DNA from: Selaginella tamariscina
Taxonomy: Eukaryota > Streptophyta > Lycopodiopsida > Selaginellales > Selaginellaceae
NCBI GenBank assembly: GCA_003024785.1
Contig: PUQB01000602.1
Location: 1-64,000, forward strand
Length of the DNA stretch: 64,000 bases
Direction: 5' to 3'
Shown here: positions 1-64,000 of the stretch, one piece after another
Position numbering within the stretch: the stretch's first letter is position 1
Layout: each line of letters starts with the position of its first letter
Translations under genes and position numbers: made by a program
The notes under the pieces: model-generated
What the model saw: the letters and a program-made list of their open reading frames with translations, nothing else
What the model was told of the DNA's origin: nothing
Database searches by the model: none

Positions 1-2620
1 GATTGAAGATCAAACTTATGTGCTCGTTGGGTCCCCAATCAAGACACCATTCTTGCATTTTGTGGCCATCAAAGACATGTTTGCCAATCAAATTTCAAAG
101 TTGAAGTTGGGAGTGGTGAAGAAGGTTTCCAGAACATCACTAATGCTTTTCAAAGTTGTTAGTTGGTCAGATTATGCAAGAGTCATCATTGTCAACCCAC
201 AATTGGACACTCTCCCTCGACTTATGCTCATGGTATAGCTCACTTGTAACCGTTTTACTCATGTCCAGTACAAGAGCAATGGATACAAATTCAAAAGCTT
301 TGGGAGCAACATTTATAATCAATTTTAGGACCTGTGGTGGGACATGCTAGCGATGTAGATGCTCGAACGTGTAAGAAGATCATGTTTGAAGCTTATAGCA
401 AACCAAAGGCTTCACTATTTTGAGTTGACTTTGATGGTTGGATATTCACAGCTTCTTTGCTGGACAATGGATGAGTGGACGGTTTGCATGACCAAGATTA
501 TCCACACAATGGAAAGAAGATTCATTCAGTAAGCGACTTGCTCTTGGAGACCATCTCATGACAATCAACCGCATCAGCTTGGTTGTTGGGAAATTTAATA
601 AAGATTAGCATTGTTTGCAAGTAGAGACATTGAGCACAAAGACAAACAAAACTGGGCAATTGCACAACGGCTATCTTCTCGAAAAGTTCAAGAGTGTTTA
701 AGGTAGGTTCAAAATCGTGATGATTGTCGACGAGAACAAAACACATCTTATCTTGGAGTATGTGGCTCTCTAAATTGACATTTTTTCTATCACCATACAA
801 GTCGCTAACTATATCGAGTTAAAAATAAAGTACAGTGAGTTTTTTTCTTCAGGTATTTTTTATATTCATCTTGTTTCAAGTTCGTTTCATCCTTTTTTTA
901 CTTATAGGTTAAGTGGATGAGATATACAACCTAAAAGAAAACTTTATCAGCATAGAGACCTTTCTAGATGTGCAAATGAGTTGCCATTATATTATGTGTG
1001 TTGATCAAGTTTTTTCGTGATAAGCTACATGGAATGAAATTTCCTTTGTAGCTAACATGTTCAGATTGTTGCGAGAACTTTTTAGCAAAGTTGGTGGATG
1101 GTATGTAAATGAACAAATACTTGATGGAGTTGATCTTTTTGATACAACATGGTGCATTGAATAGGCTCGATGAGTTTTAAAACAATGGGAAATCTTAAGT
1201 TCCTAGCTACTCACAATAAACGAGTGCTGTGGGCTCAACTAGACTATAGAGATGGGGAAAAGCTTGTTGACCTGGGAGACTTCTCTGGTTTACAAACAGA
1301 AGTTGAACTCGTGTCTATTCTTAGGCAAGGAATGTTGGATGCTTAGCAAATGTTGCTCCAAGTCGGTGTTTCAACTACTCAAAACTTGGTGGAATCATCC
1401 ATGGGAGTTCGAGGACTTTTGCAAAGCAAGCTTCAATGATTCATTACAAAGAATTGGTGGAGATGAAGCAGATGCGCCAGAGAAGGAGGTTGAGCTATAG
1501 CAATAGAGTGCTCAAGAACAGAGGCCAGTAGAGAGGTGATGGATGAAAATCTTGCTTCCACACTCCAACTTCGACATATGTTTTACATGATGCTAGATGA
1601 TGAAGAAGGATCAAAACAGAAAGAAACACCTTTCTATGTGGAAATAGAGGGGAAGAAAATTGCTAAGAGCACTCTAGTTTCACATTTAAATGGTGATCTT
1701 TTCTATCAAAGGATAGATTAACAAAGGTGAAAGCAAAAGTTTATGATAGTAGTACTTTTAAAGAGTGAGAACACAAACAACGGCGTCTTTTGGAACAAAT
1801 GTTGCAGTGATTTTTGAGGAGGATGGGGAATGTATATGGTATATTGGATGAGTTCTAAAGATGTCCAAGAAATCAGGAAGTTCATGGAGGAGACTCGTGA
1901 GCTAGTAGATCTTTGTGATCGGCCAAGTTATCTAGTTTGTTTCAACTTGCATTGGTATCAGAAAAATGTGGAGATAGGGAATGGACTTATGACTTGCCTA
2001 ATCATAAAGTAGTGCTACTAGAGAACATCATCTCAATGGTGAACTTGGCTTTGTAACCTGATATGGGAGAGTACATGCTTGATGAGAATGATGCACAACA
2101 AGTTCAAATTTTTTGTGGCAACTTTCAAATAGAAAGAGCTATAGGTATATTCCTTCTAATATCTTTATGCTATAAACATTTCTACTTTTTGTAGATGGAT
2201 GAAACAATAAACGTGGAAGGGGTAGAGGAAGAGGTAGAAAAGAGGAAGAGGGAAAAGTCGAGGGTAATATACCTTTTAGGGGTGATAAACTTTATATTTT
2301 TTAATTGTTAAATATACATGAAAGGGTAGTAAATTTGTTTATAATTGCTAAGTATACCAAGGGATAAAATATTTGGTATACTTGGGTTAGAAAACTTCTC
2401 TATGCACGCAGATGTTTTTGAAACTTTGAATAGAGTGAACTCCCTGGGCATGTGATTAGGGAATTTAAAACATGCCCTTTATATTGCAGGCATACTCAAC
2501 GTTGAGGAAACCAGTGGGACAAGTATTGGGTTGAAGTCAATTGGGAGTTTGAGGAGGGCATCAAAGATATTCAATGATTTTTTCTTTCACAAAAGATGTT
2601 CTTATGTTTAATATTAATAA
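1..2620. other. Decayed coding-like region, family not recognised
   Basis: Short open stretches lie in several plus-strand frames, for example 20-238, 1252-1500, 1536-1721 and 1830-2012, broken by stops and frame changes. Codon use looks more gene-like than the AT-rich spacer downstream, and 2221-2260 encodes an acidic and basic Glu/Arg/Lys-rich run. I recognise no domain. The most likely explanation is an old transposon or pseudogene, but this is an inference from the broken frames and the repeat-rich surroundings. Confidence 0.3.
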
Positions 2621-5600
2621 CATAAGAAAGACTTGTGGAAATGCATAATAAGGCACTAATCAAATGACAAGTTCAAACATGACTTAATCCATTGCATTCT
2701 TTTGAGGGTAGACAAGAAAGACTTCTATGCAACTTTATAACATCATTATCAAAGTTCACAAGTTTTAATTGTGTCATATATGTGGGTTTGTTGCAAGGCT
2801 TAACATTATAAAAATATGCATTTTACACATTTAAAGTTGATGCTTTGAAGAAATGTCTTGATGACAAAATCAAGGAGAAGGTCAAGAAGGTTAAAGAGGT
2901 TAATAAAAAGAGGAGACATGAGTCTTGCTATTCATTTACCCAATAGGTTCTAACTTAACTACTATTTCATGTTGTTTTGTTTTTATTTATAAAAAAAATA
3001 ATTATTGGCTAACCTTTTTCTCAGTAAGTCAATGAGTCATTAAGTGAAAAATGACTAGTTGATTGATAATGAACCCTACTGAGTTTGTGACAAACCTAAT
3101 GAAGTTCACCATGAACCGAAGGTGTTATGGCAAACTCAATTAAAATCACTATGAGTTCATCATGAACTCAACTCGTTAACTCATCAACTCATCTCACCTC
3201 AAAGAATGGACACATTCTTGAAGAGGAGCATACAACAAGTTTTTCATGAAGTTCAAGAATGAACATCAAGTTATAGTATAAGTCATAGAAGAAATAGGAG
3301 GCATTCATGTACAAGGTCTTGACCATTTTGAATAAGAAGGTACTAGGTTTAAAATGGGTTGAGCTAAAGTCATGCTAGGTGATTGTGTTTAATGATTAAA
3401 GAAACTTTTTTAACATAAAGAATTACAATGTTCCTAAAGATAATAATTTGTTCCATAAATAAAATGCACATTATAGATATTATATATATATATATATATA
3501 TGATGCATATTCATATACAGTGAGATGTGACAAACATATGTAAATTGTGCATGTGTGGAGAGAAAACATAGAGAGAAAATCCTTCATGTTTAAGTGCTTT
3601 TTCGAAAAGGTAACTAGTTATGTTGAAAAGACTTATTTGAATTTCTTTATTGTTGTCCCATTAATATTTATGGATATGCCACTAAAGTATGTTGGGAATT
3701 ACACATGATACACTACCACTCAAAAAAAAAGAGATTGAAAGATGTGCAAACCTTAGTTATAAAGTTGAAATCTATGTCCTTAAACAAATGGTGACAGCTC
3801 ACAAATGGAATTGTGAAAACCGTAGCTTAATACAAAACAAACTCTTACCTTAAATCACCAACAAAGTTCTATTATATAGGAATGAATGAATTTATGTACA
3901 TATATAATATAAATAAAACTTATAAAATAAATTGTGTGTATGTGTATAAGATATAATATACATTAATATACTTATATACAAAATCATGATCAAATTTATA
4001 TATACTATCAAAGTTTTTTTTAAAAAAAAATTCCTTCATAATGTTAAATTTATAAATATGTGTCCCCATATATGCTAGTGATATTTTACTTTCTATAATA
4101 TTTATAACATAACTTAGCACAAAATCATAATTTCTATTTAATAAATAAATATTTTATTTTTTATCAACATAGTATTTTATTCATCTTCATCCAAAATAAT
4201 ATTACAAGGTATTGTCTTAGACTCTTAATGACGCAACATACACTTTTTTTTGACAAGGTAACCATCTTGAGACCACTATAAAAGTAGTATAAATTGTTGT
4301 AATTTATAATAATAATTTAACTTGCTTAAGACCACTCCAAAACTTACATAATATTATTATAATTTACAAGTTTGACTTACTTAAAAATCTATAGTTATAA
4401 GTCCTATTAACACATAAGAAGTATATCATTGAGGAAACATAATGCTCATTTGTTTATCAGTATCCAAAACAAGAAAATGAACATTGTGAAAATGAGTAGA
4501 AAAATTTTACTTTTCGGTTTGTGCAAGACATGTTTCCTTGGTGAAGGTTAGGGCATATTCGGGTTAGGGCACAAAATTTTAATATGTTGAACCAGCTCTT
4601 CCTTTTCAAAGGTTAATGCTACTAAAATTTCTTTATTTATCTTATTGTATTGATTTAAAGTTGAACATGTATTACATCAATAATGATAATTTGAAATAAT
4701 AAATCAAATATGCAAAATGAAAAACCATTAAAAAAAAGTCATATGCTTTATTAAACAAAAGAACACATATCCATAACAATAAATGAGTTAAGAGAAGTAC
4801 AACTTTATATGAATGTTAATGAGCTTATTTAAATCCTACTGATGTTTTTATTTTAGCAATTAAGACTTAGACCAAACCGTATTCTCAATCATTTATTTGT
4901 ACTACTTTTGGGTTTTATAAAAAATTTAAAATGATAAAATATTTCCAAAAAGGCCCGATCTTAATCATTTCTTAATTATAACGTTTACAACTAAACTTGC
5001 TTCCATTAAACATTTTTAATAACTCACATTGGGCAAAATGATTAATAATAAAAATCAGACATAAAATTCTGAGTTGAAACTATTTAGAAAATAGCATGTT
5101 ACAGTGCTTAAATGAAAGAGTATAATTAATTTCCACTCTAATTATAAAAAATTTTCAAATTTGCTCAATAATAATGACAAAGAAAAATCAAGAAGATCTC
5201 AATTAAAACTTATTTTAAAGTTAAAGCCCTCCTATTTAAATATATAATAAATTTAAATACAATCCCCTCACATCAATTATGAATGAGAATTAAAATTTGT
5301 TAAACATTATAGGTTTTTGAAAAAACTATAATAGTATTTCTTTAATAATTAGGACATTATAAAGTAAATTTTCTTAATCCAAATTAACAAAAGCTTAATA
5401 TTTATGTCATTTTACACTCTTAAATTTCTTAAAACAACTCAACATTTAATAATGTTTTTTTTTCTTTTTATGCATCTTGATTCTACTAATGATTTAAATC
5501 CTCTCATTAAATACTTTTGATAAAAATTCTAAGTTATAATATGCTCTTAAGAGGAATATAATCAATAAAGTCTGTGATTGTGTATGTCTTACAAAAATAG

Positions 5601-6902
5601 TAATTAGAAATCATATATTAAAACCATATGTTTTATTATTCACATGTATAAATTTCATCGTTGAGTATTTTATTCATTAAAATAATAGTACACACATTTT
5701 TATTCAAACTTAACATTTATAATATGTCACAACCTTTCTCTATCTCTTTATGTTAACTAAGTAAAGAGCCAATTGGTATTTATGAGAAGGCCTCTGGTCA
5801 TGATCTAATTACGCTTTAATCTTTTTACCTACATATCTCACAATCTTTACTTATAATTAACCCACTAAGTTAGAACTATGACATAATCACTCAAACATAC
5901 TTTTTAATAATTGATTGTTTTTTGAGATGCAAAATGCTTTCATTTTCCTTATCAAATCTAATATTAAAACTTTAATAAAATCTTTAAATGAAATTTTGAG
6001 TTGCTTCTGCAATACACCCATGTTATTTCTAATATTTTACGATGATTGTCCTCATTAAGATTTTTTTGAAAATCTTCATTATTAAGCATGTCATTTACTA
6101 ATTACTCTTAAAAACTAACTTTTTATGTTTTACTTATTATTTTTTTTTTTACACGATTTTCATTTATAAAGAGATCATCTTAATCTTCTTTTACTTCCTG
6201 ATATAAAACATAATCTAAATGTTAAAGATCATTCTCAATTAAATAAAGAATAGCAGTAAATGTGTCTGATCCTTGTTATATAATTCTTTGATCAAGTTTA
6301 TTATATATTTCCCATTGCTTGTGATAAGTATAAGTCACTCTACTCATTCTTACCCATTAGGTTTTGTGCAAAAACACAATTACATGTTTGATCCTTACAA
6401 TGTTAAATACCCTAAGTTAGGTAATCAAGTATACATAAAATCACATATATTAAATACCCTAATTATGTAATGAACTATATAAACAAAACCATTCATAGGT
6501 TCATGTATGCGTCTTAATTAACTATGTATAAAACTAAATAGTGTAAGAAAATATGTTTGAACACTCGATTAATAACGTTGATGAAAAAAGCCAATTCAAC
6601 GCTAGCACATACAAATACAAACAACACACAGCTTAGATAATCTTTTTTCTATTATGTCTTTATGTGTGTGTGTATACCTTTGCAATTTCATAAATATATT
6701 AACTTTGTTATACCTTGTTATACGAATTTCTTTTACAACCATTGATTGATATTTAACGTCATGTATCATTGAGACTGAACGTTTTCCATATATAATCTCT
6801 TCCGTGTGTGTGAATATACATTTTGTGGCTATTTATATAATTTTCTATATTGATGTGAGAAGGCACACACACACATATATACATACATACATACATACAT
6901 AC

Positions 6903-6938
<36 letters not shown>

Positions 6939-7160
6939 AAGGTAATTACCAAATATATATATCGTGTGTGTGTGTGTGTGTATGCACATACATGGTCTAT
7001 CTATATTTGCATGTAATATGTACGCAGCATTACATAAAGTCTTTATATATTTTCGTGTATTTAAATATAGCTGTAATTTTTTCAAAACATGTGAATGAAG
7101 ACCAAATTTCTCACAACTAATATTCAACACCGCTGAGATTCAACCGTCCCTAATTTAATC
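2621..7160. other. AT-rich spacer without recognisable genes
   Basis: Very AT-rich sequence with stops in all frames. It holds a (TA)n tract at about 3478-3501, short palindromic GTTCA-CCATGAAC-type motifs at 3085-3175, and a compound microsatellite just upstream of the reductase gene. No tRNA, rRNA or conserved coding segment was seen. The last few hundred bases should contain the promoter of the gene starting at 7184, but I can point to no convincing TATA box among the many TA repeats. Confidence 0.6.
6862..6982. repeat. Compound microsatellite (CA)n-(CATA)n-(TA)n-(GT)n
   Basis: (AC)n is followed by CATA repeats to about 6902, (TA)n at about 6905-6934 and, after a short gap, (GT)n at 6964-6982. 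It lies about 200 bp upstream of the reductase start codon. Open frames across it, rich in Tyr-Ile or Val-Cys, are artefacts. Confidence 0.9.
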
Positions 7161-7183
7161 CGTTGTTTAGGATTCTTAGAGCT

Positions 7184-8051
7184 ATGGCGCTTGCGCTTCG
7201 TGTTCGATCCGTTCTAGGGAAGACGGTGGCTCTCATCAATCAATCATATTTTCATACTGGAGCTGCTTATGGCGATGGATCTGCACGGAGTTTGCCCAGT
7301 CGGAAGGTAGCCGGTGCAGTTTTGGCCGCTGTAGCCCTCTATTCAGCCTGGAAAAACGAGGTAATACATACACAGATAGTATTGAAAATCTGCTGCATTT
7401 TATCTAATCTAAAGTAAAAGCTCTATACATTATGTATATACATACGCTGGTTTTAATTGTTTTTTGCATTTCTTCAGCTGCTAGTTCTTCAACCGGCACA
7501 TTCTGAAGCAGAGAATACAGGTTTGTTGTTCTTTTGTCTGGCCTTTTTAATGGGCTTGTTAAGTGTAGCTCTGGATCCGAATGAATGGCGCAAGTTTAAA
7601 TTGTTAGAAGCTGAACCAGTTAGTCACAACACTAAGGTTTACAGGTACGACATACCTGTGTGTACACACTCATATATATGTATCTAATACATGTATATAT
7701 ATGTAGGTTCTTACTCATTTTTTCTATACAGGTTTGAGATTGATGAAGATGCCAAGCTAGGTCTGACTGTAGCCTCGTGCCTCTTAACAAAGTACGTAGC
7801 CCAATTTATTTACATATCTTATCAGTATCTGTATATATCTATATACTACTTACATTTTGTCACACAGAGCTGCCATCGGTCAAAAGAAGGATGGGAAACC
7901 AAACATAATCATCAGACCGTAAGTTAAGTTGCTATTATTATATCTAAAGATGCTAATCTGTTTGTTTATCGTTGCAGATATACGCCTATAAGCGATCCAG
8001 AAGAAAAGGGACACTTCGACCTACTTGTGAAGGTTCTCTTCAAATTATGTT

Positions 8052-8123
<72 letters not shown>

Positions 8124-8950
8124 CAGATACATATATGCTTGTGTGTGTATGGATATATGTACGCGCGTGTGTGTGTGTGTATATATATATATATACACAC
8201 ACACGTATGTATGTATTTTAATGTCTTGTGACATTTGCAGGCATACCCAGAGGGTAAAATGAGTCTTCATTTCGCAGGCCTCCGCCCTGGAGATATGCTG
8301 GAGGTGAAAGGGTAAGTATTCATATATATATATATATATATATATCATTCACATGTGAGGACATAATCGAGTTTATCATTGACAGGCCGATTCCGAAGAT
8401 ACCATATTACCCGAACATGAAAGCTCGCATTGGGATGGTACGCTCTTTCTCTCTCGGTGGCTGGATGTAAACATAGAGATACACAAACACTTTATATGTA
8501 CACCATTTATCTGTATTACTTGCTCTAATGTTGCTAGTGTTTATATGTTTACAGATTGCAGGAGGTACCGGCATTACACCAATGCTTCAAATCATCAATG
8601 AAATTCTGAAAAATCCTGAAGATAAGACACAGGTTCGCCTAACTAAATATAGATACAGACATATATATGTATATATGCATGTATGTATGGTTTTGCTATA
8701 TAACTTTAGCATATAATATAAATTATCATTTATTATAGAGAGTTTATGTTACAGATTTCATTGATATACGGAAATATAACTCCAGACGACATCTTACTGA
8801 AGGAAAAGCTAGACGAGCTTGCTGATAAACATCCCAACTTTAAGGTTTCGTTTCACAAAACTTTACAACTTTGTTAGTCATTTCCGTAACAAATATGCTG
8901 TAAACTTAGCTTGCATTTTTTATGTTTACATATGAGAGGGGGGGGGAAGC

Positions 8951-8988
<38 letters not shown>

Positions 8989-9615
8989 AGATACTTTAAT
9001 GCAGGTTTACTACGTGGTGGATAAACCCACGAGTCAGTGGAGAGGAGGCTCCGGCTACATTACTAAAGACATTCTCTCGAAAGGTCTACCTCCTCCTTCA
9101 GACGACAATCTCATCCTGGTAAGCTTCCAATCATTATATACATATATATGTGTGTTGTGTGTGTGTATGTATGTACGTAAGTCTATCCATGTGCATGTAT
9201 ATCCATGTTATAGTATGCAATACATCAATAGCTAACATAGACTTTGGCATATGAATTGACTCATTCATTTGGTACTCTCTCTCTCTCTCTCACTCACACA
9301 CACACACAAACACACACACACACACACACACAACGGTTATTGACAGTTGTTTCAAAATGCTATCTGATTTCTTAAGAGTAAATGTTAATACTTACTAAAT
9401 AGTACTAACTTGTGTGTGAATAGGTTTGGACCTCCGGGGTTAATGAATCACATTTCCGGTGATAAAGCACCTGATTTAACTCAGGGCAAAGTAAGTTGTT
9501 CTACTTCAACATTCCTTATTAATATTGAATTATTTTTATTTATTTTTAATTTAAACAGTTGACGGGTCTTTTAAAGATCCTTGGATACAACGAGGATCAA
9601 GTTTACAAGTTTTAG
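7184..9615 (+). CDS. CBR2: NADH-cytochrome b5 reductase, mitochondrial type (13 exons, frame broken in exon 12)
   Basis: The family transfers electrons from NADH through FAD to cytochrome b5 or similar acceptors; the mitochondrial form sits in the mitochondrial membrane system. Exons by GT-AG sites and frame: 7184-7360, 7478-7520, 7569-7644, 7732-7791, 7868-7918, 7978-8032, 8241-8311, 8386-8437, 8555-8632, 8755-8844, 9005-9118, 9424-9490, 9559-9615. The intended protein is about 330 residues, close to the plant mitochondrial form. Visible motifs are a basic N-terminus, a hydrophobic segment near residues 38-52, the FAD motif RPYTPIS (exons 5-6), the NADH-site motif GGTGITPM (exon 9) and the C-terminus VYKF. 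Exon 12 should begin with the CGPPG motif, but two bases are missing near 9428, so this copy ends early. The partial second copy at 21424 keeps the motif. The start is the first ATG before the basic leader. Introns are short and filled with dinucleotide repeats. Confidence 0.9.
8053..8206. repeat. Microsatellites in reductase intron 6
   Basis: (CA)n at about 8053-8084 is followed by (TA)n at 8089-8121, then (GT)n, (TA)n and (CA)n to about 8206. Together they make up most of the intron between exons 6 and 7. Confidence 0.9.
8938..8985. repeat. G-run and (GA)n tract in reductase intron 10
   Basis: A run of about nine G is followed by (GA)n ending 19 bp before the exon 11 acceptor. A duplicated copy of the gene end at 20988 lacks the repeat and keeps only the last bases of it. 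Confidence 0.85.
9274..9332. repeat. (CT)n-(CA)n microsatellite in reductase intron 11
   Basis: CT repeats run into CA repeats. The duplicated copy at about 21264-21341 is clearly longer, so this microsatellite has changed length since the duplication. Confidence 0.9.
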
Positions 9616-10196
9616 AAGATCCAGGATTCTACTGGTAAACAGTAAATAATAAACAAACAGATGTTACATTTGTTAAATATTACAACAATTAAAAATCCCC
9701 ATTCTTATTTCATTGTTAATGTATATTGAACATCACACACACACACACACAGAGTATTATATACACGTGCACATTGCTACAATTATATGATTGATATACC
9801 TTTCTCTTTTGTATAGATTTTGAATCAATGTATCATTATATGTAGTATATCATAGCGTGACAGATGTTTAAATTGTTAGAAGCTGAACGAGTCAGATGAG
9901 ACATGTATGTATGTGTTACATATTTATGTAGGTATATGCTTTCAACATACCTATGTACTAGTGTTGTAAACTCATGTATTTAGCTCTTAAATTTGACGTT
10001 ATTAATATAATTTAGTAATGCATTAAAATACACGTTTGGGTTTTACAGCAGTCCAAATATTATATAAGATGGATATTTTTGTTTATAGCATGTACGAGAT
10101 AAGTTTACGACGAACAGTTAAGGAGTAATTAACAGGGGCATAGTAAACATAATAGAAGGTAAGATGTTTGTTTATTCATAACTAACTCTCTCTCTC
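9616..10196. other. 3' spacer between convergent genes
   Basis: AATAAA at 9648-9653 is a plausible poly(A) signal for the reductase. A (CA)n tract follows at about 9733-9751. The rest is AT-rich and holds no coding signal. The carboxypeptidase gene ends at 10197 on the opposite strand, so this is a shared 3' region. A copy is present at about 21650-22250. Confidence 0.6.
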
Positions 10197-12188
10197 TCAA
10201 GTTTGGTCATAGCCAAATGAAGGGAGTGGCTTCCCATGGAGGAAACACTTGAAAAGTAGCAGAGCTTCTTCAGGTTTATCTTCAGGAACAGAGTGTCCAG
10301 CCCCACGTACAGTTGCAAATGTAAGCCCAGAATACACCTGTGCCCATCCTCCAGCCTATACACACGCATATTCTTAACATATACACGCATATTCCTAGCA
10401 TATGCACGCATGTATTATACCTGGCTATTGTATCTCCAGGTATACCAAGGCTTCTCAACTCTTAGCTTGAGTGCATCTATCCAACGCCTTGTTGCTATTG
10501 TAGGAACCATGGAATCAAGGTCACCACTATAAAAAAAAACCATTGATTTTTTTAATATGATCTTACATTAGAGATTAATATTTGTGAATTACCTGTAAAA
10601 TCTTAGAGATTAATATTTGTGAATTACCTGTAAATCCAGATTTTCAGATTAGCATCAAACAAATCCTTGTATAATACCAACATTCTTCGGCCGCTAGGAT
10701 CTTTCTCATGGAACTTCTTGAAGATATTGTCACTAAAAAGAAGGTAAATATACACCTGCTAATCTATATATGCATATAGAGACAATATGTGTGTGTGTGT
10801 GCAACGCTTACTTGCAACGGCTCCAGGAAACAGGAGTTTTCACATTCAGTGCAGCTTGAACTTCAGGCATGTTCATATATGGTGTCACCTTATCGGCACA
10901 GGGACCATCCTTCCTCTATAAAAGCAGTTAAATAAGAACGCGCACACACATACACATACCTCTTTTCTGAAGGTGTACAGGCATATGCATAGATATTATA
11001 TGAATCAATGTGCCGTATAAGTTCGTCAACGTTATCCATAGCCTTATTACATCTTGTCATGTTGATGGGCCTAGTAACATAGCAGCTATCACGCTCGTCC
11101 TCATAAGCTTGTTGTGATATTACAGAATGACTGTAAAGAAACTCTACTACAGATCCATCTTCATAGTACTTGATGTGTATGCATTCCCAAGCTGGACAGT
11201 ACAACTATTTAAATACCACTTCGATGCTCTCTCTCTCACACACACACGCACACATCTACATACCAGAAAACCTTTGAAGTTGATCTGGTTGCTTCCTTCA
11301 TATTGTAGGCAAGGATACGAGTCCCCAGAGTTGGAGCATATTGGCCTGTAGGCATGAACATATAATATGCAATATTTATATTTATGTATTTACCTGCAAA
11401 GCTCTCTCCTGACAAGTAGAGGTCACTCTTCCTGAACTCTGGTAACTTTGTAAACCACTCTATCAAAAACTGCAGGTTGTCTTCGGCTGGATGATGCACG
11501 TACACATGTTAGAACTTCATGTACACATACATATACATGGTGTGTGTGTCTGTTCACAACTTTATATAGTTTTCTAAACCTGCTTGATCAATGGAGTAAT
11601 ACTCAAGATCCTTCTTGGCTTCTGTGTAGGAGAATCCTACTCCATATGGGGATTCCAGAAAGAGTAAGTTTGCATCTGTCTCATAATCAAATATGTTAAT
11701 ATAACATGAATACATTCAAATATATATCTTACACACACACACACACACATATACATTGATTCCAAGAGTTCTTGTTTAAACTGATGCCTTTCCCTTGTTT
11801 CTGTAGTAGAAATGGTCCTATCTTTTCTGAGAGACCACCCAAGCCCACTGATGAGCATCCCGGACCTATTAAATTTTAGAATTTTAATTAATATATTTAT
11901 AATTTAAATATTAAACATACTTCAATTTAATTAATAAATTTAAATATTAAACATACCTCCATTTAACCACAGAAGAATAGGAAGAGAAGATGCATTTGCG
12001 TGTGAGGCTTCAACAAACCAATAGAAAAGAGATCTTCCAGATTTTGCATGTATATTGATATATCCTGCATACTGCTTAAATTCCACGTGTGGTTGTCCAG
12101 GTAGATTCTTTACAATATGCGGAGAATATGCGGCATGTGCTACAATACTACTAATAAAGAGCAAATAAACCACAAACCCAGAATACAT
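10197..12188 (-). CDS. Serine carboxypeptidase-like protein (10 exons, two single-base frameshifts)
   Basis: A secreted S10-family serine carboxypeptidase or SCPL acyltransferase; plant members act in the vacuole or apoplast. Exons in reading order: 12188-11957, 11865-11755, 11675-11580, 11486-11394, 11345-11264, 11191-10960, 10913-10812, 10732-10628, 10526-10421, 10355-10197. About 439 residues are implied. The chosen start gives a signal peptide ([20 protein letters not shown]); upstream in-frame ATGs exist at 12257 and 12242. Motifs in order: LPGQP, LLWLNGG-PGCSS (oxyanion hole), GESFAG (nucleophile Ser), [10 protein letters not shown] (catalytic Asp) and RGAGH (catalytic His). The triad is therefore present. 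Exon 5 (near 11285) and exon 6 (near 11168) each lack one base compared with the duplicate at 22251-23495. The gene converges on the reductase. LPGQP and the motif set fit the carboxypeptidase II-like group, but the substrate is unknown. Confidence 0.88.
10570..10640. repeat. Short tandem duplication over a splice donor
   Basis: A segment of about 36 bp containing the exon 8 donor of the carboxypeptidase gene (minus strand) is repeated twice in tandem here. The second genomic copy has it once. Only the copy next to the exon is needed for splicing, so the duplication probably leaves the product unchanged. Confidence 0.75.
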
Positions 12189-12664
12189 TATTATGAAATA
12201 CTCACTTAAACACAAACCAAAGCACTCACTTAAATACTCCATTAAGGAAACTCTCATGCTGCCACGTAGTGCATGGTGTAAACTGCATGCTGAACAGGTT
12301 TAAATTGTGTCAACTCTAGTAATAATTAAATTAATTAATCAATACTTAAAGGTTTTAAATATGTAATTAATACATTTAACAATAGTTTAATGCATATATT
12401 ATTTAAGTTAATACATTACGATTGAACCCGCAACAGTAGTCATCCTTAAATTTAATATCAATTTAATATCTGAGGGTACCACCTATACAGAAGACTGTAC
12501 ACACGTAGATATTTGTGTACCAAGTAATCATAACTAAACACATGCTGATTTATGTAAAGTTGATAACACACACATAGAAGAAAAATACAGACAAATGTTA
12601 AATTAATAAAAAGGAAAAAAAAAAAATTAAAAAAAATAAAACAGTTAAACTCAAGAACTAATGT
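12189..12664. other. Upstream region of the carboxypeptidase gene
   Basis: AT-rich sequence with poly(A) runs near 12605-12640 and no coding signal. It should include the promoter of the minus-strand carboxypeptidase gene. I could not identify a reliable TATA box. Confidence 0.45.
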
Positions 12665-12743
12665 TTAACGCGCCGTACCGCTACCATCGGTGAAGGAGAT
12701 GCGAAGATTCTTAGGATCTACCACCTCAAGAATACACTGGTCC
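12665..12743 (-). CDS. Probable terminal exon of a B3-domain-like gene
   Basis: After an acceptor (AG at 12744-12745, minus strand) the sequence encodes DQCILEVVDPKNLRISF and ends in TAA at 12665. This looks like the last strand pair of a plant B3 domain, where a GDxCxFEL-type segment follows a conserved GW. The first half of such a domain is found on the same strand at 19670-19785. I infer that the two are parts of one gene separated by transposons. It could also be an unrelated exon. Confidence 0.4.
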
Positions 12744-13210
12744 CTATTTTGAGATTGTAATGTTTAGGGGCAATTTCACACTGCCCATTAATTATCTTTA
12801 AAATGTCTTTTAAACTAAAATGGCTTTACATTGAGTCCTATTAAGTATAATTTAATGGGACTAATTTAAACATGTAATTATAATGAAAATTTCTTTACAC
12901 CGGACATTCATGTAAATTAATCTAATTGGGACTTTAAAATTTCAATTGTTTTTTTTATCATTAAATTTAATGATTCAAATTGTATGTTTAGTCCCACCAA
13001 CATTAAGGCAGAAGAGGTATTTGGAATTGCACAAGCATTTAGCTGTAAGAGAGCATGTGCAACACCAGAGTAAGCTTCTGCTTCCCCATTAACAACAGAA
13101 TTATTAGTGATCGAAAGCTTTTTCATTTGCTTTGGGAGAATGCCTCGACATAAGAATGATATGTATTGCTCTTTTTAGGTTTCTTTATTAATTTTGTTAC
13201 TCAATTTTAA
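12744..13210. other. Intergenic or intronic AT-rich sequence
   Basis: Mostly AT-rich. The minus-strand stretch 12967-13126 reads as an Ala-rich peptide without recognised motif. I cannot say whether it is coding. It lies between the probable B3 terminal exon and the Harbinger element. Confidence 0.35.
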
Positions 13211-14020
13211 ATGCTGAAAAAGCTAGTAGTGAGAAGACTGATAGAGATCGACAACCTAACTGGTCTAATGATGAAACAATGATGTTGCTAAAGCCAAACA
13301 CATTGAATTCAAAGAAATTGCTGTAGTCACATATTATAGGGAGAAGACATCCAAAAAAATAAGAAGCCATCTTAATGAAATTGATAAAATTTGGGGTCCT
13401 TCGTCTAAGAAGATCGTGTGTAACTCATTGGGAAGCCATTCTTCAATCGTACAAGTGTATCTGGGACTATAATAAAGGATGTGCTGAATACTTTAGTCTC
13501 AATGAAGTATGAAGGCAAGCCTTTATCTTGTGAAATTACCAACAAAACTCACAAAGACATGTTTGGACTGATGAAGGATATTTTAGCATTGAAGCCAAAT
13601 ATAGCTCTAATAAATGTGAGGGATATGAGTGTAAGAGAAAGAGAAAGTGGCAAAGAGCGAGAGAGCGTAAGAGAAAGCTGAAGCATTAATTATGAGAATG
13701 AAGAAGAAGCAATTAACAATGACATGACAGTTGTAGGTGACAAGGAACATGTCAATTAAAGCGGAAGTGAAAGATTGTTGGAGTTCTTGAGATCCTAAGG
13801 GAAGGACAGGAAAAGCAAGAGAAACTATTGATCGAGCAGGAAAATTTAGGATGAAGCGGCACATTGAACAAATGGACTTTAAATGTGCTCGACATAATGA
13901 TTTTGTAGCCTTGGAGCGACAACAACTCACAAATGAGAGGGAAATGATGGCAACTATGAATTTAAACATGACAAATTTGATTGTAGTCTTCATGCAATAA
14001 CAACAAAACCTTAGTACTAA
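13211..14020 (+). pseudogene. PIF/Harbinger accessory ORF with Myb/SANT-like domain, decayed
   Basis: From 13243 the sequence encodes an RQPNWSNDE-type start of a Myb/SANT-like trihelix, then a Lys/Glu-rich segment and a Met/Gln-rich coiled region ending near 14000. PIF/Harbinger elements carry two genes, a DDE transposase and a Myb/SANT-like protein needed for transposition. The nearby minus-strand transposase pieces fit that pairing. Several frame changes and stops show that the copy is dead. A parallel copy lies at 23496-24260, where the Myb-like start is better preserved. Confidence 0.6.
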
Positions 14021-14229
14021 ATTAAGAATCCATTTGTGTTTGTTCTAATCCTTTTGTTTCTTTAGGTGTTAGTAGCTCACAAGGAGAATGACAAAGCTTG
14101 TCAGAATTGGCACTACTTGAAAGTGTAGTAAGTGTAAATGGAGCCTCGTTATGGAGTTCTAGATTCACCAGTGTCGTACTTTGAGGATGAACGTGGGAAA
14201 TCTATGTAAAAAACATTAATTCTTCAAGT

Positions 14230-14580
14230 TTATAAATTATTAACGTATCGGACAATTGCTTCTCGCGTCTCCTTTTCATTCCCTTCAGTTGGTAAAGCAA
14301 TATCAACATCTTCTTCATTGTGAAACTCTAACCCAAGTGTTGCAATTTCTTCTTCCATATTAACATCATTGATGTCAAGAAATTGTGTAGGTAGCATCAA
14401 GAAATTGTGTAGGTAGCAGCATGCAAGGATCACATTTGGTGCAACATCAGGCTACATTCTCAATATTTGTCCTAGGCTTTGAAATTTGCTTGTAAAAACA
14501 AATCTTATTTAAGAAAATGAAAAGGGAAAAAACATTACCTTTGAGTAAACCAAAGGCACACTCAACTACTTGTCTAGCCT
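14230..14580 (-). pseudogene. PIF/Harbinger transposase, C-terminal part
   Basis: Reading from 14580 downwards, the strand encodes KARQVVECAFGLLKG and, after a probable short intron, ACCYLHNFL followed by an acidic tail ending at 14230. These are the conserved end motifs of DDE_Tnp_4 (Harbinger) transposases. The N-terminal and central parts lie on the same strand at 18176-19080, so the gene is split by LTR insertions at 14581-18175. A short direct duplication at 14372-14416 (AAGAAATTGTGTAGGTAGCA) is seen in this copy only. Confidence 0.65.
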
Positions 14581-16370
14581 TGTTAGGATCATAGTTAGTC
14601 ATGTAGAAGATTCCTAATTATGTTTATTTCTTTGGGCCTATAATGTAAACCAAAAAAACCAAAAAAAAGTATATATTGTGGAAAAAACAAAAGTCAAATA
14701 GAAATATAGAAATAGGGGATTACTATTGTAATACGCTTAGTCCACTATCACAATACAATGTTTGAGGTGGAGTACGGCACTTCAGGATAAGGATAAGGAT
14801 AAGGAGTTACGATAACTGAAAGGATAAGGTTAGGAGGAAGTTACGATAATTGCTAGTACGGGTATAAATAGACAAGATTAGGACTAGCAAAGCATCCCGA
14901 GTATACTGTTTGTTGTACTATGTACCGTGTGTGGACATAATATAAGTTTCATTCAACTCTTAATACGTCTTTTCTGCTCATCTATCTGCTTTGATGTATA
15001 TTATTCTTTTCTCAGCATTGTGACGGGACCACAGTACTACTACCTACTATATACATTGCCATCCTTACCCTATCTCGACCTTTTGAAGTCTGATTTGTAC
15101 TTTATATTTCTTTCACCTTATTCCGATATACCCTTAATACGGGTTGTCAGTGGCGACCACTACTATGTTTTAGTGCTAGGACACTCACCATAAAGGGAAG
15201 GAGTAGGAACCCCACTCCGAACCACAACACATGGGGCATCACGCTGCAAATCGACATGAGTGAGACACACCTAGAAGTTCCAAGTGTATGCGGGATCAAA
15301 CAACTTCACTCGGACTACCAACGCAAGACACAATAAATGATGTGAGTCTCAAAGGTCAACTTTCACATCTTCGGAGTGTAGTCGACTCCCTAATACATCA
15401 AGTGGATGTTTATCGAGGGGAGGCAACACTCGCTTAACAACTCCACAATCGTTGTAATTCCATGGATAGGCAACTTCAAGAACAAACAAACATCATGCGC
15501 TACTTGTACGAATAACATAAGGTACTCATGGACATGATGCATACACAGGGAGAGCAAATACGCAACATCCATGTTAAGATGGATGACTTCAACTCAACCA
15601 CTACCACGGCTACAAACAACACAAAAGAAGTCCGCAAACTACACAAGGAGAATCACAAGCTCAAGACCGTGGTGGCTTCTATCTGTAGGACAACAATGGG
15701 GCCGTCATGAAGTTGCATCAGGGCGATGTAATAGTTCTAGTCTAGGGGATGTTAGGATCATAGTTAGTCATGTAGAAGATTTCTAGTTATGTTTATTTCT
15801 TTGGGCCTATAATGTGAAAAAAAAAACACCAAAAAAAAGTATATATTGTGGAAAAAATGAAAGTCGGATGGAAATACAGAAATACGGGATTACTATTGTA
15901 ATATGCTACTATTGCAATACGATGTTTGAGGTGGAGTACGGCGCTTTAGGATAAGAATAAAGAGTTATGATAACTGAAAGGATAAGGCTAGAAGGAAGTT
16001 ACGATAACTACTAGTATGGGACCAAGAGTACAAGTATAAATAGACCAGATTAGGACTAGGAAAGCATCTCGAGTATACTATTTGTTGTACTATGTACCGT
16101 TTATGAACAAAATATAAATTTCATTCTACTCTCAATATGTCTTTTCTTGCTCATCTATCTGCTTTGATGTATACTATTCTTTTTTCAGCAATGTGACGGG
16201 ATCTGAAGTACTACTACCTGCTATATACCTTGTCATCCTTACCCTATCCCGGCCTTTTGAAGTCTAATATGTACTTTATATCTTTTCACCTTATTCCGAT
16301 ATACCCTTAATACGGGTTGTCAGTGGTGACCACTACTATGTTTTAGTGTTAAGATTTTCTATGTTCAACA
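14581..16370 (+). mobile_element. Short non-autonomous LTR element
   Basis: Two direct repeats starting TGTTAGGATC lie at 14581-15175 and 15750-16370. The second ends in TTCAACA, giving TG...CA ends. The first loses its last roughly 30 bp. The interior, 15176-15749, is only about 570 bp and encodes no polymerase. Part of it reads as a Lys/Asn/Thr-rich coiled segment (15528-15710). The size fits a TRIM- or LARD-like element. The same LTR occurs at 24817-25391 in front of gag-like sequence, which suggests a related autonomous family. I found no clear target-site duplication. Confidence 0.6.
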
Positions 16371-16420
16371 CCTTCAACAATTCTACATTATAGTACCGTC
16401 TTGTTGCATTGAGGTTTATT

Positions 16421-18175
16421 TGTCATAGTTTTTATTATGACTCGACCCTTTACTTTGGACGTTGACTGTTGTTACCAACTGTACTATGTTGTTGAACCCT
16501 AAATGTAGTAGGAAACATGCCTGCTTAGTGCACTTGGGTATTTGGTGATGGTCCGGCCGGGTGTCATTAGGTATTTATAAGAAACTCTAAGCGAAGCTAA
16601 AACTTACCTTCTAAAAATCCACGCCCAATTTCGACATCCCAATTAGGCTGATTGGTTAATTAAATGAGTTTAGCGTGTTTAGTAGGGTTTAGGAACACCC
16701 CTAGGGTTGACCTAACCCTAGGGTTGCCCTAACCCACACCCTAAAACCCCCCACCCCCTTGGGTAGGATTTTAAGGTTAGAGTTAGGCTAAGTTAAACAC
16801 TCTTTTATTAACTTAATAAGGGGCTAGCTAATTTCGTGCCAGCCCACTTACACATTCAGGAAAAGAGGGGGAGGGGGGGGGGGGGGGGGCTTTGTCATAT
16901 AAATAAGGTAGAGTATGAGTAGGAGAGCTCCTGGGTTCATGACTGAGTTCGTTGCTCTTTTGCCAGTGCAAGCTCTAGCTTGTTTCGTTAAGGCACAGCC
17001 CTCTATTGTACTTCTAAATGACAGGGGTACGTCCCACCTTCGGGGTAATACACCCTTAACATTGGCGAATCCATGCCTGGAAGGTCTTGTCGGAATGCAC
17101 GTTCCAAGAGGCAGAGGTTGAGGCTTGTCTCCAGCCTCCTTCTTCACGTCAAGCTAGGTGTAGCACTCACGGCCAAGCAAGGCACATCCGTGTCCTTGTC
17201 CAATTGTGGGCGTGAGATCTTGTTTGACAGGTTCACGTTACCTAATTCCTAAGGGCTCACTAAGGGGTTCTAGAGTTGGCATTTAGGAGCCACGTTTGTG
17301 ACACTTGGTGCAACTCTTAAATCTAAGGGCTATGGCATGATAGCCCACTTCGTGGAAGGCAATGTCACATGGAGATGAGACATTGGACTAGAAGTCACAC
17401 GATACAACGCCCGAGGCATGCCCTTTGGGGTTGTGTCATGGGTTTGTTGCCAAGGGGTTGGATACTTTAGCAAACATGCATGTTTATGTTCGCACTAGGG
17501 TGTTAAGCCTTGGGCATTTGCTCAAGGGAGGTTAGGTCTCGTAACTAAGTGTACTTAAACACACTTGGCTAGGGGAGTGTTCTCCTTGGAATCCAAGGGT
17601 TAAACAAACTAAGCTTATTAGCAGGAGCCATTTCATGAAGCACTCGCAAGGTTATGTACTTAGGGTTATCCAAACCTAGCCTTAGGGAGTTTGCTTAGTA
17701 GAACACTCGTGTCCGCCTACGGCACACACTCGTGCCCTCACTAAGTGCTATCCCTAGGTCTAGGGTATAACTTGATCACACAAACCCTCAAGGGTTGGTT
17801 GTGGTTCAAGGTACCCCCTGTCGCTCTAAAGGGGTTGTACGCCCAAATGAGGGTGATTCCTCAAGGGATAAGTGGCAATGCCTTAGCTTTGTCATGGGGG
17901 TATGTGTGAGACACATCTCTTTTGTGGGGTTAGGGCATGAGCATGTCTAGGTCTACTGGGATAGGATCCTAAAGTCTACTCGGGTTATCCTCTAGGGTTC
18001 ATATGATGGTCATTCTAGGGGACCTAGGGTAGGACTTTAACTCTTTTGCCTAATTGGGCCTCTGAGTCAGACTCTTAGGGTTATCTTGAAAAACTTAGCG
18101 TTACTCACACAGGGTGATAACGTCGAATGGCCATTTGGCAGCCACGTGTTGGCCCTTCAGGTGAAAACTCTGACA
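16421..18175. mobile_element. Solo LTR of about 1.75 kb (family R, copy 1)
   Basis: A repeat shared with 50005-51834 in the same orientation. It starts TGTCATAG and ends CTCTGACA, so the ends form the inverted pair TGTCA...TGACA expected of an LTR. It contains a G-run of about 18 at 16871-16890 and many AGGGTT/CCCTAG-type segments. There is no coding potential for gag or pol. The flanking five bases do not match, so a target-site duplication is not proven. It interrupts the Harbinger transposase. Confidence 0.65.
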
Positions 18176-19080
18176 TTGTCGTTCTCTGAAACGCTGTCAT
18201 AATCCATGTAGAGCAAGGGTAACCACCATCTCCAAGGAGGTAAGGCTGCAACTAAACAGTAGGTAGCTGTAGCATTGGACCTTGCATAACTTTGCCCTTG
18301 GCTAATTGTTGTCGAAAACTAGAATTTTGCCATACTTGTCCATCATGTACAATTCTTGGCCAACGACAACAACTATCCAGGAATGTTTCCTGTTGTTTAC
18401 AATCACTTTGAGGAACTAGACTGTACTGGTGATGTTTATAATACACTCCAAGATCTTTATCTGGCTACATAATCTCGTAGTTGATACATCTAGCAACATT
18501 TGGAAGCTATGTCAGTGACCTAGAACCTTCAATAACTACTACGAGATCTTCCTCACTTGTTGGAAATTTGATGAACCTTCCAAGCATATCAATCATTGCA
18601 TAGCAAGTCTCGTGCACAATGCTTGTTGCTGTACTTTTGGCAATGCCAAATAGCTCAATGAGTGTTAATTACTTAGAACCGTTCTTAAGCTTGTAAAGTG
18701 TGGCAGCTATGCAAACTCGGATTGGTATATCTCTTTTGTAGTTCGTGTCTTGCTTCATGGTTGCATTTTGTAAAATGTGAACAAGCCTATTGAACATAAA
18801 TTTCTCAAACCAAAGTTTTGCTTCCACCTCTAATCATCGAAAACTTGCTTAACAAAGCAATTAAACAAAGTTGTTGATCTTGGTTTTACCCACCATAATC
18901 GATCAGGAACAATCTTACTAGATCCAAATGCCACTAAAAGATCCTGCTGAATCTATAGCTGTAATTGTATGTTTACAACTTCCTCATCTTCCTTTAATTG
19001 TAACCTCTACCTCTTCTTGTCATTTTTAAGACTCCTTCAATTAGCTTGTCTCATTGCTACTTTAGATCTAGACTTCATCA
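18176..19080 (-). pseudogene. PIF/Harbinger transposase, N-terminal and central part
   Basis: The clearest segment is 18250-18446, which encodes QQETFLDSCCRWP followed by VHDGQVWQNSSF, the region around the second catalytic Asp of DDE_Tnp_4. Downstream in reading order a GDGGYP-type motif occurs at 18180-18240, just before the solo LTR. Upstream to 19080 the reading is full of stops. The gene resumes at 14580. Confidence 0.6.
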
Positions 19081-19654
19081 CACATTAGTACCAAAAAAGC
19101 ATTACGAATAAAAGTAAGAATTGGAGTGGTTACATTTTGGACATTGCAATACTTCCTTTTTCACCTAAGAGTAACAAACAAAGTTTAGCAGCATGAAAAT
19201 CAAACAACTACAAAGACAACATACCTTTATGTACTTTCGAGAGTTTAAAATTATTGCTTTACATTGATGAATAGGTCTCACATATTGTTTCTCAGTTTTT
19301 TGTTAGCATCTTCAAGCTTTGATAAAGCATAGCAACTGCTCAAATTTTGAGGTCTGCAACACTTTTCTGAAATCTTTCCCTTTGAAACCTAAAAAAAATA
19401 AGTGAGTCCAATAACAAGGTGGATCACTTCTCACTTTCAACTTGCTATTACACACAATGCTCTACTTAAGGTTATAACAACAAAAAAGATAACATAATTA
19501 ATTTAAGGTAAAATTAATAGAATCTATTGAAGAAAATTACATTAAAGTAATTTAAAATCATTAAAGTGACAATTAGTTTAACACGTGTGAAGGCGAGAGA
19601 AATTTTAAAAACAACATTTTAGCATTTTAAATTAATTAATATAATAGCAGTACC
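19081..19654. other. AT-rich sequence between Harbinger remnant and B3-like exons
   Basis: No coding signal. This stretch should contain the outer end of the Harbinger element, but I could not find its terminal inverted repeat. Expected 3-bp target duplications (TTA/TAA) cannot be distinguished in such AT-rich DNA. Confidence 0.4.
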
Positions 19655-20850
19655 CTTTAACCACTGCTGCTAGTTAGCATTCTCTTCGGCCCCACTATCC
19701 AGTTCATCGCCCAGGTATTACCCGTACCGTCGCTTACCGTCACCTCACACGTGTTTGCTGGCAAATACTTCTCGGCAAAACTCTTCTGCACATGCCAAGG
19801 TTAATGAGTACGTATTCACGAATATGTGTGTGTATACACACATCATCCGCGTAGAGAGAGAGAGAGAGTACCATTCTGCAGTAGGGGCGTCTTAACAGGA
19901 ATGATTATCTTGGGAAGCCCAGTCTTGGTATTGTCCATGTTAAGCTCTCTAGTTTGCAAAGGAACAGCATCGACGGCTACAGGAGTCTCGTCCGTCGGAT
20001 TCCCGTTTGCCGTAGTCGGAGTTTCTGTTACAGGCGTTTCATCCGTCCGATTCCCGTTTGCCGCAGCCGGAGTTTCTTCATTAGCTTCTTCACTCTAAAC
20101 ACAGATTATTCAGACTAAAAACATAATTGTTTTTTTTGTACTTATGTGCGTGTGTTCTTAAAATGAAAGATAACTGGAGCTAGTAAGAGTTAAACATTTT
20201 ATATCTCACTTAGGTGCCACACCATTGTTTGTTACAGAAGCCTTTTCAATAACAGAAGCCGATATGAACAGTTTATACTCCTTATCCTGCTCTGTTTCAA
20301 CACCATGTGAATACCTGCTTGATTATTAGCCCCAGATATATCTATAACCACCGGATCCTGCTCTGTTCATATACTCCTGTTCCTCAGTTCAACACGTCCA
20401 TCAGCACTTACGGTGAAAGATTTGGAGTAGGCGTCGGTCCCTGAGTCCGAGTTGTTGCCGGAGTCCGAGATTTAGCTCGAGATTCGGTACGAGTTGTTGC
20501 CGGAGTCCGAGATTTAGCTCGAGATTCGGTACGAGTTGTTGCCGGAGTTCGATTTTCAGTCCGAGGTGGGCTCGGATAACGAGTTGGTGGTACCGCAGTC
20601 TAAGTTCCAGTCCGAGCTGGACTAGTTGCAGCCCGAGCCTCAGTGTGAACTGGACTAGTTGCAGCCCGAGCCTCAGTGTGAACTGGACTAGTTGCAGCCC
20701 GATTTGGCGATACCGGTGTCCGAATTGCAGACCGAGGTGGACTCGGACTACGAGCTGATGGAGATTTCTGTGCCGATAGTGGTGACTTTCGAGACTTCAC
20801 ACTCTTGTCTTGGGCCGCTCTTTTCCTTGTTTTTCCAGTTGATGCCGGAC
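19655..20850 (-). CDS. Probable B3-domain (REM-like) gene, N-terminal exons
   Basis: Reading downwards: an exon at about 20850-20412 encodes a basic Ser/Thr/Pro/Arg-rich linker with repeats; less certain coding lies at 20400-20230; an exon at 20094-19872 encodes an acidic TPV/TANGN repeat region followed by GLPKIIIPVKTPLLQ; and one at 19785-19670 encodes KSFAEKYLPANTCEVTVSDG and then WAMNWIVGPKR. The last part resembles the first strands of a plant B3 DNA-binding domain of REM type, which would make the product a nuclear transcription factor. The following GW position reads as a stop near 19657. An in-frame TAG near 20608 breaks the linker. The gene runs into the duplication junction at 20988, so its 5' end may be missing. 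The domain call is tentative. Confidence 0.42.
20452..20720 (-). repeat. In-frame coding minisatellites of the B3-like gene
   Basis: A 48-bp unit encoding RTPATTRTESRAKS occurs about twice at 20452-20547. A 33-bp unit encoding ARAATSPVHTE occurs twice at about 20632-20700. Both periods are multiples of three, so copy-number change would keep the frame. Confidence 0.8.
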
Positions 20851-20987
20851 CTATTAACATACGAAGTGTAAGTTATGAGGCTGTCCCAAACTCCACACAC
20901 ACATCTATAACGTCCATAGTATGTCTAAAGATCAACTACAGAACTTATATCTTAGCTACCCAGCCCAATGTAGCGGAAGAGAGGAGA

Positions 20988-21261
20988 CTTTAGATACTTT
21001 AATGCAGGTTTTCTACGTGGTGGATAAACCTACGCGTCAGTGAGAAGGAGGCTCCGGCTACATTACTAAAGACATTCTCTCGAAAGGTCTACCTCCTCCT
21101 TCAGACGACAATCTCATCCTGGTAAGCTTTCCAATCATTTATACATTATATGTGTGTTTGTTGTGTGTGTATGTATGTACGTAAGTCTATCCATGTGCAT
21201 GTATATCCATGTTATAGTATGCAATACATCAATAGCTAACATAGACTTTGGCATATGAATT

Positions 21262-21342
<81 letters not shown>

Positions 21343-21530
21343 CGGTTATTGACAGATGTTTCAAAATGCTATTTGATTTCTTAAGAGTAAATGTTAATAC
21401 TTACTAAAATAGTACTAAATAGGTTTGTGGACCTCCGGGGTTAATGAATCACATTTCTGGTGATAAAGCACCTGAAATATAAATCAGGGAAAAGTAAGTT
21501 GTTCTACTTCAACATTCCTTATTAACATTG

Positions 21531-21567
<37 letters not shown>

Positions 21568-21660
21568 TAATTTACACAGTTGACGGGTTTTAAAGACCCT
21601 TGGATACAACGAGGATCAAGTTTACAAGTTTTAGAAGATCCAGGATAACAGTAAATAATA
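20988..21660 (+). pseudogene. Duplicate 3' end of the cytochrome b5 reductase gene (exons 11-13)
   Basis: This matches 8986-9660 closely. Exon 11 (about 21008-21122) has a stop where the first copy reads SQWRGG. Exon 12 (from 21424) keeps the CGPPG motif that the first copy has lost, but then gains a TAA within the next 20 codons. Exon 13 has lost bases in LTGLLK. No upstream exons are present, so it is a dead fragment. It marks the start of the second copy of the segmental duplication. Confidence 0.85.
21264..21341. repeat. (CT)n-(CA)n microsatellite
   Basis: A longer version of the tract at 9274-9332, in the duplicated reductase intron 11. Confidence 0.9.
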
Positions 21661-21745
21661 AACAAACAGATGTTACATTTTGTTAAAATATTACAACAAT
21701 TAAATAAATCCCCATACTTATTTCATTGTTAATGTATATTGAACA

Positions 21746-21787
<42 letters not shown>

Positions 21788-22250
21788 ATATACACGTGCA
21801 CATTGCTACAATTATATGATTGATATACCTTTTGTATAGCTTATATATTAGAGAGATGAGGTGTTTATAGATCTGTAAACGTGTGTATATGCGTGTGTGC
21901 TTCTCAAAAGTGAATCAATGTATCATTATATGTAGTATATCATAGCGTGACAGATGTTTAAATTGTTAGAAGATGAACAATTCAGATGACATGTATGTAT
22001 GTGTCACATATTTATGTAGGTATATGCTTTCAACATACCTATAAACTCAATAGTGCATACATACATTTCATATGTATTTAGCTTTTAAATTTGACATTAT
22101 TAATATAATTTAGTAATGCATTAAAATACACGTTTGGGTTTTTGTTGTACGAGATAAGTTTACGACGAACAGTTAAGGAGTAATTAACAGGGCATAGTAA
22201 ACATAATAGAAGGTAAGATGTTTGTTTATTCATAACTAACTCTCTCTCTC

Positions 22251-23495
22251 TCAAGTTTGGTCATGGCCAAATGAAGGGAGTGGCTTCCCATGGAGGAAAC
22301 ACTTGAAAAGTAACAGAGCTTCTTCAGGTTTATCTTCAGGAACAGAGTGTCCAGCCCCACGTACAGTTGCAAATGTAAGCCCAGAATACACCTGTGTCCA
22401 TCCTCCAACCTATACACACGCATATTCTTAACATATACACGCATATTCTTAGCATATGCACGCATGTATTATACCTGGCTATTGTATCTCCAGGTATACC
22501 AAGGCTTCTCAACTCTTAGCTTGAGTGCATCTATCCAACGCCTTGTTGCTATTGTAGGAACCATGGAATCAAGGTCACCACTATAAAAAAAAAAACATTG
22601 ATTTTTTAATATGATCTACATTAGAGATTAATATTTGTGAATTACCTGTAAATCCAGCTTCAAACAAATCCTTGTATAATACCAACATTCTTCGGCCGCT
22701 AGGATCTTTCTCATGGAACTTCTTGAAGATATTGTCACTAAAAAGAAGGTAAATATACACCTGCTAATCTATATATGCTTATAGAGACAATATGTGTGTG
22801 TGTGTGCAACGCTTAGTTGCAACGGCTCCAGGAAACAGGAGTTTTCACATTCAGTGCAGCTTGAACTTCAGGCATGTTCATATATGGCGTCACCTTATCA
22901 GCACAGGGACCATCCTTCCTCTATAAAAGCAGTTAAATAAGAACGCAGGTACACACACATGCGCACCTCTTTCTCTGAAGGTGTACAGGCATATGCATAG
23001 ATATTATATGAATCAATGTGCCGTATAAGTTCGTCAACGTTATCCATAGCCTTATTACATCTTGTCATGTTGATGGGCCTAGTAACATAGCAGCTATCAC
23101 GCTCGTCCTCGTAAGCTTGTTGTGATATTACAGAATGACTGTAAAGAAACTCCATCTTCATAGTACTTTGATGTGTATGCATTCCCAAGCTGGACAGTAC
23201 AACTATTTAGATACCACTTCGATGCTCTCTCTCTCACACACACACGCACACATCTACGTACCAGAAAACCTTTGAAGTTGATCTGGTCGCTCTCCTTCAT
23301 ATTGTAGGCAAGGATACGAGTCCCCAGAGTTGGAGCATATTGGCCTGCAGGCATGAACATATAATATACAAATTTATATTTATGTATTTACCTGCAAAGC
23401 TCTCGCCTGACAAGTAGAGGTCACTCTTCCTGAACTCTGGGAACTTTGTAAACCACTCTATCAAAAACTGCAGGTTGTCTTCGGCTGGATGATGC
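22251..23495 (-). pseudogene. Duplicate carboxypeptidase fragment (exons 4-10)
   Basis: This matches 10197-11497 and runs from the stop codon back into exon 4, with GESFAG and RGAGH preserved. The first three exons are absent because the sequence jumps at 23495 to Harbinger sequence. Exon 6 has lost 11 bases near 23150 and exon 8 has lost 13 bases near 22657, both breaking the frame. Exon 5 keeps the base missing from the first copy. It cannot make a full enzyme. Confidence 0.88.
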
Positions 23496-24816
23496 CGAAA
23501 ATTGATAAAGATCGACAACCTAATTGGTCTAACGATGAAATAATGATGTTGTTACAAGCCAAATGCATTGAATTTAAAGAAGTTATTAAAGGGAGAAGAT
23601 TGATATCTTCATTCAAAGAAATAATCTCAATGAAATTGACAAAATTTAGGGTCCTTTGTCTAGGAAGATCGTATATAACTCATTGGGAAGCCATTCTTCA
23701 ATCGTATAAGTGTATCTGAGACTATACCAAAGCATGTGCCAAGTACTTTAGTCTCAATGAAGCACGAATGCAAGCCCTTGTTCTTGTGAAATTGCCAATA
23801 AAGCTCACAAGGACATGTTTGGACTGATGAAGGATATTGTAGCATTGAAGCCAAATATAGCTCCAGTAAATGTGAGGGATATGAATGTAAGAGAAAGAGA
23901 AAGTGGCAAAGAACGAGAGAGTAAGAGAAAGCTGAAGCATTAATTATGAGAATGAAGAAGAAGCAGTTGAGAATGACATAACAGTTGAGGTGACAAGGAA
24001 CAAGGTTCCACATGTCAATTAAAGCAGAAATGAAAGATTGTTGGAGTTGTTGAGATCCTAAAGGAAGGACAGGAAAAGCAGGAGAAGTTGTTGATCGAGC
24101 AAGAAAAATTTAGGATGAAGCGGCACATTGAACAAATGGACTTTGAGTGTGCTCAACATCATGATTTTGTACCTTAGAACGACAACAACTCGTAAATGAG
24201 AGGGAAATGATGATAGCTATGAATTTAAACATGGCAAATTTGATTGCAATCTTCATGCAACAACAACAAAACCCTAGTACTAAATTAAGAATCCATTTGT
24301 GTTTGTTCTAATCCTTTTGTTTCTTTAGGTGTTAGTAGCTCACAAGGAGAATGACAAAGCTTGTTAGAATTGGCACTACTTGAAAGTGTAGTAAGTGTAA
24401 ATGGAGCCTCATCATGGAGTTCTAGATTCACTAGTGTTGATGAAGTGGGAAATCTATGTAAAAAAACATTAATTCTTCAAGTTCATAAATTATTAACGTA
24501 TCGGACAATTGCTTCTTGCGTCTCCTTTCCATTCCCTTCAGTTGGTAAAGTAATACTAACATCTTCTTCATTGTAAAACTCTAACCCAAGTGCTACAATT
24601 TCTCTTTCCATATTAACATCATTGATGTCAATTAAGAAATTGTGTAGGTAGCAACATGTAAGGATCACATTTGGTGCAACATTAGGTTGCATTTTCAATA
24701 TTTGTCCTAAGATTTGAAATTTGCTTGTAAAAACAAATCTTATTTGAGAAAAATGAAAAGGAAAAAAATATTACTTTTTAGTAAACCAAAGGTACACTCA
24801 ACTATTTGTCTAGCCT
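23496..24816. pseudogene. Second PIF/Harbinger fragment (Myb/SANT ORF + and transposase C-terminus -)
   Basis: Parallel to 13214-14580. The plus strand at 23500-23719 encodes the Myb/SANT-like start (RQPNWSNDEIMMLLQ) and continues broken to about 24260. The minus strand at 24483-24816 encodes the LHNFLI and VEC(A)FG end motifs of the transposase. The element enters directly from carboxypeptidase exon 4 at 23495. Confidence 0.6.
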
Positions 24817-25391
24817 TGTTAGGATCATAATTAGTCATGTAGAAGATTCCTAGTTATGTTTATTTCTTTGGGCCTATAATGTAAAAAAAAAAACACCAAA
24901 AAAAATATATATTTGTGGAAAAAACAAAGTCGGATGGAAATACAAAAATAGGGGATTATTATCATAATATGCTTAGTTCACTATTGCAATACAATGTTTA
25001 AGGCAGAGTACGGCACTTCATGATAAGGATAAGGAATTACAATAATTGAAAGGATAAGGTTATTACGATAATTGCTAGTATAGGTACAAATAGATCAGAT
25101 TAGGACTATGAAAGCATCTCCAGTATAATGTTTGTTGTAATATGTACCATGTATGGACATAATATAAGTTTCATTCAATTCTCAATACGTCTTTTCTTGC
25201 TCATCTATCTGCTTTGATGTATACTATATACTACTACCTACTATATACCTTGCCATCCTTACCCTATCCCAACCTTTTGAAATATGGTCTGTACTCTATA
25301 TCTCTTTCACCTTATTCCGATATACCCTTAATATGGGTTGTCGGTGGCGACCATTGCTATGTTTCAGTGTTAAGATTTTCTATGCTCAACA
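24817..25391 (+). mobile_element. LTR of the family seen at 14581 and 15750, here with gag behind it
   Basis: Starts TGTTAGGATC and ends GCTCAACA. The next bases are ATATGGTGACCACGGAGG, which resembles the primer-binding region after the 5' LTR of gypsy element 1 (TTGGCGACCACGGAGG at 27043). It is therefore probably a 5' LTR of an element truncated at 26315. Confidence 0.6.
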
Positions 25392-26315
25392 TATGGTGAC
25401 CACGGAGGGATGGTCGTATTAGCAGGTAACTAACAATGTGTATGTGACCAATACCCAAAGAAGTGTTAGAGTTTGAGGAAAAATTACGACGGAAGAAGAA
25501 ATTTGAGGTTTTTCACAAACTATGAAGCGAATACTTAATACGATCAAAACAATTGTCATAGAGACAAAAGAATGCTCAACAAAGGCTGCACGAGAATGGA
25601 TTTGCTGCATCTAGTAGTAAGTGAATGGATGATTACCGATGAATTCTTATAGAATGTCAACGATACGAAGAGATAAGACAGAGACAACAACAAGAATGGG
25701 AGGAACGATACTTACAACGACAAGCAATAATTGAGACTCGAAGAAGGTTGGAAGAACAAGAAGAACAGAGGAGGAAGGAGCAATTAGAAGCACGAAGAGA
25801 AGAGCAACGACAAATGGAGCACAACGAGGTTACTGAGGAAGAGGACAACAACAAGGAAAACGAAGACAACGAACCCTAAACCCTAAACCCTAAACACGTC
25901 CCGGCATGAGAGTAATGGGATTTGCTTATGACACTAACAATTACGAGGAAAGTAGTACCTTCTACCTTTTTAGGCTTGGATAACGAGGATATGAATCGAC
26001 ATATTCAGTAATTTAAGAAGGCATGTGAAACTAACGAAATTAGGGATGAATACGAGAGCTTCGCATATTCCCAATCACACTTAAGGGAGATGCCAGTGAT
26101 TGGTATTATGAGAATGCTGTCACAATTGATAAGTACGACACACTACTTGTGTTATTCAGGAACTACTATGTTCAGAAGTATCATAAACGAGATTAAACAT
26201 TTTAGCTACAGGAATTATGGCAGGGACCTACGGAGGCAGTTGAAGATTACACGCATAGATTCTAGAGAATATACATTCGTTGTGAAGTGGAAGATGTCAG
26301 TGATAAATTGGCAAG
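25392..26315 (+). pseudogene. Ty3/gypsy gag fragment
   Basis: 25650-25880 encodes a long Arg/Glu/Gln-rich coiled segment. 26030-26315 encodes a broken Retrotrans_gag core, recognisable by FPITLKGDASDWYYENA spread over two frames and EAVEDYTHRF. The same core (TLKGNASDWYY) occurs in gypsy element 1 at 27670. A short plant-telomere-like run, (CCCTAAA)3, sits at 25876-25896 inside it. The fragment is cut by an LTR starting at 26316. Confidence 0.6.
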
Positions 26316-26491
26316 TGTTAAAGGTAAAATATTAGGAGCATAGGACATCCTACTGTGGAGAGAATAAGGGTAGGAAGGTTTGTAGTAAGCATGGAAGGAA
26401 AGGCTGTGAAGGAGGAAAATCCTTACTGAGAGGAAAAGGTGCGTAAGGAAAAGGAAAGAAAGGCTGTGAAGGAGAAAAATCCTTACCGAGA
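26316..26491 (+). mobile_element. Truncated LTR of gypsy element 1 family
   Basis: Begins TGTTAAAGGT like the LTR at 26492 and matches its first part, then stops where the complete LTR begins. It may come from unequal recombination between LTRs or from a nested insertion. The five bases before it (GCAAG) are not seen again after the downstream copy. Confidence 0.6.
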
Positions 26492-27089
26492 TGTTAAAGG
26501 TAAAATGTTAGGAGCATAGGACGTCCTACTGTAGAGAGAATAAGGGTAGGAAGGTCCGTAGTAAGCATGGAAGGAAAGGCTGTGGAAGAGGAAAATCCTT
26601 ACTGAGAGGAAAAGGTAAGGAAAAAGGAAAAGGAAAAGGTAAAGGATGACGTGGCGAGAGGAAGAGTAGTTAAGGGGAGTTAGGGCAACGAAGGAAGGGT
26701 CTCCATTTGAAGTTCTAGCAGGAGATAAGGTTCTCTACACTTTGTCTCTTGTATTCATGTTAGTAATGAAAGGTGCATATTAGAGAATCTTGTGTGTGTG
26801 TATGTTTACTCTCAATGAATGGATCTAACAAGGCAATAGCCAAAATCCGTTCTTGCCTTTGACTTTGGAGACCAGTCATAGTGGCACTGGGAGAAGTCTG
26901 ATATATATACAGATATATTGAGAGTTGAGGAAGGAAAGGGTGTAGCCTTTCCTGTACGTTGTATGAAAGGTTTCCTGTCTACGTGAAGGAAACAGGTTAA
27001 ATAGGAAAAGGTGAGGCATAGAGCCCTTTTCCTGTTTAACAATTGGCGACCACGGAGGATTTCGCCATTGCAGTGTTAGCATTCATTGA

Positions 27090-28960
27090 GAAAAGAGGCT
27101 AAAAAGATAGAATTCTCATTCTGAAAAAAAAGCTCAGAAGGTGTAGAGCCGAATGTGTAAAGGAGAAGGAATGAATGGAACCGTGGAGGAACCATCGTCC
27201 TGATTCAGCCTTAGCTGATCAGAGGAACCAAAGGCAGGCCAATAGAGTGGCTGCCCAACAGCAACCTGAAACTGACGAAAATAGACGTCAAAATATCCTT
27301 GGTAAGATAGTAGAGGATATTGCAGAAACAATACAAAATCGAGGCTGATCCAGAGAATTGGAGGCAGTATCAAACAGCTGGTTTAGAGGAGACTGTAAGA
27401 GAACGGAAGGAGTGCCTGTTCATAAACCGAGATTGCAAGGAGAAGGATCTCCTGAGAACTCCCGAAGAGGAAGGGAGGAAGGTGTAAGAGGAAATACACC
27501 AGAGCAAAGATTATTACAAATATGGCACTTTTCTCGGGAATGTTTGGGGGTACGGTGATGTATCCCACATTCTCTGCAGGAAAGAAGAAAATCCGAAAAG
27601 GCACTTACAACAGTTTGAAGAGGTAGTAAAACTATAAGGTGACGGATGCAGAAAGGCTGCTTATATTTCCACATACATTGAAAGGAAATGCCTCTGACTG
27701 GTATTATGATTTAGAAAAGGAAGTCAGAGAGGATTATCAGAAGGTTACTGATGCATTTAAGGAATATTTCAGAAAGGAGGAATTGCCGGAGGAACATTTA
27801 GAGAAGTTAAGGACTATCCTTCAAGGCAAAACAGAAAAGATAGATGAATATACACACCGTTTTAAGAAACATGAGAAAAATGTAAGGCATATGTGAAGAT
27901 GGATGCCTTATTGCAATGGTATAAGCAAGGGTTGCTAAAACCATATAGAGATCTAGCACTTACTATCAATGAAAAGGATAGAGAGATCTCATTAATCAAT
28001 TAAAAATATATGAGAAGAAGAGAAGGCAGATAGAAAAGATTGCAGAAGGAAAGTTGAAAATATATGGAAGAAAAAGAATCCTCTGATGAAGAGGCTGATG
28101 TTGTAAAAGTTCAAAATATCCTATAGATGAGAAAGCATTGGCTCAAATGATGAAAACTTTAAAAGGAATGACAGTTAAAGAGGAGTTAAAGGAAAAAGTA
28201 TGGTGTACTAAATGTAATAATCCTGGTCATACGGTAGAGGAATGTAGACTGCAATTGCCTACATGCCAAATATGCGAAAGGAAGGACATGTGGCTAGGAA
28301 CTGTAAACATTTCCTAATCAGAATGTGGCTCGCATAGAGAGAGAAAGGAGGACATGATGAACGTCCACCTCCTAGAAGGTTCCCACCTAATAGGAACCGT
28401 GGGAATGAAGGAATGATAATGCTGTTCCTTATGAGAACAGGAATAATATATCATATGCAGAAGGAATGAGATTCCTTATCAGACAGGAATACTGGATATT
28501 ATGACAAAAGGAATGATAATCCTTACGAAATTAGAGAGGAAAGGTATTATGCAGAAGAAATGGTCCATATAAGGCGTGGCAGAATGATAGACCTTATCCT
28601 GAAAGAAAGATAGGCAATATAGAGGAGAGGAAAGACCATATCAAGGTCAAAGAGGCAGAAATGATTCCTATAACAAGGAAATGATAAACAAGGGCCACAC
28701 GGTAGGAATTTTCCTTCCCAGGTTTGTTATACATGTGGTGAAACAGGACATATCTCTAGGGAATGTCCTAGGCGGAATGTACAACCTCCTACTTCCACCA
28801 GAACGACTAATGTGCAGCCTACAACACGGCTTATTCAAATAGAGGAGGAAAAGGATGAGTATCCACCCGTTGCAAGGGCAGTTATAGCTCTTCAAAGAAG
28901 AAGAAGGAATCCTCTTGTTATGGAGAGATGAGATAGAAAATATTCCTAACAAGAAGGAGA
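27090..28960 (+). pseudogene. Gag of gypsy element 1
   Basis: The Retrotrans_gag core at 27639-27896 includes TLKGNASDWYYDLEKE and IDEYTHRFKKHEK. Three CCHC zinc knuckles follow. At 28204 the sequence reads CTKCNNPGHTVEEC and at 28724 CYTCGETGHISREC. A third near 28266-28310 is recognisable only across a frame change. Such knuckles bind the RNA for packaging. The frame changes repeatedly. Confidence 0.7.
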
Positions 28961-29208
28961 GCTTATAAGGAAAATGTAAACGAGCAGGAAAGGATCCTGA
29001 CCAGAAAGGTCAGACTGATAATGAATCAGAAGGTATAGACAAAGGTGGTTTAGATAAAGGTGAACAAAGTTTTTCATTATTACCATTACATGATAAAACA
29101 ATGGATTCTATGTATCACCAAGCTATCAATTAGGAGGTAAAGGTCACGCTTGGACAGCTGATACAGGTAGCTGATATACAGTTTGTAAAATGGAAAAGGA
29201 AGTACTGT

Positions 29209-30441
29209 ATGAAGGTGATTATGATGGACATGTTCCTTGCATCACAGTATATGTGGGCAAGGAATAAGTTAAAGAGAGTATTAATAGATGGAGGTTCAGG
29301 TGTGAATTTTATTGAAGAAGGAGAATGTAAAAGGATGGGTTTAGGACCTATCCAACCGGCTCCATTTAACCTTAAAATGGCTGATCAACGAAGTGTAAGA
29401 CCATTAGGCATTGTGAGAGCAGTCACTATATCCGTTAAAGGACTTAAATACAAAATATCCTTAATTGTCCTACGAATGGAAGGACAGGATGCAACATATA
29501 CTATGTTGTTAGGACGACCTTGGCTTAAGGTGGCCCAAGCGGTGCAGGATTGGGGCTCAGGAAAAATGACAATAGAACAAGGTGACTTGAAGGTCGATAT
29601 TTATACTCATGCTAAGGGATACTTAGCACAGAAGGATCGGCCAGTTGCATTGGAAGGGTATGATTGGGTGCGGGGCTTGGATGATCAGGAGGAAGAGCAA
29701 ATTTTAAAAACATATCCTGATCTAAAAGCTCTTGCAGAGATTGATTTATATGCCATTCTGAAGGAAAGAAAGCATCTTTCAAAAGGAACAGGAACAGAAC
29801 AGAACAATCTGGGCTTGCAGGAAAAATTTTATAAGTCTGTTCCTTATGAAATGAATTTGCAGGAACAACCTGCTGAATATACATATATCTACACGAATGA
29901 TCCTTTAGAGCAAGTTAATATAGGTACAGAAATGGAACCTAAGATATTAAATATAGCTCAAGGATTGGATCCTGATTTTAGGAATAAAGGATTGATGTTG
30001 TTAGCCAAATACAAGGATGTATTTGCATGGTCCTATCAGGATCTTAAAGGAATACCACCAGAGATATGTATGCACACTATTCAATTATTGCCGGGATGCC
30101 AACCGGCCAAACAAAGTGCATACAGGATGAATCCTAACTATGCTAAATTGGTGAAAGAGGAAATTGATAAACTGTTGAAGGTTGGCTTTATATATCCTAT
30201 ACAAGGAGCGCAATGGTTGTCACCACTCGTGATCGTCCCTAAAAAGAATGGGAAGCTAAGAGTGTGTGTCAATTATAAAAAGCTAAATGATGTTACAACT
30301 AAGGATATCTTTCCTATTCCTTTCACAGAGGAAATGCTGGATAATGTCGCAGGCCATGAAATGTATTCCTTTATGGATGGCTTTTCAGGATATAATCAGG
30401 TGATGGTAGCTCCAGCAGATCAACATAAGACGCTTTTATAA
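29209..30441 (+). pseudogene. Protease and N-terminal reverse transcriptase of gypsy element 1
   Basis: One open stretch of about 410 codons. The aspartic-protease active site reads VLIDGGSG (about residues 26-33) rather than the usual DTG or DSG; a DGG form is known from several plant gypsy lineages. The downstream LLGRPWL is the second protease motif. From about residue 300 the reverse transcriptase follows, with WLSPLVIVPKKNG, RVCVNYKKLN and FSGYNQVMVA. A stop (TAA at 30439) ends the frame within RT. Confidence 0.8.
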
Positions 30442-31425
30442 GTCCGTGGGGTGCCTATGCCTATAGGGTTTATGCCTTTTGGCTTATGTAATGCACCCTT
30501 TACGTTTCAAAGATTATAACGGATACCTTTCGTGAATACCTTTTAGATTTTATGAAAGTCTTTATGGATGACTTTAGTGTGTATAGTACAAAACAGGAAC
30601 ATCTACAGTGTTTGGAAAAATGTTTCCAGAAATGCAGACAAAATTCAGTTGCTTTAAATCCAGAAAAATGTAATTTTTTGTTAAATCAGGAGTCCTTTTA
30701 GGACATGTGGTTTGTAAGGAAGGAATATTGGTTGATCAGGACAAGGTTAAGGTTATCCTTAGCCTACAACCACCACAGGATATAAAGGAGTTACGAAGGT
30801 TTTTAGGCAAAATAGGCTACCATAGGCGGTTTATAAAGCATTATGCTAAACTCGCCAAACCTTTAACCGACTTGCTTAAGGTTGATGTGCCATATGTTTG
30901 GACTTCAGAGTGTCAAGAGGCATTTGATAACCTTCGACGGCTCTTATTAAAGCCCCCATATTGGTTAGTCCCAAGTGGGATCGGGAATTCCATGTACAAG
31001 TTGATGCCTCTGATATTGCTATAGGAGCTGTCCTTACGCAAATGCAAGAGGACGGTAAGGATCGTCCTATTTATTATGCTAGTCGCAGGCTCACACCTGC
31101 AGAGGTAAATTACACTACTACAGAAAAGGAAGCATTGGGTATGGTATATGCTATCCACAAATTTAGACATTATCTTTTGGCTAATAAAGTAAAACTTTTT
31201 GTGGATCATAAGGCTTTATTATATTTACTTAATAAACCTGTACTTACAGGAAGGTTAGCCAGGTGGTTCCTACTTCTGCAGGAATATGATTTTGAAATAA
31301 TTCATAAACCTGGAAAGCAACACGAACAGGCTGATCATTTAAGTCGTATTAAAACAGGCGAACTTCCTATTCGTACTATGGATGACTTTCCTGATGCGAG
31401 TTTATTTCGTGTGATGTTCCATTAA
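30442..31425 (+). pseudogene. C-terminal RT and RNase H of gypsy element 1
   Basis: After the stop the RT continues in shifted frames through MPFGLCNAPFTFQ and the catalytic box VFMDDFSVYS (about 30555-30585; the usual form is YxDD). RNase H follows, with VQVDASDIAIGAVL (31000-31041, catalytic Asp) and TEKEALGMVYAIHKFRHYL. It ends in KQHEQADHLSR. A frame change occurs near 30960. Confidence 0.78.
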
Positions 31426-31439
31426 GGTGGTTAGATCAT

Positions 31440-32622
31440 ATTACACAATATCTAGCCACTGGAATAGTACCACTTACTTATAAGACGCCCGATGAAAGGA
31501 AGCTCTTTGTCGTGAGGACACGACACTTTCTCTCGTGGGAGGAAAGCTGTATAAACTGGGGTCCGATGGGGTATTACGAAGGTGTGTGACCTTTAGAGGC
31601 CCAGAGGTTCTTAAAGAGGCTCATTCAGGCCTTGCAGGAGGACATTTTGCAGAGGAAATAACAGGAAGGAAAATCCTTCAGGCAGGGTTATGGTGGCCTA
31701 CTTTATGGAGAGATGTAAGATATTGTAAGGCATGTGATAAATGCCAACGTGCACAATTGCCTCCAAAGAAACAAATACAACCTTATAATCCAGTTCTACC
31801 ACTGGAACCTTTCCAAAAATGGGGAATGGATTTTATAGGACCAGTTAATCCTATAAGCTCAAAAAGGAATCAATATATATTGGTTTTAACAGATTATATG
31901 ACTAAATGGGTAGAGGCAGAGCCTATGAGAAAGGCTGATGCATATAATACAGCGAAGGTTATATATAATACTATAATAGTACGTTATGGTATTCCTAAGG
32001 AAATTGTGAGTGATAGAGGAAAGCATTTCGTGAATGAAACAATAGAAATGCTTATGAGGGAGTTTGTGATAAAACATAAGAAGTCTACACCATATTACCC
32101 ACAAGGTAATGGACAAGCTGAATCTACAAACAAAGTCCTTAAAAACGTTTTAAGGAAGGTGGTTCAGGAAAATAAGAAGGATTGGGATGAAAGGTTACCA
32201 GAAGTATTATGGGCCTATAGAACAGCTTATAAGGTGACTACAGGTACACACCCTTTAAGCTTGCGTATGGATTGGAGGCTATAACTCCGATGGAGTATAT
32301 TGTGCCGTCCTTGAGAATAGCAATTCAATATAGGATGGGAGAGAAGGAGTCTTTGGAAGCTCGTTTAATAGAGCTAGAGAAGTTAGATGAGAGGAGAATG
32401 CATGCCCTGTGGACGATACAGGCGATTCAGAGAAGGCGGAAGGTTTGGCTAGATAGGCGAAGGAAAGGCAAAGAGATAAAGGTAGGTGATCTCGTCCTTT
32501 GGTACAGGGGAAAGGTGGATGAAATAGGCCAAAAGTTTAATTTGAACTGGATACCTTTTCGGGTTAAATCTGTAGAGGAGAAGGTGTGGTGGATTTGGAA
32601 ACATTGGAAGGAGAGGCAATAG
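31440..32622 (+). pseudogene. Integrase of gypsy element 1
   Basis: 31535-32284 holds the HHCC zinc finger (H...H...CKACDKC), then the DDE core: GMDFIGPV (D1), IVSDRGKHF (D2) and the TPYYPQGNGQAEST region (E). The C-terminal part continues in another frame at 32272-32622 with VGDLVLWYRGKV. No chromodomain follows. Integrase inserts the cDNA into the host genome. Confidence 0.82.
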
Positions 32623-32760
32623 AAGGAAAGGTTAACCTTAATAAGGTAAGGAAATATCTCGTTGAAGGAGAGTATTTATGTTGAGTTGAAGAGTATATTC
32701 TGCTCCTGAAGTGCACGAAAAACAAGGCAGGAGATCTAGGGTTTTGCAGTGAGAGAGAGA

Positions 32761-34950
32761 TGTCGGCAAAGAAGGGTCTTGTGTCTGCGCGGAATTGCCG
32801 GGAGTTGGTGAATCCTCCTGATGGAGAGAGATTGGGGAAAGTCCAGTTGATGCACACTAAATGGGATTTTCCTGTGAGACGGAGAGGTTCTGCGGGAGAT
32901 AGGTTTGTGGCCATACGCGGAGATTCTAAGAGATGCCGAACCTCATGATGAAGAATGCTTCACCTTAGTGATGCTTCTGGAGAAGGTGGAGAAGCCGGAT
33001 ACAGGATTTGTAGCTTATGCAGAGGAGAGGAAACTCCTTTTCACCGATAGGTTGGTGGAGGAGGTATTTCACCTCCCACATTCGGAAGGAGAGGTAAAGG
33101 CCGAGAAGGCACACCTCACAGTATTTAAAGGAAGGCAAGCAGTACGTGAGCAAGGGGTTGAAGCTTTCCGACCTGATGGAGGAAACGCAGTTAGCGATGA
33201 ATTTTATCGTTAACGCGTTCGAATTTCGGACATCTTATATTACAGCATCGAATCCGGTCATGTCTTTATATGACGGATTAAAGGAAAAGAGGCCAGTAGG
33301 AGTGGCGAGATATTTGCTGAAAAGGCTGAGGGAGCACCTCTGTGCAATGCAGGAGTTAGAGAAAAAGGGAGAGCCTTCGTCCATGATGGCCTTCACGTGG
33401 GTACAGATAATCGCGGATATGTACGCCAATACGGCGAACCGGCGGGCCGGAGATAGTCGCGCGTATGAAGCAAGTGAGGAGAGAAACGGAGTCACTTCAG
33501 AAGAAGCAAACCAAGCGCAAGATGGGGGAGACGAAGGGAAAAGGAGTAGATGCTGACCTGCAGGCAGAGGAGGATAAACAGATGGAGAGAACGCCAAAGA
33601 GGAAGAAATCAAAGGTCGAGAGATCAACGACCGCGAGGAGGAACACTAGATCGGTGAAAAAGGTAAGAAGTCAAAGCCAGGAGCACAGATAACTCCGAGC
33701 CGAGAATAGTGGTAGACCTCGACGAGGAGGAAGACGGCAGTCAGGAGAGATCATACAAGAAGAACCTTCGTTGGAACAGGAGGAAGAGGACGAGGAACCA
33801 AAGGAGGTTGAGAAGGAACGGAGAACAAAAGCCAGGCAGGAGAGTGGAAAACTTCAGCCGGAGCTGGAACCGCAGGTGGGAAAGGAACAGGAGAATATGT
33901 AGAACTGTTGCGTGAGAGACGGATGATGATAATCCCGTTGGGAGAAATAGACCCTTATAAGAAGAAGGGATGTGATGAGGGTGAGCCAGCAGTTGGGGAA
34001 CGGACGACTGAGATCGAGGACAAGCAGAAAGTATCCTCGGATATTCTCTTCCCGACGGTTACACCCACAACGGTGGATATAACCGATGAGGAAGTAGTGG
34101 GAATTGCGAGAGAAGCTGAGGAGATGGCGCGGGAGCGAAGTTTCCGAGGCATCATTTAATCCGCCGCCCTTTCAGCATTCTCCACGCACACATACAGGTA
34201 TGTATGGACGAGGGATGTATCGGGGAAGTGGATCGCAGGGTGTGCCAGTGACTGATTTCCGCCTGGAGGAGGAGCCGATTCAGCAGAATCTTGATGGCGG
34301 GATGCAGACAGATGCGATTTTCAAAAGACGGAGGGCGTTTGCGGAAAGAGGTGCAGGCTACGGAGACGCAGATGCAGTTTGCACAGTGTCTTGCACAGCT
34401 CCAGCAGGAAATGGTCGAGCAGATGGATAAAGGTGGAAACGAGACACAGGACGCAACGCAGATTGCGGCAAATCTCTTCAATCACCTCGTAAATTCCGGG
34501 TACACGATTAAAGATAGGGCAGACATTCAGCGGCTCATTGTACAAGCAGTTGAGAGCGTGATGGCGCCGAAGATGACGGCACTCCAGGGACTTGTGAGTA
34601 AGGGGATTCAGCGACCGATCAAGCAAAGGACTCCAAGCCCGGTTGTGGAGCTTAAACCTCCACAGACTGCACAGGAGCCGATGAATTTATTTCAGAGGCT
34701 GGTACGAGCGCGGGATGAGACGCAGCAGACTGCTACCATTCTGTCTGTAGTGGTGGACGAGTTCCAGCGTCTTCAGGAGGAGAACGAGCAGCTTAGGAAG
34801 GAGACGCAGGCGTTTCGTCTTCAGGTGGCAATGGTTCAGCAGGAACTGGATAAGGAAAGGCGGAGTTTCAGAAGTACAAGGATCAGGAGGAGGTGGAATA
34901 CCAGGAGGATGCGCAGGATGTGTTGCCGTGAGGACACAGCAACAAATAAG
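32761..34950 (+). CDS. Additional ORF region of gypsy element 1 downstream of integrase, function unknown
   Basis: Sense-strand coding potential continues for 2.2 kb between integrase and the 3' LTR. It begins with ATG at 32761 and passes through frames at 32905, 33146, 33465, 33709, 33908 and 34291. The first third (to about 33460) reads like a folded domain, with ECFTLVMLLEKVEKPDTGF and MSLYDGLKEKRPVGVARYL. The middle is Lys/Arg/Glu-rich. The end (34333-34880) is a Gln/Glu-rich coiled coil (FQRLQEENEQLRKETQAF). I see no signal peptide or membrane segment, so it is not envelope-like. Additional ORFs occur in some plant Ty3/gypsy lineages, but I do not recognise this one. Confidence 0.55.
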
Positions 34951-34960
34951 GAGGGGGCAG

Positions 34961-35475
34961 TGTTAAAGGTAAAATATTAGGAGCATAGGATCCTACTGTA
35001 GAGAGAATAAGGGTAGGAAGGTCGTAGTAAGCATGGAAGGAAAGGCTGTGAAGAGGAAAATCCTTACCGAGAGGAAAAGGTAAGGAAAAGGAAAAGGAAA
35101 AGGTAAAGGATGACGTGGCGAGAGGAAGAGTAGTTAAGGGAAGTTAGGGCAACGAAGGAAGGGTCTCCATTTGAAGTTCTAGCAGGAGATAAAGGTTCTC
35201 TACACTTTGTCTTTGTATTCATGTTAGTAATGAAAGGTGCATATTAGAGAATCTTGTGTGTGTGTATGTTACTCTCAATGAATGGATCTAACAAGGCAAT
35301 AGCCAAAATCCGTTCTTGCCCTTGACTTTGGAGACCAGTCATAGTGGCACTGGGAGAAGTCTGATATATATACAGATATATTGAGAGTTGAGAAAGGAAA
35401 GGGTGTAGCCTTTCCTGTACGTTGTATGAAAGGTTTCCTGTCTGCGTGAAGGAAACAGGTTAAATAGGAAAAGGT
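34961..35475 (+). mobile_element. 3' LTR of gypsy element 1 (end truncated)
   Basis: Matches the 5' LTR at 26492 from TGTTAAAGGT onward with several 1-2 base indels. It leaves the match near 35475, just before the expected TTTAACA end. Confidence 0.75.
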
Positions 35476-35915
35476 GAAAGAGATAAGAGAAAAAGGTGCG
35501 TAAAGGGAAAAGGTTGTGAAGGAGGAAAATCCTTACCGAGAGGAAAAGGTGAGTAAGAAAGAAGGAAAGGCTATGAAGGAGGAAAATCCTTTATCGAGAG
35601 AAAAAGGTGAGTAAGGAAAAGGAAAGGAAATATCAGAAGGAAAAGGATGACGTGGCGAGAGGAAGGGTAGTTAAGGGTAGTTAGTGCAAGGAAGAAAGGG
35701 GTCTCCAGAAGGTCTCCATAGGAAGTTCTAACAGGAGAAAGGGTCTCCATTTGAAGTTTCAGCAGGAGATAAAGGTTCTCTACACTTTGTCTTTTTATTC
35801 ATGTTAGTAATGAAAGGTGCATATTATAAGATCTTGTGTGTGTGTATGTATACTCTCAATAAATGGATCTACAAGGCAATAGCCAAAATCCGTTCTTGCC
35901 CTTGACTTCGGAGAC
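35476..35915 (+). mobile_element. Further LTR fragment of the element 1 family
   Basis: Purine-rich repeats (GGAAAGG, GGAAAATCC) and then a second copy of the LTR middle, including TCTACACTTTGTC and AATGAAAGGTGCAT. It is cut at 35915 by the LTR of element 2. This shows repeated LTR rearrangement. Confidence 0.6.
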
Positions 35916-36553
35916 TGTCAAGCCACGATCCAGGAAACAGGAAGAGAGCAGGATTCCAAGGACATGAAGGCTTGACTCAGGACAGGACGAGAGCAGGACA
36001 GGAACCAGGAATAGGAACATGACGGATCTAGGAGTAGGACAGGATTAGGATAGGATCCGGGAGCAAGACAGGAAAGCATAGGATAGGATCCGGGAGCAAA
36101 ACAGGAACAGGACAGATCCCGGAGCAGGACAGGATCCAGAACAGGACAGGAAATAGGAGCAAGACAGGAACAAGACAGGAACAAGACAAGACAAGATTGA
36201 TCGTAGTAAGACTGGTGTTGATAGTAACTGATTGTACAACAATTAGGTCGGAGCTTTTATGCTCACAACTCCAAGAGCTAATCTAGGCATGCATGCAAAA
36301 GTGGTTGCATGCATGCAAAAGTGATTGCATGCATGCAGAGGCTAAGATGAGTCCACATGTCCTTATCCTCTAGGCATATCCTGTGGCATATCCTGTAGGA
36401 ATATCCTGCAACCGAATCCTGTGTCCGGAATCCTGGTAGGAGTATCCTGTAGGAAAATCCTGCAACCCATATCATGTATCCGGAATCCTGTAGGAAAGTC
36501 CTGCAACCCATGTCCTGTATCCGGAATCCTATATTCTGTATCGGGTCGTGACA
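35916..36553 (-). repeat. 3' LTR of element 2
   Basis: Nearly identical to 41615-42253. The plus strand 35930-36200 is a run of AGGACAGGA / GGATCCGGGAGCA variants, a minisatellite of about 20-30 bp. RY motifs GCATGCATGC lie at 36287, 36307 and 36327, and the self-complementary site at 36218-36230. Confidence 0.88.
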
Positions 36554-36564
36554 ACACCTCCTCC

Positions 36565-37330
36565 CTAAAGACGAGTTCCACGAGTCTTGGGACCTGGTTT
36601 AGCAGGATAATGCCGATGGAAGGCAGCAACCTTGGAAGAAGCATGGAGTAAGTTGGATGCAGGTTCCCAAGTGCGATCAGTAGGCAGGTACCCTTTCCAA
36701 TCCACCAAGTATTGGAGTTGGTGACGATGAAGACGAGAGTCAAGGATGGCTGCGACTTCGTACTCAGGTTCCGTGTCAATGACCACAGGAGGGGAGGAGA
36801 AGAAACACGACCAGGAAGAGAAGAAGGATGATACGGCTCCAACAAAGAAGTGTGAAACACAGGATGAAGTTTCACCGTGGATGGTAACTCGAGTCGGAAA
36901 GCTACAGGATTTACCTCCGCCACGATCCTATAAGGGCCCAATCGTTGAAATCCAACTTAGAAGAAGGCCTGTTAGTGCGAATGTGTCGACGAAGAAGCCA
37001 CACGAGATCACCAATCTTGTATGCAGGTGCCGGCTGTCGGTGGAGCATCAGCATGATGCTTGTATCGTTCCTGTGCATGTTGAAGATGAACCTGGAGATC
37101 ATCCTGTACCTGCCGAAGATGCTGAAGACGATCCTGTACTGCAGGAGTGGAAGAAGGAGAAGCGGTAGGAGCAAAGTCAAAACGTGGATGGTGGCCTGTA
37201 AGAGCAAAGAAAGGTGTCTGTCCTGTAGATGCGTGGATGGAGTTGTTGTAGGCAAACTCTGCCATTGGAAGGAGTTCAACCAGTTGTCCTGCTGGTAACT
37301 GATGAAGCAACGAAGATACTGTTCTAAGGT
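36565..37330 (-). pseudogene. Integrase C-terminus and chromodomain of element 2
   Basis: After a frame change near 37330 integrase continues in shifted frames, with EFAYNNSIHASTGQTPF and then [15 protein letters not shown] chromodomain follows at about 36600-36770: [19 protein letters not shown] and TWEPASNL. The Tyr, Trp and Tyr positions of the aromatic cage that reads methylated histone H3 are present. Chromodomains of chromoviruses are known to steer integration to heterochromatin. Confidence 0.82.
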
Positions 37331-39264
37331 CTGAATTGTGCGTCGGACTGCCCATCGGTTTTGTGGTGATATCCTGAAGAAAGATCCGCTTTGACCTGTA
37401 GACTCCGAAGAAGCTCTCGCCAAAACTTGGACATGAATTGTGGACCTCGATCGGAAACAATGCTCTCAGGAAGACCATGATGTCGGAACACCTCGCGGAT
37501 CACCAACTCGGCAGTTGTCTGACCTGTAGCTGTCTTGTTGCAGGGTAGGAAATGAGCCTGCTTGGTGAAACGGTCAACCACCACAAGAACTGCATCAAAT
37601 CCACGAGAAGGAGGAAGATCTGTGAGGAAATCCATAGAAATGGATCTCCAAGGAGCAGACGGAACAGGAAGAGGACGAAGAAGACCAGAGGGTGCATGAT
37701 GAGGCATCTTCGACCTGCTACAAGTGTCACAACTCCGTACAAACCTCTCCACAAAACCTCGCAACCCAGGCCACCAATAGTTGCGAGTCACCAACTCCAC
37801 TGTCTTGGCCACACCAAAATGTCCTGTAGCCGGGGTATCATGACAATCCTGTACCACACGAGTCCTGGAAATACCAACAGGAACGTACAGGAGACCTTCC
37901 CGGTACAGGAGTCCATCCTGTATGGTGAACAGGTTGTAGTCTGGACGGGAACTGGAGGAAGAGGAACTTGCAACGTCAGGATGAATGTGTGAGAACACAT
38001 TCTTTGCCAAGTCGTCTGTAGCCAACTGCGAACGGACGTCCTGTAGGAGTGTTGAATTTGCTGGAGCCTGATGAACCTGCAGTGCCGCAAGCCGGAAACG
38101 ATCAGGACCCAACAACACTTGCCTTTGACCGTCAAATGCAGGATCGCCCGGGCTTGGTGCAAGGTAAGAGCGCCTAGACAATGCGTCCGCCTTGCCATTC
38201 CGAAAGCCGGGCCTGTAGACGATGACGAAGTCAAAACGTGATAGGAACTCTGCCCACCTAGCCTGTCGCCGACTGAGGACCCGAGCCGTTTGAAAGTACT
38301 CCAGGTTCTTGTGATCCGTAAGAACTTGTACAGGATGTGCAGCACCTTCCAGGAAATGCCGCCACTCCTCAAACGAATCCACAATGGCCTTGAGTTCCTT
38401 GTCATGAATCTCGTAGTTGATCTCCGCCGACAGGAACTTACGAGAGTGAAAAGCTACAGGATGAAGCAACTTGTCCTCTCCAACTTGCGATAGCACGGAT
38501 CCTACTGCAAAATCCGAGGCATCTGCTTCAATGAAGAAAGGATGAGAAGGGTCAGGATGTGCTAAAATCGGAGCTGTCGTGAAAACGTCCTTGAGTGTTG
38601 TGAACGCGTGTTCCGCCTTGTCGGACCAAGAGAAAAGTCCTGTGCGCTTGGTGAGTTCTGTGAGTGGAAGTACACGCTTGGAGAAGTCCTGTATGAACCG
38701 CCTGTAGAAGTTTGCAAAGCCAAGGAAACATTGTACATCTCGTACCGACTTGGGCCTCTCCCACTCCACGATGGTCTTCACCTTGTGCATGTCCATGGAA
38801 ACGCCAGCAGGAGAGACGATGTAGCCCAAGAACTCCACCGAATCCCTATCGAAAAAACACTTCTCCAACTTCGCGTACAGGCCATGCTCGCGAAGCCGCT
38901 CTAAAACTAGTCGTACATGCTTGTCATGTGCCGCCTGGTCCTTGGAGAAAATCAAGATGTCGTCGAGGTAGATCACCACAAACTGGTCCAAGAAGTCACG
39001 GAAAATGTCGTTCACCATGTGTTGGAACACAGCTGGGGCATTGGTAAGGCCGAAAGGCATTACCGTGTACTCAAAATGTCCATACCTTGTACGAAAGGCA
39101 GTCTTCCACTCATCGCCGGGACGAATCCGTACAAGGTTGTAGGCTCCTCGTAAGTCGATCTTCGTGAACACCTTTGCTCCTCGCAGCCGATCGAGAAGTT
39201 CCGGGATCAATGGCAACGGGTACCGATTCCGAATGGTGACTTGATTCAAACCCCTGTAGTCCAC
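37324..39264 (-). CDS. RT-RNase H-integrase of element 2 (646-codon open stretch)
   Basis: The longest open frame in the window. RT motifs: MDYRGLNQVTI, FTKIDLRGAYN, MPFGLTNAPAVFQ and the catalytic VIYLDDILIFS. RNase H: FFIEADASDFAVGSVLSQ, HDKELKAIVDSFEEWRHFL and DHKNLEYF. Integrase: GHFGVAKTVELV with CDTCSRSK (zinc finger), SMDFLTDLPPS (D1), IVSDRGPQF (D2) and GYHHKTDGQSDA (E region). The N-terminal RT (RHSKSPAGAPIFFVKKKDG) lies upstream in another frame at 39246-39600. Catalytic residues look intact. Confidence 0.88.
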   Translation of the reverse strand: MDYRGLNQVTIRNRYPLPLIPELLDRLRGAKVFTKIDLRGAYNLVRIRPGDEWKTAFRTRYGHFEYTVMPFGLTNAPAVFQHMVNDIFRDFLDQFVVIYLDDILIFSKDQAAHDKHVRLVLERLREHGLYAKLEKCFFDRDSVEFLGYIVSPAGVSMDMHKVKTIVEWERPKSVRDVQCFLGFANFYRRFIQDFSKRVLPLTELTKRTGLFSWSDKAEHAFTTLKDVFTTAPILAHPDPSHPFFIEADASDFAVGSVLSQVGEDKLLHPVAFHSRKFLSAEINYEIHDKELKAIVDSFEEWRHFLEGAAHPVQVLTDHKNLEYFQTARVLSRRQARWAEFLSRFDFVIVYRPGFRNGKADALSRRSYLAPSPGDPAFDGQRQVLLGPDRFRLAALQVHQAPANSTLLQDVRSQLATDDLAKNVFSHIHPDVASSSSSSSRPDYNLFTIQDGLLYREGLLYVPVGISRTRVVQDCHDTPATGHFGVAKTVELVTRNYWWPGLRGFVERFVRSCDTCSRSKMPHHAPSGLLRPLPVPSAPWRSISMDFLTDLPPSRGFDAVLVVVDRFTKQAHFLPCNKTATGQTTAELVIREVFRHHGLPESIVSDRGPQFMSKFWRELLRSLQVKADLSSGYHHKTDGQSDAQFRP

Positions 39265-40129
39265 ACCAAACGTAAACTCCCATCCTTCTTCTTGACAAAG
39301 AAGATAGGAGCTCCTGCAGGGGACTTTGAGTGACGAATGAAGCCGGATGCCAAGTTGTCCTCGATGTACTGACGAAGAACCTCCAACTCTGTGGGTGACA
39401 ATGCATAAATCGGTCCGAATGGTGGAGTCTTTCCTTCCGCAAGATCAATAGGACAGTCGTAGGACCTGTGAACAGGAAGAACTGCAGCCTTGTGCTTGTC
39501 AAAAACGTCCTTAAAGTCGTGGTACTTGGATGGTAGGGAAGAAGGAGGAGAAGGAGAAGGAGAAGGAGAAAAAACAGGGGAGTCGGATACAGGAAAGGTA
39601 GAAGAGGACGTAGGAGTTACTTGAAAGGCAAAAAGGTGGAAGGGAGCAGGATCAGTGGCGAGTTCATGCATGGTAGTGGTAAGAACTCGGAGAGGAGAAG
39701 GAGGGAGCTGTGACTGAAAAAGAGGAAGGATCTTGGGGGATGGAACAGAGCAGGGTAACAGAAAGAAGCAGGATTGGAAAAAACCTGTGTGGTGTTGATG
39801 AGTGTACAGGATTGGAAGAATCCTGTACAGGAGTCCGTGGTTGCGCAAGAGTGGAAGAAGCCTGCGAATGTGCTGACGAATCAACAGGAGGTGGATCCTG
39901 TTGAGGAGGAACCTTCGACACTGATACAGGATTGGAAGAACCCTGTACAGGACACCGCAAACTTACAGGAGTGGGAGAGCCTGCGGATGTGCTGAGGAAC
40001 TGACATGAGGTGAATCCTGTCGAGGAGGAGTCTTCAACACTGGTACAGGAACAGGCACGGTCAATCCTGTAGCTTGTACTGCCTCAGATACTAAGGATGT
40101 ATCCTGCACAGGAAGGTACAGGATTGATC

Positions 40130-40537
40130 CTAGCTTGGAGAGGAAAACGTGAGCGTCCTAGACCTCCAGTCGATCTGCGGATTTGCAACAACGAACCATG
40201 GCATGCCCAAAATGATGGGAGTCGACCGAGTCTTGATCAAGTTGAAGGAAATTGAACAGTTGAATGTGCCATACCTGCAGGAGAGAGGTTCGGTAGCATG
40301 GGTAACTGCAGAAGCAATTAGACGCCCATCGGCCACCTCTACAGGAACTGCACGCTTCAACTTCACCACCGAAATGCCATGTTGAGTTGCAAACGTGTCA
40401 TCCATGAAGCATGCATTTGCACCAGTGTCTAACAAGGCAAACTCCATGAGCTCTCGATTATTAAGATGAATGTGTACAGGAAACTTAAGTGATGGGATGG
40501 TATGAGCAGCACCAATGGAGCCTGCACCTACGTCCAA
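40130..40537 (-). pseudogene. Aspartic protease of element 2
   Basis: The open stretch contains FALLDTGANACFMDD (active-site DTG) and IILGMPWF, the second conserved motif. It sits between the gag zinc knuckle and RT, as expected. The protein between protease and RT (39270-40120) is Pro/Ser-rich and poorly conserved. Confidence 0.8.
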
Positions 40538-40559
40538 CTTCGCGGCTCCTAGACGAAGT

Positions 40560-41522
40560 GGACATTGGAGTTTTCCGACTGAACTTCAGCTTCAACTTCA
40601 CGCGTCTTGAAGTTCCTGGCTTTAATAGGACAATCTGCCACCTTGTGTCCTGCTCCACCACAATACAAGCACAGGTTCTCACTGCGACGACGTTGCTTCT
40701 CGCAGCGGAAAGAGAGCCACGCTTGGATTTCTCAACCTCCATAGGAACTACTCCAGAAGGTGGTGCAGGAACATGTACCACAGCTGCAGGATTGGTTTGC
40801 AGGAACTGTGACGGGATCTTTCCTGACGACGCTCGAACAAACGGTTGTCGCAACGAACAGCTTGTTGCATGATCTCCGCTAATGTTTGGGCATCCGGTAA
40901 CGTAAGGAGAAGGTCCTTCACGTCGTCCCTCAACCCAAAACGGAAGTGTTCGATCAATGCAGTCTCGTCCCATGGAATGTTCGTGCAAAGTTGCTGAAAT
41001 TCGGATGCATAGACGGAAGCTGGTCGGGATCCTTGAGTGAGCTTCCGTAACTTCGTGCATGCAGAACGGTACTTATCAGGATCTCCAAAACAGGCTTCAA
41101 AGGCAGCCACGAAACCTTCAAAGTCTTCCATCAATGGATCGTCACGCTCCAGCAAGGGGGCAACCCAAGCCCGTGGAGATCCACTTAGTAAGGATGCCAA
41201 AAGACCCACCTTTTGAGCATCAGTCGAGTAGCGCCGTGGTTGCATACGGATCAAGAGCCGGATCTGATTCAGGAAACCTTGGAAATCGGCACGATTACCA
41301 CTGAACTTCTCTGGCATGCTAACCTTCGGCTCCGAAGAAAAGTTTGATGAAGAGGGAACCACCGATGCCTGGGAGAGAGCCTGCGCAGCAGCCTTGGAGG
41401 ATGCATCAGCAGCTGCATGTGCCGCAGTGGTGGAACCTTGCAGGTCGGTGACCACTTGGCGCAAAGTGGCCAGCTCATGAAGTAGCATTTGGTGCTCGTG
41501 TTGAAAGCTCAAAATCAGCCAT
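40560..41522 (-). pseudogene. Gag of element 2
   Basis: ATG at 41522-41520, then a one-base difference in a T-run puts the rest in another frame. 40748-41512 is open, with PEKFSGNRADFQGFLNQIRL, SPRAWVAPLLERDD and RFGLRDDVKDLLLTLPD. The CCHC knuckle CLYCGGAGHKVADC is at about 40630-40675. It provides the capsid and nucleocapsid functions. Confidence 0.8.
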
Positions 41523-41599
41523 GATCTAGGAAAGAAAAAGGAGGAAAATGAAGGAAAGGAATCAAGAAAAAGGTAGCTGGAAAACGGAGAACTATGAAG

Positions 41600-41612
41600 C
41601 AGTTACTATCAA
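41600..41612 (-). promoter_or_regulatory. Putative self-priming primer-binding site of element 2
   Basis: Two bases inside the 5' LTR end, element-sense TTGATAGTAACTG lies here. It is the exact complement of element-sense CAGTTACTATCAA at 41928-41916 in the LTR. Tf1/sushi-type elements prime reverse transcription with the first 11 or so nucleotides of their own RNA folded onto such a site. I see no obvious tRNA complement at this position. Confidence 0.6.
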
Positions 41613-41951
41613 ACTGTCAAGCCACGATCCAGGAACCAGGAAGGAACAGGATTCCAAGGACAGGAAGGCTTGACTCAGGAACAGGACCGAGAGCAGGACA
41701 GGAACTAGGAATAGGAACAGGACGGATCTAGGAGCAAGACAGGATCAGGATAGGATCCGGGAGCAAGACAGGAAAGCAGGATAGGATCCGGAGCAAAACA
41801 GGAACAGGACAGGATCCGGAGCAGGACAGGATCCAGGAACAGGACAGGAAATAGGAGCGAGACAGGAACAGGAAGGAAACAAGACAAGACAAGATTGATC
41901 GTAGTAAGACTGGTGTTGATAGTAACTGATTGTACAACAATTAGGTCGGAG

Positions 41952-41958
41952 CTTTTAT
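41952..41958 (-). promoter_or_regulatory. TATA-like box of the element 2 LTR
   Basis: ATAAAAG in element sense. The first A is 31 nt upstream of the A in CAGTTACTATC, the predicted transcription start. The same arrangement occurs in the 3' LTR and in the inverted LTR fragment. Confidence 0.55.
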
Positions 41959-41984
41959 GCTCACAACTCCAAGAGCTAATCTAG

Positions 41985-42034
41985 GCATGCATGCAAAAGT
42001 GGTTGCATGCATGCAAAAGTGATTGCATGCATGC
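41985..42034. promoter_or_regulatory. Three RY motifs spaced exactly 20 bp
   Basis: GCATGCATGC at 41985-41994, 42005-42014 and 42025-42034. CATGCA(TG) is the RY element bound by the B3 domains of ABI3/FUS3/LEC2 and VAL proteins in seed plants. Placement upstream of the TATA-like box suggests an enhancer or silencer. Confidence 0.6.
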
Positions 42035-42253
42035 AGAGGCTAAGATGAGTCCACATGTCCCTTATCCTCTAGGCATATCCTGTGGCATATCCTGTAGGAA
42101 TATCCTGCAACCGAATCCTGTGTCCGGAATCCTGGTAGGAATATCCTGTAGGAAATCCTGCAACCCATATCCTGTATCCGGAATCCTGTAGGAAAGTCCT
42201 GCAACCCATGTCCTGTATCCGGAATCCTATATTCCGTTATCGGGTCGTTGACA

Positions 42254-42674
42254 GCATGCAATCACTTTTGCATGCATGCAACCACTTTTGCATGCATGCC
42301 TAGATTAGCTCTTGGAGTTGTGAGCATAAAAGCTCCGACCTAATTGTTGTACAATCAGTTACTATCAACACAGTCTTACTACGATCAATCTTGTCTTGTC
42401 TTGTTTCCTGTCCTGTTCCTGTCTCGCTCCTATTTCCTGTCCTGTTCCTGGATCCTGTCCTTGCTCCGGGATCCTGTCCTGTTCCTGTTTTGCTCCCGGA
42501 TTCTATCATGTGCTTTCCTGTCTTGCTCCCGGATCCTATCCTAATCCTGTCCTACTCCTAGATCCGTCCTGTTCCTATTCCTGGTTCCTGTCCTGCTCTC
42601 GGTCCTGTTCCTGAGTCAAGCCTTCATGTCCTTGGAATCCTGCTCTCTTCCTGTTTCCTGGATCGTGGCTTGAC
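42254..42674 (+). mobile_element. Inverted, truncated LTR of the element 2 family
   Basis: The reverse complement of about 41615-42037. It keeps the minisatellite, the self-complementary site, the TATA-like box and most of the RY array, and ends in TTGACA at 42674. The outer part of U3 is missing. With the 5' LTR it forms an inverted repeat with a spacer of about 216 bp. Its promoter would point right, away from element 2. Confidence 0.85.
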
Positions 42675-45230
42675 ACCCAGATGCATCGATCTTATGCTCT
42701 TCAATCTGCCAGATGATATGGCCACCACTAAACACAATGACGTCCCAAAGTGGAATTGAAGTAGAAAACATCCACATCATTGTTGTTTTTAAGCTTGCCA
42801 AATGCTTCCTCAACAACAATTGAACTTTCAAGTAGGTAGATTGTGTTATTTTCATGTACAACAAAGGTTTTGTCGTGAATGAAAAAAAGGTAGACTTGAC
42901 TGTTACACATATGCTGGAAAATTTCTTCTTCTTTTACAAGTTATGGCATGGAGTTACTACGTGGTTACATTGAAAGACGCTATATTCAAGTGTAACAATG
43001 ATTCGGCTGCTGCACACCCTCGATGGTTACGACTCCAACATTGACATCATCCTAATCATATTGGACAAAAGGATGTTGTTGTCATCCACTTTAGGAATTG
43101 AGTACAATGAATACAAAGAGAGGTTAGTGCGCTCTATGAGGTTGCTATTAGAGCTTTACGTGCTAAAGAAGGTATAGTTGCAAAACCTTACGGTTGAAGC
43201 TAGGTTAATATTAAATGCCGTTGCCACTTTGGGGCGTCATGTCTACTGTTTAGAAAGGGGTGCTACTTAGGTTGCTCAAGCTCTAAAATGACTTTCTTTT
43301 AGGTAGAAATTAGGGAGGCGTCAAAACTATTCATAAACAAATAATTTGACATTTAAATTAATTGGAAGTGCAGTACCTGAAAATAACAACAATGCATTGG
43401 TTAAACATGTGACTAACATTCATCACAAGTCTCCTTTCCCGTCATCTAGGGAGGAACCCGACAAAGTCGATTGATACATTTATGTAGAAGCTACTTTCCC
43501 TCAATCCTAACTTGGAAGAAGATGTGGTTTATGAGATAGAAGACGGTGACGACTACTTCAACATAAGTTTAGAAACACTTCTATGGTGGGCATCCTCAAC
43601 GAACACGCTTCTAGCATCCCTTGAGGTAACTCTAGAAATGACATCAACATGACAAACCAACAACCTTTTTATTATGACACTCTTTGAAATTGTTACCATC
43701 ATGCTGCATCTCTACATGAACCCTTACAGCTTCTCTCGTACACAGAGCATGTTGCACATTTGATGGTATAAGACAATACTTGCATTTTAAGCTAACTGCA
43801 AGTCCTTGCCTAATAACTTTGTTGACTATGAAGTCTCCCAGTAATAGACAGTTGTAGTCAAAAAGTTTTGAAATGTCTTCCCAACTTATTGTTCCCTTAT
43901 TGTTGTCCCAGAATAATTTTGCCCTCCACTAAAATCTAACATCTTCTCTACATGCCATAAACTTCACTCTTTTGCTACTCAGAATCTTGTGTAGCAAGCT
44001 GTCTCAAGGGATGTGCTAATGGCCAAAACTTTGTTTGTTAAAGGAAAATCAATTTTGGGAGATTTCTTACCAAGTGCGGATGAATCCATCCCATCAATGC
44101 ATATGAGAAGATAGTTTTGTGCCTCCTCACTGCTAAACTTCTTAGCAATTCTAAAGGCTAGCACCGATGGCATCATACTAGACCTAATATTGATGGAATA
44201 AAATGTAACAAAGATAAGCACCAAAAAATAATTAATGTAACATCTACTTATACCTATTCAACTTAACAACGGAATAAAGAATTTAAAAATTGATATAATG
44301 CCTCCGCTGCCCAATGTTATTATAATTTATCGCATGCTCGCTTTCTTTGATGTATATGGGATCTCGACATGTGCTAGCGTTTTAATACCACAAATGTTCT
44401 TGAAAATAACACAATAGCAACATGTCATTTCTCATAAATAACCATCATTCTGGTAACTTAATGCCTCTCAAACAACATTAATAGCATGCTTGCATAAATT
44501 TATTGCATGCTTGTTTGCACCAATGATACTATCGTCTTTTGTCCACTTTTTATGTCATCTTTCAGTAGGTATTTAATAATACATTTGCAGTGTGGTAGTG
44601 TCTTACTATTGAACCTGACAACTAGTCTTACCGTCACACTTTATTCAACACCTGACATTCCTTTTCAGCGGCATTGATGGCTTTCATTTTCTTCTCTCTA
44701 GGGTTTAGCACAATCAACATGGACAACTCTGCTAGTTGTGCTAAGCACATTCGAGAGGCATTTGATATGGTGAAAAACAAAAACCTCTAATCTATGTTGT
44801 CATCACCAAAGCATGTGCTATGCACTCCATTGAGCACCCTTATCTGGTAAGTGCTTTTTAAGCTAATGCTTCACGCTTTGTCATGTCTTCATAGCATGTC
44901 AAACAATCCTCATTGCTTACTCAAGTATTCTAAAATAATAAGAGAGTGTGTTTAGATATGGTGAAGACTGACCATGCATTTGGTGTGGAGTGGGATGCCA
45001 CTCTATTCAACATACATGGAGAAGAATTCCATGAGTTGTTTGTGTCACATTACATGTGTGCTAGAGAGTGTCTTGTGCTCATTCTTGAGATTAAAAGATT
45101 ATCAAGACTTGGATTCTTACACAATTCCACACATGAGGGGATTTTGTGTAGGGTTGCAAATGCTATTCATAATGTAACCATGCTAAAACATTTCAATGTG
45201 TAATACATTTGGCCACATTCGGTTGATTTA
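42675..45230. other. Unrecognised, partly coding-like DNA
   Basis: The minus strand 42690-42910 encodes a peptide-like stretch with FGKLKNNNDVDVFYFNS and GHIIWQIEEHKI. The plus strand 44946-45203 and minus strand 43979-44224 are open but unrecognised. Stops and frame changes occur throughout, so this may be an old transposon or pseudogene. No known motif supports a name. Confidence 0.3.
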
Positions 45231-45279
45231 GTGCTAAGGTTTTCCATACGTTTTCCATTTAACTCCTTGCACAATGAAA

Positions 45280-47520
45280 ATCAATTTTAGGGTTTGTTGG
45301 ACAAATTTTTAATAAAATTCATTTCAATTAAGTTTTTGGCTACTTTGCCTTAGAATTTGCCTACAAACCCTAATAATTCATAAATAATTATCCTATAAAC
45401 TTCATTTTTCCTTGTTTTTGGAGAGATGTTCCTTAAGCATCATATGAAGGATTCTTCATTGGAATTCATTTCTATTGATTTTTTGGCTTCTCTACATTAA
45501 TGTTTCCTTTACGAACCTTAACATTTCATGTTTAATTTTTTGATAAAATTCATTTCCCCTTGTTTTTCGATAGTTGTTCTTAAGGATCATATGAAGGTTT
45601 TTTGTACTATGTTATTTTCATTTGTTGCTTGGACATATGTTTCTTAGTGTTCTTCAATGAAAATATGGATCAATAGTCATTATTACTTAAGAATTCATTT
45701 CCTTTGCTTTTTCGTATTTTGTTCATTAGGGTTGTAATTGCTAATTATAACTGCAATGGACATTTTTTATTGCTGATTGATTTCCTTTTGTTTTATGGAC
45801 ATCTAATTTTAAGGTTCGATGGTGAACCTTAAGTATCATTTGACGTTATTTCTTACTCATACATTTTTTTCTTCTCCTTTCATAAGGGATTTGCTTAATT
45901 ATGTTTTAGACATATAACTTAGATTTGTTAATATGTTTTATTCACTTACAAAACCACTCGTGATAGTTAATTGGTGCAAAAAAGGGGCCAAAGAGTAAGA
46001 TTTGGTTTAGAAGAGAACATAGCCGACTCATTCGTGATGGTTTTGTAGGAAAAATCCATACCAAAACAAAAAAATGAAGAGGGGTTTTTACTGCACTAAG
46101 ATAGAGACATCCTTCCAATGGACCTGATGAAGAACTCACCATCATAATGGTAACTCAAGCTCCTTAGCAAACGAACCTACTCTATGTTGTGGAGAAGTAG
46201 CATTTAATTTTCTATACGACGAACTGAGCAATCAAATGAGTTGCATATGCTATGTTGGGCTTGGTTTAACCTTTTTAGCTTCTGACATGTGTAATGAAGG
46301 TCAGTCCACTAGTCAACATTAAGCTCCCTAACCACTAGTACGGATATTATGACATGTCTATTGTCATCATTCTTGTCTCGGAGAAGGTGGTCCATTATCA
46401 CTTTGTAATAGTGCTCGAGCTCTTGGTTGAGTAAACACTCTTTGACGGGTATAACCTAGACAGAGGGATATGCATTCACTCTTGTAGGCGCAATCGCAAA
46501 TGACCTTGTGTATTGTGCATTGTTTTGCACCCATGACTGCTTCACGAACCTTTTCATTAAGTTCGTTATTTGTGCTCGTCTCCCCTGCACACTTTGGGTT
46601 CATGTTTTGACTAGCAAATGTTTATGGGTTGACAATGTTTGTTGGATGGATATCAAGCGGAATTGTATAATTAGGTTCATTGGATGGTGTGAAATGTGGT
46701 ATTTCATCGACGTTTGAGTGTTTGATTGTCTCGATCATTGTAGTATGAAATTTAATTAAAAAATTGACCATGGATTCTTAGGGTTCGCTCATGAATTTTA
46801 AGGTAGAGAAGCCAATAACTCATTAGAAATGAAATCTAAATACAAATTACCTAGTGATTTTTAAGATTTGCCAGCGAATGCTAAAAAATAGTATTCAAAA
46901 AATTGGGATAAATAAAATTTAACAAAAATCCTTCATTAAATGTTAAAGTTTGCTTAATGAACCCTAAGATACAGAAGTCGCAAAAACATAAAGAAGTTAA
47001 TTATATTAAGAACTAGCTCTTAATTTTTAAAGTTTGTCGGCAAACTTTAAGAATCAAAAAATCAAATCAAAATATGAAAAGACAAAAATAGTGAAATTCT
47101 AAGAAAAACCAATTCATTCATACTTAAGGTTCACTGACGAACACTAAGGTACAAAAGTCATAAAACTAAAGGAGTTTAATTCTTAAGAAAAATATGACCA
47201 TTGGCTCTTAAAGTTGCTAATGAACCATAGGAATCAAATGTACAAAAATAAAAGAAAATGAATGTTATTGAATTTCAGACATTTATTTCTTAAGGTTCAC
47301 TGATGAACCTTTAACATTGAATACGTCTATTACAAATTCATTAATCCCTCTTATTTCATTTTACAAGTTAATGCTCATCCCCGACCATACACTGAGAAAT
47401 GTCAAAAATATGAGAAAATATGAAAATTAATAAATAAATTAACTTTTATGCTTGGGGTTCATTGGTTATCAAAGAAAATACATTCGCTTTTAAAATAAAT
47501 TACTAAGGCTTCACTATATA
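45280..47520. mobile_element. Possible foldback-like element with inverted arrays of ~83-bp repeats
   Basis: In 45280-45850, ATTCATTT-type anchors recur at about 45317, 45401, 45464, 45548, 45617, 45693 and 45776. In 46770-47520 the same unit occurs in reverse orientation, with palindromic TTAAGGTTC-type cores at 46779, 46861, 46942, 47027, 47123, 47208, 47290 and about 47451. For example, GGTAGAGAAGCCAATAACTC (46802) is nearly the complement of part of 45464-45500. The roughly 0.9-kb centre holds unrecognised short open frames. Inverted arrays of short tandem repeats define foldback elements. No ends or target duplications were identified. Confidence 0.45.
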
Positions 47521-47700
47521 AATGTAAGTATTACATGCCTATCATAATGATTTATTATATTACTTTATTTAACATTAGGTTCAATGAACACAATATAAAA
47601 ATACAAGTACTAATTAATGTTTGAACCTGATGTTTATGCAACTAAACTAAGTGTCATGAATGACAACTGTACATACAAATAAAGTATGAAAATAGTGTGC

Positions 47701-47887
47701 CACTTAAGAATGAACTACGCTATTGTATGCCATCTAATCATGCAACCAAGTTACAACTTTGATAGTACTCCACGATGGATAGCTTTCACGAATACTTAAG
47801 ATATGAATTATGCTATTGTATGTTGTCCAATCATGTAACTAAGCTACAACTTTGACGGTACTCCCATGATGAATAGGCTTTCACAGA
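47701..47887. repeat. Tandem duplication, unit about 92 bp
   Basis: 47701-47790 and about 47793-47887 share CACTTAAGA...CTATTGTATG...AATCATG and ACAACTTTGA segments with modest divergence. No coding potential. Confidence 0.7.
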
Positions 47888-48859
47888 TGATATAAATGAT
47901 TGCTACTACAAATTAAATTTGGATAAACAATTTCATGAAAAAATAACATTAGTTTGATCAAACAAAAACCACAACACCCTCATGACCTTATAATCATGTC
48001 GACACCCAAAATTGTATGGCCTTATACTGAGAGCCAAACAAGAAGGTATAAGATTTAAAAAATCAATTGAAGGCAAAGGAGGAGATATAAAATGCATTAC
48101 ATCACATCAAAGTAAAATCAAAAAGCTAATGCTAATTGCATAATAAATAAAACATGGTTATTCCTTTGATTCCGTAGTAAATGTAAATCTACACATGAAA
48201 GTGATATATGAAAGGTAATGCAGAAGAAACTCAGGTGGAGATTAGTCCTTCCTATGTGTATGTCATTTTCTGATTTGAAGAGGGAATAACTATTAATTTA
48301 AAGGAAAAAGAAAAAACTAAGGCAAACCCATTACATATATGGTGCATGTTTAAACAACATATAAAGGGAAACTACATAAGATGTGGTACAAAGGAATTGT
48401 TGCTAACTAAAAGGAAAAAAGATCTTATTTGCTAATGCTCTCCTTCAAGCAACTTGTCATTTTGTTGTTTTGACTTTGACAGTATCGCTATTTCCTTCTC
48501 CATATGTGTTTATTAAATCTCTTTGTTCTCCCCTAAAAGCCTTGTCCCCTCTAAACCCAATGGCATCCATTCAATTAGGTGAAAGAAATGTTAAGAAAGG
48601 AGAAGAACGCAAAAGAGAATGAGGAAAGATAATAAAACCCTAGGGTTCCTAGGATGGTCAATCCACGTAATACTGTCAACCAATGCTTAATTTAATATAG
48701 GGAACAATTATAATTAATCGATGGACGGTTGGTCATTTGTTACAAGTTAAAATGCATGACATGATTATCTCGGGCAAAAGCATTGTTGCACTACACAATT
48801 CAAAGCAACTTTTCCAGGTGTAGGGGCAAGATAACCTTGGCATAAAAGAACATTAGCCT
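47888..48859. other. AT-rich spacer, nothing recognised
   Basis: Stops in all frames and no repeats that I can name. Some purine-rich stretches occur at 48300-48420. Confidence 0.5.
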
Positions 48860-50004
48860 TACCATTGAGACAATTGGAGTGGTGAAGGATCATGAATTAG
48901 AATCTATGCCCATCATGTTTGTCGAGGATTAAAGGACTTTGGAGTTCATCCAAAACGTGAGGTTTTGTGGTCACTATAGACAGTAGTGGCATGCAACGAA
49001 CCTTCTAAGAATCATTGCCACTCCTTAAACGAGTTGACAACAGCAACAACTCTTTGTTGTAAATATTGTAAGTAGTCATTTTAAAACTTGTAACAAACTG
49101 AGGTCCACAATCATGACAACATTGTCCAGAAGACCTAAAGTCTGAAAACCTTCTTAAGCACTAGTTATATTGTGTCTTGACTTGTGATGGACTTTGTGTA
49201 TGGGAGAGATGAACTATCTTAGAGAATTTTGTCCACAAGCTGCATTCAAACCCCTTAGATCATGAAAGATTGGTGATGAAGTCCACGAAGATTGACTTTC
49301 AAGAACTAGTTGGAATCAACAACAACTAAACAATCCATATGAACAATGCAAGGGCCTTTTGACTGGCAACAAACGTTACAAGTGAAATAAGTTTGTTCAT
49401 TACATTTGAGTTGGGCCATTAGTAATCTCGCGTAACCAACTCAAATGTTTCGTGGGTGCCAAAATTATTATGCAATAAGATTATCATGACAAACTTGCAA
49501 CACTCGAAGATAACACAAGCCATCTAGAACATAAATAAAATTGTTGTAGAGCAATAACTCACTTAAAACTTGAACCGATTGTATTACATGGTTGTACTGT
49601 GAAATGGATTTTGAAGCTCAATTAGGAGCAATATGGCTCAAATTATCTAAGCAAGTGGATTTGTTCATAATGTCGTATAAATCATATCAAGAATGCAAGA
49701 ATCCACTAGAGCTTGTATCATCTTAGTATCCATCAACTTTATCGGTCTGATTCTAGAAGAACTTTGTCGTTGTTGGTCAAATGTTGAGTCACCGGGACAA
49801 GTAGCCAAGTAAGATCATCAGGATAGAGCAATCTATTATTACCCTATTGCGAACCTAGTTGATATGTGGATCATAAAGTTGAACTATGCTAAGAACTGAG
49901 TCTAACGAAATTGTTGACAACTCAAAACTCGTGTCAACTAGAAGTACATAAGATTCTTGTAGTCATTATAGACTATTTGGTGAGGCAAACCCTTCAAAAG
50001 GTGT
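48860..50004 (-). pseudogene. Decayed chromovirus: RNase H C-terminus and integrase remnants
   Basis: The sequence near 49010-49100 parallels the RNase H segment of element 2 (its 38360-38420), and 49090-49550 parallels integrase, but the reading is destroyed by stops. It continues the element whose RT and gag are at 52040-55690, with a solo LTR inserted at 50005. Confidence 0.5.
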
Positions 50005-51834
50005 TGTTATAGTTTTTACTATGACTCAACCCTTTACTTTGGACGTTGACTATTGTTACCTACTGTACTATGTTGGATGGACCCTAGATGTAGTAGGAAA
50101 TAGGCCCGCTTAGTGCACTTAGGTTCTGGTGATGTCAAGCTGGGTGTCATTAGGTATTTGCAGGAAACTCTAAGCGAAGCTAGAAACTTACCTTCTAGAA
50201 ACCCACCCTCAATTTTGATGTCCCCGAAGGTGATTGGTCTTTGCAGATGAGTTCGGCGTGTTAAGTAGGGTTAGGAACACCCCTAGGGTTGACCTAACCC
50301 TAGGGTTTAGGTACCCACGCCCTAACCCCACCCCCTTGGGTAGGGTTTAGGGGTAGGAGTAAGGGTGAGTTATAGGCTCATATTGTTAATTTATCTAAGG
50401 GGCTAAAATTTAGTGCCAACCCACTTACACATATAGAAAAAGAGGGGGGGGGGGAGGGGGTGGCTCCGTCACATAAATAAGAGAGTATATGTAGGAAAGC
50501 TCCTGGGTTCATGACTGAGTCGTTGCTTCTTCTGCGGTGCAAGCTTTAGCTTGTGTCGTTAAGGTACAACCCTTTGTTGTGCCGCCCTAAAACTTCCAGG
50601 TGCCAGGGGTACGTCCCACCTTCGGGGTAGCTTACCCTTAACGTTGACAAATCCATGCCTGGGAGGTCTTGTCGAAATGCACGTTCTAAGAGCAGAGGTT
50701 GAGGCTTGTCTCCAGCCTCCTCCTCCACGTCAAGCTAGGTAGCACTCACAGCCAAGCAAGGCACATCCGTGTCCTTGTCCAACTGTGGGCGTGGATCTTA
50801 TTTGATAGGTTCACGTTACCTGTTCTTGAGAGTTCATTGAGGGATTCTAGAGTTGGCATTTAGGAGCCACGTTTGTGGCACTTGGTGCAACTCTTGAATC
50901 TAAGGGCTATGGCATGATAGCCCACATCGGGGAAGGTAGTGTCACATGGAGATGTGACACTGGCTAAACGTCACATGGTGGACGCCTGAGGCACGCCCTT
51001 TGGGTTATGTCATGGGCTTATCGCCAAGGGGTTGGATACCTTAGCAAACAGACATGCTTGTGCTTGCACTAGGGTGCTAAGCCTTGGTCATCCACTAAAG
51101 GAAGTTAGGTCTCATAACTAGGTGTGCTTTGGCACACTTGGCTAAGGGAGTGTTCCTCCCTGAAATTCCAAGGGTTGAACAACCTAATTTAGCAGGAGCC
51201 CTTTCGTGAGGCACTCGCAAGGTCATGTGCTTAGGGTTATCCCAAACCTAGCCTTAGGGAGTTTGCTTAGCAGAACACTCGTGTCCGCCTACGGCGCACA
51301 CTCGTGTCCTCACTAAGTACTAGCCCTAGTCTAGGGTATAACTTGGCCACTCAAACCCTTAGGGGTTAGTCGTGGTTCAGGGTACCCCTTGTCGCCCTAA
51401 AGGGGTTGTACTCCCGGATGAGGGTGATTCCTCAAGGGGTAAGTGACGATGCCTTAGCTCTGTCCAGGGGTATGTGTGGAACACACGTCTCCTTGATGGG
51501 GGTTAGGGCATGAGCCTGTCTAGGTCTTCTAGGGCAAGACCCTAAGTCAACTAGGGTTATCCCTCAAGGGTTTTGGGGGTAGACACTCTAGGGAGACTTA
51601 GGCTAAACCCTAAGTCAACTAGGGTTATCCCTCAAGGGTTCTGGGGGCAGACATTCTAGGGAGACTTAGGCTAAACCCTAAGTCTCTGTCCACTTGGGCA
51701 TTAGAGTCTAACCCTAGGGGTCGTTGGGGTTGTTCTGGGAAACTTAGCGTTGCTCACACAGGGTGATGACGCCGAATGGCCACCTGGCAGCCACGTGTTG
51801 CCACGTGTTGGCCCTTTGGGTTAAAACTCTGACA
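50005..51834. mobile_element. Solo LTR of about 1.8 kb (family R, copy 2)
   Basis: The second copy of the repeat at 16421-18175, in the same orientation. It starts TGTTATAG and ends CTCTGACA. It contains a G-rich run at 50442-50460 and an internal 68-bp tandem duplication (51543-51610 and 51611-51678) not present in copy 1. Four of five flanking bases agree (GGTGT and TGTGT), a weak target-site duplication. It interrupts the old chromovirus. Confidence 0.68.
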
Positions 51835-52238
51835 TGTGTCATTTTTCAAATGAATCCACAATAACAAATAATGTTTATGATATACCTCGTAATTGATCTT
51901 TAATGTAAGAAATTTGCGGGAGTGAAATGTTATTGAGTGAAGTTGACCATTTTCACTGACTTGGGATAGGATGTTACTAAGTGCAAAGTTTGATGCATCA
52001 GCCTCAATGACAAAAGGTTTATCAAGATTGGGGTGAGTCAATATTGGAGCATAGGTGATAGCCTACTTCAAGGTTTGAAAGTAGCCTTCACCTCTAATGT
52101 TCACACAACTTCTATGTGAATTTGGTGAGTGGTAATCTTTGCAATAGAAATGGGCAAAGCCAAGAAAATATTAACATCTCATACAAATCATGGAACTTGT
52201 CAATTTTGTTATGGTGAATGCTCTAATCTTCATTGCAT
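51835..52238 (-). pseudogene. Decayed chromovirus: RNase H start and end of RT
   Basis: 52041-51850 encodes KPFVIEADASNFALSNILSQ and then FHSRKFLTLKINYEV, close to the RNase H of element 2. Upstream, 52240-52060 carries FLGFAHFY-like RT end sequence. The frame is then lost. Confidence 0.65.
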
Positions 52239-53301
52239 AAAAAATACATATGTACAAGAGATGAACTGACACAACCCTACATCTAGGATAGATGAGATGG
52301 CATGCTGAGGTGGCAAGGAACACTCCCCCTCACTCTAGACACGAAAGAAATCTAATCTCATAGCTCAACAAAGGTTATCAACTGGTGCTCTCTTTAGCAC
52401 TCTCAGCTCATGTGGATTTGATGTGTATGTGTATGTAGAAATGTAAAGTTATGGCTTCTTGTCGAAGTTTCAATATGAAAAACCTCTCTTCTGCTCTCCA
52501 ATAGGTGGAGAATGTCTTGGTGTTAGCTCCTCTTAGTAGCTACTCACCTATAATCAGTTGTCCTTGTAGCAATGCTCAAAATGAATGAGGTCTCCTTTGT
52601 GTAGAGGGTTGATCTACACAATAGTGTGTGCAGAAAAGTCATTGGAATCAGCTCCCCCGCAAGTCAGCCCATTTTCTAGAGTAGCACTTGCACATAGAGT
52701 GATTGGTAACGAGAAGCCTCCTTGGGCTCCTTTCTGGAGGTTATTTTGCAGCTATGATTGCTCTGTAGCACCACTCTTTGCTTGTTGTTAGGGCACCACA
52801 CCTTGGTGCTCCTTGAATGCTACTTGATCACTAAATCTAGTGACTAGCAATTTGCTCTTTGGCAAGCAACTCCCTTAGATACAATTTTATGGTGCTGCCA
52901 TTAATCACAGTGCTCTCATTAGAGTCTTACTTGTTGCTGGTCAATCACCATCCACCCCTACCCTTCTATTATAGGGGATCTCATGGGTTTCAGTCAGCAA
53001 ATTTAAACATCCCAAAGTTGGGATCAATTACCAATGATTGCTTCTGCTTTAGGGCTAAATTAGCCCAATCAACCTACAACTTTCTGTGCTCTGTTGCATC
53101 CTAAGGTTCATGGCCTAACACAACCCAATCTAGGGCTCTTCTGTCATCTTGCAAACTCACCAGATTCTAGCATCTGGTGGTTCTTCATCATCTTCACTGG
53201 TCTCCTCACTAGCCATTGCTAAAAAATGCATATGTACAAGAGATGAACCGACACAACTCTACATCTAGGATAGATGAGATGACATGCTGAGGTGGCAAGG
53301 A
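52239..53301 (-). mobile_element. Small repeat-flanked insertion
   Basis: Direct repeats of about 82 bp at 52239-52320 and 53221-53301 (sharing CATATGTACAAGAGATGAAC and GGATAGATGAGATG) bracket about 900 bp. On the minus strand an ATG at about 53216, next to the right repeat, starts MASEETSEDDEEPPDARIW and then meets a stop. The insert splits the old chromovirus between RT and RNase H. It could be a TRIM-type element, but typical primer-binding and polypurine sites were not confirmed. Confidence 0.5.
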
Positions 53302-55690
53302 GTGGATCTCCAACAAATTTTACACTTGTTCAAAATTACATTTATCAAGCTTGTCAAAAAATCATGATCTCATAATTTCTACAATACTAGTCAAATCTGC
53401 TCCTTGTGCTCCTTCAATGTCTTGGAATATATGAGGATGTCGTAAATACAAAATCACTAACATCCAAGAACTCTCAGAAGATGTTGTGGCTATGTGTTGA
53501 AAATAGCCAGTGACCAAATGACATCACCATGTACTTAAATTGTCTGTATTGTGTGCAAAATGCAATCTTCCACTTGTTCATTAGGCAAATCCTAACTAAG
53601 TTATATACACCTTAAAGTTCAATCTTGGTGAAGTACTTAGCCCCAACAAGATGCTCCAATAGACTCAATATCAGTGGTAGGGATACCGATTTTGTACCAT
53701 TATTTTGTTGAGTCTACAATAATCCATCACCAAACACAATGAACCGTTTTTTTTTTTTTTTTGACAAAAAAGATGAGTGCACTAGCTGGTGACTTTGAGT
53801 ATTGAATGAATCCATTGAAAAGATTATTTAAATATATGTCCACAAAACCTCAAGCTTCGTTGGGGAAAGTCTGTAAATTGGTCCCCAAGGGGGTTGAGCA
53901 CCTTTCACTAAGTCAATGGGACATTGATATGGCCGATGTTTCAAAAGTTTATTAACACTGACCTTGTTAAAATCATCAATAAACTCATTGTACTTAGTTA
54001 GTAGATGGCTTAGAAACTTACTTGGGTTGGACTCAAGTGCTTGGGTGATAGTTACAACAAAAATTGATGAAAGATCCCGTTTACCCTCTTGGACGAATTT
54101 GTCTAACGAGATTCATACAAACTCACAAAGATTCAAAGTTGGGTATGGAGAGTTGGAAGCCTTGACCTCCTTCTGCAAATTGAAATATCACTTGCACCAA
54201 TTGATTATCAGATTATGGATCTCAAACCAAAGGAGATTTTGCAGGAAGTCTCCCAAGATTACTTGGATGGCTCAAACTCCTCACATGATGTCACATGTCG
54301 GAAATGCACAACAGAGACATGAATTTGGTACGGGAGTTTCTTTAGGGAAATGGAGTGTCAATGTGCAAAGGTGCAATCCATGAAGTAAGTGTTGGCTCTA
54401 GAGTTCAATATAGTTAATGCTATGACCTTGCAACCCATTGCCAGGTAAAGTTCAGCTTGTGTTTGTAAAGGACTTACCAACTCGAGACAACAGAATGAAG
54501 ACAGTTATTTACAGGGATTTTTATGTTTGGGATTGTCCAACTAAACTACTCCTACTTTGGTTGGACTTACTTGTTTAACTCCTTATCCAACTTGTTAAGA
54601 ATTTCAAAATTGTTACTTCTGTTCAACAACTTGGGACTCTCAGGGCAAATGTAGTTGACCATGACGGGCTGAGAACTCGTGGGGCAAACATGATTGACCA
54701 TGTGCCTCAGCTTGTTTGGGCAGTTGATTGCCACAATAAGGACACAAATTGTTTTTACTTCTCAACTCAGGTTAGAGGACCTCAACACCAAGCTTGGGTG
54801 ACCTCACACTCTATGGGAATTGGTTCTTGAGTTAGGGCTAAAGGATGGCCATGTTTATCATTGGTGCTACTATGTGTGAAGCTATCATTGCTTGTGTAAG
54901 TGTGTTCCCTCGAATGTGACTGTTGAAATAGTTTTGAATGACACTTAATTAACTAATTATCGCATCATACAACATGATTAATAACCTCAAAGTGACATAT
55001 TGGGCCCTCATGAATGTTAAAGGAGGTCCTTGACATCATTGTGAAGCCCTTGGTAAAACTGGTTAATTAGAGCTTCCTCTCCCATAATACATTACATGCC
55101 AAAAGGCAAAACTCCGATGATATAGATTGGATGATTACCATATTGAAGTGGATGAATCTTGTTAATTATTGTTCATACACTATCAATGTCTCCAAAGCAA
55201 TGATTAAATTCTGAAACAAATAGTTTAAAGTTGTTCAACATCGGTGAATCTTTCTCCAACAAAGGGGCAAACTAGACTCAAGTGTGTATGTAGTAGAGTA
55301 AAACCACCTTTGAATGATTGCTAACATAACGATTGGAGTTCATTCGGATAACTAGGCAAACTTAATTCATAAACCCATGGAATTGGGACCTTGTGCTGTT
55401 GAACCTTTCTGGCAAACTAACCTTAGGTTTCCATATTGTTGTCAGGAAATTGAGTTTGAAAACTTGCTTTGTAATAGTTAGATTTGTTGTGTGAGTTCGA
55501 CCACTTGTTGCACTAGCTTTTGACCTTTCTAATCTTGTTATTCCTTGATTCTAGTAAACTTATGTTTTTCCGTCTCTTGATACAACTTTGAAAGCATGCA
55601 TATCTTATTTAATGATTTCTATTTCAAAGATGGTGCAAACCTATTACCTTTTATAGCCATGCTCCATCCTTGACACCAATGATGCATGGC
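53302..55690 (-). pseudogene. Decayed chromovirus: gag, protease and RT remnants
   Basis: 53370-53860 parallels RT: the plus strand shows complements of the FFVKKDGS and DYRxLN regions near 53715-53790. 54710-54760 carries a zinc-knuckle remnant (CPYCGNQLP). Gag-like sequence extends to an ATG at about 55662. Upstream of it TTGGTGTCAAGGATGG (minus strand, 55687-55672) may be a degraded tRNA primer site after a 5' LTR. No long open frame remains. Confidence 0.5.
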
Positions 55691-57469
55691 CTAAGGAGGT
55701 TCAAACTTGGAGCCTTATGTGTAACATGCAAGGATGGAGTATCAATCGGTACACACTATTACATCCCACATTTTTATGTTGAAGATGGTTAATCAATTTT
55801 ATGAAGTCTAAAATGGGTTTTATATAGGTACACCATAGCTTGATTTAGAATGCAAATATTTATTTAAAAAAAAATGAAAATATCGGTAGTATAAAACAAA
55901 TTTATTTCATTTCATGTAAAAATTATTTTATGTTTCTTTTTATTTTATTTTTTTAAATACAAATATATTTGTATAAATTTAATTCACCTCAAAAAATATT
56001 ATTGCCAAACTGTAATATGGTTGTGTAACGGATATTTATACGCATGAACATATGAGGATGACACACTAAAACTCTAAGAATAACATTTTGTACAGATTTA
56101 AAATTGTACTTTACATTCACTACCTAGTGTATGAAATTGTATACACGGATGTACTGCAGCGTGTAACGTCTCTTCAGACTGACTCCCACATTCATATCCA
56201 ATTACCTCAAACAACTTGAACACAATGACACTCCACTTACAAAGTGATTGTCAATGGAGCGATCACCAACTAACAGCGATTGCCGTGTGAAGCTCCAAAC
56301 TTCGCAGATCAGCATGTGGCAGGCTGATGGACAACATTCTACGATTGACCAAGACGAGAACGACAACTTGATACCAGGCTGAGACGACACCGACCAAACA
56401 ACAATATGAAGGTCAAACATGACTGACAAGAAGGCGACATGTTGTCAGGCAACGACAGGTCAGGGACAAGGTGTCAGACAATCCCACGGACGGATCTGAC
56501 CAACCACCAAAGGTACCAAAAGATGGCTCGCGTAGGGAAGCACGCCATGACAGTTAACCAAGTACAAAACTCGAGGACAGCCTAAGGAGGAGGCACCACA
56601 TGGGGGTCAGTGGCCAAAGAAGGACGACACATGGACACTCCAAGCCATTATATAAGGAGGGAGGCAACTAGTAGATGGGGTTTTTCTTCTCCCAGCTAGA
56701 GTAGGAGCACTAGATAGGCATTATTTATTGTATTTTGTTTATTCTGCAATACAAGCTACAATATAGTCCCGTTTCTCCTCCAGACATCAACCTCCGATCC
56801 CACTGCTTCTCTGGGAGTCCAAGGGCCACCCCTTTCAACTACCTACTCCGACCGTCAGCCACAGTTGAACGTTAGCAACAGTACCCACTCCGGGAGTTAA
56901 ACGTTAGCAACAGCATCCTTGCAACTACCGAACGCAACTCATATCAGCCTAACCTAACCATCCAAGCTGCGAAGTCACAAAAACTCCAAGGACATACAAA
57001 AAATTGGAGATATAAGGTGTAAAAAACAATGCATCCGTTATTACGAATACAAAAGCATATACACGAGGTAATAATGTGCATTAGGGTTATAATTATAATA
57101 TTCAAATTTCATAAGGATAAATTTAAACTTCATATGTAAATTTGTTGTAAATTTCGATAATTTATATATATTAAATTTAATAAGTTTTAGTGTAATTTTC
57201 CTTAAAATCTAACATGCATATTTTTAGCTTTTATTTGGTACAAAAGCATATACTTAAATGAGTATATAGTTTTTCTTTTATATATTTATGTTACTTCATT
57301 TTTTTCACACAAAATTTATCATGTAATGAGATTAAGTTAATATCAATTATAGCAAGTACGTAGATCAACACATACTCCAACATGGATTAGCGTTTATGTA
57401 ATAATTATAATATACGATAATTACTCGCAAAGACCTACTGCCAGAGGTGCGTCTCTCTTTCCACACACA
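55691..57469. other. Probable old LTR material and AT-rich spacer
   Basis: 55691-56150 may be the decayed 5' LTR of the old chromovirus. 56160-57000 is less AT-rich than its surroundings and contains TATATAAGG at about 56649, followed by a T-rich stretch, which resembles an LTR promoter region. No partner repeat is in the window. 57000-57440 is AT-rich with no coding signal. Confidence 0.35.
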
Positions 57470-57545
57470 CCACTAGTGCAAGCTAAACTTGTGTTGTCGA
57501 GGCGCAACCCTCTGTTTGCCACCCTAACTACCATACGACAGGGTA
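57470..57545. mobile_element. Decayed fragment of the family R LTR
   Basis: AGTGCAAGCT, then TTGTGTTGTCGAGGC and GACAGGGTA, match the part of the solo LTRs at about 16963-17030 and 50537-50610. It lies about 160 bp from the end of the DPB4-like gene. Confidence 0.55.
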
Positions 57546-57704
57546 AAATGTTGTATGAAACATCATATAGACTTATTTATAATACAGTTTTTAAATTCCC
57601 AGACGAATGGACATGTGTGTGTGTCTATATAAATATGAGATGTAGAGAGAGAGACACACTTTTTTATGACAAATGTAATAATTACACATACAAAGTTCTA
57701 TTCG

Positions 57705-58368
57705 TTATTTAACCTTGCTCTTGCCGTTATTTGGCTTTATCTTCTTATTTGGTGCACTCTTCTTCATAGAATCTGCTAAATGACATACTTAAATTAATGA
57801 TTTTATAAGTTTAATAAACATTCTATTAACGCACATGCATGAATGTTATTCATGAATACACATACCATTCATAGCGACTTTAGCACCACTTTCAGAACTA
57901 CTAGCTTTTCTCTTTATTGTGCCATCCGACATTTTCCTTCTAAATTCTGAAAAGAAACATTATTTATATATAATCTAGTATATTTATCGGTTAGTAGTAG
58001 ATACATGAAGTATAGATAGCGTGCGCACACACACCTTCCAAAGCGTTCCTAAGAGGCTTTACAAATTCTTTAAAGTCAAGTTCCTGTAAAGCTTTGAAGA
58101 CATCTTCACTATTCATGATGTCCCTCTCCGATCTCAAACATAGATCTTTAGCACTGTCCCATAAAAACACCAATGTTAAGAACACACATATGTAAGGAAA
58201 TTAACCCACGTTGTGGACAAGTAGTGTATGAACACCCGTGCTCTCAGCTAAGGCCTCAAGAGCCTCCGTGTCAACTTGAGCTTGACGCTCCCGAAGCTTA
58301 GAATTTAGGATGCGTTCCACATGCACCATAGGCAGCTTGTCAATCTCCTCCATCACCGGCACCACCAT
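57705..58368 (-). CDS. DPB4: DNA polymerase epsilon subunit DPB4/POLE3-like histone-fold protein (4 exons)
   Basis: The NF-YB-type histone-fold subunit of DNA polymerase epsilon pairs with a DPB3/POLE4 partner in the replisome; related subunits occur in chromatin-remodelling complexes. Exons in reading order: 58368-58210, 58153-58035, 57946-57866, 57772-57705. The product is about 142 residues. The start MVVPVMEEIDKLPMVHVERI is followed by a fold ending in VFIHYLSTTAKDLC, then NSEDVFKALQELDFKEFVKP, typical of the family, and a Lys/Ser-rich nuclear tail. Exon 1 is out of frame from about 58240, where two bases seem to be missing before VFIHYL. NF-YB itself is less likely because of the EEIDKLP start and the ELDF(K)EFVKPL motif. 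Confidence 0.82.
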
Positions 58369-58477
58369 TGCAGAACCCTAAATTCTGAAACCCTAGATTA
58401 TCTCACCTTTAATATATAGCCTTTGACAGAAGGCGTGTGTGAGTGTGCACGCGTGTGTTTTGATAATTCTCTCAGCT

Positions 58478-58480
<3 letters not shown>

Positions 58481-58520
<40 letters not shown>

Positions 58521-58525
58521 CACAC
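58481..58525. repeat. (TA)n-(CA)n microsatellite upstream of the DPB4-like gene
   Basis: TA repeats at 58481-58510 followed by CA repeats. The tract is about 110 bp upstream of the start codon. Confidence 0.9.
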
Positions 58526-58605
58526 GCAAAGAGGTCCTCCTGAGCATCTGTAATATATCTAAAGTGATGTTTAATTATTTGTATACATTTGATAATTGTA
58601 TTATC

Positions 58606-58676
58606 ACTCAAAGCCCTTATCAGGAAAGAGGGCTGCCAACAGATGCAAACACGGTGACAATTTTTTATTAAAGCCA
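58606..58676 (-). pseudogene. Degenerate copy of the transporter terminal exon
   Basis: The plus strand contains CTCAAAGCCCTTATC, GGCTGCCAACAGATGCAAAC and a TTATTAAAGCC end, in the same order as in the terminal transporter exon at 58984-59101 (CTCAAAGGCC, GCTGCCAACAAAG, CAGATGCAAACAC, CATCAAAGCC). Internal segments are deleted. It is a shortened local duplication about 0.4 kb downstream of the gene. Confidence 0.6.
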
Positions 58677-58970
58677 ATACTAGAAATATTAAAGAATGTT
58701 TCTAATAGTAAGAGATCATGAGCAGTACATTCTAGTAATATTCTAGAATATTTCCAATACTTTAAATTTATCATATTAGTTAGCAATTGCACAAACGCGC
58801 ATGTGTGTGTCTGGCTCGTAATAGCACATGCATGAATGTAGCAGATAATTGTAAAAAAAAACGGTGCATGTTAAATAAAAATCTGTACTAAGTTAAAAAA
58901 ATCAAATAGTTGTGATACTAAGAATTCTTACATCCTAATGCACTAAATATTAAATAAATGATACATTTGA

Positions 58971-59611
58971 TTAACCTGTATTCTCACTCAAAGGCCTTCC
59001 CTTTGATTCTATAGGGAAGAAAAAGATCAACACCGCTGCCAACAAAGAAACAGATGCAAACACAAGTAATGAGAGTGTTTGATGACAATTTCTCATCAAA
59101 GCCACGGCCACAAGAGGACACAGCATACCCCCTATTCGTGCAAATGAGTTTGCAATGCCTAGTCCTGTTGTCCTCGATGAAGTTGGATAAACCTTGTAAA
59201 TAAATACAAAAAGCTCGTTAGTAGGAACTAATGGGCTCTTCCACACACACGCACACACGCGAGAGAGACACGTAGTCACGTTCTTAAATGAGTAAAGTAC
59301 AAAATATATGCAGGCATTTTAGACATAAATAGTTCTTTTAATGTCCTTGAATACCAAAACTTAAATATGAATGAACTTGCTTAAAATGAATTGTTAGCGT
59401 TACCTCAGGTGCATAAACATAGAGGATTGTGAAAGAACCCATGATACACGCTCGAGCACCGAAGAGACAGAATGTGGTAAACCCCTCTGGTTGATGGTGT
59501 AAAAGTGGCAGTAAAAAAATGCCACACAATATGAAAAGTGCAGACATGGACAGTTTCCTCCCGTAATAATCCACCATAGCAGCTGCTACCGCCAACCCCG
59601 GAAGTTCTGCA

Positions 59612-59655
<44 letters not shown>

Positions 59656-59659
59656 TGTT

Positions 59660-59723
<64 letters not shown>

Positions 59724-60686
59724 CCCACCAGCAGAGCTCGTTATCAAACATCTCGAAACATATGTGTTTCCTGTGTTTACAAAACAGTTTATACTTATTT
59801 AATTTACTTAAATGTTTAATATTGATACTGATTACCTCAGAGGTTTTTGTGAGATTATCGGCCGGCCCGCAACACAAGCTCCTCTTTGGCTACTTATTTG
59901 GGATGCCAGAAGCACAAGACCATAATAAGTGAAAGCATTTGCAAAGAAAACTAACCACAGAAGAATAGTCGAACGTATTAATGGAGGAGAAAAAAGCACT
60001 GTAAATGCTGTTATAAACTTATCCCCTCGTGATCTGCGTATACAGTAGGAATATAAGAATTAATATGTTTAACTATTAATAAAGTACATATAGAATATAT
60101 ATAGAGCAAGAAATGTACCAAACACGTCCTACTATAAATACACATACATTACTTTTACACACACACACACCACGAGAGAGAGAGAGTTTTGAGAAATCCT
60201 CTCGTGTTTAGGAAGTCCCAACTCTTATCTAACGCGTCTGTGTGTGTACACATACCGTTTTGAATTATTGAATTCTTTTCATCTAAGAGATGTGACACCT
60301 CAATCTCCATTTCTTCATCTTTGTGTGCGAAACATATAAACCTTCCTCGTGGGAGTTCTTTTCTGTTCAAGGATGCCATTTTCTTGAGAATGGCTAATGC
60401 ACTTGCATTGTCTCCTCTAGCTGCGTGGTACCGTGGAGATTCTGGCACCATTGGATAGAAGATCAATAAGATAATCAATGGCAAGGATGAAATCCTAGAA
60501 GCCACCTCCATCCCAGACTTGGCATTATTAGCTGCAAAATATACATACACACATACATATAAGTTATGTGTGTGTGAGAGAGAGAGAGAACCAAATATTT
60601 AGTAAACATAGAATGCTTTAATATTTTAAGAAAAAAGAAGTATATAGTTATATGCGTAAAACAACAAACAAATAAATGATATAGGC

Positions 60687-60720
<34 letters not shown>

Positions 60721-61471
60721 TATACCCAAGCTAGTGCAGCTTCCACAACCGAACCAATTGTCCAGAAGACCGAGAAAATAACCATCCACATGCCTCTCTT
60801 CGGAGAAGGTATAAACTCGAGAAACCATGAAGACACAACTGGACCACCTCCCAAACCAACACCGACTAAGCCTCTTAAGATCAAGAGTGTGTGGTAATTG
60901 GGTGAGAATGCACTAAGAAACCCCGCAACGAAGGTAACTACTGCTGTTGCAAAAAAGCCGGTCCTGTGCAAGCAAACTTTACAAAGAAAATCAATATAGT
61001 ATAGCACACATACACACACACATTATATATGTGTCTGTGTGTGTTTGAGAGAAAAATTCAAGAGCTGTTTAATACTATGCTTGTAAATCTTATAAACCTC
61101 CGTGTGTGTGTGAGAGAGAGAGACCTAGATCTGAGCGTGTGCGTATATGTAACGCACCTAGATCGGATATGTATGTGTGTGCGTGGGATAACATATACAC
61201 ACACTTACCTTCTGCCTTTGGAATCGGACAAGATGCCCCAAAGAATATGCACCGATCATCATCCAGCGAATACTACACTCGTAATGAAGCTCTCTTGTTT
61301 AGCGGACAGTTTCCACACCATCTGGACAGCAGGACCAACAAATGAGAGGAGCATCATCTCCATGGCCTCGGCCATCCATGACATGCCTGCGTATCCGAGG
61401 ATTAATACATGGAACCTACCGAAACCCAGGTGCTCAATTGCATCGTCCCAGTGTGTATGTGTCGTGCTCAT
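58971..61471 (-). CDS. NiaP/OCT7-like major facilitator transporter
   Basis: A 12-helix MFS protein of the SV2/organic cation-carnitine transporter 7 group; the Arabidopsis member transports nicotinate. Exons recognised: 61471-61209, 60963-60726, 60531-60256, an uncertain one near 60236-60180, 60033-59836, an uncertain short one near 59780-59735, 59606-59404 and 59192-58971 (stop). Motifs: [41 protein letters not shown] (loop 2-3 signature), [43 protein letters not shown] and [17 protein letters not shown]. Start ATG at 61471. An upstream ATG at 61475 gives a better match but is one base out of frame (G-run near 61447). Further indels near 61263, 61241 and 60489 break the frame. The substrate is inferred from family only. 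Confidence 0.83.
59613..59720. repeat. (GT)n-(GA)n microsatellite in a transporter intron
   Basis: GT repeats at about 59613-59682 run into GA repeats to 59720. The tract lies right at the acceptor side of the exon ending at 59606 and the donor side of the short exon upstream. Confidence 0.9.
60691..60718. repeat. (CA)n microsatellite in a transporter intron
   Basis: CA repeats start about 8 bp past the exon 2 donor on the minus strand. Confidence 0.9.
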
Positions 61472-61659
61472 CCATCATCACATTCCTTTGTGTGTGTTTG
61501 ACTATAACAACATATGCAGCCCTAATCCCAAAATGAAGAAGTCATTTGTTTCTAAATGTCTAATTGAAAAATATTTCTTAATAAATTTATTTAGAATATC
61601 ATCGTCACTATCTTGGTTTTTGAATTGTACCGAGGTTTGATCAGGCCATAAAGTGTGCC

Positions 61660-61775
61660 TCTGTGTGTGTGGTGTGTATGCATAAAATGAGGTGGTGTGT
61701 GTGGTGGTATGCATCAAAATGAGGTGTGTGTGTGTGGTGTGTAATGCATAAAAATGAGGTGTGTGTGTATGTGTG
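61660..61775. repeat. GT-rich minisatellite, unit about 38 bp
   Basis: Three imperfect units of the form GTGTGTGTGGTGTGTATGCA followed by TAAAATGAGGT. It lies about 190-300 bp upstream of the transporter start, possibly in the promoter or 5' leader. Confidence 0.75.
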
Positions 61776-62369
61776 CGTGAGCGAGTGAGTGATGTGTGAA
61801 AAAGCCAACTACCTGGGTGCATGCTTATATACATATTCTTTTGAGTTACACAACCAGAGTTGACTCTCGTTGACCAGACGTTCACCGACCTTGATATATA
61901 TAAATACGTTTGTATATGCTACATACACATGGTTAAAATAATATGACTGTATAAATCCAATTGACTGTATATATATATATATATATAATATCGGAGTGAC
62001 TGGTAAATCACAATCAATAGCATGGTGCTATGGAATAATCAATAAGAAAATTGGTCACAAAGCTTTGTAATTATATGTACATATATAATGACATAAACAC
62101 TTGATATGTGCAATATATGTATTTATATAGACACAATTATATATCTATACACAGACACACACACACCATAAGAAAAGAATACCACACTATCAAGTGTCCG
62201 TAATTTCTACCTAGCCCCTACATTTGCTGTGTGTGTGTGTGTGGTATGTGCGTGTGGATCTCCCAGTTCCACTCAATAATAATACAGAAGTGCCTTTGTG
62301 TATATATTTGATTATACATGTATCACATTTAGTAAAGTTTAAACTCTAATATAATCCGAATCTATACCT

Positions 62370-62435
<66 letters not shown>

Positions 62436-64000
62436 CTCTCTCTCTCACACACACACACACATTGGTCCTGTATATACATAGGATTTTATATGAACACATA
62501 TATACATGAATACATGCACAGATGTCTCTACGTATATACATTGTGTGTATACCCACATCACAAAATATATCAAGTATAGGCATATATATATATGTGGACA
62601 TGTACACACGCATATATTTACACAAGAACCTTAAATGCCAATGTAACGTTACTTTTTAATCTTGTCTTCTTATTAAAATAAATGTTGTCAAAATCTTTCA
62701 TTTTCAAAACAAAATTAACGTTATATTATAGGTTCAATTTTATCTTAATTTAATGATGAATATTTACAATAAATGATTTTGTGGTCATGTCATGAGCCTA
62801 ACGAAAATTTCTTAGAATTTCTGACCCATGTCATGAGAGGAAGGTTAAAATGTTTTTTATTAATGTGATTTTTTTACTAACATTTAAAATAATATTCTTC
62901 ATATACATATTCAAATTTAAATTGATTCAAGCAATTCAGATTTTATAAGTATAGATTTTTAATAAAAATACTTGTCAATATACATCTACATAGTAATATC
63001 CATATTGTATGTGTGTGTGTGGTGTGTGTGTCACACACCTACAAGATCTCACGAGTTTGCGTAGGTTAACAATATATACACATAATATATATGCAGCATA
63101 CAGACAAACAAAATACGTACACAACTATCTGATGGCTATCCACATTATATACGTATATAGTTAAAGAAAATACTTGTCAATACATACCGTATCTATACGA
63201 GTGTATATATACATACCTTTGAAATTTGAGTGTTCTAAATAAATTTTTCATCGGACAGTGTGTACATTATGTGCATCTACGATCACTATCCTCTTGTGTA
63301 AATAACTGCCTGTTCATATGGAACAGCATAAGAGAGCGTGGTGAGAGAGTATCAAAAGACATAGTCACACAGAAAGTAAACATACATAAGTGGATAGCCC
63401 TCTCTAGTATATAAAAAATATATACACACTATAGACACACACAAAAGTAAACATGCAATAAGTGTAGATATATGTTTACCTATATATGTGTGGTGTGTGT
63501 GTGTGTGTATACAAAGCACATATACATATTTATCCATTACACGAGAGAATTAAAGGCACTGTTTGTATGTCTTTATATATACTTAGAGTGCTTCTAATGT
63601 GTAATTATCAATATCTTGCATATACAATCGTGCATACACACACAATAAATAACTACATGTATGGAGGATATAACATTCATGAGAGACATTCTTATGAAGA
63701 ATATTTCTAACATATATTAAATTTATAATGTAGGAATTGCATGCATACTGAATTATGTGTGTGTGTGTGTGAAAGGTACGTACATAATTACAAACATAAA
63801 CACATATACACACAAGAAATATATACCTTACCTTTGTCCTTAGTTACATTACCAAGTGCCTTTGTTTTTAGTTATCTTAATTACTTACAAGATACATGAT
63901 AAAGAATTTTTAATTATTATGGGTATACACAATGTTATCGATTAATGTCTATTTTTTAACCACATTGTTTATGATTGAATTTTGTTCATTTAAGATTGTG
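61776..64000. other. Microsatellite-rich spacer upstream of the transporter
   Basis: AT-rich with many dinucleotide tracts, including (TA)n at about 61968-61987, (TC)n-(CA)n-(TC)n-(CA)n at about 62376-62460, and GT tracts at 63010-63030 and 63488-63508. No gene, RNA gene or transposon is recognisable. Open stretches here are artefacts of repeats. Confidence 0.65.

Follow-up and report, generated by a model that had tools for sequence, protein, structure and literature searches.

The Ty3/gypsy chromovirus at 42253-35916 on the minus strand of the window (the whole 64,000-nt stretch of DNA analysed) is very probably a Tcn1-like (Tf1/sushi-related) element that primes its own reverse transcription, as judged from its sequence and from modelling of its RNA. 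Self-priming, put forward in the original prediction, is the best reading of this element because no TGG follows its 5' LTR, because the two complementary sites carry matched changes in different copies, because a stable helix is predicted between them, and because the element takes a position with the non-plant, Tf1/sushi-like chromoviruses in the tree. The reading is not new for the lineage, since self-priming has already been predicted for the Tcn1 clade (PMC6317226, in the part of the paper available); what is added here is comparative support from matched changes between copies. In a literature search that covered few subscription papers, no report was found of a matched-change test between LTR site and primer-binding site (PBS) in plant elements. 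A high-copy family with matched changes, together with a tRNA-Met-type chromovirus in the same genome, provides a natural system for studies of primer-site inheritance.

Anatomy of the element and the 13-nt complementarity

The features of the element are listed in Table 1. The window copy is rearranged, its 5' LTR being abutted by an inverted partial LTR, and no 5-bp target duplication was seen around the element when one was looked for. For the inverted LTR at 42254 a special origin was entertained but abandoned, given that LTR matches in both orientations were found in 6 of the 51 loci checked; these look like nesting or rearrangement. The only PDB sequence related to the Gag protein at E 0.01 was PEG10. 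The chromodomain carries the aromatic cage residues Y, W and Y and is thus of the group I type, as read by eye, with the assignment of the cage positions guided by the available part of PMC3350952.

Table 1. Positions of the features of the chromovirus element and of the adjoining LTR piece in the window
Feature	Position	Strand	Remarks
5' LTR	41615..42253	-	639 nt, TGTCAA...TTGACA; 95.7% to 3' LTR
3' LTR	35916..36553	-	carries the same 13-nt LTR site at 36230-36218
TATA-like ATAAAAG	41952..41958	-	31 nt upstream of A 41927; spacing kept in 30/30 near-identical loci
Proposed RNA 5' end / self-primer CAGTTACTATCAA	41916..41928	-	complementarity, chance test and copy comparison
2-nt spacer GT, LTR end to PBS	41613..41614	-	AT in some copies
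Predicted PBS TTGATAGTAACTG	41600..41612	-	complement of LTR site; simulation and folding
gag ORF	40748..41512	-	254 aa; Retrotrans_gag, DUF4939 and Ty3_capsid matches
pol ORF piece	37324..39264	-	open, 646 aa: RT, RNase H, zinc-binding and core integrase
Chromodomain	36565..36801	-	PF00385, E 6.2e-15; Y/W/Y at cage positions, by eye
Inverted partial LTR (LTR positions 224-639)	42254..42675	+	adjoins 5' LTR

The 5' LTR terminates in ...CTTGACA at 41615 and is followed by GT and then by TTGATAGTAACTG (41612-41600, minus strand), which is the exact complement of CAGTTACTATCAA in the LTR (41928-41916). Four places in the window carry one or other of the 13-mers, namely these two, 36230-36218 (the site of the 3' LTR, so that both LTRs carry the site, as originally claimed) and 42356-42368 (the site of the inverted LTR piece). 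The first letter of ATAAAAG is at 41958, which puts the motif 31 nt upstream of the A at 41927, in agreement with the original prediction. A published self-primer criterion requires complementarity to the LTR over 10 nt or more, beginning 0-5 nt after it (PMC6317226, in the part available); in the window element 13 nt are complementary, located 2 nt after the 5' LTR.

To estimate how much complementarity arises by chance, the 20 nt that follow the LTR were compared with 2000 simulated LTRs, generated by a first-order Markov model with the same neighbour frequencies, and the longest complement in each was recorded. The mean longest complement was 6.07 nt and the maximum 10 nt, and 13 nt were reached in none of the 2000. 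When the same test was applied to three copies of a tRNA-Met-type chromovirus, the longest complements were 6, 9 and 7 nt (equalled in 1790, 36 and 748 of 2000 simulations), and 7 nt (294/2000) were obtained for the gypsy element on the plus strand of the window. The 13-nt complementarity is therefore confirmed as real and well above chance.

Folding of the 368-nt leader placed nt 1-12 of the window copy's transcript on the PBS, in the MFE as well as in the centroid structure. The whole-leader fold was only modestly better than those of shuffled sequences (z -1.75; 6/100 as good). Of 13 copies tried, L078 and L085 were unmatched by the script, which required intact sites; in the 11 copies folded, nt 1-12 paired with the PBS at a mean probability of 0.93-0.98.

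The anatomy, the complementarity, the matched changes, the predicted helix, the lack of a TGG-started site and the kinship were observed or computed for the present element, and the steps of the mechanism are modelled on Tf1. By analogy with Tf1, RNA polymerase II would start at about the A of 41927, and the first ~12 nt of the RNA (AGUUACUAUCAA) would fold back over ~300 nt onto the PBS after the 5' LTR. The RNase H of the element would cut after AGUUACUAUCAA, giving a 3' end from which synthesis would proceed across the GT spacer into U5 and R; the nascent strand would then jump to the 3' R. Integrase would trim the 2 extra terminal nt that derive from the GT spacer, leaving ...CA.

Conservation and matched changes among genomic copies

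The genome searched comprised 300.7 Mb in 1391 contigs. When the stretch was queried against it, 3013 first-look candidates were obtained, 40 of which were scored, all spanning the whole query. The 30 loci cut out from the scored matches all retained 13/13 pairs and the 31-nt spacing between the TATA-like motif and the A. Since these loci are near-identical and were retrieved by their similarity to the window stretch, a second sample was chosen via gag: 20 stretches upstream of DUF4939 matches, taken from across the score range of the 150 scored matches, without prior knowledge of their sites. In L071, L072, L080 and L086 either the PBS was missing or no LTR site (R) lay within 800 nt upstream, and these were set aside; the other 16 could be read at both sites. 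Position 8 of R and position 6 of the PBS agreed in all 16 gag-chosen copies (13 T:A and 3 A:T), so that the co-variation of LTR site and PBS suggested as a check in the original prediction was found at the variable position. The full complementarity expected in other copies held in all of the near-identical loci but was perfect in only 7 of the 16 gag-chosen copies (8 counting G-U). For R positions 1-13, pairing was retained in 12, 15, 13, 16, 16, 16, 15, 16, 16, 16, 15, 16 and 16 of the 16 copies, respectively; the weaker pairing at position 1 is what an RNA start at the A would predict.

The two-sided change was followed through the genome by means of its two halves, the PBS carrying T (PBS-T; 65 places) and the LTR site carrying A (R-A; 178 places, 100 among the matches listed). 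The comparison of the two covered the contigs up to C738 and thus 42 of the 65 PBS-T places, leaving out the R-A place on C749 and the 23 PBS-T places beyond C738. The matching LTR letter was present at 37 of these 42 places, absent from 3, and without a clear reading at 2. The exact R-A pattern lay 180-337 nt upstream at 32 of the 42, and R-A with a further change at five more (L089, L093, L095, L097 and L098); a discordant R-T was found at L090, L092 and L096, no R was visible at L091, and L094 had T followed by an extra A. Seen from the R-A side, 21 elements have both LTRs; exact PBS-T was found in 14 of them, and the remaining seven comprised three with PBS-A, three with a 1-nt PBS deletion and one with PBS-T and an adjacent deletion. 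The 1-nt PBS deletion, at the variable position, is identical in the R-A copies L100, L101 and L105. In L089 and L093 the letters are matched at the outer pair as well, which weighs little because that pair often fails elsewhere (in 4/16 gag-chosen and in 6/9 readable PBS-T-chosen copies).

The match between LTR site and PBS among copies is thus strong, yet not absolute. The R-A/PBS-T change may be a single event inherited by one subfamily, and the copies are in that case not independent. We infer that each discordant copy is a dead element, a recombinant or an intermediate in a conversion of primer to PBS. A possible, though rather doubtful, route for such a conversion is that the self-primer is copied into the new PBS: a change arising at the 5' end of the RNA would in this way reach the PBS in the course of a few cycles. 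A completed switch of this kind would be represented by the R-A/PBS-T subfamily, and the three R-T/PBS-T, the three R-A/PBS-A and the three one-nt-deletion copies would be unconverted or failed intermediates.

Alternative explanations and the primer of a second chromovirus family

It is very unlikely that two unrelated mutations within a subfamily gave rise to the matched letters and became complementary by accident; the resemblance of the R-A/PBS-T copies to one subfamily and the presence of discordant copies would fit such an origin, but the compared loci differ little elsewhere around both sites and the change hits exactly the paired positions. The complementarity could also belong to an RNA stem that controls packaging, translation or dimer formation, with priming by some other RNA, given that any leader stem could likewise give two-sided changes and a stable fold. 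We consider this improbable, however, since one end of the stem coincides with the nucleotide predicted to be transcribed first and the other lies exactly 2 nt from the LTR end, the positions that self-priming requires, since no other primer-binding site was seen after the LTR, and since the related Tf1/sushi elements prime by this arrangement (PMC4600332 and PMC6317226, in the parts available).

A tRNA or a tRNA half as primer would accord with the use of tRNA-Met by most plant chromoviruses (PMC6317226, in the part available) and with the TGGTATC-started site after the LTR of a second chromovirus in the same genome. The window element, however, does not have the TGG-started PBS that marks tRNA-Met-primed plant chromoviruses: the first 23 nt downstream of its 5' LTR contain no TGG, and therefore no CCA-ended tRNA can pair or prime there. 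A tRNA 3'-end match after the LTR, for which the original prediction had suggested a search, is thus ruled against, and priming by a tRNA is extremely unlikely. No tRNA genes were found within the window.

The second chromovirus family was found among eight stretches fetched around chromodomain matches. Three of these (L062, L067 and L068) belong to it, L066 belongs to the family of the window element, and no LTR pair was seen in L061 (partly N), L063, L064 and L065. The LTR of L068 is followed by ATTGGTATCAGAGCAAG, that of L067 by the same site with one change and that of L062 by the site with two; we take this site to be of the initiator tRNA-Met type of plant elements. The contrast with tRNA-Met-primed elements drawn by the original prediction is therefore visible inside one genome, but the departure of the window element from them is unsurprising for its lineage (PMC6317226, in the part available). 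The chromodomain match of L062 lies inside an open frame of 1129 aa.

Further elements lie in the window. The LTR repeats of the plus-strand gypsy element are at 26492-27014 and 34961-35477, with the TGG-started site ATTGGCGACCACGG after the LTR end, and the 3' LTR of the chromovirus adjoins another fragment of the gypsy LTR sequence, ending at 35915. Near 55.4 kb lies a degraded element with a related gag, in which no clear second site could be made out. A multi-exon gene similar to organic cation/carnitine transporter 7 lies on the minus strand at 58900-61450, with one exon seemingly broken.

Kinship and comparison with known systems

A tree was built from 29 rows chosen from two match lists, one obtained with the pol piece of the window element and one with that of L062. 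The RT-integrase sequence of the window element grouped with rows from Absidia, Tremellales, Plasmodiophora and frog and with five environmental rows (100/99), and L062 grouped with four angiosperm rows (91/97). The angiosperm, Pinus and Chara rows stood apart from the window element, but the deep split is weak (78/79). The named matches of the window pol piece were from frogs, Absidia, Tremellales and Plasmodiophora, with one Closterium protein (among 120 listed of 7951), and those of the L062 pol piece were from Closterium, Chara, pine and many angiosperms, with two records labelled as bacterial MAGs. Neither Tcn1 of Cryptococcus nor SM-Tcn1 appeared by name among the 120 matches listed of 7951, and scans of viral contigs gave no relatives. 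By its predicted protein sequence, the window element is placed with the non-plant (Tf1/sushi-like) chromoviruses, apart from the other plant clades. A non-seed plant host, expected of the plant Tcn1 clade, is indicated by the matches of one gene, the transporter of the window, which is 65 and 61% identical to two proteins of Selaginella moellendorffii, the nearest species, with Sphagnum next by score (51%). On this evidence the host is probably a species of Selaginella other than S. moellendorffii.

The comparisons that follow draw on the available parts of the cited papers. Among plant chromoviruses, self-priming has been predicted for the majority of the moss and club-moss Tcn1-clade elements and for no other group (PMC6317226), and the case for it in plant Tcn1 elements is made there from complementarity alone (PMC6317226). 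Like the window element, members of this clade have a group I type chromodomain and are related to the non-plant Tf1/sushi elements. SM-Tcn1 of S. moellendorffii shares the T-rich leader of the window element (PMC2864245); its published description, however, gives 440-bp LTRs and neither a tRNA nor a self-primer site (PMC2864245), in contrast to the 639-nt LTR and the 13-nt site found here.

Self-priming was first demonstrated for Tf1 and proposed for Tj1 (PMC4600332). In Tf1 and Tj1 of the fission yeasts and in the vertebrate sushi group, the PBS is complementary to the RNA 5' end, an arrangement like that predicted for the window element (PMC4600332, PMC6317226), and the window Gag is related to the sushi-derived PEG10. 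The window element differs from Tf1, Tj1 and the sushi group in its plant host and in its site of 13 nt with a 2-nt spacer. With the tRNA-Met-primed plant chromoviruses (Tekay, CRM, Reina and Galadriel) it has the chromovirus layout in common, whereas their site is of the tRNA-Met type; the family of L062, L067 and L068, which resembles them, resides in the same genome as the window element.
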